Below, in pieces: positions 1-64,000 of a stretch of 64,000 nt of DNA. A program made the translations under genes and the position numbers. Origin of the DNA: Torulaspora globosa (taxonomy: Eukaryota > Ascomycota > Saccharomycetes > Saccharomycetales > Saccharomycetaceae); the NCBI RefSeq assembly GCF_014133895.1, contig NC_050731.1, forward strand, positions 186,001-250,000, given 5' to 3'. How positions within the stretch are numbered: the first letter of the stretch is position 1; each line of letters begins with the position of its first letter. A model generated the notes under the pieces. The model was not told the origin of the DNA. It was given only the letters and a program-made list of their open reading frames with translations, and ran no database searches.

Positions 1-368
1 TTAACCAAATAGAACTGCATCCATTACTGCCTGAGTTTGCCTTGGTTGATTTCTGTAAGGAGCACGGCATTGTTGTCGAAGCTTACTCGCCATTTGGTGG
101 TCAAGACGCTCCAGTGTTGGACGACAACATCATTAATCAAATTGCCAAGGACCATGGTGCTGATGCAGGCCAGGTCATTGTTAGCTGGGGTGTCCAAAGA
201 GGTATAGTCACTCTCCCCAAGTCAGTAACGCCAGCGAGAGTCGTTTCAAATCTCCAGACCTTCAAATTGTCTGATGACGAATTTAGGTCTATTAGCCAAT
301 TAACAAATAGCAAAAAGCCAAAGAGAACTAACGCCCCAGATATGTCTCCTTTCCCACTCTTTGAGTAA
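1..368 (+). CDS. YPR1/GCY1: Aldo-keto reductase, C-terminal part (YPR1/GCY1 type), cut by the window edge
   Basis: The frame is open from base 3 to a TAA at 366-368 and enters from outside the window, so only about the last 120 residues are seen. The motif NQIELHPLLPE followed by FCKEHGIVVEAYSPFG is the classic second half of a fungal aldo-keto reductase TIM barrel, and the ending FPLFE resembles the C-terminus of the yeast Gcy1/Ypr1 pair. These enzymes are cytosolic NADPH-dependent carbonyl reductases (glycerol dehydrogenase or 2-methylbutyraldehyde reductase activity). The catalytic Asp-Tyr-Lys-His residues lie upstream and cannot be checked. In S. cerevisiae YPR1 (YDR368W) is the direct neighbour of XRS2 (YDR369C), the same tail-to-tail pairing as here, which supports the assignment. 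Confidence 0.85.
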   Translation, partial: NQIELHPLLPEFALVDFCKEHGIVVEAYSPFGGQDAPVLDDNIINQIAKDHGADAGQVIVSWGVQRGIVTLPKSVTPARVVSNLQTFKLSDDEFRSISQLTNSKKPKRTNAPDMSPFPLFE

Positions 369-415
369 GCTGAGTAAAGGTTTAAATATAGAACTGAAAT
401 CTACTTCTAAATAAT

Positions 416-2743
416 TTACGAATATCTCATTCGTCTCCTAAACTTGAACTTTGGCTCATCAGCGTCGTCATCGTCATCATCATCGTCATCATCATCATCT
501 CCGCTGTCCTCGTTTTCTATATTACTAAAGCGAGCAGGGCTTCGCCTGGTGGTTGTTTTCCGCTTTCTTGTTTGCATCAACCCAGAAGTTTGCCGCGACG
601 GGAGCACATCTGCTGTTTCAGATTCTTCAGCTTGTAGGGTCTGCTCCCCTGGCACTGTGAGGTGCGCACTCTGTGAATCATCTTCATCCACCACAAAGAG
701 CTCCTGAACCGGAGTTGATCCATTCGAATAATGCGTGGAACTTGCCTGTTCAGGTGAATGATCTCGAGCTCGGTCAAGAGCAGTCCCAGAAACAGATCTT
801 TCTTTTGCAATTGGAGGGAAATCTTCGACCCTTTTCGGCAGTTCTCTGGAATATGGCTTCAGCGGTACATATTCTTTGATTAGCGAAAATGCACTTCTGC
901 GTATGAAATCTGATGATCCTTCCCGGTACTTATCACTGAAATGGTCTTTCTTATATTTTGGTTGAATTTTGAAGAAATTCTTAAAGTTTTTACGGCCATG
1001 CCACGGCGTATTATGCTCTGCAGTCTGCTCGCTGTTATCGTGCTCCCTTTCCCTCATTAAATTTTCATTGGGTCGGATAATAGCCAAATTTCCTAGTTGG
1101 TTGATAGCATCCTCAGTCAGTTCATCTGTCGAGACTTGAATCAAAGTTGAATTTAATCGCTTTACTTCGCGATTTTTGGTATCGTTGATGACTTCCACCA
1201 AGTCTTCTTTTGGCGTAGCTGCTCTGCGCGAATCATTCTCGCTTAAACTTGTATCCCGCAGCGTCCTCTGCCGTGTAGGCTGCTTCTTCATAACAACTCC
1301 ATCATCGTAAATTGGATAATTTTGCTCTTGTGAAATCTTGACTTCGTCGATCTCTCTGTCCCTAGTTCTTTCATCAAAGTTTTCTACTGGAACAGGAGTA
1401 TTAACGCTAGGACTAATCGGTTGCGTCGGTTCGCGCAAAGCTGAATGATGAACCTGATTCTCGTATGATTCATTAGCAAATGTTGGCTGTTCTTTAGTTT
1501 CCAGCGCAGAAGCGGCTCCTAAGCTCGCTGTTGGTCCAGCGTGCGCAAGGTTATCCTTCGGCGACGGCGCTTTCTTCTCTAGAGAGGGCATTGAAGTATC
1601 AGACAAGGCCTCGGACTTGAATGAATCACCTCCTGCAAAAAACATCAGACTGTCAAGGGGCTTAACTGCTCGTCTGTTGAGTCGCCTCTTCTTTCTTGGC
1701 CGTTTTTCGACATCTTGATTTGGTTCCTCAGATGTCTGGCGAGCTTGCGATGCTAGTCCCAGTTTATCGCCCGAGCTTACCTCAGGTGAGCCTTCCAAAA
1801 TTGGTGCTGCTAACGAGAAATTCGGTACTCCACCCAGCAGTTTCGCTGTGGCGTTATCTTGAACTTTCGAGACAATATCATCAAGGGTGAAAGCAATAAT
1901 ACCCGCTTGGGCCACCTGTACTGCAGATTCAGGCGACTGTATCACTACCAAATTTTGAGTGGAGTCCTCTAACTTCAACAAACCTAGCAACTCTTTCAAG
2001 GCTCCAACGCACACTAGTTCGCCGCCTCCTCTGGTAATAGCCTTCTGGGTATACTTAGTTACTTGTTCATTCCGTTCAATCATATAGAACTTCAGACCAC
2101 TGAAGACTTGCTCCAGAGTGCGGCCACTTGGCACTACCATCGTCCGTTCATTGCGGTCCAATTTACTCCAGGATTCATCGAAAGTAGCGTCTGAAGATGA
2201 CAATACATCTTTCGCACTGCATAAAAACTGCGCCGTCTTGAGCGGTATATTATGGACAAGACCAAAAAGAGACCGGTGGGCTTCATTTTCGGCCACCACT
2301 ACCGCAGTTGATCGTACATCTGCCTTTCCAACCTGCGCTTCGATTCCGAATTGGCCAAGCTCCTCCGTAAAACCAGAAAAGCTCTGCGGAATGTCCCATA
2401 TAGCATCCTTCCACGAAATATCTACCGTTATCGGCTTGGTTCCAAGCTCGATTACGACGTTTTTGTCTCTGAACAAAGATTCTTGAAAGATCATGTCCTC
2501 ACCAACTTTGAGATATTTGCCACCAGCTGCTGTCAATTTGCCCTGGTTGCTAAGGGTGATTCGCCCATTCTCCTTATTCCAACTCAGGCTGACGTGATTT
2601 CTCGATATGCTTTTATCATTCTTTATATTGAGCAAACTCTTACTGGAGCGACCAATGGTATAGGTTTGCCCGCTCTGGAGACAGCGTGATACGTTGCGGA
2701 TAGTACCATCATCTAAATCATACTTGTACCTCAGTATCCACAT
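416..2743 (-). CDS. XRS2: Xrs2/Nbs1, FHA-domain subunit of the Mre11-Rad50-Xrs2 complex
   Basis: Protein of 775 residues starting MWILRYKYDLDDG. The N-terminus is an FHA domain with the phosphothreonine-binding signature IGRSS...SISRNHVSLSW (about residues 31-55), followed by a diverged BRCT-like region. A middle motif (KKRRLNRRAVKPLDSLMFFAGG, about residues 350-371, shown in part) matches yeast Xrs2. Near residues 520-555 lies NREVKRLNSTLIQ, the Mre11-binding type segment. The C-terminus has a long acidic Asp run and then FKFRRR, the acidic-plus-FxF arrangement by which Nbs1/Xrs2 recruits Tel1/ATM. The protein acts in double-strand-break sensing, end resection, telomere maintenance and checkpoint activation. 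It is shorter than S. cerevisiae Xrs2 (854 residues), mainly in the disordered middle. Confidence 0.93.
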   Translation of the reverse strand: MWILRYKYDLDDGTIRNVSRCLQSGQTYTIGRSSKSLLNIKNDKSISRNHVSLSWNKENGRITLSNQGKLTAAGGKYLKVGEDMIFQESLFRDKNVVIELGTKPITVDISWKDAIWDIPQSFSGFTEELGQFGIEAQVGKADVRSTAVVVAENEAHRSLFGLVHNIPLKTAQFLCSAKDVLSSSDATFDESWSKLDRNERTMVVPSGRTLEQVFSGLKFYMIERNEQVTKYTQKAITRGGGELVCVGALKELLGLLKLEDSTQNLVVIQSPESAVQVAQAGIIAFTLDDIVSKVQDNATAKLLGGVPNFSLAAPILEGSPEVSSGDKLGLASQARQTSEEPNQDVEKRPRKKRRLNRRAVKPLDSLMFFAGGDSFKSEALSDTSMPSLEKKAPSPKDNLAHAGPTASLGAASALETKEQPTFANESYENQVHHSALREPTQPISPSVNTPVPVENFDERTRDREIDEVKISQEQNYPIYDDGVVMKKQPTRQRTLRDTSLSENDSRRAATPKEDLVEVINDTKNREVKRLNSTLIQVSTDELTEDAINQLGNLAIIRPNENLMREREHDNSEQTAEHNTPWHGRKNFKNFFKIQPKYKKDHFSDKYREGSSDFIRRSAFSLIKEYVPLKPYSRELPKRVEDFPPIAKERSVSGTALDRARDHSPEQASSTHYSNGSTPVQELFVVDEDDSQSAHLTVPGEQTLQAEESETADVLPSRQTSGLMQTRKRKTTTRRSPARFSNIENEDSGDDDDDDDDDDDDADEPKFKFRRRMRYS
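464..499 (-). repeat. Asp-codon (GAT/GAC) trinucleotide repeat inside XRS2
   Basis: Twelve consecutive Asp codons, a mixture of GAT and GAC, lie just upstream of the C-terminal FKFRRR motif of Xrs2. On the + strand this reads as an ATC/GTC-rich microsatellite. The mixed codons suggest some selection for Asp rather than a freshly expanded repeat, but the tract is likely to vary in length between strains. Confidence 0.85.
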
Positions 2744-2979
2744 GCGCTGTTACGCGTTTTCAATCTTCTGCTATTATGTACAGAGTGTTGTTTGCCACAT
2801 CATCTCTCTATAAGCTTACTTTGAAGTCAATGCGCAAGAATGACCCTAATGAATAATGATTCAGGAGTCCATCCAGGTAGATGGGGAGGGCAAGTTCTTC
2901 ACTATTAACAACTTGGCAGAAGGTCAAGTTCTAAATTGGAGCTTGACAGCGATGGCTCTAGCTTACGAATATATGATTA

Positions 2980-4422
2980 TTAAAAGTATGAAAATGTGAC
3001 ACCAAATGATAGGCCTGGCTTCGAAATATCCTGTAGGCGAGAAGTTAGAGGAAGCGCATAGGTGAAGTCCACATCTGCCTGAGGGGTCTTGTACGCCAAT
3101 GATACACCAGTAGCAGCCGCACATGAGCTTCTGGCGGAGCGCAGATCGTTAAAGGTATTGCCTAAATTCATGAAAAATTGAAGCCTTAACGGAGAGTCCA
3201 ATGGTGTCCTGATCAATTTCTGCGAGGATGTCAAGCAAAGCTTGTAGTAGAAATTGCTGCCTCTCAGTCCGACGCTATTAGATTGGAAGCCTTTTAGGGA
3301 GCCTAATCCCCCTAGATACCATTTATCCAGCGGGTGGATGCCATCTTTTTCATTTCCAAATGGGATGAGAGCACCCAGCTGTATATCTAAAGATTTTGTA
3401 AGCTTATTCTGCCAGTGCGAGCTGTGGTGTTGCAAGCTAAAGTGGAACTTGCTGAAGTTTCTCTCCGGTGGTAAGCTTTGATGTACGGCATTCGATTGAG
3501 AAATGATGTAGTCGTTTTGAATCTGTAACTCATAACCTGATATAGGGAACGCTCCGAAGTACTTCCTGGTATCATTGTGGAATTTCATCTCGACTGCGAT
3601 CTTGTTGAAATTTCCAGAATGTTTTGCAAATGTCTCAGATGCTTTGTCTCCTAAACCGCTTATGCACCTATTGGAAGAGGAAATACCTGCGTAGAGAGTG
3701 GGAACAGATGTCACTTGCTCCAAGATCCAACGTTTTTGCAGACCTGCACTTAACGAATACTGATATAGCTCATGGCCGTCTTCGGGGCTCAAGTATGGTT
3801 TCGAAGTCATATCCATTTTGACAGCATCTAGGTTAAGATTAGCTCTCACGGAAGGATTCTTGGTCAGTGGCACGGAAAGCAGACCCTTCAAAGATTTACC
3901 TTCCCACTTTGAAGTTTCTGGGTCGTAATTCAAACCCATATGGACGTACTCTGAATCCCCACGGCCAAACAAATTCATACATGAGCGGCTGATGGCCATT
4001 GATGCCTCGTCGTCGAATAGAGATGTAGTGCCAGCGGTGCTGTTGTACACGGCGGATGGTGTCAAAAGGATTTTAGCATGCGTAGCGAGCGGCAACTCGA
4101 TGCCAAGTTCGCTGGGAACTCTTTCACGTAGATAGTCCTGCGAACTGATATCAGGATCGCTTTCCAGGGTTATCTTGACGTCCTGGTACAGACCTGTACA
4201 CAGCAACTTTCTTCTAATATCTCCAAAAGTGTACAAACTGGATCCGACATTTTGTAACGGTTGGGTTAGTGCCTGATCGAGGATGGCCTTGTAAGAGGAG
4301 TTCGATAAGGGACTGTTGATGTTGTCGCCATCGATTGAAATTTTCGAAATGTACAAAGGCTTTGTCCCTGAGCCTTCCAACCTACTCTCCTCTAGCTTTT
4401 TGGCCAGTTTCTGATCTAGCAT
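2980..4422 (-). CDS. Divergent Sam50/Tob55-like Omp85 outer-membrane beta-barrel
   Basis: 480 residues from the first true ATG (MLDQKLAKKLEES); the frame extends a few codons further without another ATG. Length and layout match Sam50 (484 residues in S. cerevisiae): a single POTRA-like N-terminal domain (about residues 25-90), then a C-terminal 16-strand-barrel region rich in alternating hydrophobic segments and ending in FGVTFSYF, an aromatic-terminated last strand. Sam50 inserts and folds beta-barrel proteins in the mitochondrial outer membrane. Oddity: the Omp85 loop-6 signature (V/I)RGF is SLKGF here (DKWYLGGLGSLKGF), and similarity to S. cerevisiae Sam50 as I recall it looks low for two yeasts this close. 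It may be a diverged paralog rather than the essential SAM50. I see no signal peptide, as expected for this family. Confidence 0.65.
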   Translation of the reverse strand: MLDQKLAKKLEESRLEGSGTKPLYISKISIDGDNINSPLSNSSYKAILDQALTQPLQNVGSSLYTFGDIRRKLLCTGLYQDVKITLESDPDISSQDYLRERVPSELGIELPLATHAKILLTPSAVYNSTAGTTSLFDDEASMAISRSCMNLFGRGDSEYVHMGLNYDPETSKWEGKSLKGLLSVPLTKNPSVRANLNLDAVKMDMTSKPYLSPEDGHELYQYSLSAGLQKRWILEQVTSVPTLYAGISSSNRCISGLGDKASETFAKHSGNFNKIAVEMKFHNDTRKYFGAFPISGYELQIQNDYIISQSNAVHQSLPPERNFSKFHFSLQHHSSHWQNKLTKSLDIQLGALIPFGNEKDGIHPLDKWYLGGLGSLKGFQSNSVGLRGSNFYYKLCLTSSQKLIRTPLDSPLRLQFFMNLGNTFNDLRSARSSCAAATGVSLAYKTPQADVDFTYALPLTSRLQDISKPGLSFGVTFSYF

Positions 4423-5869
4423 ATCTTCCAAGTTTGATAATCTGAAGCAAGTGGAGCTCTACTGGCGATGTACGTTGAGCTAGGAAGCATCGCGATGCAG
4501 TTTTTCAGACTCCCTTGCGGCGAACGCTAAGGGAAAAACACATGATGATTGGTTGATTGGGACCGTTCTCGAAACCATAACGAACATGTCGACGAATGCC
4601 TGCATGATTCGATCATACACCATGCTGGCACTGGGTCTTGCTAATTGCAGAATCGCGTAGCTTTCCTCATGCGCAGATCTCGGGGAAGAGACAGAGCTTT
4701 GAAACATCCGCTGCAACAGCAGTCAGAGACTCATCATAATGGCGGTTGACGCATCCATATGAGAGGTCCCTGCGGGACCATTCATCATCTTATCTCTCGC
4801 TGGCACACTCCACTGTATCTGACTGTCCCCTTCGGCTCGGACAAATGAAGCAAAAATTTCCCGTACCTAGGAGCTGCCAAACCTTCGAAATAAAGCCAAC
4901 CAAAGACCGCTCCACTAGTCTTAGACTCTCCAATCAGGTCAGAAAGCAGGCTTTACAGCCAACGCGAGAATCTTCCAGATACTCCTCACAAGCTGTTGCT
5001 ACTCAACCTGCATTCTCCCGCAGTCTTCCTCACTCGGTCGGCGACACCACCATACCGCACCAGACCTTTTAATAGAACATGCAAATCAGCTCCCTATCGA
5101 AATACGTACCCAGGGGCTCTGTGTGGCTTTGTCCTTTCATCCTGATAGGCTCAGATCTGTTCACGAACTCAAACCATGAAAGCCGAAAGGGCTTAACAAG
5201 TAAGCTAGTAGCCTCCAATCAACGTATCAAAGATGACAGACATTGAAAGACCACTAAACTTTACCGGCACTGCCACGGCTTTCTGACGATTTAACGACTT
5301 TAACGACACGATTTTGAGCCGTTCATGCACTTCGATCCCGCAAAGAAGCATCCGGCGCTCCAATCACTTTATAATATCTCGCCACTCGCTATACCATTGT
5401 ATCATAGATGATCAAGCGCTTTCCCTTTCTGCGTCTCTAGTTAGTATACTTGTATACGCCTAACTCAACCTCTCGTTACATACACCGCCTCAGCAGGACC
5501 ACATATCGGTCCTCACCGTTATAAAGTGCACTCAAAGTTATATGGTTTCTGATGCAAGGACAGCCAAAAAATAGCCGCCCAGCAATATGGGGTTACCCGG
5601 CTCACGTGAAGCATCGTAAATCTCTTCCCAAAAGGGTATAAAGAAGCTTGGCCTTTGTTGACAAAAAATACAGATGAGTTGGAAGAATGCGAGCTAGCCA
5701 GCTGTTGAAAGAATGCCCTGGGAATGTCGTGGATCGTCGGTGGTGGTGGTGGTGGAAGTGCCAATTAATTGAGACGACTTCGGTACGTCTGGGTGAGAAG
5801 CCATCGCGACCTTTTAAGTTGCGACAGAGCTTCAGATTGAACGCAGGTAGCAAGCGGCATTGAGGAGCT
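4423..5869. other. 1.45-kb intergenic gap between the Sam50-like gene and BUD8/BUD9
   Basis: No convincing gene. The longest frames (4480-4716 on minus, 4746-5072 on plus) have low-complexity, unrecognisable translations. A perfect 6-bp stem with 3-base loop lies at 4765-4779 and a 5-bp stem at 5180-5194. The right part probably holds the BUD8/BUD9 promoter. The gap coincides with a break in ancestral gene order (the YDR368-369 block, the Sam50-like gene, then the YGR041/YLR353 block). Confidence 0.6.
5593..5608 (+). promoter_or_regulatory. Reb1 site (TTACCCG) next to an E-box (CACGTG)
   Basis: TTACCCGG starts at 5593 and CACGTG occupies 5603-5608, about 260 bases upstream of the BUD8/BUD9 start. 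TTACCCG is the core recognised by the general regulatory factor Reb1, and TCACGTG is a Cbf1/Pho4-type E-box. The pairing suggests a nucleosome-free promoter. Binding is inferred from sequence only. Confidence 0.6.
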
Positions 5870-6982
5870 ATGTCGCTCTCAGAGGCTGACAATACAGAGG
5901 AGACATCTTCTACGTCGTTTGGGGACAGTGACGAAAGCCAAGATGTACGTGGTATTTTGCAATCGTATTTCCTAGAGAACTTTGGCGGAGCGCAAAATGT
6001 GCCACCGCGAATACCGGAAATGCTAGCTGAGAGAGATGTTCGACGAGTGTCCCGCGATGTTTCCGTGAGTACTGTGTCGACAGCGCTCTTGCTGGAGCAA
6101 AGTAGCGGCTCAGCAGACAACGACTACGTTACAGCGAACGAAGTAGAACCGACTGTCGAACAGGGCGTGCGATTTCTGAGACGAGAACCAGCGGGCAACG
6201 CGCAGGTTAGCTATGTGCGTACGTCTTTCGACGGCGGAGCCGAGGCTCGCGAGTACAGATTGCCAAGGAAAGTGTCGCAACCACTCCTGGAACCGGAGGT
6301 CGCTGGTCGCCCCAAGGCTCCCCACAGTCCATCTCTACTGAACAATATTCTAATGCCGTCCCCCCTAGACCAGAGCGCCAGGACGATCCCGGCGCTCAGA
6401 GCAGTCTCCGGCAGCTATCAAGTGCAACAGCGGACCTGGGAGGCCAGGCGACAGTCGGTTGCGTCTGTTGTTAAGCCGCAAGGCACCGTTTTGGCCGCTC
6501 CAGAGCGCGCCAGAATAGCCAGACTGACCGATTCGCAGATGGACTTGACGCTGAGTACTCTACAGGAATATCAGAAAGACGTGGAAGCCACGGCTGGCCG
6601 TGGCACCTATACCCAGAGCAGTGGCATCTCCGTACAACACATCGACTCGTCGTCGATACAATCGTTCGACTCGCAAGATCACAAGTTTTCCGATATTTAT
6701 AGCATTGCAAGAATCACAGCGCTGATCGGCATCTGTCTGATAGTGCCGCCTCTATTCTTCATGATCGCGTCTGGTGAGCGAGGCGGTGGAGTCTCCAACT
6801 ACCGCCTGATGAGACTGATCATGAACTCCAAACATCGGGTCGGCATGATGAAAGGATTTGTCTGGGACGTCGACGTCGGTTGGTTTCGATACCTGTGCTT
6901 ATCACTCGGGATCTTCGAAACCTTGGGCATCTTGGCTTCTATAGGCAGTGGAATTGCCATTGGCAGACGCCGCGAAACGTAA
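5870..6982 (+). CDS. BUD8/BUD9: Bud8/Bud9 bipolar bud-site marker, membrane-anchored at the C-terminus
   Basis: 370 residues. The first roughly 280 are hydrophilic, Ser/Thr-rich and poorly conserved. The last 89 carry two membrane segments: ITALIGICLIVPPLFFMIAS at about 282-301 and a second at about 341-365, separated by a conserved loop with RLMRLIMNSKHRVG and KGFVWDVDVGWFRYL. This two-pass C-terminus is typical of Bud8/Bud9, cortical landmarks that mark the distal and proximal poles of diploid cells and direct the Bud1 GTPase module. It is clearly shorter than either S. cerevisiae protein (603 and 547), by loss in the N-terminal region. Order BUD9-MTE1-NQM1 (YGR041-043) and BUD8-TAL1 (YLR353-354) is preserved, so this is the single pre-duplication gene. 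Confidence 0.85.
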   Translation: MSLSEADNTEETSSTSFGDSDESQDVRGILQSYFLENFGGAQNVPPRIPEMLAERDVRRVSRDVSVSTVSTALLLEQSSGSADNDYVTANEVEPTVEQGVRFLRREPAGNAQVSYVRTSFDGGAEAREYRLPRKVSQPLLEPEVAGRPKAPHSPSLLNNILMPSPLDQSARTIPALRAVSGSYQVQQRTWEARRQSVASVVKPQGTVLAAPERARIARLTDSQMDLTLSTLQEYQKDVEATAGRGTYTQSSGISVQHIDSSSIQSFDSQDHKFSDIYSIARITALIGICLIVPPLFFMIASGERGGGVSNYRLMRLIMNSKHRVGMMKGFVWDVDVGWFRYLCLSLGIFETLGILASIGSGIAIGRRRET

Positions 6983-7037
6983 ATAGAGCAGTAGCTAAGT
7001 AATCAAACAGCTTACAAGCGGCCAAGAAACGACCTGT

Positions 7038-7580
7038 ATGCAGGCGGTAGAGTTTACGTGTCAGTACTCGGACCAAGTGCGGAAGAAGCACAAGACGTGG
7101 CACGATGGGAGGCTGAAGCTGATACAGTCTGCTAAACGGCTTATGTTGTATAGCGGGGAGGATAAAAAACTGCTTTGCAGCACCATAATGACCAGCGAGA
7201 GGGAATTGCAGAGGATCCTGGAGCCAGAAGACTTTGGCGCAACGGAACACCACATTTTTGGTAGGTATGTGGTTATCATTTGTGAAAGAGTGGGCGAGCA
7301 CGAGGAGCCGACCGAGAGAAAGGCCACTGAGCCCCCGGTAATGGCGAAACGACCATTGGCCAAGGTACCGTCCAGAAAATTACTGAAATCTCCTGTCGCG
7401 AGCCATGGAGACCATCCTCTGGCATTGAAAATGAATACGCCGTTTAAACCGCCAAGATCGACCGCAAAGGCCAACAGGCCCTCGATACGACAACGAGCGG
7501 TGAGAGAGGAGCAACGGCCAGCAGGGACAAAGGCGAGGGCACGCATACGGCGAGTGAAGCATCTGCCAATAATGCTATAG
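7038..7580 (+). CDS. MTE1: Mte1, Mph1-associated telomere-maintenance protein (DUF2439)
   Basis: 180 residues. The first 80 or so (EFTCQYSDQVRKKHKTWHDG, then LIQSAKRLMLYSGEDKKLL, then FGRYVVIICERV) fit the DUF2439 fold shared with human ZGRF1 N-termini. Mte1 binds the Mph1 (FANCM-type) helicase and D-loop structures and modulates crossover outcome and telomere length. The second half is basic and disordered (KRPLAKVPSRKLLK and similar). It is shorter than the S. cerevisiae protein at the C-terminal tail. It lies 55 bases after BUD8/BUD9 on the same strand and converges with TAL1, exactly the YGR041W-YGR042W-YGR043C order, which is the main support for naming a short protein. Confidence 0.82.
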   Translation: MQAVEFTCQYSDQVRKKHKTWHDGRLKLIQSAKRLMLYSGEDKKLLCSTIMTSERELQRILEPEDFGATEHHIFGRYVVIICERVGEHEEPTERKATEPPVMAKRPLAKVPSRKLLKSPVASHGDHPLALKMNTPFKPPRSTAKANRPSIRQRAVREEQRPAGTKARARIRRVKHLPIML

Positions 7581-7628
7581 TATCGTTAGCGTACACAGAT
7601 TATACAAAGTTCGTACATATAGGGCAAC

Positions 7629-8630
7629 TCAGGCGACGATCTTCTTTTCGATCAAGTCGAACAAGGTGACAATGTCGGCAGAGAACTTTCTGATACCGTC
7701 AGCCAACTTTTCGGTGGCCATGTCGTCCTCGTTCAATTCGAATCTGAAGGCGGACTCGTTGTTGATGAAGGAAACCTTGTCCTCGCCTTGTTCCTTTGCG
7801 GATTCGGGATCCAAGACCTTTGGAACCGCCTCGGTGCTGTTGTACAATTCATCCAAGAGGTTTGGAGAGATAGTCAAAAAGTCGACACCGGCCAAGGCTC
7901 TGATTTCCGCGGTGTTTCTGAAAGAGGCACCCATGACGATGGTCTTGTAACCGTGCTTCTTGTAGTAGTTGTAGATTCTTCTCACAGACTTAACACCTGG
8001 GTCCTCTTCGCCAGAGTAAGTCTTTCCGGTCTTGGCCTTGAAAAAGTCCATGATTCTACCAACGAATGGAGAGATCAACGTGACGTTAGCCTCGGCAGCA
8101 GCAACGGCTTGAGGGAAGGAGAACAACAACGTTAAGTTGACGTGGATGCCGTGTTCCTTTTCCAACTCCTGAGCGGCTTGAATACCTTCCCAAGTGGAAG
8201 CGATCTTGATCAGCACTCTTTCCTTGTCGATACCGACAGACTTGTAAAGATCGATGATGTGCAACGCCTTTTTCACGGTAGCCTCCTTGTCGAACGACAA
8301 TCTGGCGTCAACCTCGGTCGACACTCTACCTGGAACGATCTTCAGGATCTCCTTACCGAACTCGACCAAGAGTCTGTCGACGGCGTTTTCGACCTTCTCC
8401 TCGGTGGTCTTGCCGTGCTCCTTACCGTACGCGACAGCGACATCGATCAACTTGGCGTAGCCCTCCTTCTTGGCGGCAGCCAAGATCAAAGAAGGGTTAG
8501 TGGTAGAATCCTGAGGAGTAAACTTAGCGATGGATTCAAAATCACCAGTGTCGGCAACCACAACAGTACCACTAGCCTTCAATTGGTCCAAAGAGGAAAG
8601 TTTTTGTTTCTTCTGAGCAGGTTGAGCCAT
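7629..8630 (-). CDS. TAL1: Transaldolase (non-oxidative pentose phosphate pathway)
   Basis: 333 residues, same length class as yeast Tal1 (335). It transfers a dihydroxyacetone unit between sedoheptulose-7-phosphate and glyceraldehyde-3-phosphate in the cytosol. The Schiff-base lysine sits in [16 protein letters not shown] (about residue 142), and the family signature [14 protein letters not shown] and the ending [15 protein letters not shown] are intact. Codon choice is strongly biased to the preferred yeast set (GAC, AAG, GTC), in keeping with high expression. It is the single ancestor of TAL1 and its paralog NQM1, as shown by BUD8/9 and MTE1 on one side and RME1 on the other. A TATA element lies about 105 bases upstream. 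Confidence 0.97.
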
Positions 8631-8732
8631 CTTTGATCAGTACCAGTTCTTACTAACTTCTATAAGCAGACAAGCACAACTGGATTGAGCGATTACCAAG
8701 ACATAATGATTTGGATTGCAGAAAACCCCGTG

Positions 8733-8742
8733 GTTTATATAA
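8733..8742 (-). promoter_or_regulatory. TATA box of TAL1
   Basis: TTATATAAA reads on the minus strand about 105 bases upstream of the TAL1 start, a normal distance for a strongly expressed yeast gene. Confidence 0.7.
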
Positions 8743-9583
8743 TTTGTCGCCAAGCGGGCGCGAACTGGCCGCCAGACATCCCTGGGTGGCCCAGGTTCCA
8801 GCTTACCAAAAGGTTGGTCAGCGAAAACGTCATGATCACCTGAGACGATGAAAGTCGGGCAACATACGAGCCAGACACCCAGACCCTGCGATTGTTCGTC
8901 TACCGTGCCATAAAAACTTCCATCGGGTTCCAGGAGCTTCTATTAGAAGTAGAGCGGGTAACTGGGGATCTCGGCGGTTCCACGATATCATACGCTTTTC
9001 AGTCCTTTTGGGCCTGGAAAGCATTTGCAGACCCCAATGAACTAGTATTGAGTTTAGACGTCTCTTTTGATTCTTTGTCTAATGTTTCTGATTGCCGTCG
9101 TTTTTTTACCGCCATCTTTGCTAGACTTGCATGTCCGTCAACCAAAACGTTAATACACATATCACCTTATAAATATATAGACAAACAAAATGCAGGCACT
9201 CGCTCACGACCTTCAAACTTCTCATTCATAACTGGACATGTAGTTAGAAGCTTCTGAGGATAGCAAGGCGCTTCCCTGTAAGCCGAACCTGATGTGCGTA
9301 CTCTGTGAGGCTGAGACTCACTTCACTGCATCACCATCAAGTGTACTAGTTCCGCAGTATATCTTAACCTTATCCTCCTTGGGAAGGGAAGCCCGAATCT
9401 TGTTCTACAGCCCTTTCGCTCCTGTTGGAACTCCCCCAGTTCGTCAGGCCAAGTTCTAGAAGGGCAGCCACATGTGTCATCTTTTCGTTTTGAGATGGTA
9501 TGTATGTTGATTAGCGTTGAATATCTTCGAGCGTATTCGGAATGTTGGCTGGAGCTTTGGTGCCAGGAGCTTCGCGGACATTA

Positions 9584-9840
9584 TCTGGTACATTCTCAAT
9601 GTACCGGAGCTTTCGCAAATAACCGCTAACACAACCAGATAATCTAACACCACGCACACAGCCGAAGGCTCAGGACACACCCTGAGCCACTGGCGCCGAG
9701 GAGCCGCAGCTCGTCTTGATACCTGGCGCCAGTGTAGGTTGCTTCGAAAGGTCGTCTTCGCATCGCCTCACGGCAGAGTTGAGGACCACATAGGGTCCAG
9801 GACAATGGGACCTTATGCACTCTGACTGGGAGTCGAGTGC
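9584..9840. ncRNA. Candidate structured non-coding RNA (strand unresolved)
   Basis: Five stable hairpins sit in about 260 bases: 9584-9608 (11 pairs including one G-T, 3-base loop), 9667-9688 (8 perfect pairs), 9688-9734 (10 perfect pairs around an internally folded loop), 9783-9798 (5 pairs), and 9817-9840 (10 pairs with a single bulged T and GGG loop). There is no open frame of interest. The density of perfect stems is far above the surrounding intergenic DNA and points to a folded RNA. I do not recognise the family. No Sm site, tRNA boxes or C/D boxes with matching terminal stem were found, and telomerase RNA, an H/ACA RNA or a lineage-specific RNA remain possible. A TATA-like element on the minus strand at 9950-9957 could serve a leftward transcript. 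Confidence 0.35.
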
Positions 9841-10084
9841 TTTCATATCGCAATAATATCAAACACTGATATTCAGGGCAGTAGCCGAGTCGAAGCGGGA
9901 AAATGCAGAACGTTCCGCCAAAGAAGCATGTGCATCTTTGTTTACTGGCAGTATATATCTGGCATCATCACGCCAAGCAGGAGAAGCGGCTGGCATTCAC
10001 CGACATCTCTATGCGAGTTTGGTTTCACAGAACTTCTGGCCTACGTTCAACGAATGTACTTCTGGGCTTCGATCTAGCTGGGTG

Positions 10085-10236
10085 CGGGTAACGGAAGCTT
10101 GCACTTGGAACAAAGCGTCGCGACGCAAATTCGCGTCGCTCCTGGGGGTTTCGGGTAAAATTACCTACAGAATGGAATTATTACGAGGTATATGCGTTAC
10201 ATGCGTATTTGCGTTCGCATGCCGACCGCGCGGTCG
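10085..10236. promoter_or_regulatory. Cluster of Reb1-like and CG-rich palindromic motifs
   Basis: Two CGGGTAA motifs (10085-10091, 10152-10158; Reb1 core on the opposite strand), a 12-bp palindrome GCGTCGCGACGC at 10115-10126 and a 14-bp palindrome CGACCGCGCGGTCG at 10223-10236 that includes CGCGCGG, the Rsc3/Rsc30-type motif. Together they look like a nucleosome-depleted promoter, but no protein gene starts on either side. The nearest gene is the 3' end of RME1. It may drive a non-coding transcript. Confidence 0.45.
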
Positions 10237-10366
10237 ACGTGCAAGTGAGGCATGAGGCCTCGGATTGGCTTTTATGGATAGCAAAGGAAGTTTATAAGCG
10301 ATTCGCATTATTCGAAATGCAGCGGGGTTGTTCCGCAAATTATCTTGCTAGCAATGACAGTCTCTG

Positions 10367-11335
10367 TTACTGCTGCGGGGTTGTCGTTTTCCTATTATTA
10401 CAATTTGTCTTTCTGCTCCGCATCCTGCTCTTGACGAATGCGTGGCGGTCAGTCTCTTTATCATAAGGGCACTCCGCGAGTATCTGGAAAAGCCTCTTGT
10501 TGAACCGCGAGCCCAGTTTCTCGTGAACGATCGAGATGTGTCTGTTGTACGCGTCGCGCCGATGGAACACCTTGTCGCAGTACTGGTGGGGACACTTGAG
10601 CGCCGGATACGTCTCGTCGTTCAAGTTCAGCGTCTGCTTCAGATCGTCCGGCAACTCGTGCTTGTGCTGTATCGCACAGTGCCTTCTCAGGTCCGGTCTG
10701 CGCGGCAACCCCAGGATCTTCCAGGGACACAGCGCAAAGGGACACTTGAACTCTCGCTTGATGTCGAACTCGTCCATGTGCGCCGCGTAGTCGAAAATGT
10801 TAGAAAAAGTCTGTGGACAATGCGTGCACCTGTAGTAGCCGCGCTTGTGTTTGTTTGCGATCACCTGCATGAGCGGTTGGTCCATCTGCAGCTGCTCCAC
10901 GAGCGACGCGCCGGGCGTTGGCAGCGAGCGGCTAGCCCTCTCGTCCTCCTCCTCCTCCTCGACCTCGTCCTGAGCCTGCAGGAACCGCGGAGACGACGGT
11001 CCCAGCTCGCTCCCTGCCCACTCGCCCGGAAGCTCCAGCAGACCGTCCAGCCTGTACTGCGGGTCGCCTATCTCCAACTGGGCCTCCAGCAGATCCAGCT
11101 GCGCGTCTGCTCCGCCCGCCTCGCACCGCGCGGTAAACGTGTAGTCCCGCCCCGAGACAAACCCGTCCAGCCCGCTGCCGGCCCTCGCCTTGTAAGTGCC
11201 CTCCAGGATCTCCTGCAACTGCCTCAACGCGCTCGAAGGGTCCTGGAACTTCAACACCTCTTGCAAAGACGGAGCAGGACTGGCCCCCATGACGTATATA
11301 TGTTCGATGTAGTCATCAGCAAGCGACTGAGGCAT
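10367..11335 (-). CDS. RME1: Rme1, C2H2 zinc-finger regulator of meiosis and G1 cyclin
   Basis: 322 residues. Three zinc fingers fill the C-terminal half: C170/C173...H186 (an atypical finger), C198/C203...H219/H224 and C248/C253...H266/H271, followed by a basic tail (SRFNKRLFQIL...KSRMRSRKTNC), the extra region known to be needed for DNA binding in Rme1. The N-terminal half is acidic with a Glu-rich run at about 124-132. Rme1 represses IME1 and so blocks meiosis in haploid cells, and it activates CLN2. The gene is GC-rich compared with flanking DNA. Position next to the transaldolase gene matches YGR043C-YGR044C. A TATA element on the coding strand lies about 180 bases upstream. Very GC-rich coding also yields a 339-residue antisense frame, judged spurious. 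Confidence 0.87.
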   Translation of the reverse strand: MPQSLADDYIEHIYVMGASPAPSLQEVLKFQDPSSALRQLQEILEGTYKARAGSGLDGFVSGRDYTFTARCEAGGADAQLDLLEAQLEIGDPQYRLDGLLELPGEWAGSELGPSSPRFLQAQDEVEEEEEDERASRSLPTPGASLVEQLQMDQPLMQVIANKHKRGYYRCTHCPQTFSNIFDYAAHMDEFDIKREFKCPFALCPWKILGLPRRPDLRRHCAIQHKHELPDDLKQTLNLNDETYPALKCPHQYCDKVFHRRDAYNRHISIVHEKLGSRFNKRLFQILAECPYDKETDRHAFVKSRMRSRKTNCNNRKTTTPQQ

Positions 11336-11823
11336 TATTATCTTTACAAAATTCTAAACTCTGAACCCTGGCCGTTCAATTTCGCCAGCGAAACGCAACA
11401 CTTTCAGCAACTCACGCTATTCAATATTTGGCTCAGCCCAAGTCCCAAGAAAAATACTTAAAAAAAGCCCTCTGTCCCATGGGATCGCAAACTGATCTGA
11501 CGAAAATCTCTTATATAGAAATCTGAAACAAGGGACCTCCCACGACTCCGCTACAAAGCATCCAGCCCAATGTCCCTGTGTCCTATCTCGTCAATCACCC
11601 TTCCTCACTTCGAATAATCGGTATTGCCATATGAGCCCATCCGGCACTCGGTGCAGGTAATAATGATGAGACCATGCGAGCTAAAAAAATACCACTTTTG
11701 GAAATAATACCAGATAGCAACTATGCGCTTTGCAGGCCGGAGATGGCTATGCAGCACAGCGAGATCTCCCAGCAGGGGCCCGACCGACGCGGTGGCATTC
11801 TCCGCACGCATAATACAGCGGAG
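11336..11823. other. RME1 upstream region
   Basis: 488 bases between RME1 and the end of the peroxiredoxin gene. TATATAA reads on the minus strand at 11511-11517. I see no clear a1-alpha2 operator of the kind that controls RME1 in S. cerevisiae, and nothing else that can be supported. Confidence 0.5.
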
Positions 11824-12639
11824 CTAGATGTCTGGGTCCAGAGGGGTCAGTCTCAGATAGCTCCTCACGGATCTGTGATGCGGGAACACGGAGCGCGCGG
11901 AGGCGGGCGAGAGCTCCGGAGACACGACCACGTCGTCTCCGGGTACCCAGTTCACAGGGGTCAGTACGTTTCTGTCATGCTTGTCGACCACCTGCAGGGA
12001 ATCGAGGCATCTGAGGATCTCTGCAGTGTTTCTGCCGGTAGACAATGGGTAGGCGTGCAGCAGTCGCACTTCCTTCCTGTTGTCTATCAGATATACGGAG
12101 CGGATGGGCACGGGTCTGCCCTTGTCGTCGAAATTGCGCAGGTCGATCATACCGTACATGGTGGAGATCTTCCTGTCCTGGTCGCAGACGATCGGAAACT
12201 CTACGTTAAAGCCGGTGACTTGCTGTATGTCTTTGATCCATCGGATGTGCGTTTCTCTGGAGTTCGTGGAGAGGCCGAGCAGTTTGCAGTTGCGCAGCTT
12301 GAACTCGTCGTGGAGAGCGGCGAAGGCGCCGATCTCGGTGGTGCAGATGGGCGTGAAGTCGCCCGGGTGCGAGAAGAACAGGCACCAGGAGTCGCCGACG
12401 TAGTCGTAGAAGTCGATGGGCCCCTGGGAGGAGGCGGCGGTGAAGTTGGGGGCGCGGGAGCCGAGGTAGACCTGCGGCCTGATTGGGGTGTTCATTGGTG
12501 TCGCGGGAGAAGTTGGTGGAGGTCGCCGATGTTGGCGTTCGCGGAAGCTCTTATCCAATGGGTGCGGGCTCTGGCGGAGCGCGACGCCACATGTGTGGTG
12601 CCCGATCGCAGCGCGGAAAAAGAAAAGGGCCAAGATCAT
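11824..12639 (-). CDS. 1-Cys peroxiredoxin, Prx1/PRDX6 type
   Basis: 271 residues from the ATG at 12639; a second in-frame ATG at 12495 would give 223. The peroxidatic cysteine is in PGDFTPICTTE (about residue 94), with the partner Arg in RSVYLIDNRKE. The C-terminal arm PVNWVPGDDVVVSPELS is the long extension typical of 1-Cys enzymes. It reduces hydroperoxides; yeast Prx1 is mitochondrial and recycled by glutathione/thioredoxin. The first 48 residues are Arg-rich (RAAIGHH, SFRERQHRRPPP) and could be a mitochondrial presequence, while starting at the second ATG would leave a cytosolic form. Similarity to S. cerevisiae Prx1 looks moderate. In S. cerevisiae PRX1 is on chromosome II, so this copy is an insertion relative to the RME1/ILV5 neighbourhood, either a paralog or a moved gene. 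Confidence 0.85.
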   Translation of the reverse strand: MILALFFFRAAIGHHTCGVALRQSPHPLDKSFRERQHRRPPPTSPATPMNTPIRPQVYLGSRAPNFTAASSQGPIDFYDYVGDSWCLFFSHPGDFTPICTTEIGAFAALHDEFKLRNCKLLGLSTNSRETHIRWIKDIQQVTGFNVEFPIVCDQDRKISTMYGMIDLRNFDDKGRPVPIRSVYLIDNRKEVRLLHAYPLSTGRNTAEILRCLDSLQVVDKHDRNVLTPVNWVPGDDVVVSPELSPASARSVFPHHRSVRSYLRLTPLDPDI

Positions 12640-12822
12640 GAACGCATCGGTATATTCATTAGAAACACTTGATGACTAGATTACGTAAACTAATTCGTTG
12701 ACAGGCGGAACTCGGCTCGCTTGATGCATAGACAGCAGGGCGCCGCGGCGGCAGTGTCTTGTGTTAATGTACAATGGGGGTCAATTCAATGACAATGGGG
12801 TGGGGAGGAGAGCGTAGGAAGC

Positions 12823-14010
12823 TTAGTTGTTTTCTGGTCTCAACTTTCTGACCTCCTTGCCGACTCTCCAGATCTCCATGTTTCTGATGGTCTCCAACTC
12901 GCTCTCCAACTTGGCTCTGTAGTCTGGTTGCGAGTTGAACTCCAAGGATCTCTTGGTCTCGCTCCCGTTCTTGGTGGACTCGTACAAGTCTTGGAACACA
13001 GGCTTCAAGGCGTTCTTGAAGATTGGGTACCAGTCTAGCGCACCTCTTCTGGCGGTGGTGGAGCAGGCGTCGTACATGTAGTCCATACCGTACTTGCCGA
13101 TCAGTGGGTATAGGGACTGGGTGGCCTCTTCGACGGTCTCGTTGAAGGACTCGGATGGGGAGTGGCCGTTCTCTCTCAACACTTCGTATTGGGCCAAGAA
13201 CATACCGTGGATACCGCCCATCAAACAACCTCTCTCACCATACAAGTCGGAGTTGACCTCCTTCTCGAAGGTGGTTTGGTACACGTAGCCGGAGCCGATG
13301 GCGACGGCCAAAGCCTGGGCTTTCTCGTGCGCGCTGCCGGTGACGTCGTTCCAGACGGCGTACGAAGAGTTGATACCACGGCCTTCCTTGAACAGCGATC
13401 TGACGGTTCTACCGGAGCCCTTTGGAGCGACCAAGATCACGTCGACGTTGCTTGGTGGCTCGACGTGGGTCAAGTTCTTGAAAACTGGCGAGAAACCGTG
13501 CGAGAAGTACAAGGTCTTACCCTCGGTGATCAATGGCTTCAAAGTGGGCCAGGTCTCGGACTGAGCAGCGTCGGACAGCAAGTTCATGACGTAGGTACCC
13601 TTCTTGACGGCCTCTTCGACTTCGAACAAGTTCTCGCCTGGGACCCAGCCGTCCTCGACGGCTGCCTTCCAGGAGGCTCCGTCCTTACGGACACCGATGA
13701 TCACGTTCAAGCCGTTGTCTCTCAAGTTCAACCCTTGGCCGTAACCCTGAGAACCGTAACCGATCAAGGCAAACGTGTCGTTCTTGAAGTAGTTCAACAG
13801 CTTTTCCTTGGGCCAGTCGGCTCTCTCGTAGACAGTCTCGACGGTACCACCAAAGTTGATTTGCTTCAAACCACGGGTAGCAACCAATGGCTTGACGAAT
13901 TGCTTGGCAGCTGGCTTGTAGGCAGCAGCACGGGCAGCCAAAGCAAAGGTTCTCTTGGCAGTGACGACACGGGAGTTACAGATCAATCTGGCAGCTTGAG
14001 CTCTCAACAT
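12823..14010 (-). CDS. ILV5: Ketol-acid reductoisomerase (acetohydroxyacid reductoisomerase), mitochondrial
   Basis: 395 residues, the exact length of yeast Ilv5. The first roughly 45 residues (MLRAQAARLICNSRVV...) form an Arg/Ala-rich mitochondrial presequence. The NADPH-binding loop is FALIGYGSQGYGQGLNLRDNG, seen here from about residue 85, and the metal ligands lie in NSDLYGERG and EEATQSLYPLIGKYG. It catalyses the alkyl migration and reduction step in valine, leucine and isoleucine synthesis, and in yeast also packages mtDNA nucleoids. Codon use is strongly biased, indicating high expression. It lies divergent to ATG33 as in YLR355C-YLR356W. Confidence 0.97.
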   Translation of the reverse strand: MLRAQAARLICNSRVVTAKRTFALAARAAAYKPAAKQFVKPLVATRGLKQINFGGTVETVYERADWPKEKLLNYFKNDTFALIGYGSQGYGQGLNLRDNGLNVIIGVRKDGASWKAAVEDGWVPGENLFEVEEAVKKGTYVMNLLSDAAQSETWPTLKPLITEGKTLYFSHGFSPVFKNLTHVEPPSNVDVILVAPKGSGRTVRSLFKEGRGINSSYAVWNDVTGSAHEKAQALAVAIGSGYVYQTTFEKEVNSDLYGERGCLMGGIHGMFLAQYEVLRENGHSPSESFNETVEEATQSLYPLIGKYGMDYMYDACSTTARRGALDWYPIFKNALKPVFQDLYESTKNGSETKRSLEFNSQPDYRAKLESELETIRNMEIWRVGKEVRKLRPENN

Positions 14011-14481
14011 CTTGGTTCAATTATACCGCTATTCAGGGCTTAACAGAGAAACTCTAAACTCTAAACGGTACCGAGCAACTTCCTAACCCTCCAACGGACA
14101 CCACTCTCTTTTATATAACAGAGCACGCAACCCGAATGCCCACCACCGCTGCGTGGCTTTCTGTAAGTGAAAAATTTTTCACCTCTGGACGAAGGAAAAA
14201 AAAAATATGAAATATCAGTCAAATCAGTCACAGCCAGATACTTCGTTTCGTTGTACCAATGCACGACTTGCCGATCCATGAAGCGAGTCTTCGCGGTCCG
14301 TATCTTGTACATTTGCAGGGCCCAAACTTGAGTCTTGATAAACGAATCTTTTTTTATCGGTCCCCCAATCAACCGACCGTCCAAAATTTTTCATACCAGA
14401 ACAACTATTTATACCGCTCTATCGGGCCAAGCCAGAGTGATCGCCACACAGTAGTCCACAGAACACACAAAGAAGGTTGCA
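14011..14481. promoter_or_regulatory. ILV5-ATG33 divergent promoter
   Basis: 471 bases. TATATAA on the minus strand at 14111-14117 lies about 100 bases before ILV5, and TATTTATA near 14405 lies about 75 bases before ATG33. CGGTACCG at 14066-14073 resembles the core of a Leu3 site (CCGGNNCCGG) but misses both outer bases and sits unusually close to the start. TGAGTCT near 14327 is one base off a Gcn4 site. Leu3/Gcn4 control is expected for ILV5 but is not proven by these matches. Confidence 0.5.
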
Positions 14482-15087
14482 ATGTCGGTGTGTTTAGCTG
14501 TGACCAAGAGCATCGCTGTTTCCTCGCTCGGCATCTACGCCGGTATGCTGACGACCACCACGCTGGTCTCCTACATCACGCCTCTTAAGGTAATCACCCA
14601 GCATCTAAGTCCCGTCATTTGCAAGCTGGGCGAGGTCGCCTCCGTCCTGGCCACCTTGTCGACCGGTTTTTTCGCCGCCAGCTACTTTGGCGCCCCTCCA
14701 CATCTCAGACACCCCTATCTCCTATACGGCGCCCTGGTCGCTCCGGTCTCCGCGCTCTACCTGTGGGCGATCTCGCGCTGCAACCACAAATACTACAGCA
14801 AGAGGGGCTGCCGCCGCGGCGGCGACGCGGAGGACGCGTCCTCCGCGCCACAGCTCAACGACTCCGTCGTCGACTTGGGCAAGGACGCACCTGCGGGCCA
14901 TCCCGCCATCTCGGAAAACAGCTCCGCCAAGTGCCCATTCGCTCCGGCCTCCAAGGAGTGCCACTGCCACAGACCGCCAAGATGCCAAGCCAAGATTGTT
15001 GCCCACTTGACTCTGATCTCCGCAGCGACTGTCGCAGGCTTCGTTGCCTCCGTTGTTGGTGTCTACGGCGAAGGCCAGTTTGCCTAA
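14482..15087 (+). CDS. ATG33: Atg33, mitochondrial outer-membrane protein for mitophagy
   Basis: 201 residues (yeast Atg33 has 197). Four hydrophobic segments: about 10-36, 45-66, 75-94, and a C-terminal one at about 171-196. The N-terminal block, SIAVSSLGIYAGMLTTTTLV then LSTGFFAASYFGAPPHLRHPYLLYGAL, matches the Atg33/Scm4 family. A Cys- and charge-rich loop (about residues 100-165) is lineage-specific. Atg33 is needed for mitophagy in stationary phase; its biochemical role is unknown. It is the single homolog of ATG33 (YLR356W) and SCM4 and sits divergently from ILV5 as expected. The coding region is GC-rich, which gives long spurious frames in other phases. Confidence 0.85.
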   Translation: MSVCLAVTKSIAVSSLGIYAGMLTTTTLVSYITPLKVITQHLSPVICKLGEVASVLATLSTGFFAASYFGAPPHLRHPYLLYGALVAPVSALYLWAISRCNHKYYSKRGCRRGGDAEDASSAPQLNDSVVDLGKDAPAGHPAISENSSAKCPFAPASKECHCHRPPRCQAKIVAHLTLISAATVAGFVASVVGVYGEGQFA

Positions 15088-15565
15088 AACAGAGATCGGT
15101 GCACCCCACTTCCCCTCTACATATGTACGCTTTTTCTCTCGTCTATCTATTGATCTATGTGCTTATTTACTGACAATTACGACTGCATTGGCTCATTGCA
15201 TCGCATTTAGCCGATGTTTCCATTGCCTGTCGCATGGTGCGAAAAATTCCCCTAACGGGAAAAGCGGGAAGCGCAGGTATGCCAGGAAAAGGTTACATAA
15301 GGCTTGCATCACCAAGAGCTCGCCGTCAGGCACAATAGCTATTGTAGAGCGTGCAGCGAGAAGGTTCATGCTTCGAAAGGTTTCGTTTCGTCACGATGAC
15401 GAGCGGATGATCGAAGCCAAGAAACCTGATGATTTGCGAACAATGGGAACGTAGTCATAGTTACGTAGTGACAGCTATGGACCGCTTCTTCGAATATATA
15501 GAGCGACGGAAGGGCGGTCGAGATGGTGTCGCCTGCAGGAGAAGGTGAATCGCCGCCGCGGGAGG
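15088..15565. other. ATG33-FMP48 intergenic region
   Basis: 478 bases between two genes on the same strand. A TATATA element at 15495-15500 lies about 66 bases before the FMP48 start. A short out-of-frame ATG at 15477 and another at 15523 precede the main start. No gene or RNA is recognised. Confidence 0.5.
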
Positions 15566-16486
15566 ATGTATGTGATCATCGAACCGATCCAGTCGGGAAC
15601 TTTCAGCACTGTTTATAGAGCTTGGGATAGAAGAGGCCAGCGGTATGTGGCTCTGAAAGTGATACCAGCAGAGTATTATAGAGACGAGATCGAGACGATG
15701 CGGGTGTTGCGGCATCGGAACATCTGTCCGATGCTGGACTTCTATGGGGACGAGACCAATTGCATTCTGGTGCTGGAGTATTGTTCGCTGGGCGACCTGT
15801 GCGACTTCATCGAGCTATCGAGGGGGCGGGGCTACAGCGCGATCGATGTGCGTCAGATGGCGCGGCAGATCAGATCCGCGCTCTGTTATGCGCACTCGCT
15901 CGGGATCGCTCATCGGGATATCAAGCCGGAGAACATTCTGCTCACGGCGGATGGCAATGTTAAGCTGGCGGACTGGGGACATGCCGTGCAAGGCCAGTGG
16001 TCTAGCGACACAGATGTCGGCACGGACGCTTACCGGAGCCCGGAGACCTTTTTCGGGAAGAGATACGATAACTTTAAAGCGGATTACTGGTCCTTTGGTT
16101 TGACACTGCTGTATGCACTTTTCGGCAAGACACCCTTCAACTGTCCGAGAAACTGTGACGGGACAGTCGATCCATATCCTAATTGCTGCGAAAACTTTGC
16201 CAGTTTTGTCCAGGATCCTCATCAGTTCATGTATCAGTTCTATATCAAGCCATTTGTGGAATCCCCAGATGCCTCGTTCACAGGCGGCAGCGATACCTTG
16301 CCAATATCTGAAATTATCCATATATGCAGCGCCGTGGTGGAAAACCTGGTAAACATTGATGCGCGGAAAAGGAACCTTGATGAGTTCATCCGTGTAATGG
16401 AAAGGAGTTCTTCTCAGTCGACCGGATGCGCTTTTCAATCGGAGTCCTCTATAAGACTCCCGCCTTTTCTTCGGCTGAAGAGCTGA
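15566..16486 (+). CDS. FMP48: Protein kinase of the Fmp48 / Sks1-Vhs1 type
   Basis: 306 residues from the first in-frame ATG (MYVIIEP); a stop lies upstream with no earlier ATG in phase. Kinase subdomains: Gly loop IIEPIQSGTFSTVY, Lys in VALKVIPAEYY, catalytic HRDIKPENILL, a DWG in place of DFG (KLADWGH), and an SPE in place of APE. DWG is also found in the yeast Sks1/Vhs1 kinases, so activity is not excluded. The protein is almost only a kinase domain, ending in a short tail. The name rests on gene order: FMP48 (YGR052W) is followed by YGR053C and YGR054W, exactly as here. In S. cerevisiae the product is found in mitochondria; no presequence is visible here. Confidence 0.75.
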   Translation: MYVIIEPIQSGTFSTVYRAWDRRGQRYVALKVIPAEYYRDEIETMRVLRHRNICPMLDFYGDETNCILVLEYCSLGDLCDFIELSRGRGYSAIDVRQMARQIRSALCYAHSLGIAHRDIKPENILLTADGNVKLADWGHAVQGQWSSDTDVGTDAYRSPETFFGKRYDNFKADYWSFGLTLLYALFGKTPFNCPRNCDGTVDPYPNCCENFASFVQDPHQFMYQFYIKPFVESPDASFTGGSDTLPISEIIHICSAVVENLVNIDARKRNLDEFIRVMERSSSQSTGCAFQSESSIRLPPFLRLKS

Positions 16487-16507
16487 CACCAAAATCCACG
16501 TTGATAA

Positions 16508-17335
16508 TTAGCACGCCAAGGCCCCTGTCTCTATCTTTTTAAAATCAATCATTTCAACATCTTCAAAAGTATGTACAGATATCTTAGAATTATCTTCGTT
16601 AAACTCAAATACAAATATTCCCTTGACCACACGGTTTATCAAATCGCTCTCTGCCACCAGGGGTTCCTCGTTGCTTATCATCTCCTTGGATAGTGGTTTA
16701 CCTGTTGGATGAAGGATGTATTTGACTACGGGAGGCGCTGTCTCTGCCAGCAAGTTCTGTGGCACAGAGCTCACTTTACCTTGGGTTCCACGATGCTGAA
16801 ATGTCTCCTGCGGCGTACAACTTTGCCATTTCACGACTAGCTTGTCATTTCCAGTCACACAATTGTATCGGTGAGTCTTGTTGTCCCTCAGCAAAGTCGT
16901 CACGGAGTTCACATGCAACTTGCAGTCCTTGCTCAGTATCAGCTTATTGCTTATAACCCGTATAGCATTCAAAGAAGCCTTATACTTGGTCTTCCCCTGC
17001 AACACCGGGAAATACGGATGAGTCGTAGGCAGGAAACGCAGCCGGATTTGTTCATCCAGGTAGCGGTCTTCAAAGGACGTTTGCAGTAAGTTCGGAACTC
17101 CTTCCTTAAGAAGATACTCCGTTATCTGACCCAAATTGCTGTGCCTAGCTGAGTAACATCGCACAGATCCCTGCCAACAATTTGACAGAGCAGCTGAAGC
17201 TCTGAAGGACATATTGCTCGTTCGTCGACCGTCTACAGACCGAGCTTCTTTCCAGCCATGGGTCGAACTTAAGTACTTTTTCGTATACACCAAGAATGTG
17301 TTAAGAGGGCCATCTGACTGTAAGATGGCAACCAT
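16508..17335 (-). CDS. MCO32: Mco32-like mitochondrial protein of unknown function (YGR053C family)
   Basis: 275 residues from the ATG at 17335 (S. cerevisiae protein 283). A second in-frame ATG at 17212 begins MSFRASAALSNCWQG, a good mitochondrial presequence (Arg, Ser, Ala, Cys; no acids), so the true start may be there. The body has no recognised domain; conserved-looking blocks are LLKEGVPNLLQTSFEDRYLD, RFLPTTHPYFPVLQGK, and the C-terminal FVFEFNEDNSKISVHTFEDV. Order FMP48-MCO32-eIF2A and the convergent tail with FMP48 (21 bases apart) match YGR052W-YGR053C-YGR054W. Function is unknown in any species I can name. Confidence 0.75.
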   Translation of the reverse strand: MVAILQSDGPLNTFLVYTKKYLSSTHGWKEARSVDGRRTSNMSFRASAALSNCWQGSVRCYSARHSNLGQITEYLLKEGVPNLLQTSFEDRYLDEQIRLRFLPTTHPYFPVLQGKTKYKASLNAIRVISNKLILSKDCKLHVNSVTTLLRDNKTHRYNCVTGNDKLVVKWQSCTPQETFQHRGTQGKVSSVPQNLLAETAPPVVKYILHPTGKPLSKEMISNEEPLVAESDLINRVVKGIFVFEFNEDNSKISVHTFEDVEMIDFKKIETGALAC

Positions 17336-17950
17336 TGGAACCGCGAGACATTGTCAAGGATTCCGATGCCGATATGTGCGACGAGCAAAGGATAAGGCTC
17401 CGAATGGTCTGGGAGCTTCCGCAATTCGATACCAAATAACGATACAAAAACTGCCTTCTGGAGCAGCCAGTGATCGTTTCGATCGCCAGAGTTAGGAATC
17501 ACTCAGCTGGCAGACTAGACGCACTGCGCATAGATGAGCAGCGGACAGACAGTGAGCTTTAAAGATACTGAAGAGCTTAGTTTCTGGTTGAATAGTCCTT
17601 CGTGTATTATGATCTGGGTTAAGTTGTTACCCGGCGCTAGGCTTGGCATCGAGAATGAAAAATTATGATATCGGCAAAGCATTTGATCTGCGGAAGACGA
17701 CTACTGAAGAAATAGCTGTGTTGTCAATTGAGCTTACCTTTCGATCTCTATTCAAACTATTTCGCGAATAGCTTCTCAAAGTAGTCGTGGAAACCTTTGG
17801 AGTCGGATCGTATAGACTACCCGATCACCCGTTTTCGAAGTCAGCGTACGTCTTCGCATTTGTCAATTGATCGCTGGCAAGTACTTGGTTGGTTTATTCC
17901 CGTGTTCATATTATAACGTTCCTTTCGTTCCTTTTTTTTTATCAGTTGTT
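17336..17950. promoter_or_regulatory. MCO32-eIF2A divergent promoter with a Reb1 site
   Basis: 615 bases. TTACCCGG begins at 17627, a strong Reb1 core roughly midway between the two divergent genes. A T-rich run lies just before the eIF2A start (17932-17940). No RNA gene is recognised. Confidence 0.55.
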
Positions 17951-19909
17951 ATGGCATCGCAGTTCTTCCTAAAAACTTCGCAGGATATCGAGTTATTTCA
18001 GGGATATCCAGATTTTACCCAGTCTGCTACCAATCCCGATGGCAGCAGTGTTACTTCATCGCTTCTATCGCCTTGTGGTAGATTCATGGCTCTGGCGACC
18101 ACGGAGTCAGTTAAGGTATTCTCAGGAGAACTTTTCGATAAGCTTTTGGTGTCATTGTCCATCTCAAACGTATACAATCTGCATTTTTCACCATCAGGCA
18201 GTTATCTAAGCTCCTGGGAGAGACCTTCCGCTCAGGATGAGTCGCATCAGAATGTCAAAGTATGGTACCTAAATCAAGACTTTGCCAGCCAAAGTGACGA
18301 ACATAAACCGGTATATGAATATCAGGCCAGAACTCAGAATGGCTGGTCTTTACAGTTTTCGAAGCTGGATAATTACGCATTCAAGCAATTCTCGACGGAG
18401 TTGAAGATCGTTAAGCTAGATCAAACTGCCGAGGAAGAAAAGAAATTCGATTTCGATCACCCTTACGCCACTTTGTCTCAATCTCAGGAGTCCGAGGCGC
18501 AGATGTTCTCGACATTCCTTGTGTCTCCGGCAGAGCACCCAACGATCTGTACTTTCACACCTGAAAAGTCCGGTAAGCCAGCTCACTTGACTATTTGGCC
18601 GCTAGTGGAAGGTCAGATCACGAAGAAAATCGTGACGAAATCGTTCTTCAAGGCGGACTCCTGCCAATTGCAATGGAATGCGCTCGGCAATGCCGTTTTG
18701 TGTGTGGCTACGACAGATTTTGACTCTTCGAATAAATCATACTACGGTGAAAACACGTTATACCTGTTGTCATTTCAGGGTGTCAACGGTGCGCTTGGCG
18801 GTAACTCTGTCCGCGTACCGCTTTCGAAGGAAGGGCCTATTCATGATTTTACTTGGTCTCCAACTTCAAGACAGTTTGGTGTCATCTATGGCTATATGCC
18901 GGCCACTATAACTTTCTTCGATTTAAGGGGCAACGTTGTTCATTCGCTGGCTGAGCAGGCAAAGAATACAATGCTCTTCTCACCAAGTGGCAGGTATATT
19001 TTGATCGCAGGCTTTGGAAATTTGCAGGGTGCGGTTCAGATCTTGGATCGTCACGATAAATTTTCTTGCATTTCCAACTTCGATGCCGCAAATACTTCTG
19101 TTTGCAAATGGTCTCCCGGCGGAGAATTCATCATGACCGCTACAACTTCGCCACGTTTGAGAGTAGACAACGGTGTCAAGATATGGCATGTAACCGGCAA
19201 AATGGTTTTTGTCAAAGAGTTCAAAGAGCTTTTGAAGATTGACTGGAGACCTTCATCGAAGTACAAGACCTTGGGAAATACTCACGTCATCAAAAACTGG
19301 CATGAAATATCCGACTCAACTGCCCCAACTGATCCTAAGATCCACAACGCGTCACAATTACAGATCCACCCTACCGTGACAGAGTACGAGTTGAAACATC
19401 CCAGGAGAAATGGAAACAGTGGAAGTGGAGCTCAAAGCAAGCCTGTTGGTGCTTACAGACCTCCGCACGCCAGAAGGGCTGGTGGCTCCAGCGTTCCGGG
19501 GATGAACATAGTAAACGCAAAGCCTACTCAACGAAGTGTTCCAGGCATGGTGCCCGGAATGGCACCCCCAAAGAGCTCAAAAGCTGCTGCCAAAAACAAA
19601 AAGAAGAGGGCGAACAAGAAGAAGGGCGATGGCGAAGAAAATAATGATGATCACGAATCAAAAGCTGGTAGTCCTGCTCCCTCTGCATCACCTGCCGGAG
19701 ATTCCCCAGTCGTTAAGGAAGTTGCATCTCCTGAAGAAAAAAAGATAAGGTCCTTGCTTAAGAAATTGAGAGCCATTGAAACCCTAAAACAAAGACAAGC
19801 CAATGGCGATAAACTAGAAGATACTCAAGTTTTGAAGATTCAGACGGAGGAGAAGGTTCTGAACGAGCTGAAGTTCATGGGTTGGAAGGAAGATGTTGCC
19901 GAAAATTAA
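17951..19909 (+). CDS. eIF2A: eIF2A, WD-repeat translation initiation factor
   Basis: 652 residues starting MASQFFLKTSQDIELF, which aligns with the yeast YGR054W N-terminus (642 residues). The frame is open 28 codons upstream, but that extension is hydrophobic and unlike any homolog. Residues 1-440 form the WD-type beta-propeller (blocks such as SPCGRFMALAT, NGWSLQFSKLDNY, SPAEHPTICTFTPEK, KWSPGGEFIMTATTSPRLRVDNG). Then comes a basic, Lys-rich linker (KNKKKRANKKKGD), and a C-terminal coiled coil, EKKIRSLLKKLRAIETLK. eIF2A is a cytosolic ribosome-associated factor linked to alternative initiation, not part of the eIF2 trimer. It lies head-to-head with MCO32. Confidence 0.95.
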   Translation: MASQFFLKTSQDIELFQGYPDFTQSATNPDGSSVTSSLLSPCGRFMALATTESVKVFSGELFDKLLVSLSISNVYNLHFSPSGSYLSSWERPSAQDESHQNVKVWYLNQDFASQSDEHKPVYEYQARTQNGWSLQFSKLDNYAFKQFSTELKIVKLDQTAEEEKKFDFDHPYATLSQSQESEAQMFSTFLVSPAEHPTICTFTPEKSGKPAHLTIWPLVEGQITKKIVTKSFFKADSCQLQWNALGNAVLCVATTDFDSSNKSYYGENTLYLLSFQGVNGALGGNSVRVPLSKEGPIHDFTWSPTSRQFGVIYGYMPATITFFDLRGNVVHSLAEQAKNTMLFSPSGRYILIAGFGNLQGAVQILDRHDKFSCISNFDAANTSVCKWSPGGEFIMTATTSPRLRVDNGVKIWHVTGKMVFVKEFKELLKIDWRPSSKYKTLGNTHVIKNWHEISDSTAPTDPKIHNASQLQIHPTVTEYELKHPRRNGNSGSGAQSKPVGAYRPPHARRAGGSSVPGMNIVNAKPTQRSVPGMVPGMAPPKSSKAAAKNKKKRANKKKGDGEENNDDHESKAGSPAPSASPAGDSPVVKEVASPEEKKIRSLLKKLRAIETLKQRQANGDKLEDTQVLKIQTEEKVLNELKFMGWKEDVAEN

Positions 19910-20128
19910 GAATTCTATGAACTATTCTTCTCTACTACTTGTGTATAAGACCGTATCACATAAGATAAAGCCAATCTATCGAATTGTTAGAATAATGCAA
20001 CAAAAAGACCGCTTGTTGCCTGCCGAGCTCCTTCAAACGTCGTTGCCTTAAATTATATTGTACACGTTGACCAATCTGCTGAAGTAAAGTCACTGAATAT
20101 TAAGTCTGAATATTAAGTTTGTATTGAG

Positions 20129-21835
20129 TCAACAGTCATCAAAAGTTTGATTACTGCTGTATTTCTTCGATTCACCTTTGGAGGACTCACCATAAACAGG
20201 CTGATCATTTTCGTAAACGCTTTCTTCCGATAGACTGGCGTCCGCGTATACCTTGATGACTTCATTTCTCCAAAATCCATCATCACCGAGAACCTCTCTG
20301 GTCATCAGCTGATAGTGACCAAGTCTCGGCAGTATCTGGCTGGTGACTAAATAATAGCAACCACCGAACCCGAAGATACCCCAAGCAACAACACAATGAA
20401 TCCAATATGGTAAGTGTTCATAAACGGATTGGTTCCCGACAGGTGGGACATATGGCGCGACAATCAGATACAGGTTGGCCAAGGAAAAGAAGATAGTGAT
20501 AAAATAGCCAGCCTTAATGGGAGGATCCCACTCTAACTCACCCCGCCTGCGTTTCCAGTAGATGTATAAAAGACCTGTGCTGACACAAAAGTTGATGATA
20601 TTCATTGGATATGAGATCAGGTTTAGAATGAAGTTATAAGCATCTCCGGGTGGCGGAGCGATGATCGTGACCACACAGACTATGAAATGCTGCAGCAACC
20701 CCACGAATGGAGAATTGAATGGTTTGGACGAGGCGAAAAAACTTGGAAATGGCAAGATCCCTTCGCGCCCCAGCTGTTGAATGATTCTACCCTGCGAGAA
20801 AATGACTGAAAGCACATTGCCCAGGGCACTTAAACCAACAAAAACTGCCGCCGCCCTCTTTGCTTGGCCACCGAACACGATATCGAAGAAATCTGCAGCC
20901 AGGATGAGCTTGGACGAGATCAACTTCTCCTTTGGAACAACAGCGTAATAGGCCATGTTGACGAAGATGTAGATGATAGCAATAGCGACCAAAGCGGTTG
21001 GACCAGCAACCTTCAATGTTCTAACCGGATTCTTGACCTCTCCAAGGGCGTAATTGACGTTCGAATATCCGACAAACGACCAGATCACATTGTATAAAGC
21101 GTTGACAACTCCGTAAGCCGTAGCCTGGTCAGCACCCTCAAATGCATTGTGAAGATTATAATCTTTCTTCAACCCGCCTCCGAGGGCAACCCAGCCGGTC
21201 ACTGAAATAAACAGCACGATCCCAATCTTGAACACACCCAAGAGGTTCTGCAGATAGATACCGGCCTTCACGTTCACCCCGTTTATCAAGAACGCGAAGC
21301 CGACCACCGCGACAGCAATACCACGCTGGTTCCACTCAGTGATCTCCGCGTTTGCTGCCGTCAGAAACATCACGGCCGTATTCACCGAGTTGCCCGCGGC
21401 CCAGCCCAGGAAGAAAATGTACGACGCATACATCGACGTGACCAGAAACTTGGGTTTCTTGTAGATAAACTCCAGGTAGTTTTTCTCACCACCATTCTTT
21501 GGAATAGCCGTGCCGAACTCCATGTAGACAAAGAGACCCGCCAGCGAGATGATGGCACCGACTGCCCACATCACAAGCGCAAGCCCTGTCGAGTTGCACA
21601 GCGTGTAGATCGTAGACGACGTCGCAAACACACCGGTCCCAAGCATTCTATTGCAGATCAGACAAATGCATGAAAACAGTCCCAATTCCTTCTTGCCCCT
21701 ATCCAGTTCCGTGACAAAGTGGTCTTCCACATCCTCAGAGGAACCATTCTCAACGCTGCTTTCCTTGCTAAACACATAGTTCTGCTTGTTGAAAATATTC
21801 AGCTGAGATACAAACGATCGACCTTTTCCTGCCAT
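20129..21835 (-). CDS. MUP1: High-affinity methionine/cysteine permease
   Basis: 568 residues from MAGKGRSFVSQLNIFNK (yeast Mup1 574). Twelve membrane segments of the LAT-type amino-acid/polyamine transporter fold, with the conserved TM1 ICNRMLGTGVFATSS and TM6 FVGYSNVNYALGEVKNPVRTL. The long hydrophilic N-terminus carries several lysines, the region ubiquitinated in yeast Mup1 for methionine-triggered endocytosis through arrestins such as Art1. The C-terminal tail is Ser-rich. The position next to the RSC1/RSC2 gene matches YGR055W-YGR056W, but MUP1 is on the opposite strand to that in S. cerevisiae and a sirtuin gene lies between, so a local inversion or insertion has occurred in one lineage. 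Confidence 0.95.
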   Translation of the reverse strand: MAGKGRSFVSQLNIFNKQNYVFSKESSVENGSSEDVEDHFVTELDRGKKELGLFSCICLICNRMLGTGVFATSSTIYTLCNSTGLALVMWAVGAIISLAGLFVYMEFGTAIPKNGGEKNYLEFIYKKPKFLVTSMYASYIFFLGWAAGNSVNTAVMFLTAANAEITEWNQRGIAVAVVGFAFLINGVNVKAGIYLQNLLGVFKIGIVLFISVTGWVALGGGLKKDYNLHNAFEGADQATAYGVVNALYNVIWSFVGYSNVNYALGEVKNPVRTLKVAGPTALVAIAIIYIFVNMAYYAVVPKEKLISSKLILAADFFDIVFGGQAKRAAAVFVGLSALGNVLSVIFSQGRIIQQLGREGILPFPSFFASSKPFNSPFVGLLQHFIVCVVTIIAPPPGDAYNFILNLISYPMNIINFCVSTGLLYIYWKRRRGELEWDPPIKAGYFITIFFSLANLYLIVAPYVPPVGNQSVYEHLPYWIHCVVAWGIFGFGGCYYLVTSQILPRLGHYQLMTREVLGDDGFWRNEVIKVYADASLSEESVYENDQPVYGESSKGESKKYSSNQTFDDC

Positions 21836-22253
21836 TACTGCTATGAACAACTAGTCCAAACCAAAAGACAGCAAGGTAAATCTCAAAGATAATCCTAGAA
21901 TTCCTTACCCTTTATAGTCCGACTCGATCTGCAGTTGGCCTGCAGACCCCGTTACTGCTGCCGCAAAATTAATGTTAATGCACCAAGAACAGTGGCTTTA
22001 AGTCAACTGCTAGCCAATATTTTTTTATTCCCAATACCTGGCGACTTGCAACTACAACACAATGACTGTGGTGGCGTCTCGTCGTACCGAGACTACACGG
22101 CATCGCTTCTGTCTGTCAACCTCGATGGGCATCAAAACTTTTCGTCTTGGCGCCGTACGGCTTCAACTTATAGTGGCTTTCTTTTTCCGTGCGCTTCGTG
22201 CGAGCTGGCAGTGAAGAAAGGTGCCATCTGGAAAAGCCATACAGAAGAGGGTC
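21836..22253. promoter_or_regulatory. MUP1 upstream region
   Basis: 418 bases between MUP1 and the end of the sirtuin gene. CTGTGG at 22066-22071 matches the core of a Met31/Met32 site (AAACTGTGGC) only in part, and no CACGTG is present. Control by methionine is expected for MUP1 but is not well shown here. Confidence 0.4.
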
Positions 22254-23351
22254 TCAGGGCAGTGCTGTGCCGTAGTGTCTTCGAGAAGACGGACCGTAGA
22301 TCTTGCCTATTATGGGCTCGAGAGCCCGTGGGAGCCAGTAGGAGGCCTCGCCCTGGAAAGCCCAGGAAGCGTTGTCTCGATTGACGAGGTCGAGGTCGTC
22401 GATCTTGGTGTTGAAGACGGCGACTCTGCCGCCGTTCTGCTTGCATCTCTCGACGTAGCCCATGGCGGGCCAAACCTTGCCACTGGTGCCGATCACCAGC
22501 ACCAGGTCGATCGGGGTCGTCGAGTCGTCGTTTCCTTGCACGAAGAAGGCGTCTACCTTATCCATCTGTAGCAGGGGCAGCGGCTCTCCGAACCAGACCA
22601 CTCCCGGTCTCAGCAGCCCCGTTTTGCACTTTGGACAGTGCGGAAGGTCTTCCTGGTCGAGGTGAGGAAGCGGATCGAAGTCTGAGGAGCTGGCGGTTTC
22701 CTCCGGTTCGCTTGCCTGGCTGGCGGTGGCGCCGCTGGGGCCCGCCGGGCCCCGCCTGGCGCGCTTGGCGGACCTTTCGAGCTCTGCGGCGCGTTTTCTC
22801 TTGACGCCGACGTCTCTGGGGGTGAACTCTCGCAGTTTGGGCGTCAGGAAGAGGTCTCTGGTGTTGCTGCCCTTGTAGGTACAGAAGAACGAGGTGCAGC
22901 GCAGATCGAAGAGGCTGCCGTGCAGCTCGCACAGATCCTGTTCCGCCTGGCCCGCTCGCCGCTGCAGACCGTCCACATTCTGCGTCACCACAAGAACGCT
23001 CCTGCGGCGTTCGCGCATCCTCTTCGCCAGCTCCGCCAGCGCGTAATGACCCCTGTTGGGCTTGGCTCTCATCGCTATGTATCTTCTGTTTGAGTAGAAC
23101 AACCACACAAGACCTGGGTTAGCGTCGAACGCCTCGGGCGTGGCGAGGTCCAGCGAAGTGTAGCCCTTCCACGAGCCTCGCTGCAGTTGGTACGTCGGGA
23201 TCCCCGAGCTCTGGGACAATCCAGCTCCAACAATACACAGCACCTTGCGTGCCTTTTTCAAATACCTGTGAAACGACTTGAGGTGTCGGGTATCGCTTTC
23301 GTTTGCGGGAGACGACCCGCTCTGAGCTGTAGATGCTTCTCCCTGGGACAT
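22254..23351 (-). CDS. SIRT5-like (class III) sirtuin, NAD-dependent lysine deacylase
   Basis: 365 residues. NAD-binding loop VGAGLSQSSGIPTY (41-54), TQNVDGL (123-129), catalytic His144 in CELHGSLF, zinc ligands C152/C157 and C239/C242, then GLLRPGVVWFGEPLP, and the NAD motif IGTSGKVWPA. The acyl-pocket motif Y86-x-x-R89 (FYSNRR) is the Tyr-Arg pair that makes SIRT5/CobB prefer succinyl, malonyl and glutaryl lysine. Odd points: the usual Arg after PTF is Gln (PTYQ), and about 80 residues are inserted between the two Cys pairs, including a basic KRKR...KRARR segment that could direct it to the nucleus. S. cerevisiae has only Sir2 and Hst1-4, none of this class, and no gene at this position between MUP1 and RSC1. 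The coding region is very GC-rich. Confidence 0.88.
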   Translation of the reverse strand: MSQGEASTAQSGSSPANESDTRHLKSFHRYLKKARKVLCIVGAGLSQSSGIPTYQLQRGSWKGYTSLDLATPEAFDANPGLVWLFYSNRRYIAMRAKPNRGHYALAELAKRMRERRRSVLVVTQNVDGLQRRAGQAEQDLCELHGSLFDLRCTSFFCTYKGSNTRDLFLTPKLREFTPRDVGVKRKRAAELERSAKRARRGPAGPSGATASQASEPEETASSSDFDPLPHLDQEDLPHCPKCKTGLLRPGVVWFGEPLPLLQMDKVDAFFVQGNDDSTTPIDLVLVIGTSGKVWPAMGYVERCKQNGGRVAVFNTKIDDLDLVNRDNASWAFQGEASYWLPRALEPIIGKIYGPSSRRHYGTALP

Positions 23352-23595
23352 TGGATATCAGTTCGGTCGGATAGCAGCAGATTCAGAGAGCTATACTGCT
23401 AGTATAGCCATCTTATAGCTTCAGGGCCCATTAAAGGCTGTTTGGCGTTAGGTTACCCTGCCATTACGTCTTCCGAAGCCAGCTATCAAGGCGAAAAATT
23501 GGCCTTCTACACCGACTTCAAGAACAATTCGACGCACAAGTATCGATCTGAATCGAGTCAAAAGGTCTATTTGGATAGCTGACGGACGGTCGACG

Positions 23596-26250
23596 ATGTC
23601 AGAAGAGGGTAATTCACTGCAATCGCGGTTGCGAGCCGAGTACGAGGCGTTGTTTACGTTGAAAGAGGAGAATGGCCTGGAAATCTACCCCATCTTTAAT
23701 GTGCTGCCTGTGAAAAAGGAGTATCCGGATTACTATGCTCTGATCAAGAACCCGGTGTCGTTGAACACTCTCAAGAAGCGTGTGCCGCACTACACCGATC
23801 CGCAGAGCTTTGTGAACGACGTGGTGCAGATACCGTGGAATGCAAAGACGTACAATACAAAGGAATCGGCTATTTACAGGTATGCTGGGATCCTAGAGAA
23901 GTATGTGAAGGAGCATCTGGTTCCAAACTTGCAGAAGTTCTATCCTCAGGTGGAATATCCTTATCTGGGGCCGCTGCCCGATGAGATCGAAGCTCATAGG
24001 AAATTGCATCCAGGCGGAACGCTGCCAGCACCTAGGAACACAGTTACGATTAAGACGAGGAGAAACCGGGAGCGCGACGCCAGCGTGGGACCGGGAGAGG
24101 CGGAAGAGGAGGAGGAGGACGAGGAGTACAATGTCGAAGAAGAGGATGACGAGGAGTATACAGAAGGGAGAAGGCTTCCACATCTCAAGCTCACTCTGCA
24201 CAGAGGGATGCACCAAGCACACTCGCCGCCATCGCAGCACCGGTCGCACTCATCCACGCCAAAACCGTACGGAAGGCATCAGCAGCAGAGAACTCACATG
24301 AGACGTGGCAGACCACCAGTGATCGATTTGCCTTATGTTCAGAGAATCAAAAATGTGCTGAAGATGCTGAAGAAGGAGATTGACGATGAGAACGAGCCTC
24401 TGACCGCTACGTTTGAAAAACTGCCGGATGAGATGCGCGACGCCAAATACTACACTATGATATCGAATCCTATTTGCCTCGAGGAGATCAGGAAAAAGGT
24501 CAAGACCCGTAAATACAAGGACTTCCAGGCGTTTCAGAATGATTTTACTCTGATGTTGACGAATTACCGACTGTATCATCGTGCAGAACCGCACTACATG
24601 AAACGAGCAGCCGTCTTAGAGAAGAAGTTTAATGTGTTTGCACGCCACGAGTTGTCCAAACCGGATAGGGATTACATGCCTGAAGGTGAGTTACGTTACC
24701 CTATGGATGAGTTGAATCTCAATGGGAAGAACTACAAAATTGGTGATTGGGTCCTTCTCGAAAATCCCAACGATGCGACTAAACCTACTGTGGCTCAAAT
24801 TTTCAGGCTTTGGAGTACATCTGATGGCAGAAGGTGGCTGAACGGATGTTGGTATTTAAGACCTGAACAGACGGTACACAGGGTCGACAGATTGTTTTAC
24901 AAGAACGAAGTCGTCAAATCGGGACAGTATAGAGACCATTTGGTCGAGGAAATTGTTGGAAAATGTTACGTCATCCATTTCACTAGATTCCAACGTGGTG
25001 ATCCAGACATCAAATTGGAAGGACCACTCTTTGTTTGTGAGTTCCGTTATAATGAAAATGAAAAGATTTTCAACAAGATAAGAACTTGGAAGGCATGTCT
25101 ACCGGAGGAGATTCGAGACCAGGAAGAAGTGACAATTCCTGTAAATGGCAGGAAATTTCTCAAGTATCCATCTCCTTTAAAACACCTTCTACCACCAAAC
25201 GCATCCTACAACGACCCCATACCTCAGCCCACTGAGGGCGCTGTCAATGCTCCGCCTCTGATTGGTGCAGTCTACCTGAGACCAAAACTAGAGAGGGATG
25301 ACCTTGGAGAGTATTCAACATCCGACGATTGTCCACGTTATATCATCAGACCAGGCGACCCGCCTGAGGAAGGTAAAATTGACTTCGAAACAAGCACAAT
25401 TTTAACTAACACCACTACCGCGACTGCCTTACCGAAAACAAGCCAGTCAAATTCCAGGCTCGCATCCCTGAAACACAACAGATCCGGCACCGGCTTGAGT
25501 GGGATGAGGAATGGGTTGTATTCTTCACCTATTGGCTCTGCAGCCGCGTTAGCGAACGCATCGCAGGGTAGTAGGTTGGGGACCCCGAACGGTCTGGGTC
25601 CCGGCCAGCAGTTGACCGTACAGGGTCTCAAGCAACATCAGCTCAACAAACAGCAGCTGCATCTTCAACAGCAACAACAGCACAAGAGGTCACAAGCGTC
25701 CGGCTACAATCTCGCGACCGTCGTAAACAACCTCGCGGCACAAGCGTCCAAGACCTCCTTGGGATACATTTCAATCGACGCTCCGAGCTCGTTTGTCCTG
25801 CCCATCTCAATCACCAAGAATGTCGATGTGTTGCAACGCGAGGACTACGATAGCCAGGTAAGAAGGCTTGGCAAAGACCAGGTGCCCAGAAGAAAACGTC
25901 ACAAAGGTGAGGTGCTATGGTTTAGAGGTCCCAGCGTGGCTATCGAAGAGAGGCTTCTGAACTCCGGCGACAAGCGTCTGCAGCCACCGCTCAACAGATG
26001 GTTTTCAAAGAACGTGAACAAGAAACCAAAACCAAAGCTTGACTATGAGGAGATAGAAGAACTCGTGGACACAAACGAAATTGATATGGAAGAGGACGAC
26101 GATTCCGAAGATTCAGAATACGATATAACCCTCGACCAGGAGGACGAAGCCCTCCCAGATTCCTTCCCACTCGGTCTGCGCCCGTCAGCTCGCTTTATGG
26201 CCTTTAAGCTGGCAGCACGTGACAAGAGTGCCGAAACGGAGTCAATATAA
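23596..26250 (+). CDS. RSC1/RSC2: Rsc1/Rsc2, bromodomain-BAH subunit of the RSC chromatin remodeller
   Basis: 884 residues (Rsc2 889, Rsc1 928). Order: bromodomain 1 (about 12-110; YPDYYALIKNPVSL, NAKTYN), an acidic run (about 172-195), an AT-hook RRGRPPV at about 237, bromodomain 2 (about 248-345; DAKYYTMISNPICL), BAH domain (about 370-490; YKIGDWVLLENPND, WYLRPEQTVHRVDRLFYKNEV), a Gln-rich linker, and the conserved C-terminal CT1 region that anchors it in RSC. It is one gene ancestral to RSC1 (YGR056) and RSC2 (YLR357), and its neighbours ADE13 and LST7 come from both S. cerevisiae tracks. RSC slides and ejects promoter nucleosomes in the nucleus. Confidence 0.95.
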   Translation: MSEEGNSLQSRLRAEYEALFTLKEENGLEIYPIFNVLPVKKEYPDYYALIKNPVSLNTLKKRVPHYTDPQSFVNDVVQIPWNAKTYNTKESAIYRYAGILEKYVKEHLVPNLQKFYPQVEYPYLGPLPDEIEAHRKLHPGGTLPAPRNTVTIKTRRNRERDASVGPGEAEEEEEDEEYNVEEEDDEEYTEGRRLPHLKLTLHRGMHQAHSPPSQHRSHSSTPKPYGRHQQQRTHMRRGRPPVIDLPYVQRIKNVLKMLKKEIDDENEPLTATFEKLPDEMRDAKYYTMISNPICLEEIRKKVKTRKYKDFQAFQNDFTLMLTNYRLYHRAEPHYMKRAAVLEKKFNVFARHELSKPDRDYMPEGELRYPMDELNLNGKNYKIGDWVLLENPNDATKPTVAQIFRLWSTSDGRRWLNGCWYLRPEQTVHRVDRLFYKNEVVKSGQYRDHLVEEIVGKCYVIHFTRFQRGDPDIKLEGPLFVCEFRYNENEKIFNKIRTWKACLPEEIRDQEEVTIPVNGRKFLKYPSPLKHLLPPNASYNDPIPQPTEGAVNAPPLIGAVYLRPKLERDDLGEYSTSDDCPRYIIRPGDPPEEGKIDFETSTILTNTTTATALPKTSQSNSRLASLKHNRSGTGLSGMRNGLYSSPIGSAAALANASQGSRLGTPNGLGPGQQLTVQGLKQHQLNKQQLHLQQQQQHKRSQASGYNLATVVNNLAAQASKTSLGYISIDAPSSFVLPISITKNVDVLQREDYDSQVRRLGKDQVPRRKRHKGEVLWFRGPSVAIEERLLNSGDKRLQPPLNRWFSKNVNKKPKPKLDYEEIEELVDTNEIDMEEDDDSEDSEYDITLDQEDEALPDSFPLGLRPSARFMAFKLAARDKSAETESI

Positions 26251-26396
26251 GATGACATAATAATTTCAAAAAATTAACCACAGGCGTTGCTGATGAAGTA
26301 TATTTAAAGATGAGATGAGCAGCTCAATTTTAATTCGTAGAGCATTGAGTCCACTGACAAGGACAAGCATTATTTCAACAGATCCCGTTGCCAAAG

Positions 26397-27845
26397 ATGT
26401 CTGAATTCGACAAGTATACTACACCACTTTCGTCGCGTTATGCGTCTAAAGAAATGTCTGAAATCTTCTCTTTGAGGAACAGATTTTCGACCTGGAGAAA
26501 GCTTTGGTTGAACTTGGCTATTGCTGAGAAAGAATTGGGATTGAGTGTTATCACAGACAAGGCCATTGAAGAAATGCGGGAACATTTAGCTATCACAGAT
26601 GAAGAGATTGCTCAGGCTTCTGCTCAAGAGGCGATTGTCAGACACGATGTGATGGCTCACGTGCACACTTTTGGTCAGACGTGTCCCGAGGCCTCTGGTA
26701 TCATTCATTTGGGGGCCACTTCCTGTTTTGTCACCGATAATGCTGACTTGATCTTCTTGAGAGACGCTTATGACTTGATCATTCCTAAGTTGGTGAATGT
26801 TATCAACAGACTGTCAGATTTTGCGCTGAAATACAAGGATTTGCCTGTTTTGGGCTGGACGCACTTCCAGCCAGCTCAGCTGACCACTCTGGGTAAGAGA
26901 GCCACGTTATGGATTCAAGAGCTATTGTGGGATTTGAGAAACTTTGTTAGAGCAAGAAACGACATCGGTCTTCGTGGTGTGAAGGGTACGACCGGTACTC
27001 AAGCGTCTTTCTTGGCTCTTTTCCACGGCGATCATGACAAAGTGGAGGCGTTGGACAAGAGAGTTACCGAGCTATTGGGCTTCGACGTCGTCTATCCAGT
27101 CACTGGTCAGACCTACTCCAGAAAGATCGACATTGACGTGCTATCCCCATTGTCTTCGTTTGCAGCTACCGCTCACAAGATGGCTACCGATATCAGATTG
27201 TTGGCTAACTTGAAAGAAATGGAGGAGCCGTTTGAGAAATCACAGATTGGTTCGTCAGCCATGGCATACAAGAGAAACCCAATGCGCTGTGAACGTGTCT
27301 GCTCTTTGGCCAGACACTTGGGTTCACTGTTCAATGATGCCGTGCAAACTGCCTCTGTTCAGTGGTTTGAAAGAACTCTAGACGACTCCGCTATCAGAAG
27401 AATCTCTTTACCAAGTGCTTTCCTAACCGCTGATATTCTTTTGTCCACTTTGTTGAACATATCTTCCGGTTTGGTTGTTTATCCAAAAGTTATCGAGAGG
27501 CGAATCAAGAGCGAATTGCCATTCATGGCCACTGAAAACATTATCATGGCTATGGTGGAAAAGGGTGCTTCTAGGCAGGAAGTTCACGAGAACATCAGGG
27601 TGCTGTCTCATCAAGCTGCTGCCGTGGTCAAAGAGCAAGGTGGCGACAATGACCTAATTGAACGCATCAAGAACGATGCTTTCTTCGCGCCAATCCATTC
27701 TGAACTTGATTCTCTGCTAGAGCCATCAACGTTCGTTGGCAGGGCTCCTCAACAAACCGAAAAATTCATCAAGAACGATGTCAAGAACGCTCTGCAGCCA
27801 TTCGAAAAGTACATTAATGATGCCGACGTTAAACTGAATGTGTAA
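26397..27845 (+). CDS. ADE13: Adenylosuccinate lyase
   Basis: 482 residues from [20 protein letters not shown], the exact length of yeast Ade13. The fumarase/aspartase superfamily signature is [15 protein letters not shown] (about residue 289). The catalytic His is in [11 protein letters not shown], and [11 protein letters not shown] lies in the active site. It acts twice in purine synthesis: SAICAR to AICAR, and adenylosuccinate to AMP, releasing fumarate each time. The start is the first ATG; a few codons upstream are open without a better start. It sits after the RSC gene as in YLR357W-YLR359W and converges with LST7, 50 bases apart. It works in the same pathway as ADE6 at 39-43 kb. Confidence 0.97.
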
Positions 27846-27895
27846 ATTATGTATGATGCATGGAGTTTTATTGTCTGACGACAGTCTATTACCTT

Positions 27896-28612
27896 TTAAT
27901 TTCTGAGACACGAATCGAGAAGAAAAGAGTTCCAGCGATGCATTCTCACAAACAAGAGCTTATCATCTGTCAAATCCGAGAGTCTTCGCGGTATCTTAAC
28001 CTTGTTTCCCCTCAGGTACGATCCACCAAGTAGCGAAAAGGAGCATTGCTCATCCCTCAACGTGTTCTGTCTGCGCAGTTCCCTCTCATGGGCCTCTGCT
28101 ATATAAGATATCATCCGACCAAACCCACCGGTTATGAAGTTCCAATTCTCAGATATTCGCCGCATCGACGTTTTATGGTCCTTCGAATCAATTGTGAATA
28201 TCATGCAGTACCTTCTCTCATTTCCACGAGCATTCTCATCGTTCAACTTGAACCCTACCATCAAGTTCAGCCCACGTAGATCATCGTAGAAGACCACCGG
28301 AGTCCCATCGTAAGTCATAGTCTCTTCCGAGAAGCACCTTCGAATGATCAAGGTCAGAAGCTGATATCGCACCGATGAATATTGTGTAGAGACATAGCAA
28401 CGATTGGCAATATTGCTCTTCATAGAGCGTACTCCGCCGTGCAAATCACCAGGGAAATACATCGAGCAGGACTCGCAGTAGGAATCAGTGGGATAGTTGG
28501 GGACCAGCAGTTCATCGCCTGTAGAGCCAGGTGAACCTGCCTGCGTAACCATCAGAATTCTTGGCCCATGCTTATCACAGAAATGCGCCAAAGATATGAG
28601 CATAGACGCCAT
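27896..28612 (-). CDS. LST7: Lst7, folliculin homolog, TORC1 regulator
   Basis: 238 residues from the ATG at 28612 (MASMLISLAHFCDKHGPRI); 242 in S. cerevisiae. The N-terminal longin-type domain of folliculin is seen: SLAHFCDKHGPRILMVTQ (about 4-25), the paired cysteines YCESCSMYFP (about 45-56), then CYVSTQYSSVRYQLLTLIIRR. With Lst4 it forms the GTPase-activating complex for Gtr2 at the vacuole and so activates TORC1 on amino-acid refeeding. It lacks the C-terminal DENN half of animal FLCN, as in other yeasts. It lies convergent with ADE13 and divergent to VPS38; YGR057C holds the same place after RSC1. Confidence 0.88.
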   Translation of the reverse strand: MASMLISLAHFCDKHGPRILMVTQAGSPGSTGDELLVPNYPTDSYCESCSMYFPGDLHGGVRSMKSNIANRCYVSTQYSSVRYQLLTLIIRRCFSEETMTYDGTPVVFYDDLRGLNLMVGFKLNDENARGNERRYCMIFTIDSKDHKTSMRRISENWNFITGGFGRMISYIAEAHERELRRQNTLRDEQCSFSLLGGSYLRGNKVKIPRRLSDLTDDKLLFVRMHRWNSFLLDSCLRN

Positions 28613-28784
28613 CGGAATAAGTATATATATGCTAATGATCAAGCTATGGAAATTCTAAGCTTCATCTCTTGGTTTTTCGTATTATAATATAGAGAGCATC
28701 GCTTGCGAAACACTAAGAGACTATAGAGATGTGAAAGATCAACAAGTTTGAAAGCTTCCAGGACCCGGTGGCTTCAATGGGCAT

Positions 28785-30107
28785 ATGCCTTCGTATTTGC
28801 TGAGACGTAGACTTCGACATGTTCGCTCGATAGGAATCAATAACGTATCTGCAGCCATTGAAACGAAGTCGGAAAAAGTGGTGGTGCCATTCCCAGCATG
28901 TTTCCTGGCATTGCAATCGATGAAGGGTGAAGTTTTGTACGTCAGTGAGGTGCAGCGTGGTTTCATAAACACCGTTCAGTTCAACGAGTTGCCGAGGCTC
29001 GAACACTCAATCTCTCACATAATGCTGAGGATTATGGTTAAGGTACCTGAGCAATGCGGCCTTGCAAGTGCCATGAAACGAGATAGTTGGCTTGTTTTAC
29101 GGGAGTTCGAAGTGGATTTCAATAAATTACAGAGCATAGATCTTGAGGATCAACTGGAAGGCCACAATGTACCATTATTCGAGATGAATGACGGAGTCTA
29201 TACACTGCAGTGCCAGCCTGTGGTGAAGGCTACAGCGAACGACGACGCATACTTGCGACATAGGCGCAACGCCTCACGAAATCAGGTTCAGGAGTCGTTT
29301 TCGTATAATTCAGCGCTGAAGTTGAATATCATGGTAAGTTACAAAGCACAGGTTTTGCGAGAAATCCAGGAAACATCGAAGAAGCTTGAAAATGCTATCG
29401 ACTCTAATGGGAAACACAGTCGTTGGCAGATCGACTGTGTAAAGAGACATCTCGCGGATCTGAGGCAGTCATTCACTACAAAGAACGCATATTTGCGACA
29501 GTTGGACGAGGAACTCAAGAGCAGCATTGATCAATATCACAAAACTTCGACTCCGTCTCCAGATGGCCAATCCCTTCAAGAGTACTACGGGAATAACTAT
29601 CCCAATTTGATCAAGATCAAGGACCGTGTAGACTCTTTAAAGCTGAAAAAACTGAGCCGGCTCATCAGCATTTTTCAAACCACTTGCCTGTTTCAGAAGG
29701 AGATTGGTTTTATAGAGCATGAAAGTGCATGCATGGCAGGTGCTCCATATGAGAGGACGAAACTCAAATTAGTAGACCAAGAACGCGTTCTGGCAATAGC
29801 CTTGAGGTCGGACGCCGAAAGAAATATTATCAACACATGCTTGGGTTACTATTTGCTTTTCATCCAACTTACAGCAACGACAGTCTTCCAAATTGCTTTG
29901 CCATATCGCATGAAATTTAATGGAAGTACTTCCATGGTTGGCAATGGTTGTCTTTATTTTAATGATAATTCGTCAGCAAAACGTTCCGAGGCGCAGTTAG
30001 ATGCCATCGATTGCTTCAATAAGAATTTGATCCAAGTTATTCAGCGTTGGGAACACCATGTTTTAACACGAGCTGGTGATCAAATGTCTCGGATGGAGAG
30101 CCATTGA
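28785..30107 (+). CDS. VPS38: Vps38, subunit of PI3-kinase complex II (UVRAG-like)
   Basis: 440 residues (yeast Vps38 439). The N-terminal half is C2-like; a predicted coiled coil spans about residues 190-250 (EIQETSKKLENAIDSNG..., LADLRQSFTTKNAYLRQLDEEL), followed by the C-terminal BARA-like block (LALRSDAERNIINTCLGYYLLF). Vps38 links Vps34-Vps15-Vps30 to endosomes for carboxypeptidase Y sorting. The last 71 bases of the gene overlap the end of DCR2 on the other strand. Order YLR359W-YLR360W-YLR361C is conserved. Confidence 0.88.
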   Translation: MPSYLLRRRLRHVRSIGINNVSAAIETKSEKVVVPFPACFLALQSMKGEVLYVSEVQRGFINTVQFNELPRLEHSISHIMLRIMVKVPEQCGLASAMKRDSWLVLREFEVDFNKLQSIDLEDQLEGHNVPLFEMNDGVYTLQCQPVVKATANDDAYLRHRRNASRNQVQESFSYNSALKLNIMVSYKAQVLREIQETSKKLENAIDSNGKHSRWQIDCVKRHLADLRQSFTTKNAYLRQLDEELKSSIDQYHKTSTPSPDGQSLQEYYGNNYPNLIKIKDRVDSLKLKKLSRLISIFQTTCLFQKEIGFIEHESACMAGAPYERTKLKLVDQERVLAIALRSDAERNIINTCLGYYLLFIQLTATTVFQIALPYRMKFNGSTSMVGNGCLYFNDNSSAKRSEAQLDAIDCFNKNLIQVIQRWEHHVLTRAGDQMSRMESH

Positions 30108-31728
30108 GTCTCTTCCACGTGTAAATATTGCCCTCTTTCGTGTCGAGTTGGAAAGTCCTAATACGACGTTCAGTCCCACCATATCCCGCATAACCACCTT
30201 CGCCGGCACCTCCTCCAAAGCATAGCCATATTTTCTTGGAGGTGGAATCATCTAAAAGACAGTAATCGTTACAATGGTCATGACCACAACTCGTGATATC
30301 GACACCCAAGTAATTAAGAGTATCGATGCCTCCTGAATTGTATTTCGGAGCAGTCACACCTTCCTTAAGACTGCCTACGAAAGGGTTTCTGGTGCCAGGT
30401 GACCTTCGTGAGTCAATGTTCAAGTATTCAGGCAGCGGGATGTGAAAGAATGCCATAGAAAGATGAGCACTCTCATCCTCGGAAGCAGTAAGTTTCAACT
30501 TTTGGTCGTAGGATTGTCGCAAATAATCCCATTGAGCCTCTTTTATCCAATCATATCCGGGATAAACTTTACCCATTGTCGAATACTTATGGGAGTCCAA
30601 AAAGTATAGTGTGATTAACGCATTCTTACCGTTGGAGTCAAATACCTGGTGGAAGTAATTTCCCACTCCAAATGAGTTATCGGCCGTATCTTTTGGGCCG
30701 ATGGTAAACAACGAATATGGAAGAGTTCTCGCGAGCTTCGACAATTCCCATCTGGTTAAACTTCCTTCGTCATCGTGGTTTCCCCATATCAGTGCCCAGG
30801 GAATTTTCCGCTCAATTACTGGTGCCAAAGCCTTCATAAGGCTGGTCTCGGAATCCTGGATCGATTGGTCGCCCATGATCTGATCGCCTGTGTAAACGAC
30901 CATGTCTGGTGACTCTATATCAAGTACTTTCTCAATGAAATGCATTGTCTTTGAATCAGCATCACATTCCGCATGCTTTGGATATTCATCTCTACATTGG
31001 CTCTTTCCAGTCGCGAAATGCAAGTCTGCTAGCTGAACTATCTTGAACTTACCGTCCTCCTTGACTGTCAGACGTCGCACATGGTTTGCCGATTCAGGTA
31101 ACTTCAGGTATCTGTAAGTGAGATAACTCGGAAATCTTTTGTTTTCCACTTTCCAGGACTTGTCGAGGTGCCAATCTGGTCGAGGATCCAGACAGTCTTC
31201 GCCAAACAAGACGTTTATGCCGCTCAGGATGGGCTTATCTTGACTCACCGCAGCCAAGGATAACGGCTCGAGCGATATGTGTAAGTTGTCAACCATCTTC
31301 GTTCCACCAGAGTTACCCACAGATGTCACTATATTGAAATCTCTCAAAACTTCTTCATCCAGCTCGGAAACAAACGATAACGGCAGCACATCGTAGAACA
31401 GAAACTCAGATGTTCCAAACCATCGATATCCCAGAGAGCTTTTCAGATCTTTTCGTATTATCTTTCTGGTAGTGTATGCTGTATTCACCACAGCCGCCTG
31501 TCTCGTGCCGTAGCAATGGTTCCAAAGTCTTCCAACATGGAAGCAGTCAATCTTGCCGACATTTACCACAATCTGGCTCCCCAGATCCTCTTCTTTGACG
31601 TCTCCATTGACGGACTCAGGCGTTGTACCTTGTCGCCTAGAGTAGAGGCTCTGAATGACGCATTTTAGCACCACAATCCCCAGTAAGTAGGTCAGATACC
31701 GCCAGTACCTCCTTGAAAGCCAGCGCAT
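30037..31728 (-). CDS. DCR2: Dcr2 calcineurin-like phosphoesterase
   Basis: 563 residues (578 in S. cerevisiae). A single membrane anchor lies at about residues 9-27 (YWRYLTYLLGIVVLKCVIQSL). The metallophosphatase motifs are complete: QLADLHFA, VYTGDQIMG, IWGNHDDEG and SCGHDHCND. Dcr2 dephosphorylates Sic1 to promote mitotic exit/G1 entry and acts on Ire1 in the unfolded-protein response. Its last 71 bases overlap the VPS38 coding end tail-to-tail. The C-terminal motif IYTWKRLNGSP is conserved, so the overlap is unlikely to come from a wrong stop. Confidence 0.92.
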   Translation of the reverse strand: MRWLSRRYWRYLTYLLGIVVLKCVIQSLYSRRQGTTPESVNGDVKEEDLGSQIVVNVGKIDCFHVGRLWNHCYGTRQAAVVNTAYTTRKIIRKDLKSSLGYRWFGTSEFLFYDVLPLSFVSELDEEVLRDFNIVTSVGNSGGTKMVDNLHISLEPLSLAAVSQDKPILSGINVLFGEDCLDPRPDWHLDKSWKVENKRFPSYLTYRYLKLPESANHVRRLTVKEDGKFKIVQLADLHFATGKSQCRDEYPKHAECDADSKTMHFIEKVLDIESPDMVVYTGDQIMGDQSIQDSETSLMKALAPVIERKIPWALIWGNHDDEGSLTRWELSKLARTLPYSLFTIGPKDTADNSFGVGNYFHQVFDSNGKNALITLYFLDSHKYSTMGKVYPGYDWIKEAQWDYLRQSYDQKLKLTASEDESAHLSMAFFHIPLPEYLNIDSRRSPGTRNPFVGSLKEGVTAPKYNSGGIDTLNYLGVDITSCGHDHCNDYCLLDDSTSKKIWLCFGGGAGEGGYAGYGGTERRIRTFQLDTKEGNIYTWKRLNGSPSETFDHQLVLKHGVPNAE

Positions 31729-31888
31729 ATCCAGCGATCCGTTTTTGTAGCTCTCCCATCAGCCGACTCTGTACCAATCTTCTTCACATCAGCTTCTCGA
31801 TGACTATCACAAACACACCGACACGCGAAACATAAAGGCCTAATCCAACGATCCCTGCCTTGCTATATATCATTACACATTCAAACAA

Positions 31889-32149
31889 CTAATCTTTCCC
31901 TACAGGTTGTCTCTCATCCGACTGCGGTCTATGATCGTTCCTAAGCAGGCCACCAGCATTTCCGCCAGGCTGGTCTCCTAGCACTTTCCGCTCGAATGTG
32001 CCTCCGTGAATCACCGTGTGGGGTCTCCTCAGGGTTTCAGGGTCAAATTCCTTGACCTTACCACCTCTCTCAAGGACTATCTTTGGTTTCTCTTCAGCAG
32101 TTCCACTGCTGCCTCCCAACACTTCCTTCTGCGATTCAGTACCACTCAT
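31889..32149 (-). CDS. YLR361C-A: Small conserved protein of unknown function (YLR361C-A family)
   Basis: 86 residues starting MSGTESQKEVLGG. Conserved-looking core IVLERGGKVKEFDPETLRRPHTVIHGGTF (given as landmarks: about residues 24-52), with a Gly/Asn-rich tail. Highly polar with no membrane segment, probably disordered. It occupies the same place as YLR361C-A, between DCR2 and STE11, and is divergent to STE11. Function unknown. Confidence 0.8.
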   Translation of the reverse strand: MSGTESQKEVLGGSSGTAEEKPKIVLERGGKVKEFDPETLRRPHTVIHGGTFERKVLGDQPGGNAGGLLRNDHRPQSDERQPVGKD

Positions 32150-32380
32150 CTCTTGATCTAGCAACTCGACGTGGAGCTCCTAGAGGGACGAAATGGCCCT
32201 CGGATGCCTCTTCCTGGTCTCTTATATACTGTCCTTCAAGAAGGGCTATACCATTAGCGTATACACGTGATGGTAGCGTACTAAGGCTTAGGATCTTTAT
32301 AAGATGTGGCAGCTTAAGACTTGATTCAGCATTCGATAGCTTTGGTTTCGTTGCTTGGTGCTCAGTCCAGCTGGTCAGTG

Positions 32381-34420
32381 ATGGGAGAGACTGCTGTTGA
32401 TGCCCGTTTTGTGAAGGCATTTCTGGAGAGCCTTCAATGCGAGCGCTATTTGGATAGGTTTGTTGAGTGCAGGTTGCTTACACCAAAAGAGCTACGGTTT
32501 TTGGATCGAGAGGTGCTGGCAGCACTGGGAGTGACGAAACTTGGAGACCGGCTCCGGATTCTACATAAGGCTAAACAATTGAATAACACTAAGCCGAGTA
32601 AAGAATGTGCTGATGAATTGAATGAGGTTATCAGAAAGATTGGCTCTCTCTCTACTTCTGGACCGACCAGTAACGAGGAACTGATTACGGAGAAACACTC
32701 AGTGATATTTATCCTGAACGATGGATCTGCCAAGATGGTCAACGTGAATGGATGTTTCAACGCCGACTCAATTAAGAAAAGACTTATCAAAAAACTGCCG
32801 ACAAAAGGTGAGGATGATGAAGCTTCCGCGGTGCAGAGCTACGACGTGTTTGTTGTCGATTACGTGAAAAATGTGCTCCATCTGCTTTATGACGTCGAGT
32901 TGGTTACGATCTGTCATTCTGCTGACCGCCTGGAGAAGAATCGGCTGATCTTTGTTTCCAAGGATCAGGCACCGAGCGACAAAGCTATTCTTACTTCGAA
33001 GAAACTTTATCTGAAGACTTTGAGCGCCTTGCATGCTTCCTCGTCTCAGGCAGGCGGCAGAGGACCAGTATCTGCCATCGGTTCCACACCTCATCTCACA
33101 GTGGAGAACGGTAAGGAAAAAATTCGCAAAATCTTCAACCAAAGGCCTCCCAGCGAGCTTATATCTACCAATCTGGCCGGATATTTCCCCCACGCCGATA
33201 TGAAGAGGTTGGAAAAGACCCTCAAAGAATCGTTTCGACAATCTGCGAGATTGTCAACAATCCAGGGACGAGTGCCCAGCAAGGAGTCGAATAAGGTGGG
33301 CGATATATTGCTAAACCACTCAAATGCGGTAGACTTTGCCCTGCTGCACAGTTTGGACCATCATTCCGGCCACAAGGAACAGGAGGGTTTGAAGTTGACT
33401 GGCCGTTCATCAACAAGGAAGGCTGAAAGTAGCCGCACTGAACCACAGAATGATGATCGCATAAAGCTGTGGAGCTACGACTCCGATGAGAAGGGTGAGG
33501 AAGATCCCGACAACGAAATTGTTTCGCTACCAACGAAAATGGCTACGCCGAAAACGTGGCTCAAAGGCGCCAGGATCGGGTCAGGCAGTTTTGGTACTGT
33601 GTTTCTAGGCATGAACGCTCGCACAGGTGAGCTGATGGCGGTCAAACAAGTTGAATTACAATCTAGCGCCTTTGCTGCGGGGATCGTTGGACCCCCAGAC
33701 CATAAGAACGATTTCCAGCAAGAACAGAAGCTGAAGAATGCGTCTCGCATACACAGAAAGATGATTGATGCTCTGCAGCACGAAATGAATCTACTGAAGG
33801 AACTCAACCACGACAACATAGTGAAATACTTCGGGTCTTCCCAGGAGGGAGGAAACCTAAACATCTTCCTCGAGTACGTCCCCGGTGGATCGGTCTCGTC
33901 GATGCTCAACAGCTATGGTCCGTTCGAGGAGTCTCTGATTACTAACTTCACAAGGCAGATCCTAATCGGCGTCGTCTACTTACACAAGAAAAACATCATC
34001 CATATCAAGGGTGCCAACATTCTGATCGACATCAAGGGCTGCGTAAAGATCACCGACTTTGGTATCTCTAAAAAGTTATCGCCTTTGAACAAGCTGCAGG
34101 ACAAGAGGGCATCATTGCAAGGTTCCGTCTACTGGATGGCGCCGGAGGTTGTCAAGCAGGCAGCGACCACCGAGAAGGCAGATATCTGGTCAACAGGCTG
34201 CGTGGTGATTGAAATGTTCACCGGTAGGCATCCGTTCCCAGATTTTTCTCAGATGCAAGCGATTTTCAAGATCGGCACCAGCACTACTCCAGAAACACCA
34301 TCCTGGGCGACTGACGAAGGAAAAGACTTCCTGGAAAAGACATTCCAGCTGGATTACAAGAAAAGGCCAAGCGCAGCTGAACTATTGCAACATCGATGGT
34401 TGGATACTCGAATCCTATAA
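32381..34420 (+). CDS. STE11: Ste11 MAPKKK, with the catalytic HRD Arg-Asp missing
   Basis: 679 residues from [16 protein letters not shown] (S. cerevisiae 717). Order: SAM domain (about 8-65; binds Ste50), Ras-association/CBD region (about 105-190), autoinhibitory linker, kinase domain (about 388-679). The Gly loop [12 protein letters not shown], Lys422 in [11 protein letters not shown] at Asp559 and a normal APE (WMAPEVVKQ) are present. The catalytic loop, which should read [14 protein letters not shown], reads [12 protein letters not shown]: Arg and Asp are gone between bases 34003 and 34004, an in-frame loss of 6 bases. Asp of HRD is the catalytic base, so this allele should be kinase-dead. 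Ste11 drives the mating, filamentous and Sho1-HOG MAPK cascades. Either a real loss or a sequence error; the rest of the gene looks under normal constraint. Confidence 0.95.
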
Positions 34421-34539
34421 GTTAACTAGCGGTAACACGTGATCTTATATATAGAGCATCAAGTACTGGCTAAGTAGTCGTAACTGATATGGTATGAAGT
34501 CGTTGACTGACGAGTGGCATACTATAGCGAAGGCTTCAG

Positions 34540-35623
34540 ATGTGCCCTAAGAAGTTGAACTATGCTGCCGGCGATGATCTGATGGTATGTTTATGGACAA
34601 GGCATGAAGACGCTTTCCTGAAAGTGTTGACAGAGAACTAACGAATCAGAACAGCTATATGCGACGCCAAAGGAAGCAATGAGGGAGAGTAAACGTAGGA
34701 TGGACGAAGAGAAACTGAGAAGACAACAAAAACACGAGCTCAAGGCTGGACGTGCCCGAGTGGATCCCAGCATACACACTCCGCCAATAGGCGCTGCGTC
34801 GAACTTTAACGGCAACGGGACCAATTTCCAAAACAACTATGGATCATATAATAGTCCTAGATATGATGTTAGGCCGACAGCTCCATCACAGATGAATGCG
34901 TATGCAACTGCGGGACCTAGTTCTACAGGAAGCACCGGAAGCAGGCCCAGACCGCCTTCTGTGACTGCTCAATTTCCTGCGAGAATAACGCCGCCGCCGC
35001 AGCGTATTGTCAGCTCACCTCCAAATTTATCCAGTCCAGCAACTTCCGGCTCAAGGAGCTCAGTTGAAGCCATCGAGGACTCAAAAGATGTACGAATCGC
35101 AACACAGCTGTTTGCCAACCACGATATCAAGAAAAAAGGAAGACTGACCGCGGAAGAGCTTCAAAATCTGTTGCAGAATGACGATAATACACATTTTTGT
35201 ATATCAGCTGTCGACGCCCTGATAAACCTATTCGGTGCCTCTAGATTCGGGACTATCAATCAGGCGGAATTCATTTCGTTGTACAAGAGGGTAAAGAACT
35301 GGCGGAAGATCTATGTCGACAATGATATAAACGGTTCATTCACGATATCGGTCAGCGAGTTCCACAACTCGCTACAGGAGCTCGGATACCTAGTGCCGTT
35401 CGAAATTAGCGAGAAACTGTTCGATCAATACGCAGAGTTTATGAATCAGAGCGTCAACGGTAAAGAGCTTAAGTTTGACAAGTTTGTGGAGGCGTTAGTG
35501 TGGCTCATGAGGTTAACAAAGACTTTTAGGAGATACGATCTCAATCAAGAAGGCATAGCAACCATCCATTACAAGGATTTTATCGATCAAACGCTCTATC
35601 TCGGGCGCTTTCTGCCGCATTAG
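34540..35623 (+). CDS. PEF1: Pef1 penta-EF-hand protein (ALG-2/peflin family), two exons
   Basis: Join of 34540-34584 and 34655-35623, 337 residues (335 in S. cerevisiae). Exon 1 encodes MCPKKLNYAAGDDLM and exon 2 opens LYATPKEAMRES, together matching the yeast N-terminus MCAKKLKYAAGDD..YATPKEAM. Reading through the intron hits a stop. A Gln/Pro/Ser-rich disordered region (about 40-165) precedes the EF-hands, which run from about residue 170 to the end (loops such as NHDIKKKGRLTAEEL and DNDINGSFTISVSEF). Pef1 is a calcium-binding protein of the bud neck and bud site, needed for polar growth and resistance to cation stress. The last hands are degenerate. It follows STE11 here and is YGR058W in S. 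cerevisiae. Confidence 0.88.
34585..34654 (+). other. PEF1 intron (70 bases)
   Basis: Donor GTATGT at 34585, branch-like AACTAAC at 34636-34642 (one base off TACTAAC), acceptor CAG ending at 34654. Splicing joins codon 15 to codon 16 in phase 0 and restores the conserved N-terminus. Confidence 0.85.
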
Positions 35624-36405
35624 ATTATGCTCGAAGAATACCAGTACAGCTTTTCGCCCAGCGAGGAAACGCACTGATGTTTGGCCAAGCGGGATCGTAG
35701 GCCTTACCGTCATTCAACTTCGGCTCAAGACAGCGGCTCTGAACACCAACATATGTAACAAGAGATCCCGAAATGTTTATGCGCAAGGCTTCGCCCCGCG
35801 AGCTAAAAGTAAGAGATTGTATGCATCTACGCTTCCGATCAGGTTCTTGATCTTCAATCGGTAGACAGTGCTAATTGAAGCATCCCCGAGTGAAGGCCGC
35901 AGAGCCTGTAGTAAATACATAGGTCAAACCCTTCTTACCCTAAACAAAATCTTACAAGTCACCCGGTCTTTATCAGAATATATTTTTTCAGCTATTTAAG
36001 ATGCCAAGACCAGGCATTTCGACTAAACTCTTGAGCGATCTCTGGTGTACTGGGCAACCTTGAGATTCAGTAGACCAATTCAATCGAGAATTGGACGGAA
36101 ATGCTTGCTGCATTAAAGTCTTAGTGGGCAAATTTTTCGTCTCTCGGCTCAGCTTTGATTTTACATGATGAATACTTACTTTACCTTTTTTTCTGGCATC
36201 TCTAATGTTAGAATGTGAAGTTTAAGTACTATCCATTCGATGAATATACCCATTGACAATTATCTGACCAAACCAAAGCCAAAGCAGTAAATCTGTAATT
36301 CCCCGCCTTGAAGCCCTCGAGAAGAGTATCCTGTTCTTGGGGCTTGCCGCAATCGCAACGTGTCCCTGCCGTAATGGATATATGAAGCTGCCCTATCGCT
36401 TAGTC
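35624..36405. other. PEF1-NMD4 intergenic region
   Basis: 782 bases. It contains the snR48 gene at 36158-36279. The remainder (35624-36150) has no recognisable gene. A tRNA-like box A at 35682-35693 has no matching box B or anticodon stem. The septin gene SPR3 (YGR059W), which lies here in S. cerevisiae, is absent. Confidence 0.6.
36158..36279 (+). ncRNA. snR48: C/D box snoRNA snR48 (2'-O-methylation guide for 25S rRNA)
   Basis: C box ATGATGA at 36165-36171, D box CTGA at 36264-36267, an internal C'-like CGATGAA at about 36238-36244, and flanking GCTTTG (36152-36157) with CAAAGC (36274-36279) that can close a terminal stem. The key evidence is the guide TTTTCTGGCATCTCTA at 36189-36204, which pairs over 16 bases (one G-U) with the 25S segment UAGAGGUGCCAGAAAA containing G2791 and G2793, the two sites assigned to snR48. 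C-to-D spacing (about 100) fits the 113-base yeast RNA. The rRNA segment and numbering are from memory. The D' box after the guide is degenerate. In S. cerevisiae snR48 lies just upstream of ERG25 on the same strand; here NMD4 lies between. Confidence 0.85.
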
Positions 36406-37176
36406 TCATGGTGACCACAGTTCACCACGACCCCTGGGTGCATAGAGAGTTTTCTCAAAATTGGTCTTCACTACACGTTGGCCCTGTTTGGTGGTCTCTT
36501 CCGTAATTCCGCTCTTCACAATGACATCGTTAAATTTCTTGCTCTGTTTGTACTGCTTTGCGTTCATCTCTTTGGTCAGAGCTGAATCAGCATCGACCAA
36601 GGAACACCACGGAATTCTGCAGATATTCGCCAGATTTCTCACTTGCGGGTCCTCAGTGATCAAAATCCACTTCAAGCCATCGGCCCCGTCGTCGAATTGA
36701 CACTTGTAAAGACAACTCTTGACCAAATCCTTCAGTCTCTTCGGTAGCTTATTCAAAGTCTCCAGGTCCTTGGGATTGTCTCCGACAAACGCCAACACTT
36801 CCGACCATGCAAGGATATCTGGGATATCTGGGAACTCGATAATAAGCTCAAGGTTTGCACCTGGATGATCATGTATGTTGTCGATGAATTTCAAAGACTC
36901 ACGAGCCACAAAACTTTTACGCTTGTATCTCAAGAAGTCTAGCTCATTCAAGGTAAAAGTTGGAATATAAAGTCTCAACGTAGTCGTTTTCGGACACTCA
37001 AGACACCATCTCTTGATGTTGCCCAGACCTTTTTCGAACGATGAGGCCTCCACGACGAAATTGTACGCATTTCTCGAGATCGGTGACTCGACCGCTTCCG
37101 TCCCAGCGGCTGGTTGCTTGACCATCTGCAATATAGTCCTCGAAAACCACCACTTCGCCGACCATTCAGTGCTCAT
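36406..37176 (-). CDS. NMD4: Nmd4, PIN-domain factor in nonsense-mediated decay
   Basis: 256 residues (218 in S. cerevisiae). From about residue 37 it follows yeast Nmd4: NFVVEASSFEKGLGNIKRWC, then LYIPTFTLNELDFLRYKRKS, then WILITEDPQVRNLANICRIP, ending GRGELWSP. The first roughly 36 residues are an extra N-terminal stretch; an internal Met near residue 18 is an alternative start. The PIN fold has Glu in place of the first catalytic Asp (VVEAS for IIDAS), so it is probably not a nuclease. It binds the Upf1 helicase domain. It is divergent to ERG25, joining YLR363C and YGR060W. Confidence 0.85.
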   Translation of the reverse strand: MSTEWSAKWWFSRTILQMVKQPAAGTEAVESPISRNAYNFVVEASSFEKGLGNIKRWCLECPKTTTLRLYIPTFTLNELDFLRYKRKSFVARESLKFIDNIHDHPGANLELIIEFPDIPDILAWSEVLAFVGDNPKDLETLNKLPKRLKDLVKSCLYKCQFDDGADGLKWILITEDPQVRNLANICRIPWCSLVDADSALTKEMNAKQYKQSKKFNDVIVKSGITEETTKQGQRVVKTNFEKTLYAPRGRGELWSP

Positions 37177-37847
37177 CAGCTCATCTTAGCCGGAGTCCCT
37201 TCGATGTATTGTATAATTTTCACGTTCGTGCAAAGCGACACACACTATCCGAAAAAACTGTACAAGAACTTCAAGAACAGTCTAATATGAGAAGCCTTCA
37301 CGTCAAAAGAAGACGTTCGTCAAGGTTATCGTTCTCCCCGAAGTTCTTGGGATCTCAGCCAACTTGCCGTTGGACGAGGAGCCATTCCCGTGCACATCGT
37401 GCAAACGAACTCTTGCGACATCTCCGTTTCTCAAAACTTACACGTTTTTCCGCTAGTCAATCGTACATTCTTTTGTTCGTTTAAGCTAAACGATCTCGTG
37501 CATTTTCATGCGAAGAAGATCAGCATCAGGTCCCGTAATTCTTGATTCGTTTAGCTATTCGATGGATACATCGCTTTATCGTTTAACCACCTTGTTAATT
37601 GAAAAAAAAATGGGCTTATTTTTCAATTATATCATAGATTTCAGGTTATAACGGCTTTCTGCTGCAGTCGTAGAGCTTTGCTTATCGTGCCATTCTAAGT
37701 TAGCTTTGACTTTCTTATACGACCTCGAGGAACGAACGAAGGGCGTCTTGCACAGCGGTCAATTGCATATATAAAAGTAGGTTAGAGCCCTGTAATTGTC
37801 TGGAGTTCGTTCTAGAGTTGAAAATCATCAAGTTCAGGCGGTTGGAG
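37177..37847. promoter_or_regulatory. NMD4-ERG25 divergent promoter
   Basis: 671 bases. It carries the Upc2/Ecm22-type cluster listed separately, an A-rich run near 37602-37610 and a TATA-like TATATAAA at about 37769 serving ERG25. No RNA gene is recognised. Confidence 0.6.
37477..37722. promoter_or_regulatory. Cluster of sterol-response (Upc2/Ecm22) motifs upstream of ERG25
   Basis: TCGTTTA at 37477-37483 and its inverse TAAACGA at 37487-37493 form a perfect inverted repeat with a 3-base spacer. Further copies are TCGTTTAG at 37547-37554, TCGTTTA at 37579-37585 and TATACGA (inverse of TCGTATA, the sterol regulatory element) at 37716-37722. TCGTATA and the AR1-type TCGTTYAG are known targets of the zinc-cluster factors Upc2/Ecm22, which activate ERG genes when sterol or oxygen is low. 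The placement 125-370 bases before ERG25 fits. Confidence 0.65.
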
Positions 37848-38774
37848 ATGTCTGCTGTTTTCAATAACGCAACCTTGTGCAGCTTGATTCGTGAGGAAAC
37901 CTATTCCAAGACTCTGCAAAATGTGTATCAATTGCAGCCTCAATTGAACGTCATGGAGAAGTACTGGGCTGCCTGGTACACGTATATGAACAACGATGTG
38001 CTGGCAACCGGTCTGATGTTCTTTTTGCTGCACGAGTTCATGTACTTCTTCAGATGTCTGCCATGGTTCATCATTGACCAAATACCATTCTTCAGAAGAT
38101 GGAAGCTGCAACCAACTAAGATCCCAAGCGCAAAGGAACAATGGTACTGTCTCAAATCGGTTGTTCTATCGCATTTCTTGGTTGAGGCCATTCCTATCTG
38201 GACCTTCCACCCAATGTGCGAGAAGCTGGGCATCAGCGTCGAGGTCCCTTTCCCATCGATCACGACTATGGTTCTAGAGATTGGCCTGTTTTTTGTTTTG
38301 GAGGATATGTGGCATTACTGGGCTCACCGTCTGTTCCATTACGGTGTATTTTACAAATACATCCACAAGCAGCACCACAGGTATGCCGCTCCCTTCGGTT
38401 TATCTGCAGAATATGCCCATCCAGCTGAGACCATGTCTCTCGGTTTCGGCACCGTTGGTATGCCAATTCTTTACGTGATGTACACCGGAAAACTTCATCT
38501 ATTCACCCTGTGTGTTTGGATAACCTTACGACTATTCCAAGCCGTTGATTCGCATTCCGGTTACGATTTCCCATGGTCTTTGAACAAATTCTTGCCTTTC
38601 TGGGCAGGTGCTGAGCATCACGACTTGCATCACCACTACTTCATTGGCAACTACGCATCCTCCTTTAGATGGTGGGATTTCTGTCTAGATACTGAAGCTG
38701 GTCCTGAAGCTAAAGCTGCTAGAGAAGAAAGAATGAAGCTCAAGGCTGAGAGCGACGCCAAAAAAAACGAATAG
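37848..38774 (+). CDS. ERG25: C-4 methylsterol oxidase
   Basis: 308 residues from [14 protein letters not shown] (309 in S. cerevisiae). The frame continues 10 codons upstream, but homologs start here. An ER membrane di-iron hydroxylase of the fatty-acid-hydroxylase superfamily with intact His boxes HRLFH, HKQHH and HHDLHHHY. It performs the three-step oxidation of the C-4 methyl groups of 4,4-dimethylzymosterol, with Erg26 and Erg27 held by Erg28. The C-terminus ends in a Lys-rich tail suited to ER retrieval. Strong codon bias. Upstream Upc2/Ecm22-type motifs predict induction by sterol depletion. Confidence 0.97.
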
Positions 38775-39051
38775 ATCTGATTTAGTGTCCTTTCCTTACA
38801 TTTACCAGCATTTATGGGAGCCTGATAGAATAAAACGCTTGCACGGCGGAACACACTAGTGATGAATATAAATATATACTTGAGTATAAATGAAACTGAC
38901 ATGACAACTGTTAATGGTTCAATTGGCTTCTCAATGACCTAACGAAATAGCTTGTCCCTATTGACAGAGCTTTTCGTCTTTGCAGCTCTGGTAGTCGCTT
39001 TAGCGGTTACTGGTTTGTTATTAAATCTATACTATACAAAATTGGTTTATT

Positions 39052-42000
39052 TCAACCGATCCATCTTCTGGCCGATCTGAAGAGACGAATCCAAGGGCCG
39101 TATCCTCCCCATTTTTCATATTTGTCTTGTGGGTACCATGAATTGGCTTCCAATCTGCAGACTCTTTCTGGGTGGGGCATCATTGCCAAAACTCTACCGT
39201 TTGGTGACTTGATACCAGCGATAGCGTTAGTAGAGCCATTTGGATTGTATGGGTACCTTTGCGTCACATTTCCATAATTGTCTATGTATCTTATAGCACA
39301 TAGGCCTTGGCTCTCAAAGGCATCTTGTTGTTCTTTGGAAACAAAAGTGGCCCTACCTTCACCATGGGCTACTGCGATAGGTAGCATAGAGCCTGTCATG
39401 CCATTCAAGAAGATACTCTCATTATCATTTTCTTGAGAAATTTGAACCATAGAGACACGGGCCTCGTATTGGGAAATGTTCCTTTCAAAGCTTGGCCAGT
39501 TTTCACATCCCGGAATGATTTCCTTTAATCTACTCAAGAACTGACAACCGTTACAAGCACCAATGGCAAATGTATCCTCTCTCTCCTGGAAAAACTTGAC
39601 AAATTGAGCACGAACGCCCTCATGATACAACACGGACTTTGCCCAACCAGCACCGGCACCTAGGACGTCACCATACGAGAACCCACCACAGGCAGCGATA
39701 CCGACGAAGTCATCAAGATGAACTCTGCCTTCCAAGAGATCTGTCATTGTTACATCTATGGAGTTGAAACCTGCTTGCTCGAAAGCCCATGCCATTTCCA
39801 TTTGACCATTAACACCTTGTTCTCTCAAAATGGCAACGTTAGGTCTGACATTTGACAGTTCTGCACCAATTCTTAGGTCATCAGTCGGATCAAAACGTAA
39901 AGAGAAATGTAGACCAGGATCCTTGTCATCTTTGATGGCAGAAAACTCCTCCTCCGCTGACTTGGGGTTATCTCTTAGCTTCTGCATTTCGAAAGAAGTA
40001 GAACTCCACAGCTGTTGCAGATGGCCTCTGGTGCTTTCATATAGATGTTTACCTTCAGTGTCAATAACCTTGATGGTTTGAGATCTGAAATCTGGCTTAC
40101 CGACCACAGAAACAAAGTCGTTGGAAACTCCATTCTTCTCCAAGATGCTTTTGAAATGTTCCAGATCTGCCTGTGAAACTTGGAAAACAGCACCTAGCTC
40201 TTCATTAAATAATGATGCTAGGATGTCTTCGTGAGAAGACGCCTTAACAACAGCGGTCAAACCACATCTGGAGGCAAAAGCCATTTCCAACACAGTAACG
40301 AATAAACCACCATCAGATCTATCGTGGTAAGACAATACAATATCAGTTTTGTGCAATTCCAAAAGTGCTGTTAAGAAACCCTTCAAGACCTCATTCTCAT
40401 GTACTGTTGGGGAAGCGTTACCTACTTGCTTGTAGACCTGCAGAAGTGCAGAGCCGCCCATTAATGCTTGCTTTTGCGAGGCAGCCAAGTCAACGAGAAC
40501 AAGAACGGAATCTTCAACGTTCTTGTTCAGTAGAGGAGTCCATGTCTTCGAAGTGTCAGACACTGGTGCAAAAGCAGTAATGTCCAAAGACAAAGGAGCA
40601 GTGACTTCATTGTCACTCCACTTCATTTTCATCGACATTGAGTCCTTACCAACAGGAATAGCGACATCAAGGGCAGGACATAAATCCAAACCTAGAGCTT
40701 GGACGGCCTCGTAAAGTTTGGCTCCTTCTCCCGCATGAGACGCTGGCGACATCCAGTTAGCAGATAGCTTAACATGTTTCAGAGATTTGACATCAGCGGC
40801 AAATAAGTTTAGCAGAGATTCAGCAACGGATAACTTGGCAGACGCAGCTGCAGAGATCAGAGCGCTGATTGGTCTTTCACCCATCGCTAAGGCTTCACCA
40901 GTCTTGATGATAGATGGACCAAGCGATGTCGCAGTGACACCAACATCTGCTACTGGAACTTGCCATGGACCAACAAATTGATCACGATCGATTAAGCCTG
41001 TAACAGTCCTATCGCCAATAGTTATCAAGAAGGATTTGGAACCGACTGCAGGTAAACGTAGGATTCTCTCCACTGCATCGTCAATCGAAGGAATGACACT
41101 CAAATCTGCTTCTGGCAATTGGAGATCAGCAGTAACAGCCTCTCTAGACATCTTAGGAGGTTTGCCAAACAAGATAGCCATTTCCAAATCAATTGGGGTC
41201 TCATTCAATAAAGGATCTTTGACAATCAGTCTCTGTTCAGCTGTGGCATGACCAACCACTGCGTATGGGGCCCTTTCTCTTTTGCAAATCTCTTCAAAAA
41301 TTGCCAAGTCTTTCTGTGCCACACCTAGGACATAACGTTCCTGCGATTCGTTACACCAGATTTCCATTGGGGACATACCTGGCTCCAAGGAGAGAACTTT
41401 TCTAATGTCGAAAACAGCACCCAAGTCATTATCGTGAACTAGTTCAGGTAAAGCGTTAGAGAGACCACCTGCACCAACATCATGAATAGACTGAATTGGA
41501 CTGTTCTCTCCAAGGGAGACACAAGCATCGATCACCTGTTGACAACGACGTTCCATCTCTGGATTACCTCTTTGAACGGAGGCGAAATCCAGCTCAGCTG
41601 AACCTTCACCAGAAGCCAAGGATGAAGCGGCTCCACCACCTAAGCCAATGAGCATGGACTGTCCTCCCAAGACGATCAATTGAGATCCAGGTGTTATAGG
41701 CTTATTCTTGAGAACAAACTGAGGTCTGACAGCACCGAAGCCACCCGCAATCATGATAGGCTTGTGGAAACCTCTTATTTCTTCTTTGCCTTCGCTGTTC
41801 TTGACCTTGGTCGTTAAGGTCCTGAAATAACCGTTAATGCATGGTCTACCAAATTCGTTGTTGAAAGCCGCAGAACCTAATGGTGCTTCAATCATAATGT
41901 CTAAAGCTGAAGCAATATGAGAAGGCTTGCCCACATCCAACTCCCATGGCTGCTGGTGTCCTGGAATTAGTAAATCGCTAACAGAAAATCCACTTAGGCC

Positions 42001-43107
42001 ACATTTCGATTTGGAACCTCTTCCTGTAGCACCCTCATCTCTAATCTCACCTCCCGAACCAGTAGAAGCACCTGGAAAAGGTGACACAGCTGTTGGATGG
42101 TTGTGAGTCTCAACTTTAATCAACATGGGCACTTTTTCTTTGATTGCTGTCCATTTCTTGGTAGCATAATCTGGCGCGTAGTGATAGGCGTCGTTTCCGG
42201 TGTCCAGGACGGCGGCGTTGTCGGAGTAAGCACTCAACGTAAAGTCTGGTGTCAATTTGTGGGTATTTCTAATCATCTGGAAAAGTGTGAACTTCTTCTT
42301 CAGTCCGTCAATAGTCCAGTCAGCATTGAAGATCTTGTGGCGACAGTGCTCAGAGTTAACTTGGGCAAACATAAAGAGCTCAACGTCGGTAGGATCTCTT
42401 TTGAGAGTCTCGGAAAAGGCTCCAACCAGATAGTCCATTTCACCGTTATCCAGAGCCAAACCCATCTCCACGTTGGCCTTCTCCAAGGTTTCCTTCGGGG
42501 AGGATTTGGCAGACCCTGAGACTAACGGCACATGAACCAAAGCTCTTGGAGTGTCGTGCAGGAAAATATCCTCGGCACTTGGTGGAGCGTCCAAATATAA
42601 GTGCTGCGTCATTCTGTCGAACACAGGTTTCAGAGAAACGTCATTCAGGTTCTCCAACAGTGGAAAGCCCGGGACAGTCTTGATCAAAAGAGCTAAACCT
42701 CTCTCAACACGGCCGATTCTATCGTCTAAACCACAAACAGACGTGATATTCGTAGCCTTAGAAGACCATGGCGAAATAGTACCCTTTCTTGGAGCCACTC
42801 TGATCAAATACAAGTCGTCCCCCAATCCAGTTCCAGACACATTGCCCATCACAGCATCGTACAAAACTCTGGATAATTCATCATTCTCGATATCTAAGGC
42901 ATAGTCATATGTTAAAAGAGCTTCTAGCAATTTTAAATCATCAGCAGTCAACTCGCGATCGCCCTTCACATCAACATAATGGATATAACAAGAGCGCACC
43001 TCGTTGATGACCGAAGTACTGTTCGTGTACTGATTTATACCATCCACAAGGTTCTCAACTCTGAATTGAGGCAGAGCAACTGGGCCGACCAATATTTTAA
43101 CCGACAT
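39052..43107 (-). CDS. ADE6: Formylglycinamidine ribonucleotide synthetase (FGAM synthetase)
   Basis: 1351 residues from MSVKILVGPVALPQFRVENL (1358 in S. cerevisiae). The frame is open 21 codons further without homology. PurL-type: N-terminal domain, linker, two AIRS-type ATP-binding halves (KVETHNHPTAVSPFPGASTG, then PVGKDSMSMKMKW), and a C-terminal class I glutamine amidotransferase with Cys in GACNGCQFLSRL and His-Glu in MMPHPER. It converts FGAR, ATP and glutamine to FGAM, step four of purine synthesis in the cytosol. Upstream TGACTCA and TGACTC motifs fit Bas1/Bas2 and Gcn4 control. ADE13 of the same pathway lies 11 kb away but is not co-transcribed. Confidence 0.97.
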   Translation of the reverse strand: MSVKILVGPVALPQFRVENLVDGINQYTNSTSVINEVRSCYIHYVDVKGDRELTADDLKLLEALLTYDYALDIENDELSRVLYDAVMGNVSGTGLGDDLYLIRVAPRKGTISPWSSKATNITSVCGLDDRIGRVERGLALLIKTVPGFPLLENLNDVSLKPVFDRMTQHLYLDAPPSAEDIFLHDTPRALVHVPLVSGSAKSSPKETLEKANVEMGLALDNGEMDYLVGAFSETLKRDPTDVELFMFAQVNSEHCRHKIFNADWTIDGLKKKFTLFQMIRNTHKLTPDFTLSAYSDNAAVLDTGNDAYHYAPDYATKKWTAIKEKVPMLIKVETHNHPTAVSPFPGASTGSGGEIRDEGATGRGSKSKCGLSGFSVSDLLIPGHQQPWELDVGKPSHIASALDIMIEAPLGSAAFNNEFGRPCINGYFRTLTTKVKNSEGKEEIRGFHKPIMIAGGFGAVRPQFVLKNKPITPGSQLIVLGGQSMLIGLGGGAASSLASGEGSAELDFASVQRGNPEMERRCQQVIDACVSLGENSPIQSIHDVGAGGLSNALPELVHDNDLGAVFDIRKVLSLEPGMSPMEIWCNESQERYVLGVAQKDLAIFEEICKRERAPYAVVGHATAEQRLIVKDPLLNETPIDLEMAILFGKPPKMSREAVTADLQLPEADLSVIPSIDDAVERILRLPAVGSKSFLITIGDRTVTGLIDRDQFVGPWQVPVADVGVTATSLGPSIIKTGEALAMGERPISALISAAASAKLSVAESLLNLFAADVKSLKHVKLSANWMSPASHAGEGAKLYEAVQALGLDLCPALDVAIPVGKDSMSMKMKWSDNEVTAPLSLDITAFAPVSDTSKTWTPLLNKNVEDSVLVLVDLAASQKQALMGGSALLQVYKQVGNASPTVHENEVLKGFLTALLELHKTDIVLSYHDRSDGGLFVTVLEMAFASRCGLTAVVKASSHEDILASLFNEELGAVFQVSQADLEHFKSILEKNGVSNDFVSVVGKPDFRSQTIKVIDTEGKHLYESTRGHLQQLWSSTSFEMQKLRDNPKSAEEEFSAIKDDKDPGLHFSLRFDPTDDLRIGAELSNVRPNVAILREQGVNGQMEMAWAFEQAGFNSIDVTMTDLLEGRVHLDDFVGIAACGGFSYGDVLGAGAGWAKSVLYHEGVRAQFVKFFQEREDTFAIGACNGCQFLSRLKEIIPGCENWPSFERNISQYEARVSMVQISQENDNESIFLNGMTGSMLPIAVAHGEGRATFVSKEQQDAFESQGLCAIRYIDNYGNVTQRYPYNPNGSTNAIAGIKSPNGRVLAMMPHPERVCRLEANSWYPQDKYEKWGGYGPWIRLFRSARRWIG

Positions 43108-43569
43108 CCCTGCAATCTGCTCTTCTCGAACGTTTGAAAACCTACCAAAGAAGGAACGAATAAGGTACACTGACCTATGATTACCAGTATAAGAATTTTA
43201 AATCTAGATGTTGTAAATCTTCTTGAAAAAGTGACTAATTAATTAATATAAGTGAAAAAAAAAAATCACATCTTTAAGCATAAAATTTCAGTACAAGAAG
43301 AAGCACCAAGATGTTTGTAAGATCCCATCCATTATGTAGCTGTATATGACTCATCTCAATGAATTTGGCAGTTAGAATATCGAACTTTCAGTCAAGAACA
43401 TAAGCATTTCGTGACTCTGGTCGCCTTGTCTTATCGCTAGCTGAAAATTTTCAGCTCATCGCATCGCATCTACAAGAAAAGAGAGGGACTCATAATAGTC
43501 GAATTCAGGAAGTCAACTGAATCAGAGGTTCTCAGATTAACCTGAACGCTGGGGAATTATCGTAGAATC
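43108..43569. promoter_or_regulatory. ADE6-YLR363W-A divergent promoter
   Basis: 462 bases. Besides the Bas1/Gcn4 sites listed separately it has an A-rich run at 43254-43265. No RNA gene is recognised. Confidence 0.5.
43347..43417. promoter_or_regulatory. Bas1/Gcn4 sites upstream of ADE6
   Basis: TGACTCA at 43347-43353 and TGACTC at 43412-43417, about 240 and 305 bases before ADE6. TGACTC is the core bound by Bas1 (with Pho2) on purine genes and by Gcn4 in amino-acid starvation. Confidence 0.65.
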
Positions 43570-43824
43570 ATGCCACAGAAAGCCTTGAAAGTAACCAAGA
43601 AAGCGAAGGATCCACGTCGTGTGACGAAAAAGCAGAAGAACCTTCGAAAGGCTGCCCCATTGCAGATCAAGTCGAAGAAAAAGTCGTTGCAGCATCTCAA
43701 GAAACTTAACAAGACCGCCTCATTGACCGAGTCGACTGAAAAGTTGATCGCTAGCAAAGTCGGTCATCTGGAGCTCTTGAAGGGCACAAGACGAGAGCTT
43801 GAGAAGGAAAAGGGTAAGAAATGA
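43570..43824 (+). CDS. YLR363W-A: Small basic nuclear/nucleolar protein (YLR363W-A family)
   Basis: 84 residues (85 in S. cerevisiae), about one third Lys/Arg: MPQKALKVTKKAKDPRR, then KSKKKSLQHLKKLNKTASL, then LLKGTRRELEKEKGKK. No known domain; probably helical and RNA- or nucleolus-associated, as the S. cerevisiae protein is nuclear. The position between NMD4/ADE6 and COX18 and the strand agree with YLR363W-A. Function unknown. Confidence 0.82.
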   Translation: MPQKALKVTKKAKDPRRVTKKQKNLRKAAPLQIKSKKKSLQHLKKLNKTASLTESTEKLIASKVGHLELLKGTRRELEKEKGKK

Positions 43825-43880
43825 TCGGGCGGATTCAGTTATTTTGTACATTATACGTGATATAGTTTTATCGAGGCTAT

Positions 43881-44834
43881 TCACCTCTCATATGGCCATA
43901 GCCAATTCAAGATAAGATTCTGGGTGAAGGAATAGAGCTGAGAGCTTATCCAGTAGAGCGACAGCAGAAGAGGCGCCTGGGACGAAATTCCCATCATGAA
44001 AATGCAACCGAATCTCGAGATATTCAGAATACTTGCCATGCCTTGCGCGGCACGGGAGTGCTCGTCGGTCGCCAGCACAATGCCAGCATTCGAAGCCCGA
44101 GTGCTGCTTAGTGCTTTGCCATTGTATTCCACGTTGATCAGCGCCAAAGAGCCGAGAATCAACGGCACTAGCATCGGTAGCGGTTCCAGCGGCAGACTCA
44201 GGTCCAAGGTTGGCGGAACGATTGAGTTTAGCAATTGCCCGGTATTCGTCTCGAGTAGTCTCTTCTCGGTCAATGAGCGGATGCCCATCGATAAGGTTAC
44301 CCAAAGTGGCATCTGAACCAGAGGTAGAACGGCGTTCTTCCACATCTGTACATTATATTTGGCAAACAATCTCTTCTGTCTTTTCCTGGTCTCCTTCACG
44401 GCCAAGAGTGTTATCTGCTCAGGCGTGAGTGTTCGACTTCTTGCAGTGGAGCCACCGTTCGGCAGTTCGCCGGTGGCACTGCCAGAGCTGGTGATTGAGT
44501 TCTCGCTTCTAGATGCCGTGGATGCAGCCAGCCTCAGTTTAGTTACGGGTGGAATCGCTTGTACTAGCTTTCTCAGCTCCTGCTGCTTTACGATTCTCTT
44601 TCTCTGCCATACACTCAACGGCAACGTAGTTACAGTCCTGAGTAGGATAGTTCCCAGCGGTATGAGCACCACCCAGGGTAGGCTGGAAGCACTGTGAATG
44701 TGGATCAGCGTCTCAGACACACCTTGAAATACAGAAATTTTCCGCTTGCTAATGGAAGTGCCCAGTGAATTGCCAGCAAGGCACTCACGGATGCTAACCC
44801 TGGGACCAATGCGGTGGATCAACATGACTACCAT
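43881..44834 (-). CDS. COX18: Cox18, mitochondrial Oxa1-family membrane insertase
   Basis: 317 residues (316 in S. cerevisiae). The N-terminus (HRIGPRVSIRECLAGNSLGTSISKRK) is a basic mitochondrial presequence. About five membrane segments of the YidC/Oxa1/Alb3 fold follow, starting LPWVVLIPLGTILLRTVTTLPL (about residues 52-73) with the typical basic stretch WQRKRIVKQQELRKL after TM1. Cox18 translocates the C-terminal tail of Cox2 across the inner membrane with Mss2 and Pnt1. It matches YGR062C. It overlaps no other gene and is followed at its 5' side by SPT4 on the same strand. Confidence 0.9.
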   Translation of the reverse strand: MVVMLIHRIGPRVSIRECLAGNSLGTSISKRKISVFQGVSETLIHIHSASSLPWVVLIPLGTILLRTVTTLPLSVWQRKRIVKQQELRKLVQAIPPVTKLRLAASTASRSENSITSSGSATGELPNGGSTARSRTLTPEQITLLAVKETRKRQKRLFAKYNVQMWKNAVLPLVQMPLWVTLSMGIRSLTEKRLLETNTGQLLNSIVPPTLDLSLPLEPLPMLVPLILGSLALINVEYNGKALSSTRASNAGIVLATDEHSRAAQGMASILNISRFGCIFMMGISSQAPLLLSLYWISSQLYSFTQNLILNWLWPYER

Positions 44835-44959
44835 TCGCTGCCCTCACTGCAACCAACCTGATCAGAACGATCGTAGAAGTGAAAAATTCACACGGTCTGT
44901 GCCAACACATCGAGCTGTTCACCCGCACAACACATAAATATTATACTATACACCGCTAT

Positions 44960-45268
44960 TCACTCTACCTGGCTGCCGTCTCTTGGCTTGTAAAAAGGCA
45001 GCACTTCGACGACTTCAGCTGGCAACCTGCCGTCAACCTTGACCGCATACATGCCCGGTATATTCCGGTCAACACTGAGCCATTTCGCTACCCAAGACTT
45101 GGTGGGTTTGCACATACCAACAAGCCCTTCAAACGATGGTGAAGTGCATTCTATCGTTGAAACTCCTGCCTCTTCAAAAATACCCTGACAGTTCGGACAT
45201 CCATCGTTGGAAAAATCATTGGTGGTGAGTACGATACCACATAACATGCACGCCCTCTCACTCGACAT
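44960..45268 (-). CDS. SPT4: Spt4, elongation factor DSIF subunit
   Basis: 102 residues from [15 protein letters not shown], the exact yeast length; the upstream open codons are not conserved. Zinc ribbon CMLC...CPNC at the N-terminus, then [21 protein letters not shown] and [27 protein letters not shown], nearly identical to S. cerevisiae. With Spt5 it forms DSIF, which holds RNA polymerase II (and I) on the template. It is divergent to GRX8, matching YGR063C beside YLR364W. Confidence 0.96.
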
Positions 45269-45632
45269 CTCGAACCCGGGAGCTGGCAATTGGTCCAACT
45301 CCTTCGGTATTTCATCTCATCTACAATGTGCCAGCTTCTAATGCTACTTGTCATAGTAAATCAGTCACTATGTACGTAGAATCATACAGCATAGATGATG
45401 TCTTCTTTATGGCTAAGAAGCAGCATATCAACGGCTACTCATTGCCAGCTGTGGCTTGTGTGCATGCCCTGACTGAAGAACCGTCAAGTATTGTCTCGCT
45501 GTTGTTTTGTATCTTGGTGTGTGCTCTAATGCATGGCGCCACACCTCTGATAACATGTAAATCTATAAAATATACTACTATACTGAACACTCAGTCTTCA
45601 GATTAAGACAGTTCAGAGGCTGTAGCATTGCA
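45269..45632. other. SPT4-GRX8 divergent promoter
   Basis: 364 bases. A 92-codon frame (45328-45606, plus strand) shows no homology and is treated as chance. No site or RNA can be supported. Confidence 0.45.
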
Positions 45633-45959
45633 ATGGTGGATTACGTTTCGAAAGTGAGGGAACTTATCAAAGGACACCAATTCTTCCAGCTCTCGGCGAG
45701 TTGGTGCCCTGATTGCGTTTACGCCAACTCAGTATGGAAGAGATTCGGGGTGGAAGACAAGATTCATTTGTTTGATATTGGTTCTCTGCCTCGCTCTGAG
45801 ATAGAGCAGTGGAGACAGGCTTTCCAAAAGGTCACTGGCAGTAGAAATCTGCCAACGGTCCTTGTCAATGGGAAATTTTGGGCAACTGAATCGGAATTGC
45901 ATAGATTCGAGGCTGCTGGTATCCTGAAGGAGGAATTGAAGAAGATCAATCTGTTATGA
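45633..45959 (+). CDS. GRX8: Grx8, dithiol glutaredoxin
   Basis: 108 residues (109 in S. cerevisiae). Active site CPDC in FQLSASWCPDCVYANS. The glutathione-binding TVP-type loop is NLPTVLVNGKFW. A cytosolic glutaredoxin with low activity in classical assays. Downstream, its end faces VHT1 (37 bases apart). Order SPT4-GRX8-VHT1 merges YGR063C, YLR364W and YGR065C. Confidence 0.93.
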   Translation: MVDYVSKVRELIKGHQFFQLSASWCPDCVYANSVWKRFGVEDKIHLFDIGSLPRSEIEQWRQAFQKVTGSRNLPTVLVNGKFWATESELHRFEAAGILKEELKKINLL

Positions 45960-45996
45960 TAGATTAGTTTAATTAGTATAGATCACTATGAAATGT

Positions 45997-47802
45997 TTAT
46001 TCGTGCTTCACGTAGAAGTAGCCGTCCTTTTCTTTCATATCCGTCCTGACAAAGGTTGGTATCTCTTCGCCCTTTCTGCTATCATAGAGGATGATACCAT
46101 TTTGGAGAGCGAGCCTCTTTTCGTTCCTCTTGTAGAAGTAAAGCACCACAAAGGTCCACAGACCGTAGATCACGCCGAAGATAATACTAACGGTGTAACC
46201 AGTCTTAAATCTTGGAGCCTCAACGGTCTGCCAGGCCAATGTAGGGATCCACGCATAGGTTGACTGAGAGAACGAGTAGATAGCTATCCAAGTAATAGCC
46301 TTCACTTGCGGGTCCATTCTGAGGAAGTCGTTGATGTATGACCACAGACAAGGTGACGCCGCGACACTAAAGTACGTCGTCAGGAAAGCGAACCATTTGG
46401 CGCCACTGGAGACGTCCCACTTGATCAGAATAGCACAGGAGATTGTGTTCATGATCGCTGCAAAGACCATGAATATCCATTTGCAGCGGAACAAATCGGC
46501 TCCCCAAGCACAGAAAAAGACGTAAATAAAGCCCAAACATGCTGGCAGAACGCTCAAGTTGTTTACTCTTTCAATAGAATAAGATGCATTCGATTTCAGC
46601 CACAACGTGTACGAACCACTAAAAGCCGTCATATTGTTCCATGAGCATGTGTCGAACACAACTAGCACCCAGAAAGTTGGGGTGCAAAATACTTTCTTCC
46701 AGAGATTTAGGTCCCACAGCGGTTTTAGCTTGGATTTGTCAACACCATCGTTAATTTGATTTCTCCTGTTTCTTGCACGCGCTATTCTTATCTCTTCATC
46801 TGAAAGGAACAGCGAGTAACATTTAGAAGGGATGCCAGGGATCAGGAAAAAACCTAAAATAACGGTTGGCAGAGAGATAGCTATTGAGTCGATCAAGAAC
46901 ATCCATCTCCAGCCAGCTAAACCATGCACACCATCCAGACTCTTGAAAATTCTTGCTTGTAGTAAACCGGAAGTGACACCACCGAGAAGTTGCCCGCAGA
47001 AGAACAAGCAAACCCTTGAGCTGATCTCGTCTGGTGCGTACCAGCATCCCATTATATACTGCGACATTGGATAATAAGCAGCTCCAAACGCATTCAAGAT
47101 AAATCGGTATGCCCTCAGTTCTGCTAGTGACTTAGCCCTGTAGCAAGCAAATGTGAACCATGTCCAGCCCAAGTCCATCACTGGCAAGACTATATGGGAG
47201 GGGAATCTAGGCAGCAGATACATGAAGGGCAGCTGAAAAACAATCGCACCAACATTGGCAATAGTGCTGGTATAGATGTAATCGTTACCCTTCATACCCA
47301 AGTCCTCTTTCATGTTCGACACGTAGGCACTGGTATAGTTATTACTGTCCACGGACTTAGACCAGTTCAGAATCAAAAAGTAAAATGCAATGATAATGTC
47401 CAGCTTGTACAAAAGCCTGCGTTCCGCTTTCGATTGAGTAGCATGGTTTGGATAAAGAAACGTATACCATTTGCGCGATTCTTTATACTCCTTGTTCAGC
47501 CTATATTCATACTCATCGAAGCATTTATACCATTTGCGGCCTGCTTCATCTCTTAGCTCATACGGTAGATCTTTCTTCAATTCATTCAGAGAGCCGTTTA
47601 ATGACACATCCTTTCTGGTATCGGTGTCCGGAGAAATGCTATCAATGCTGCTTTTTTTCGAATCATCATGAACAACCTCCAAAATGGGCTGATCTTCACC
47701 TTCGATAGACGTCGTATCCTCTGAGCTTCCAAAGTCATGGTCATCCTCAGGCAGGGTCCTCAAATGAGGAAAGAATCTTTTCCACGGGCCAGAGACAGTC
47801 AT
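45997..47802 (-). CDS. VHT1: Vht1, plasma-membrane biotin (vitamin H)-proton symporter
   Basis: 601 residues (593 in S. cerevisiae). An allantoate-permease type major facilitator with twelve membrane segments from about residue 125 to 570, a long acidic N-terminus (about 110 residues) and a short charged C-terminus. Landmarks: LDIIIAFYFLILNWSKSVDSNNYTSAY in TM1, RVCLFFCGQLLGGVTSGLLQ in TM4. Most yeasts of this family need external biotin. No clear Vhr1 element (AATCA-N8-TGAYT) was found upstream. Confidence 0.93.
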   Translation of the reverse strand: MTVSGPWKRFFPHLRTLPEDDHDFGSSEDTTSIEGEDQPILEVVHDDSKKSSIDSISPDTDTRKDVSLNGSLNELKKDLPYELRDEAGRKWYKCFDEYEYRLNKEYKESRKWYTFLYPNHATQSKAERRLLYKLDIIIAFYFLILNWSKSVDSNNYTSAYVSNMKEDLGMKGNDYIYTSTIANVGAIVFQLPFMYLLPRFPSHIVLPVMDLGWTWFTFACYRAKSLAELRAYRFILNAFGAAYYPMSQYIMGCWYAPDEISSRVCLFFCGQLLGGVTSGLLQARIFKSLDGVHGLAGWRWMFLIDSIAISLPTVILGFFLIPGIPSKCYSLFLSDEEIRIARARNRRNQINDGVDKSKLKPLWDLNLWKKVFCTPTFWVLVVFDTCSWNNMTAFSGSYTLWLKSNASYSIERVNNLSVLPACLGFIYVFFCAWGADLFRCKWIFMVFAAIMNTISCAILIKWDVSSGAKWFAFLTTYFSVAASPCLWSYINDFLRMDPQVKAITWIAIYSFSQSTYAWIPTLAWQTVEAPRFKTGYTVSIIFGVIYGLWTFVVLYFYKRNEKRLALQNGIILYDSRKGEEIPTFVRTDMKEKDGYFYVKHE

Positions 47803-48117
47803 CAGTACAAAGCTCTTTGGAGTATCTTGAAGCGGTAGAGAGAGGTCGAGAACTCAATTGAAAGGTGCATCAAGTAAATGAAGTCCTATTATATAGCTTG
47901 AAAGAATCAATCCAACAAGTCATATCAATAAAAGTAGTGATGACTTCATCCATTCTGGTGTACCGTACTTTTTTTCTCATTGGATATTGTGCGTACGACT
48001 CATTCTCGAAGCGCGCGACGGAAAAAAGCGATTGAATCATGTTGAGTAGACTAATTCTTCTATTGTTCGAGAAGTAAGCCTGCAGGGGGAATCTCTGTCA
48101 TTGATCTCTGAGTCAGC
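47803..48117. other. VHT1 upstream region
   Basis: 315 bases between VHT1 and the end of the unknown acidic gene. AT-rich; contains TATATAG near 47891 on the plus strand. Several AATCA half-sites are present, but none has the spacing of a Vhr1 element. Confidence 0.4.
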
Positions 48118-48993
48118 CTATGAGCCAGGCATCTTTTCGGCCTTTTGAGCCAGCTCGATGAGCTTTTTCATCTTTCTCTGCACAGGAGATTGGTGAAGCT
48201 CATCTGTGGTTGGTTCGTAGGCTTCTGGACTTCTATCTCTCTTGGGGACCCAATCAGTAAGTTCCGCTAGTATTTTCTTCTCGTCGTCGGGCCTGTCATC
48301 AGCTTCATCGTCTGATGCTATGATGATGACTTTCTTGTAGCCATCGAATTCAACAAAAGGCAGTTCTCGCACACATGAGGAATCCGGCCCGAAGACTTCG
48401 ATATCATTTGATGCAATGTCGCAGTCGATTAATTCATCACGCTCCTCGATACAATCATCAAGCTCAATTATTTCGATCTCGTCCACTTTGGCTTCTATCC
48501 CTCCAGGCGGACGACATTTTCTAGTCATCATGACAGAAGGCGACCGGCTCGACTCGAAAGGTTCCTTATTGTCCTTAGAAGAATCGTCTCTCAATTCTAC
48601 GGGAGCTGGAGATCTCTTGCTTTCTAGTACACTTTGTGCTGTGAACCAGCCAGGTCCTTTCTTGGCACTTTTCACTTCTGAACCGTGATGATAATCACTG
48701 AAAAAGTCAGATAATTCGCTTTCATTAGCGACTTCCGCCATGTTTGCCTCCAAAGTGTCTGTCTCACCGACAAAAGTACGCTCTCTTGCGCCTTCATCGC
48801 CGGCTATCTCGCTGCCTTTGATCGAAATTGCGTCTTCGTCCTCGACGTCTTGATCCCTCACGGAGTAAAACGATTCATTACCGTCGCTGGCGTCCCGCTC
48901 CTGCAGCGAATAGTATATTTCGTTCGCATCGCTGTCTTCCTCCCCGCTACGGCTAAGAGGTCCGATCTGTGATGGACTGACCTGCACCGCCAT
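48118..48993 (-). CDS. Unrecognised acidic protein with two SUMO-interaction-like motifs
   Basis: 291 residues from the first true ATG (MAVQVSPSQIG). I do not recognise it. Very acidic and Ser-rich, mostly disordered. Visible features: a tandem repeat at about residues 25-49 (EIYYSLQERD then ESFYSVRDQD); hydrophobic-acidic motifs IEIIELDD (173-180) and KVIIIASDDE (221-230) that look like SUMO-interacting motifs; and a basic/helical C-terminus (VQRKMKKLIELAQKAEK). No RING, zinc or membrane segment. It lies between VHT1 (YGR065C) and RPS22B (YLR367W), where S. cerevisiae has only dubious or unrelated frames. The length and the repeat argue for a real gene, but there is no homology evidence. Confidence 0.65.
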   Translation of the reverse strand: MAVQVSPSQIGPLSRSGEEDSDANEIYYSLQERDASDGNESFYSVRDQDVEDEDAISIKGSEIAGDEGARERTFVGETDTLEANMAEVANESELSDFFSDYHHGSEVKSAKKGPGWFTAQSVLESKRSPAPVELRDDSSKDNKEPFESSRSPSVMMTRKCRPPGGIEAKVDEIEIIELDDCIEERDELIDCDIASNDIEVFGPDSSCVRELPFVEFDGYKKVIIIASDDEADDRPDDEKKILAELTDWVPKRDRSPEAYEPTTDELHQSPVQRKMKKLIELAQKAEKMPGS

Positions 48994-49493
48994 CCCACAT
49001 AAATAGCTAGATGCTAGCCTTCCAATCGTCACTGCTCACTAGCAAGCTCCCTGTTTCTATTTGCATTCTTAAAACAAAAGTTCGTAGAGTTCTACCTTGA
49101 CCCGATGCCGTAGCAGCAGAGCATTGACTAGAAACTGAAAGAGAAGAGGGCTACGCGGGGGCTCACAAGAGATCCTTAAGGTCCTTTATACTTCAAAGCT
49201 TTTGGTAAAGGTGTACTTGTTATATAAGAGATCTCGAACTGAACAGCTCAGGCATAAGTGGCTTGTTGCCCGTTCATACCGGCTTTACCGTCCCTTCGCA
49301 TGGTATAAGATGGACACTGGAGACATATTATCTTTCGTTTACATTCAGTCGTAGAGTGGTTACTCAAGCGGTTCTGGTTTCGCCGGGTAACTTCTCTGCG
49401 GAAATATATATAAACCAGTGAGAAAAATTTTCAGTCCCACTGTATCTTACAGTAGTTGCAGGGTTCTAAAAATCCAGCTCAATAATTGATTCG
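48994..49493. promoter_or_regulatory. RPS22B promoter and leader
   Basis: About 500 bases between the divergent acidic-protein gene and the 5' leader intron of RPS22B. CGGGTAA at 49384-49390 (Reb1 core, inverse) and TATATATAAA at 49405-49414 lie 80-100 bases before the intron donor, so transcription probably starts near 49440-49480. Confidence 0.6.
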
Positions 49494-49852
49494 GTATGTC
49501 AGCTACTTGCGGTGCGGTTGCCAGTTGCCTGGTGTTTCATTGTAATTTGGCGTTTAAAGTCACTAAGTGGTTTTGCTAAAGAGCAAGAAAGTGAAGGTTG
49601 GAAGAATCAGATGAAACTGCATTTCAACCAGGGAAAGGTCAAGTAAGTACCTTGCTGTTCTGTCGAACGGGGTATGCTTACAAAAATGTAGATTCTGATA
49701 CCTTTTCACAACTTTACCTTTTACTAGGCAGGGTTATGACTCCGAATGGACACTCATAAACCTGTTGCACTTTCGTAAGGGATACTACCGGTACGGCGAC
49801 CTGGTTCATGAGGTATATCTTGGTTGTACTAACGATAGTCGGGATTTTCCAG
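49494..49852 (+). other. Intron in the 5' leader of RPS22B (359 bases)
   Basis: Donor GTATGT at 49494, branch TACTAAC at 49827-49833, acceptor CCAG ending at 49852, five bases before the ATG. S. cerevisiae RPS22B also has a leader intron. An alternative donor GTAAGT near 49643 cannot be excluded. Confidence 0.75.
49729..49764 (+). other. Hairpin inside the RPS22B leader intron
   Basis: CAGG, one mismatch, TTATGA, a small internal loop and TCC pair with GGA, TCATAA and CCTG around a GAAT loop (13 pairs). In S. cerevisiae the leader intron of RPS22B has a stem-loop cut by RNase III (Rnt1), giving autoregulated decay. The loop here is not the canonical AGNN. Confidence 0.55.
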
Positions 49853-49857
49853 TGAAA

Positions 49858-50543
49858 ATGACTCGTACTTCTGTCCTGGCTGATGCTTTGAAGGCTATTA
49901 TTAACGCGGAGAAGACTGGTAAACGCCAGGTTATGATCAGACCTTCTTCGAAAGTTATCATCAAATTCCTACAGGTAATGCAAAGACATGGTATGTTATT
50001 TGCGCGTGCTTGAGCTCTAGATCTCGGTATCAATTCCCCGGGCTGATAACTAGATGGTTTGTCAAATGGTTAAAGCATTTTTCAATGGCATACTGTTTTT
50101 TAAGTGTCCGGGATAATGAAATTCATGTGGAAATGCTTCTTACACGGTTTTGAATGTATTAAGTTACAATTTGCGTATTCTCAACCGTTTACTTTTCTTC
50201 AACATCATGCAACGGAATTGTATATCGAATCTTGTGCTCCCTGGTCTGCATCAAATGCGTTAGTTACTAACTTTTTGCGATAGGTTACATTGGTGAATTT
50301 GAATACATCGACGACCACAGATCTGGTAAGGTGGTCATTCAACTCAATGGTAGGATCAACAAATGTGGTGTGATCTCTCCTAGGTTTAATGTCAAAATCG
50401 GCGACATCGAGAAGTGGACTGAGAACTTATTGCCAGCCAGACAGTTTGGTTACGTTATCTTGACTACATCAGCTGGTATCATGGACCATGAAGAGGCCAG
50501 AAGGAAGCACGTATCTGGCAAGATCTTGGGATTTGTGTATTAA
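49858..50543 (+). CDS. RPS22B: Ribosomal protein uS8 (Rps22), two coding exons
   Basis: Join of 49858-49990 and 50284-50543, 130 residues, the exact yeast length. Starts [21 protein letters not shown]; exon junction in [20 protein letters not shown]; ends [11 protein letters not shown]. The intron splits the Gly codon after the first G, as in S. cerevisiae RPS22B. uS8 binds the central domain of 18S rRNA in the small subunit. A second intron lies in the 5' leader. The intron-bearing state identifies it with RPS22B (YLR367W) rather than RPS22A, although a pre-duplication species may have one gene. It is followed tail-to-tail by YGR067C. Confidence 0.96.
49991..50283 (+). other. Coding intron of RPS22B (293 bases), snoRNA host
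   Basis: Donor GTATGT at 49991, branch TACTAAC at 50265-50271, acceptor TAG ending at 50283. Splicing joins CAT-G to GT-TAC and restores the conserved uS8 sequence. It is large enough to host the snoRNA described separately. Confidence 0.95.
50031..50207 (+). ncRNA. snR44: H/ACA snoRNA snR44 (pseudouridylation guide) in the RPS22B intron
   Basis: Hairpin 1: lower stem CCCGG (from about 50037) with CCGGG (ending about 50112). Guide pocket: left arm GATAACT (50045-50051) and right arm TTTAA (about 50099-50103). These pair with 18S AGUUAUC and UUAAA flanking U106, the site assigned to snR44. An H-box-like ATAATGA follows exactly 14 bases after the pocket. Hairpin 2 has ACGGTT (about 50143) with AACCGT (about 50183), and ends with ACA at 50202-50204. 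In S. cerevisiae snR44 lies in the same coding intron. rRNA sequence is from memory; the H box is imperfect and the second guide was not tested. Confidence 0.65.
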
Positions 50544-50652
50544 ATGTAATTTACATGTAGCATTACAGTTCATTGAAAAAGGATCAAAAGTTTAGATTCA
50601 AGATCTCAAATAGAGAGTTCGAAGATCTCGTAGCTTAAGCCCTGGTTAAGGT

Positions 50653-53076
50653 TTATCCAAAAAGTTCGGATGGCGGTGGCAATTTCACAGAGTTGTTTCC
50701 AATCCTTCGTACCGTGGTAGAGACGTTAGACCTTGGGCTTGTGCTTTCATTTTCACCTTTATCCAAAAACACTCCGTCCATATTCGAGAAATTGGGATTG
50801 GTGAAGATGGGCACTATACTGGATGGTCTACGATTCATTTGTAGCTCTACAGAGCCCGGACCATAATTGTAATAGCTTGATTTTTGCTGCTGTCTCAAGA
50901 GTAGCGTCTCATTCAACGGTGGCAGTATCACATTGGGGTCATGTAGCATTGTAGAGTCCAAACTATTTGACTGAGACATTCCAGTGCTTAAAATAGACAC
51001 TGGCTCAGTCCCAGTGGAATCAATAGACATCGATCGCGGAGATTGTGGTGAAAACATCCATACAGGACCTGGCTGTGATGACTGCCATGGATCTGTCAGC
51101 CTCCTTGCAGCATGAACGTCCTGGGTGGGATGATGCAAATTATGACAATGCTGTTGCGCGAAATCGAAGAGATGTACTTTGATATCGTGGCTTATATGCG
51201 GCACTTTCATTAGCTTTTCAGTTATGATTGAGTTCCTCAAGTATGATAGAAAATCCTGAATCAGTTGATGGTAACCAATGTAGCCTAATGATTGAGAATC
51301 AAATAAATTATGCGTCAGCTCCTCTTCAGTATGTTTATCAACTAGCCAGTTGCAATTGACAATATACCTGTTAATGAAATGGTCAACGGCGATACTCTCC
51401 TGTTGCGAATGAATGCCAGAGCTTGTTAGTCGGTGGCCGGTAAAGAGTAGAAGTTGAATGACGGGATTTTTCAGCATCGAAATAAGTCTATGGGGACAAT
51501 ATTTGTTACTGTTGATGGACATTTCAAATTCAAATAATCGGATCAGAAAAACAACTACATCTGATATCAAAGGAACGTAGTTGGCATTTAAATCACTTTT
51601 GGACTCTAAGACAGTGAAGACCGGTATGCAACAAGTCGCAAACGTCTCATCAATCATAGAGGACTCAAGGAAAATGGTTGGAAACTCGGCCATAGAATCC
51701 ATGAACCAATAACTCCTATCCTGCTTAGCCTTCATCCTCTCAATTAACCGACACCAGGCTGTCTCTAACAATCTCCAATGAGAGTTAGATTGAATCCTAG
51801 CTAAATACTGAGACAACGGGAACGAGAACTTGGAAGGAAGCTCGCCGATCCTTAATTGTCGCATCAGCTCTTCCTGGTTGCCGCTTTCCGCTGCATATTT
51901 TTTCAATACGATTGTCACAGTGTTGTGGAACTCAGCACCAGTTTTAAAGATGTGGGACGCACCTAGAGGATCATTGGATTCCATCAACCGGGAACTTATA
52001 AGCCAATCGCCGAATAAAGCATCTGCTAGCAGATCGAGCGTCGGCACCTCCCATCGGTTGTTATTCAACATTATTTGAAAGACCAAATCTTTCAATGTGC
52101 AATCCTTCAGGAAAGCATGTTGTAAGAACCAGGTGTAAATACGGGCAGAAAGAGAGGTTGGCTCTTGCGATAGTCTCAGCAGGGACACCCATATATGGAA
52201 TATTAACGATATCTCGTTCATTTCGAATGTCTCACTGTATTGCACAAGATGATCGATGAAAAACCGCTCATATCTGGAGAATACATCTCCGATACTCGTC
52301 ATCGACCAGTCAGTTTTTCCTGCAAAGGTCACCAGTATGTATATCAGCAGGTTCGCAGCAGTCACTGAGCATCTTTCCAAGCTGATGTTCCATAATGCAT
52401 GCCATATGTCCTTGGCAATGCGATCGTCCGGGTCGCCCAGATGTAGTCCCAAGCATACCACGCTAGCCGCCAAAGGCGGCTCGTCACGCACGTGACTCTC
52501 TATCGCCTTGTTGAACAGTTTATGCTCCGCCACGTGACCCACCGCACAACGGTACAGGAGCCTTATCCTGTCAATTCCTATGGACTTGTTTATGCAAATT
52601 GATACAGCACGCGCATCCCGGCGCGAGAGCTCACCAATGGGTCCATTTTTCCATTTCCTTCTTCTGCCCTTGAGGCCAACAATCTTCGGCACCGATCTCA
52701 AGCACTTGGAATCCCTTGTGTCCGGAGTATTGTCATAATTTACCTTGATCATCGAGTTGACCAGCAACTCCAACAATATATCTCCTTTTGACGTATTTGC
52801 CATCTCGGCGGCCAATTCTTTCGCATCATGCCCGATCTCGGCCTCCTTCGCAGACTTCCCCAACAGCAGTACCTCCCGATGAACCGTCCTTATGTGCCGC
52901 TGAAGAAGATCGCGTCGCACGAACGCGTGCTGGCACACTTTGCATTCGAAAGGTTTCACCCCAGTATGCGACCGCTCGTGCCGCGCCTTGTGCTCTGAAC
53001 GCGAAAACGGTTTCCCGCAATAGGAGCAAGCGTATTTCTTTTGCAAGCCACTATTATTGTCAGAAACTGCGCTCAT
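50653..53076 (-). CDS. YGR067C: C2H2 zinc-finger transcription factor of the YGR067C/Adr1 type
   Basis: 807 residues (804 in S. cerevisiae). Two adjacent C2H2 fingers at the N-terminus: YACSYCGKPFSRSEHKARHERSH (about 15-37, shown in part) and FECKVCQHAFVRRDLLQRHIRTVH, with the TGVKPF linker. This is the Adr1-like DNA-binding unit. The long remainder holds the fungal zinc-finger-associated helical region (blocks such as IHIWVSLLRLSQEP and LFTGHRLTSSGIHS). The C-terminus is Ser/Pro-rich. Probable regulator of non-fermentable carbon use, inferred from its Adr1-like fingers. Tail-to-tail with RPS22B and followed by ART5, as YGR067C-YGR068C. Confidence 0.88.
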   Translation of the reverse strand: MSAVSDNNSGLQKKYACSYCGKPFSRSEHKARHERSHTGVKPFECKVCQHAFVRRDLLQRHIRTVHREVLLLGKSAKEAEIGHDAKELAAEMANTSKGDILLELLVNSMIKVNYDNTPDTRDSKCLRSVPKIVGLKGRRRKWKNGPIGELSRRDARAVSICINKSIGIDRIRLLYRCAVGHVAEHKLFNKAIESHVRDEPPLAASVVCLGLHLGDPDDRIAKDIWHALWNISLERCSVTAANLLIYILVTFAGKTDWSMTSIGDVFSRYERFFIDHLVQYSETFEMNEISLIFHIWVSLLRLSQEPTSLSARIYTWFLQHAFLKDCTLKDLVFQIMLNNNRWEVPTLDLLADALFGDWLISSRLMESNDPLGASHIFKTGAEFHNTVTIVLKKYAAESGNQEELMRQLRIGELPSKFSFPLSQYLARIQSNSHWRLLETAWCRLIERMKAKQDRSYWFMDSMAEFPTIFLESSMIDETFATCCIPVFTVLESKSDLNANYVPLISDVVVFLIRLFEFEMSINSNKYCPHRLISMLKNPVIQLLLFTGHRLTSSGIHSQQESIAVDHFINRYIVNCNWLVDKHTEEELTHNLFDSQSLGYIGYHQLIQDFLSYLRNSIITEKLMKVPHISHDIKVHLFDFAQQHCHNLHHPTQDVHAARRLTDPWQSSQPGPVWMFSPQSPRSMSIDSTGTEPVSILSTGMSQSNSLDSTMLHDPNVILPPLNETLLLRQQQKSSYYNYGPGSVELQMNRRPSSIVPIFTNPNFSNMDGVFLDKGENESTSPRSNVSTTVRRIGNNSVKLPPPSELFG

Positions 53077-53345
53077 CAATCTCTGTAATTAAACAAAATC
53101 CTTCCGCCCGACGCATACCCTCGCATACAGCTTAGTACGTCCCTTGAGCTGTTCGCTTAACCCTGTGCCGTTTATATATGACCTTCGGGGTTTCCCTTGT
53201 AATTACCCCTCCTTCTCGGACCGAACCTAAATGGCGGGGAAGCGGAAGCTAAGGAAAAAGTGGTGCCGGGGATAACATTCTGGATACTGTCGACCCCGCA
53301 TGTTTTTTTTTCGTGCTGCCCGTCTCTCTGTACGTTGCGGGACCC

Positions 53346-54965
53346 CTAATTCCAGATCGGGGGCGGCTCGTCATTCTGCGAGATAACTTGCCAGCTGCTT
53401 TGTTCGTACGAGGGGACCTCCACCGAGGCTGCTGGCGTCATGTCAAAGAGCGCTGTGATCGACGAAGCCGCCGGCAGTTCCTGCTGCCAATCTTGAGCGT
53501 CATGCTGCACGTTTTCACTGTTTACCAAGTGATCCTTAACCCGCTGGTGATAATTGGGCGGGGCGCTTACAGCAGCTGCACCGGCAGGTGGAGTGGCGGG
53601 GCCGGAAGCGGCGGGGGTAGCGGTGCTGTGGAACAGCGCGACCAGTTCGCCCGAGCGGAAGTGGATGTTGCCATTAGAGTTGTCAAACAGTACCAATCTA
53701 CCTTTCGTTACGACAAGAGGTGAGATGTAGAGGAGCACTGGTATTGCTGCCTTGATTTCAAGGTTCTTGTCTGTGGTTTTACTGTGTAGAATGATCGTAA
53801 TGGCAAGCCTATGTCGAACCTGGATCAGTCCGGCGCGCAAATCGCAGTCTTGTGTGATTTTTTTCAGATTGTCTGGTATTGCAAACATCGGTGATATTTC
53901 TGTGACATCTGTTAGAAGCCCTTCTTGGTTGTCAATAAACTCGGTGAACTCAGTCATTGATTGCCTGGTAGTGACTACTTGGTCGTCGTAGATATGGCCG
54001 GTGCTGTCGCGCACTGCAAAAAACTGTAGTAGCGATGCGTTGATCTTCTTGAGGACGTAGCCCTTTTGAAATGGAAACAGTTTGATTTGGATGGGCGTTG
54101 TAGAACCAATTGCAATAGCTTTGCTTGGTATACTCACTTCGTACTGAATTTTGTCTTTACAGGTGCCGCCAACTCTGATTTCTTGTTGAATAGCCATGTC
54201 GTTTGGAGATAAGGTGCGGAATATCCTCAGGTACTTGTAGGAGGTCAGCGGGCCGTGATTCTGGTGCAGAGCATCTAGGTCTTCTTTGAGTAAGGAAGTC
54301 ATGCTACTCGACTTACGCTTTCTTTCGATGCGCGCTTCAAAACTGTACAAGATCGATCCACTTTGCAGTCCCTCGACAGTCTCGGGAACCTCACTTGGGA
54401 GTAGGATCTGGAAAGGAAGGTCGTAGTTGCCCTTCGGAAGATGGAACACGTACGACGGGGCAGAGTACAGATCTTTGTAGGGGGTGCCAGAGACTCCATT
54501 TGTTGGTAACTCCAGTATGTGATCTGTTGTCTTCTTGATTAGGCGGCTCACTACCGGACTAGACAGGGATCTCTTGGCCGATTCTCGATGACCGGTCTCT
54601 GCAACGTAGTTAGTGTCATTGCCGATTACGGTGTTTCCCTTCGAAGACACAAGTAAGTTCTCCCACCGAGTCTCAAAGATAGTCCTCTGATCCTTTACGA
54701 TACTGGTTACCCCGGATCGCTTCTTGTCTCGTCCCATGTGTAAGAAATCCAGCTTGAATTTACCAGTCAGCTTCAATGTTACTCTCTTAACCAGCATGTC
54801 CTGTGAAAGCGAAAATAGCACTCTACCACTCATTGAGACTGGATTTGATTCTAAAGGTGATCCGCTGATGAGCACCAAATCTTTGTAAGGAGAATCTACA
54901 CGAACGTCGAAATACACCAGTGGATCTCTACCACTTCCGTTACCGGCGTGCTTTAGACCAAACAT
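53346..54965 (-). CDS. ART5: Art5, arrestin-related trafficking adaptor
   Basis: 539 residues from MFGLKHAGNGSGRDPLVYFDVRV (586 in S. cerevisiae). Arrestin N-domain (SMSGRVLFSLSQDMLVKRVTLKLTGKFKLDF) followed by arrestin C-domain (IRVGGTCKDKIQYEVSIPSKAIAIG, shown in part) from about residue 265. Near the C-terminus PPNYHQRV is a PPxY motif for the Rsp5 ubiquitin ligase, and the end carries a second Pro-rich PPPIWN. In S. cerevisiae Art5 drives inositol-induced endocytosis of Itr1. The Ala/Pro-rich linker around residue 460-475 is lineage-specific. Divergent to MDM30, combining YGR068C with YLR368W. Confidence 0.9.
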   Translation of the reverse strand: MFGLKHAGNGSGRDPLVYFDVRVDSPYKDLVLISGSPLESNPVSMSGRVLFSLSQDMLVKRVTLKLTGKFKLDFLHMGRDKKRSGVTSIVKDQRTIFETRWENLLVSSKGNTVIGNDTNYVAETGHRESAKRSLSSPVVSRLIKKTTDHILELPTNGVSGTPYKDLYSAPSYVFHLPKGNYDLPFQILLPSEVPETVEGLQSGSILYSFEARIERKRKSSSMTSLLKEDLDALHQNHGPLTSYKYLRIFRTLSPNDMAIQQEIRVGGTCKDKIQYEVSIPSKAIAIGSTTPIQIKLFPFQKGYVLKKINASLLQFFAVRDSTGHIYDDQVVTTRQSMTEFTEFIDNQEGLLTDVTEISPMFAIPDNLKKITQDCDLRAGLIQVRHRLAITIILHSKTTDKNLEIKAAIPVLLYISPLVVTKGRLVLFDNSNGNIHFRSGELVALFHSTATPAASGPATPPAGAAAVSAPPNYHQRVKDHLVNSENVQHDAQDWQQELPAASSITALFDMTPAASVEVPSYEQSSWQVISQNDEPPPIWN

Positions 54966-55074
54966 TGGCAATCTTGCTCAAGCCTATATCTTACATATGT
55001 TGGTTCATATTAATTTATGGACCCGATTTTTTTCAGATCTCGAAAGAACTGTCACTTATAAAGGGCCCAGAGAT

Positions 55075-55080
55075 ATGTGA
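55075..55080 (+). promoter_or_regulatory. Minimal start-stop upstream reading frame (ATG-TGA) before MDM30
   Basis: ATG immediately followed by TGA, 14 bases before the MDM30 start codon. If it lies in the leader it would act as a start-stop element that stalls or sheds ribosomes. Whether the mRNA includes it is unknown. Confidence 0.4.
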
Positions 55081-55094
55081 ATAGCTGGAGGGCA

Positions 55095-56813
55095 ATGAAT
55101 GACAAGCAACCAGTGGCTTCGGTTTTGCCGCAAGAGATATGGGTCGCTATCTTGCGACATTTGGATCATTCAGATTTATTTCGCTTGAGACTGTGTTGCA
55201 AAAGATTCAACCAGATAGTAAGCACGGCTACCGTGTGGAAATCAAGATGCTGGAAGAGATGGTTAGAGCACATGTCCCATGACCCGTTCGATGAGGAGTT
55301 TCCAAGCGGCAGTGATTGGTTTTACTACTATAGGTTCAGGAATCGAATTGATCAAAGCTTGCTTCAGTTACTTAGGAAGCTTGTAAACGAAAATGATAGC
55401 ACAGAGTATTGGCATCTGTACAGACTCATGCTTCGATATAATCCCTCGCATACTATTCCATTTCTTCATGGCGTTGTCAGACGGGGGTTTTTGTCATCGG
55501 AGCCGTTTGATGTGGTCACTTTATGCCAACATCTGTTAACATCGGTGAGACACAAGCATGTTTACGACCTTTTTCGTGTTGGGGAGAGAGCTTCATTTGT
55601 ACATAACGCGGAAGAAACCTTTTTCCTGCCGCTGGCTGCTATGGACCCTTCCTTTGATAGACTATTGCATTTTAGAAGCGACGCTCATGATCGTGTACAT
55701 TCGCTTATTAAAGCTGAATTCAACAATCTTCAAGACTTCCTCAACTTACCGACAACCCTAAAGGTGGATAAATTGATAAGCCGCCTTTTCGAAGCTCTAG
55801 ATCTACTGGATAAAGATAGGCAGCTTTTTATTGAAGATTTCATTTTGCTGAGGATATATGCAGGTGAAACAGCAGGCCATCCCCTGCTCATACTTTCCAT
55901 GGTGCAATATCTAGCTTCCACATACGGTGTGGAGACAGTATTATGCGGATCGTACCTTATTATTCATGACCCTCATGTGAGAGACGGAGAGACCTATCTA
56001 ACCATTGCATCCTCAGGAATACCAAAGATATTCACTAAAAGAAGGCTTGTACTGTCTTTGAAGCGTATTTTGGGCTCAAGCGACTACATTATCCAAAGAG
56101 AGATTTTACCAACAATATTGCAGCCGCTAAGACAGCAAGAATTACTCGCGACAGTTTTCAAAGAGTTACTACCACTGTACAACAAGTCCAAGTGGTCTGT
56201 GGCCGCTCCGAAGACCATGGAGGAGCTGCAGCGTCTATTTCCCCATAGCAATCAACCTATTAGGCCTGAGATGATCAATTACTTTCTCTGCGTTTTCAAA
56301 TCTATGGAGATTCGCTCAAAAACTGAAAGAAGTATCTCAGTAATGCTTACAGTAACATTTAAAGAGGTTTTTCAGCTTATCTCAAGGCTTTTCCCGGGCG
56401 ATCTATCCTATGCAGAAGACCTGTTGAAATGCAGAGGAGCTGCTTTTAGCGAGATGGATCTCGAGTATGGAGATTGGTTGTCCCAGATCCATAACATATC
56501 ATTACGAGCAAATGCTGAGTTTGGCAACTTCGTGGTCTCTCTACGAGATCAACAAATATTGTGCGTCATTGGCGTAAAGGAACTCAATAGCGCTGGAACA
56601 TTTTACAATTTAATGAGTTTTGCAGGTGAATTTTACGTGGAGCACAGTAGTAATATAAGAACTTTAGACGCTGGCGAGGAAGAAAACGTCATCAAAAGAT
56701 TTCTGACTGTAGGGTTTCAGTCGGATTTGGGTCTTGTTTTCAAAGGCATCGATTGGCTATCACACAAACTTATTCCTAATAGTCATGTCTCTCATATAAT
56801 AAAGACACTTTGA
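55095..56813 (+). CDS. MDM30: Mdm30, F-box subunit of an SCF ligase for mitofusin
   Basis: 572 residues from the first ATG (MNDKQPVASVLPQEIW); 598 in S. cerevisiae. F-box at about 11-55: LPQEIWVAILRHLDHSDLFRLRLCCKRF. The rest is the conserved long C-terminal body of the fungal Mdm30 family, also related to the human FBXO21 TPR/HemY region (YLASTYGVETVLCGSYLII). SCF-Mdm30 ubiquitinates the mitofusin Fzo1 on the outer membrane and Gal4-linked factors. Divergent to ART5, followed by SSQ1 as YLR368W-YLR369W. Confidence 0.88.
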   Translation: MNDKQPVASVLPQEIWVAILRHLDHSDLFRLRLCCKRFNQIVSTATVWKSRCWKRWLEHMSHDPFDEEFPSGSDWFYYYRFRNRIDQSLLQLLRKLVNENDSTEYWHLYRLMLRYNPSHTIPFLHGVVRRGFLSSEPFDVVTLCQHLLTSVRHKHVYDLFRVGERASFVHNAEETFFLPLAAMDPSFDRLLHFRSDAHDRVHSLIKAEFNNLQDFLNLPTTLKVDKLISRLFEALDLLDKDRQLFIEDFILLRIYAGETAGHPLLILSMVQYLASTYGVETVLCGSYLIIHDPHVRDGETYLTIASSGIPKIFTKRRLVLSLKRILGSSDYIIQREILPTILQPLRQQELLATVFKELLPLYNKSKWSVAAPKTMEELQRLFPHSNQPIRPEMINYFLCVFKSMEIRSKTERSISVMLTVTFKEVFQLISRLFPGDLSYAEDLLKCRGAAFSEMDLEYGDWLSQIHNISLRANAEFGNFVVSLRDQQILCVIGVKELNSAGTFYNLMSFAGEFYVEHSSNIRTLDAGEEENVIKRFLTVGFQSDLGLVFKGIDWLSHKLIPNSHVSHIIKTL

Positions 56814-57010
56814 GTCGTAATTGGAGCTTAGTGTATGTAGCAGGAGACTATAATGATTCTTTATTGTGATTTTGTCATAAATGCCCTCTACACGCACTCT
56901 TTCATCAGCGCGAGGCTCTGATGGACTAGCAGTTGCTATAACATATTATGTCATTAACTCAAGCTAATTGAAACGAATGTAGCAGATTGCAAACACTAAC
57001 GACCTATAGA

Positions 57011-58942
57011 ATGTATACTTCATGTCGGGAAAGCTTTAAAGCTTCTCAAAGATGGGGCAGACGACTTATAAGCTCTAAGGTTATCGGTATAGACCTTGGG
57101 ACGACCAATAGTGCAGTGGCCTACATCAGGGATTCAAGGAATAAGCAATCTGCAACCATTATAGAGAACGATGAAGGACAGCGTACGACACCATCGATAG
57201 TAGCTTATGACAGGAATGGAAAAGCAATTGTAGGAGCAGCAGCCAAAAGGCAGGGCGCCATCAATCCAAGGAATACATTCTTTTCGACAAAAAGACTCAT
57301 TGGGCGTTCGTTTGAGGATCAGGAAGTCCAAAGAGACATGAAGACTCTACCATATAACGTTGTCAAATCAGAGCTAAACGGGCAGGCGTACGTCGAGACA
57401 ACCAACGGGGAAGTGAAGTCTCCTAGTGAGATAGGCTCTTTGATCTTAGGTTATTTGAAGAAAACCGCAGAGGCTTACTTAAATGAAGTGGTTGACAAGG
57501 CAGTCGTTACAGTCCCAGCATATTTTAATGATTCGCAGAGACAGGCAACTAAAGATGCGGGAAAATTAGCAGGCTTAAAAGTGCTGAGAGTCATAAATGA
57601 ACCCACCGCGGCAGCATTGAGTTTTGGGTTAGATGATGAAAGAAACTCGGGAATTATAGCGGTCTATGATCTTGGTGGCGGAACTTTTGATATATCGATA
57701 CTGGATATCGAGGATAGTGTTTTCGAGGTTAGAGCAACAAATGGTGACACTCATCTTGGCGGGACAGATTTCGATGAGGTAATTGTCGAACATATCATAA
57801 GATCATTTATTTTAGAGAATCAAGATTTGGATGCCGTTATGTTGAAGCAAAACGGTAAAATGATGCAAAGAATTCGAGAAGCCGCTGAAAAGGCAAAGAT
57901 TGCACTGTCGCATGTTAAGACCACCACGATTGATATTCCATTCATTTACGAGAACAGGCATCTGCATTTCACTTTGAAGGAAAGCGAATTGGATGAAATG
58001 ACGATGCATCTAATTAAGCGGACGATAGATCCAGTGAAAAGAGCTCTGAAAGATGCGGATGTTGAGCCAGAAGATGTGGATGATGTTCTTCTAGTGGGCG
58101 GTATGACGAGAATGCCAAAGGTCAGGGCCGTCGTAGAGGAAGTTTTCGGAAAGAAACCCAATACATCGGTGAACCCCGACGAAACGGTCGCACTCGGTGC
58201 TGCTATTCAGGGCGGTGTTTTGTCCGGTGAGATTCAGAATGTCCTACTACTAGATGTCACGCCACTAACTCTCGGCATCGAAACATATGGTGGTGCTTTT
58301 TCGCCTTTGATTCCAAGAAACACTACGGTACCTGTCAAAAAGACCGAGGTATTCAGCACGGGTGTTGATGGACAGACTGGTGTCGATATTAAAGTTTACC
58401 AGGGAGAGAGGGGTCTCGTTCGCGACAACAAATTGATCGGTGATTTCAAGCTCACTGGCATTACACCATCACCCAAAGGAGTCCCCCAGATCGCCGTGAC
58501 TTTCGACATTGATGCAGACGGTATCATAAACGTATCTGCATCAGAAAGAAGTAGCGGGAGAGAAGAATCGATTACAGTAATTGCTAATTCAGGACTCACC
58601 GAGGATGAAATTCAGAAGATAGTCGAAGACGCCAACGCTAATAGAGAGAAAGATAGCCTCATCAAAAAAAGGATTGAGCTCATCACAAAGGCTGATATCA
58701 TGATAAGTGACTCGGAAAACGCATTCGAGCGATTCAAGGACATTATATCTGCGGATGAGACATATCCAGAAGTTCTTGCGGAACTACGCCAAGTGCGTGA
58801 GATCATTAACGACTTCAAAAAAAATGAGTCCAACTTAGACTACAATGTCGACGACGTCAAGAAAGCCACAGATGCACTACAGAACAGGGCGCTCAAATTA
58901 TTTCAAAGCGCCTCGAAGAAGCAGGCTGCCGCCAAGAAGTGA
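57011..58942 (+). CDS. SSQ1: Ssq1, mitochondrial Hsp70 for Fe-S cluster transfer
   Basis: 643 residues from MYTSCRESFKASQRWGRR (657 in S. cerevisiae). An Arg-rich presequence of about 25 residues, then the ATPase domain from VIGIDLGTTNSAVAYIRDS, with VYDLGGGTFDISILDIE and GGMTRMPKVRAVVEEVFG. The substrate-binding domain starts near LLLDVTPLTLGIETYGGAF. The IRDSRN/ATIIENDEGQRTTPSIVAYD block and the ending ALKLFQSASKKQ resemble Ssq1 rather than the general Ssc1. It works with Jac1 and the scaffold Isu1. It comes from a duplication of SSC1 older than the genome duplication. Tail-to-tail with ARC18. Confidence 0.93.
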   Translation: MYTSCRESFKASQRWGRRLISSKVIGIDLGTTNSAVAYIRDSRNKQSATIIENDEGQRTTPSIVAYDRNGKAIVGAAAKRQGAINPRNTFFSTKRLIGRSFEDQEVQRDMKTLPYNVVKSELNGQAYVETTNGEVKSPSEIGSLILGYLKKTAEAYLNEVVDKAVVTVPAYFNDSQRQATKDAGKLAGLKVLRVINEPTAAALSFGLDDERNSGIIAVYDLGGGTFDISILDIEDSVFEVRATNGDTHLGGTDFDEVIVEHIIRSFILENQDLDAVMLKQNGKMMQRIREAAEKAKIALSHVKTTTIDIPFIYENRHLHFTLKESELDEMTMHLIKRTIDPVKRALKDADVEPEDVDDVLLVGGMTRMPKVRAVVEEVFGKKPNTSVNPDETVALGAAIQGGVLSGEIQNVLLLDVTPLTLGIETYGGAFSPLIPRNTTVPVKKTEVFSTGVDGQTGVDIKVYQGERGLVRDNKLIGDFKLTGITPSPKGVPQIAVTFDIDADGIINVSASERSSGREESITVIANSGLTEDEIQKIVEDANANREKDSLIKKRIELITKADIMISDSENAFERFKDIISADETYPEVLAELRQVREIINDFKKNESNLDYNVDDVKKATDALQNRALKLFQSASKKQAAAKK

Positions 58943-59019
58943 TAACTGCAACCTTATCGACATATTTCGTTTTATCCGTTCTTAGATACATGCACATAGA
59001 TACATCAGTGGTCAGCTCA

Positions 59020-59650
59020 CTAAAGCGACTTGTTCATAAATTTCCTTCTGGTAAACGCCAGCCAGAACTTCGAGGGATTTTCCTTAGAGTCTCTGTATAC
59101 TCTATCGAGCAGTCTCATGGCTAGCTCCTGGCGGAATTGTTGTATGTAGGTTCGTAACAGCTCCATGGCGTTGTGATCAGAAAGAGGCACCGAGTAAACG
59201 GTGTTCAGAGGAAAGCCTGGCGTGCCAGGAAGCGAAAAGTTGTCGAGAGCCACGTTTGTTAATATTTTGACGGCCTCATTGAAGCTTGTGGTTGGCCTTA
59301 AACTGGACAAACACTCGTTGATGAACAAAATACCATAGATCAGCACTCTATCAGCCGGCGATTTGATCTCAAAGTTCTTGAAGAAGGAATTGGCACGAAA
59401 TAGGTCAAGGCATTCGTCGATAATATCATAGTCAGCGTTGGCAGGATAGGCAGGACCTCTGAACTTGGTATTTAATGGCAATAGAACAATATTACCGACC
59501 ATACGGTCGGTTTGGGGGTCCACTGGAAAAGTTGAGTGATAAGCCTGTTAGAGATTCAGCACTAGGTTAGTATTCGAGATCTGGTTGAGCTACAAAGCTA
59601 GGAGGGCGGAAATGACTCCAGAAATTCGGGAAAAAAGAACTTACAGGCAT
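59020..59650 (-). CDS. ARC18: Arc18 (ARPC3), Arp2/3 complex subunit, two exons
   Basis: Join on the minus strand of 59650-59645 (ATG CCT) and 59544-59020, 176 residues (178 in S. cerevisiae). Spliced start MPAYHSTFPVDPQTDRMVGN; without the intron the frame has no ATG before DPQTDR and a stop directly precedes AYHS. Body: LLPLNTKFRGPAYPA, LDLFRANSFFKNFEIKSPADRVLIYG, ending FTRRKFMNKSL, all typical of ARPC3/p21-Arc. It nucleates branched actin in cortical patches for endocytosis. Converges with SSQ1. Confidence 0.93.
59545..59644 (-). other. ARC18 intron (100 bases)
   Basis: On the minus strand: donor GTAAGT starting at 59644, branch TACTAAC at 59572-59566, acceptor CAG ending at 59545. The first exon contributes only ATG CCT. 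Confidence 0.9.
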
Positions 59651-60088
59651 CAGGATCTTTAATGTCAGCTAACTGATGCGAAAGTCAACGAAAAGGCTCA
59701 AATGTGGATGACAAAACTGATTTAATTGTTATTCAATACCGCTTGATAGGGGTCAATAAGTCTCTATTTTTTAATATCTGGCCGTTGTTAGGTTAACCGT
59801 AGTAAGTGAGGCAAGTTCCATCCTTTGAGATTGCTAGCCTTGAAGAAAGAACTCGAGCCCTCATCGATCGAGAGAAGAAGGCCAGGCAGCTGATTGTTGT
59901 CTGTGGCGACGTGATTATCACTGGCATCTGCCGTTTATCAATTTGATACTACTAGAGCTGGAGAGCTGCTTGGAGCCGGAAAGGTCATCCCCTTGCTTTG
60001 CTACGACTCGCTTGATTGGGACAACTTGTGGATACTGGTGTTGCCCCATCCACAGCTTAGAGCGGTAAGCTATTATTTATGCAAGTAT
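59651..60088. other. ARC18-ROM2 divergent promoter
   Basis: 438 bases. A stop at 60068-60070 in the ROM2 frame limits how far upstream ROM2 could start without splicing. An ATG at 60081 is out of frame with ROM2. No RNA gene or clear factor site is recognised. Confidence 0.45.
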
Positions 60089-63000
60089 GGTCAATAGCAC
60101 CGGCGTACAAGACAGGAGATCGATTTACTCTGAGATATTTGGGATCGAGAGGAGGCCAAACACGCTTGATCCTCGCTTTCGGGAGGAGATCGAGGTGGGT
60201 CACGGTCATTACGAAGACGGGGAGTTGCCAGATAAAATTGAAGATATAACGAGTCTAGAAGATGTGTTTTCCGGAGAAATAAGCGACGATCTGGTTTTGC
60301 AGGAAAGCGAACCCGCGGAGGCCAAGGAAGGGTACATTCTGTCCCATAAGACACATATAAGAAAAGTCTCGGATACTCAAAGTCTCTTGAGTTGTGACGA
60401 CACACCAAGGAGCAGCCCCAAGAGGGCGCAGGCGTCTGTGGTTTCTCCCACGACTACTGGTAAAACCACACTAGCTCGCAAACCCCCACCGATTCCACTG
60501 ACAACTAATTTGGAAGACCCCAAACCACGGTCGCCGTCAACGGATTCGTTCCAGTCTACCATCTCGAATGCACCGCACGGGTCGAAGAGCGAAGCCGCGC
60601 CAAGACGGACTCCCTCATTACCACAGTTGTCTATCTCTTCCTTAAGAAAGCAGTCGAGCTTCTCAAATTCCGGCGATAACACTCCAACGCAATCCAAGAA
60701 ATCTCCTTTGCAAGGTTTTGGGTTCTTTTCAAGGCATAATTCTCGCGAAACCAATGAATTGCTCGGACAAAATCATCCTCATCAACATAGTCAAACGCAG
60801 ACTAATCACCACTATCATTCATCCCATCCTACTGATCAAGGTCAAAATCTGACTTCGAGATCGATGTCGTTGAACTCGTCAGCGTTGAAAAACCTCGCGT
60901 CATCTCTACAATCGAAGTCAGGCAGTGGCAGAAAAGCATTACAGAAGTACGACTCACCGCATAGTCCGTTTCAGGAAACTCATAGCCACAGTTTTCATGG
61001 GGGCAGCTCTGGTAATTACGCATCTAACAACAAGCATATCACTTCACCCATGGGACTGGGCATCAAGACTCGGAACTCGTCGACATCGCTTACCTCTAAG
61101 AGGTTTACATCCGCATCTGGGTCGACTGTCTTTTATGACAGGCGCAGCAGTGGCTCACTGCCTTCGTCAAAGCCTATACTAAGTGCATCTGTGAAAAAGC
61201 CTCAGGTCTATCCCGCATTACTTTCCAGAGTAGCGACGAAATTGAAAGGATCTATACAGGTTGGCGAGCACAAAAAAGATGGTTTAATTTATCGTGACGC
61301 TTTCACAGGACAGCAGGCTGTTGATGTCATCTGTAGTATAATAAGAACATCAGATAGAAATTTGGCGCTCCTGCTTGGCCGATCGCTCGATGCTCAGAAG
61401 CTGTTCCATGACGTTGTTTATGAACATAGGTTGCGCGATTCTCCTCATGAAGTGTACGAATTCACCGATAGCTCACGGATGATAGGAACTGGTACTACCG
61501 GGGTAGTCCCCCTGAATTCCCGCGATCCATTAATGCTATTACCGAGCTCATCGCAGGTTAACAACATGCCCTACTCAGCCTCGACTATCGTCACTTCTGG
61601 TTCTACTTCTTCGCTAAGCAGCGACCAGACTGGCACAAATACCAGTAAAATGCAACAAGACCCGGCATTAATACATAATGTGAATGGTGTGTTCACCCTT
61701 TTAGCGGAATGCTATTCGCCAACGTGTACACGCGATCATCTGTGCTACTCAATCTCATGTCCCAGAAGGCTTGAACAACAGGCTAGGTTGAATTTGAAGC
61801 CCAATGGCGGTTTGAAACGGAATATATCTATGGCATTGGACGATGATGAAGAGGAAAAGCCATCTTGGACGTCTTCGGTTCCTGAAGAAATTTGGAAGAA
61901 CTTACCAAAGAAAGAGATTAAGAGGCAAGAGACGATTTATGAGGTATTCATTACAGAAAAGAATTTCGTGAGATCTTTGGAAATTACCAGGGATACTTTT
62001 ATGAAAACTTTAGCAGAAACTAATATAATCCCCGCTGACATTAGGAAAAATTTCATTAAACATGTTTTTGCCCATATAAACGATATCTATTCTGTCAACC
62101 GGAGATTTCTAGAGGCCTTGTCAGACAGACAAAAGAGCTCACCTGTAGTAAAAGGTATTGGTGATATAATATTGAGGTTCATTCCCTTTTTTGAGCCGTT
62201 TGTTTCCTACGTGGCATCGAGACCCTATGCCAAATATTTGATCGAAACTCAAAGATCAGTTAATCCATATTTTGCAAGATTTGATGATGATATGATGAGC
62301 TCGTCATTGAGGCATGGAATAGACTCATTTTTGTCCCAAGGTGTTTCACGGCCGGGCCGTTACATGCTGTTGGTGAAAGAGATCATGAAATCCTCCGATC
62401 CAGAAAAGGATAAAAGAGATTACGAGAACCTGAGCCGAGCGATGGATGCGCTTCGTGGCTTCATGAAAAGGATTGATGGAGCTAGTGGCGCGGCTCAGGA
62501 TAGACATGACGTCAAGCTTTTGAAGCAGAAGATTTTGTTCAAAAATGAATACGTGAATTTGGGACTCAATGACGAAAAGCGTAAGATTAAGCACGAAGGT
62601 GTTCTCTCGAGAAAAGAATTAACGAAATCGGATGGAACGGTTGTTGGTGATATCCAGTTTTACGTCCTGGATAACATGTTGCTTTTCCTTAAAGCCAAGT
62701 CGGTGAATAAGTGGCATCAACATAAAGTCTTTCAGAGACCTATACCGTTACCTCTTCTTTTTGTTTGTCCGTCGGAGGATATGCCGCCAATAAAGAGATT
62801 CATTGGTGATAAGCCTGACTGCTACGGGAGAGTGTTGCAGCCAGAATACACGCAACACAACCCAAAGAATGCTCTCACATTTTTGTATTATGGCGCTAAA
62901 CAGAAATATCAAGTGACCCTGTACGCTGCGCAATATGCTGGCTTGCAAACGCTACTTGAAAAGATCAAACAGGAACAGGCCCGCATCGTGGCAGAAACAG

Positions 63001-64000
63001 AAATGATCAACGTCATCAAGATCAGTGACAAGTTTTTCGACTACTCCAACAAAATCAATAGTGTTGCGTCCTGCGATGGAGGCCGTAAGTTATTGATCGC
63101 GACCAATTCCGGACTCTACATGAGCAATATCAAGAGGCAACAGAGCAAGGACACAGGTAAACGATCCACTTACTTTTCCACACCCGTGCAGCTAGTGCAA
63201 AGGAGTAACATAAGCCAGGTGGCAGTCTTGGAAGAGTTCCAATCTATTCTACTCCTGGTGGACAAGAGGTTGTTGAAGTGTCCGCTATCGCTACTTCAAG
63301 CGGAAGACAATGGTAACGGTTTCTTCAAGAAGCACCACAAAGAGCTCGCCACTCATGTCAGTTTCTTTGCAGAAGGAGATTGCAACGGAAAAAGACTGAT
63401 CGTGACCGCCCACAGCTCCTCGCATTCGATAAAGTATTTTGAGCACGAACATCCGCTTCTTTCCGAAAACAGCAACAGTAGCAGCAAGAGCTACAAACGC
63501 AAGGTGACCGAGGTCGTCTTTGACTCGGAGCCGGTCTCTATATCGTTTCTCAAAGCGAACCTGTGCATCGGTTGTAAAAAAGGGTTCCAGATTGTCAGTG
63601 TGTCGCAGAACGCCCACGAGTCGCTCCTGGACCCGGCAGACACTTCGCTGGAGTTCGCCCTGCGAGATACTCTGAAACCCCTCGCCATATACAGGGTCGG
63701 CGACATGTTCCTGCTGTGCTACACCGAGTTTGCATTTTTCGTCAACACCCAGGGCTGGAGGAAGAAGGATTCGCACATAATCCACTGGGAGGGAGAACCT
63801 CACAAGTTTGCCATCTGGTACCCCTACATTCTGGCATTCGACGCCAACTTCATCGAGATTAGAAAGATCGACACAGGCGAGCTGGTCACCTGTGTGCTCG
63901 CCGAGAAGATAAGATTACTACAGACCAGCTCCCAGGAGATCCTGTACGTTTACGAGGACTCCCGTGGCTACGACACGGTTGCCTCGCTGGACTTCTGGGG
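60089..64000 (+). CDS. ROM2: Rom2/Rom1, Rho1 guanine-nucleotide exchange factor (cut by the right edge)
   Basis: About 1304 codons are visible from MVNSTGVQDRRSIYSEIFG; yeast Rom2 has 1356, so roughly 50 residues lie outside the window. Order: Ser-rich disordered N-terminus; DEP domain (about 385-460; HKKDGLIYRDAFTGQQAVDVI); a Cys-rich stretch CYSPTCTRDHLCYSISC (about 545); DH domain (about 607-810; KRQETIYEVFITEKNFVRSL); PH domain (about 830-985; HEGVLSRKELTKSDG); CNH domain (from about 990). It activates Rho1 at the plasma membrane downstream of the Wsc1/Mid2 sensors in cell-wall integrity, and binds PI(4,5)P2. It is the pre-duplication gene of ROM2 (YLR371W) and ROM1, placed after ARC18 as expected. 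Confidence 0.93.

Follow-up and report, generated by a model that had tools for sequence, protein, structure and literature searches.

The STE11 gene of Torulaspora globosa raises the question of whether a yeast genome record may carry a mating-pathway MAPKKK that has lost its catalytic aspartate, and, if so, by what route the loss arose. The gene was analysed within a window of 64,000 nucleotides (the whole stretch of DNA studied; contig NC_050731.1, positions 186,001 to 250,000). The first-pass annotation of this window had reported a STE11 gene lacking the Arg-Asp of the catalytic HRD motif. The features discussed below are listed in Table 1.

The identity of the gene was examined by domain and homology searches. 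All three features taken as marks of a Ste11 orthologue were found, namely a Ste11-type SAM domain, a Byr2-type Ras-binding domain, and a MAPKKK-type kinase domain. The S. cerevisiae STE11 structures 1ow5 (5.1e-18) and 1x9x (1.1e-17) were the top two of three PDB matches of the N-terminal 240 residues, and they correspond to the SAM domain. The kinase domain was recognized by PF07714 (residues 398-670, 8.3e-43) and by PF00069 (best stretch 453-674, 3.4e-62), and its best PDB match in the phmmer search was human MEKK2 (9p6a, 9e-58). The genome was searched with the STE11 protein (8 contigs, 9,281,121 bases in total). Among the matches listed, the only full-length one was the gene itself, with no second STE11 copy; the next was a kinase in a 1454-aa frame (36% identity), which we take to be BCK1-like. 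A scan of viral and genome contig collections with the same protein found no relative. On its sequence, the 679-aa ORF is STE11, as first annotated. The names of the neighbouring genes in the window (DCR2, VPS38, ADE13, PEF1, and others) are our assumption from yeast gene order and carry no evidential weight. Also in the window, two ORFs that converge, 28785-30107 (+) and 30037-31728 (-), share 71 bases at their 3' ends (30037-30107).

Kinase catalytic loops usually read H-R-D-x-K-x-x-N. In this gene, the codons at 33995-34012 are ATC ATC CAT ATC AAG GGT, which encode I-I-H-I-K-G. The H541 codon (34001-34003) is followed directly by the I542 codon (34004-34006), and K543 comes next. The phmmer alignment with human MEKK2 and the next two alignments printed each show a gap between His541 and Ile542 that is exactly two residues long. 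The reading frame past the gap remains open to the stop codon at 34418-34420. The codons and the alignments thus bear out the initial observation in its position, its residue number, and its size of two residues (6 bases), lost in frame between 34003 and 34004. The genome contains a single match to a degenerate DNA pattern for I-I-H-I-K-G, at this STE11 site. The rest of the kinase core is present, as had also been noted: the Gly loop (G400 and G402), the ATP-binding lysine, DFG, and APE were all found in the kinase alignment. Only the HRD motif departs from what is expected of an active kinase, with both its arginine and its catalytic aspartate absent. An AlphaFold2 model of the kinase domain alone, made without an alignment, had a mean pLDDT of 33.7 and was not used.

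Table 1. Positions of the STE11 features in the window, and of the frames at the WHO-like locus L075 (in coordinates of that locus).
Feature	Position	Strand	Basis
STE11 ORF, ATG to stop, 679 aa	32381..34420	+	Single full-length genome match among the matches listed
SAM domain, residues 9-67	32405..32581	+	Pfam SAM_2, 6.8e-10
Ras-binding domain, Byr2 type, residues 108-209	32702..33007	+	Pfam Ras_bdg_2 / PF14847, 1.3e-33
Protein kinase domain, residues 398-674	33572..34402	+	Pfam PF07714, PF00069; MEKK2 9p6a
ATP-binding Lys422, intact	33644..33646	+	Aligned K in 59/61 other kinases
Junction of H541 and I542, where HRD has lost Arg-Asp (between 34003 and 34004)	34001..34006	+	Codons, alignments
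Catalytic-loop remainder K543-G-A-N546, intact	34007..34018	+	K and N each 61/61 in other kinases
DFG motif, residues 559-561, intact	34055..34063	+	Kinase alignment
APE motif, residues 587-589, intact	34139..34147	+	Kinase alignment
L075, methyltransferase fragment	1-978	-	
L075, WHO-like gene	1444-3318	+	
L075, SH3 frame	3699-4313	+	

The other kinases of the genome served as a control. In the genome search with STE11, 65 of 82 candidates were scored and 63 matches were listed, STE11 included. The control set comprised 62 loci (L003-L064), among which L052 duplicates the SSK2-like L021, leaving 61 distinct kinases; the kinase at 15566-16486 of the window brought the number to 62. The control is thus limited to kinases close enough to STE11 to match it in this search, together with that window kinase. 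The HRD-type loop aspartate is present in all of them (62/62). The kinase alignment contained STE11 and 61 other kinases; L057 was omitted, as no DFG was detected in range. The alignment filter required the loop aspartate, and L057, which was the sole locus dropped, carries HRD; L039, overlooked by the HRD-type motif pattern, reads HHD. Therefore, no locus was lost for want of the aspartate.

In the alignment, all 61 other kinases have the HRD aspartate, the loop lysine, the loop asparagine, and the DFG aspartate. The same residue occurs in at least 85% of the aligned kinases at 24 columns, and STE11 agrees at 21 of these. Its three departures are the absent arginine, the absent aspartate, and W585 (Tyr in 52/61; MEKK2 also has Trp). 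Three departures as such are not unusual: exactly three were counted in 6/61 of the other kinases, and more than three in 3/61 (9, 7, and 7). STE11 stands out only because the aspartate is among its departures. The codon-usage signal per codon is 0.186 after the gap, compared with 0.130 and 0.148 before it. Since nearly all the other near-invariant columns are kept and the coding signal is not weaker after the gap, STE11 appears to carry a single lesion and no general decay. The site was chosen for its famous motif, and an in-frame deletion elsewhere in STE11 might have escaped notice; the precision of the hit should therefore not be over-read.

One explanation is that the strain has the usual HRD and that six bases were lost during assembly or consensus calling. 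Ten bases upstream of the junction there is a run of five A, which could favour such an error. However, the gap is six bases long, in frame, and at no homopolymer or tandem repeat, whereas the usual long-read errors concern single bases. Indel errors also look rare in this genome, because no internal stop interrupts any of the 63 kinase matches listed. CBS764, if it is the source strain, was sequenced with PacBio and Illumina, assembled with HGAP3 and SPAdes respectively, and the available part of the report mentions no mutual polishing of the two (PMC7282813), a point in favour of an error. Taken together, an assembly error seems unlikely. A repeat-driven deletion was considered as well and rejected, as there is no tandem repeat at the junction. 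The microhomology at the junction is 0 to 3 bases, varying with the identity of the lost codons, and is little informative.

Another explanation is that the shortened loop still supports catalysis, with another residue replacing the aspartate. Lys543 and Asn546 remain, and no observation was found in its favour. There is no acidic residue between H541 and D550, the loop is two residues short, and all the other kinases collected have the aspartate. Retained activity is the least credible of the readings considered here.

Other genes of the pheromone and HOG pathways were also sought. Open frames were found in the genome for STE2, STE3, STE5, STE12, and two G-alpha proteins, and for a 315-aa STE50-like ORF with an RA domain. 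FUS3 (353 aa, 3e-188 to the solved FUS3), a second, KSS1-like MAPK (366 aa), and a STE7-like kinase (490 aa) are also open. The same holds for PBS2-like, STE20-like, and SSK2-like kinases; these three and the STE7-like kinase were named by their loop motifs, and the names are assumed. MATalpha1 is present in two identical 215-aa frames on contig C2 (L069, C2:23649-26846, and L070, C2:250111-253308), which are ~226 kb apart, with one near the contig end. The ORF adjoining one copy begins like what we presume to be SLA2, the usual MAT neighbour. The two copies probably represent MAT itself and one silent cassette, each of alpha type, and the strain is probably an alpha haploid. As far as the genes checked are concerned, the sexual machinery is preserved at the sequence level.

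These genes also bear on the possibility that Ste11 is dead throughout the species and persists as a scaffold or pseudokinase, with Bck1 or Ssk2 acting as the MAPKKK that feeds Ste7. The rest of the Ste11 protein is preserved, and BCK1-like and SSK2-like kinases are present; these names for the candidate alternative MAPKKKs are presumed. On the other hand, no further catalytic column is altered, contrary to what might be expected for an old pseudokinase. This explanation is considered very unlikely.

Homing-endonuclease genes provide a further view of the sexual cycle. The search with PF05203 (Hom_end_hint) gave 14 matches (L071-L084) on contigs C1, C2, C3, C4, and C7. One of these is a VDE-like frame of 1084 aa, which, judged by its length, we take to be VMA1 with the VDE intein. 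A frame of 607 aa contains an HO-like 581-aa ATG ORF, and three WHO-like frames (614, 622, and 625 aa) have no stops. The remaining matches are fragments, two of them with internal stops. At L075, the WHO-like gene is flanked by a lysine methyltransferase fragment (PF10294, 3.7e-5) on one side and a Tf2-1-like SH3 frame (PF24626, 1.9e-9) on the other. A retrotransposon remnant may thus lie next to or inside the WHO-like insertion, and the methyltransferase fragment is consistent with RKM5 as the candidate host gene. At L074 (3701-4174), a WHO-like gene adjoins a frame resembling copper-zinc superoxide dismutase, a name that is likewise our assumption. According to the available text of one report (PMC7282813), WHO genes occur in Torulaspora and Lachancea and in Zygotorulaspora mrakii. 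In T. globosa, CBS764 carries intact WHO10 insertions specific to that strain at three loci (CMC4, RKM5, and MIN6), and CBS2947 carries them at two others. The HO-like, VDE-like, and WHO-like genes found here point to Torulaspora and probably to T. globosa CBS764. The same text describes VDE as homing in meiosis and expects this of WHO elements too (PMC7282813). Since HO-like, VDE-like, and WHO-like frames all remain, it is unlikely that the species as a whole lost sex long ago. These elements could also be kept if Ste11 were a dead scaffold in the whole species, with the pheromone signal passing through another MAPKKK and both the sexual cycle and the meiosis-dependent homing elements maintained, but this combination is likewise very unlikely.

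The best explanation is that STE11 carries a genuine in-frame deletion of six bases and encodes a dead kinase, as a recent and probably strain- or stock-specific loss of function (probability roughly 0.75). One lesion in a gene and a checked pathway that are otherwise preserved, with meiosis-dependent mobile elements still carried, suggests that the loss was recent and probably strain-specific. The deletion would remove the arginine and the catalytic aspartate and leave the catalytic loop two residues shorter. The Ste11 protein would still be made and may bind its partners through the intact N-terminal domains, and the mutant protein may be inert or dominant-negative. Ste7 would no longer be phosphorylated by this product, nor would Pbs2 in the Sho1 branch. 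The HRD aspartate has an established catalytic role, from which the enzyme is probably inactive; the dead MAPKKK predicted at first rests on the same reasoning. The strain, probably T. globosa CBS764, would be blocked in mating, in filamentous signalling, and in HOG signalling through Sho1, with the Ssk2 branch still working, and it is probably sterile. The SSK2-like and PBS2-like kinases retain HRD, which agrees with the earlier expectation that the HOG loss is confined to the Sho1 branch. The loss would be neutral or favoured in asexual growth.

The first-pass annotation had offered a sterile or adapted strain, an unusual pseudokinase, and an assembly error as alternatives. The first fits best, as the checked sexual genes are preserved and STE11 loss recurs in S. 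cerevisiae haploids; the pseudokinase gained no positive support, and the assembly error is unlikely in kind. If the deletion is real, the mating MAPKKK encoded by a reference genome, probably that of a type strain, is dead. Studies of mating, HO, and WHO homing in Torulaspora would then be affected where they use this strain, because homing cannot be observed in a strain that does not mate. The allele would also provide an example, in a yeast outside Saccharomyces, of a sexual pathway broken at STE11 but preserved elsewhere. If six bases were instead dropped in the assembly, the record should be corrected.

In the available text of the literature on Torulaspora and STE11, nothing about this allele was found, and that on T. 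globosa, including PMC7282813, gave no mating phenotype. One paper examined for adaptive sterility (PMC3836717) has no mention of STE11, STE12, or the mating pathway. Precedents were found in other yeasts, each from the available part of its report. Kluyveromyces marxianus strains deleted for STE11 have mating defects, and the same paper cites similar findings in K. lactis (PMC9048679). Evolved haploid cultures of S. cerevisiae yielded three independent mutations in STE11, in clones that were confirmed to be sterile; whether STE11 loss is favoured as such was left open by the authors (PMC13042299). The gene is the same as here, and a mating block is expected in both cases. However, those mutants come from selection in the laboratory and their sterility was demonstrated, whereas the present allele, found in a deposited genome, lacks two codons in frame and has a predicted effect. 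In wild S. cerevisiae, natural STE20 loss-of-function alleles lower filamentous growth and mating (PMC11460476). These are natural variants in the same MAPK module, but they are substitutions in a PAK kinase with a graded effect, and 24 of the 28 carrier strains are heterozygous. Loss of STE11 function in yeast cultures is thus a kind of event that is already known; the present case adds no new type of system and merits mention in the annotation of the strain. S. cerevisiae Ste11, human MEKK2, and the STE11 of the window share a common kinase fold and the other catalytic motifs, and the SAM domain is common to the Ste11 proteins; unlike the other two, the window STE11 lacks the Arg-Asp of HRD.
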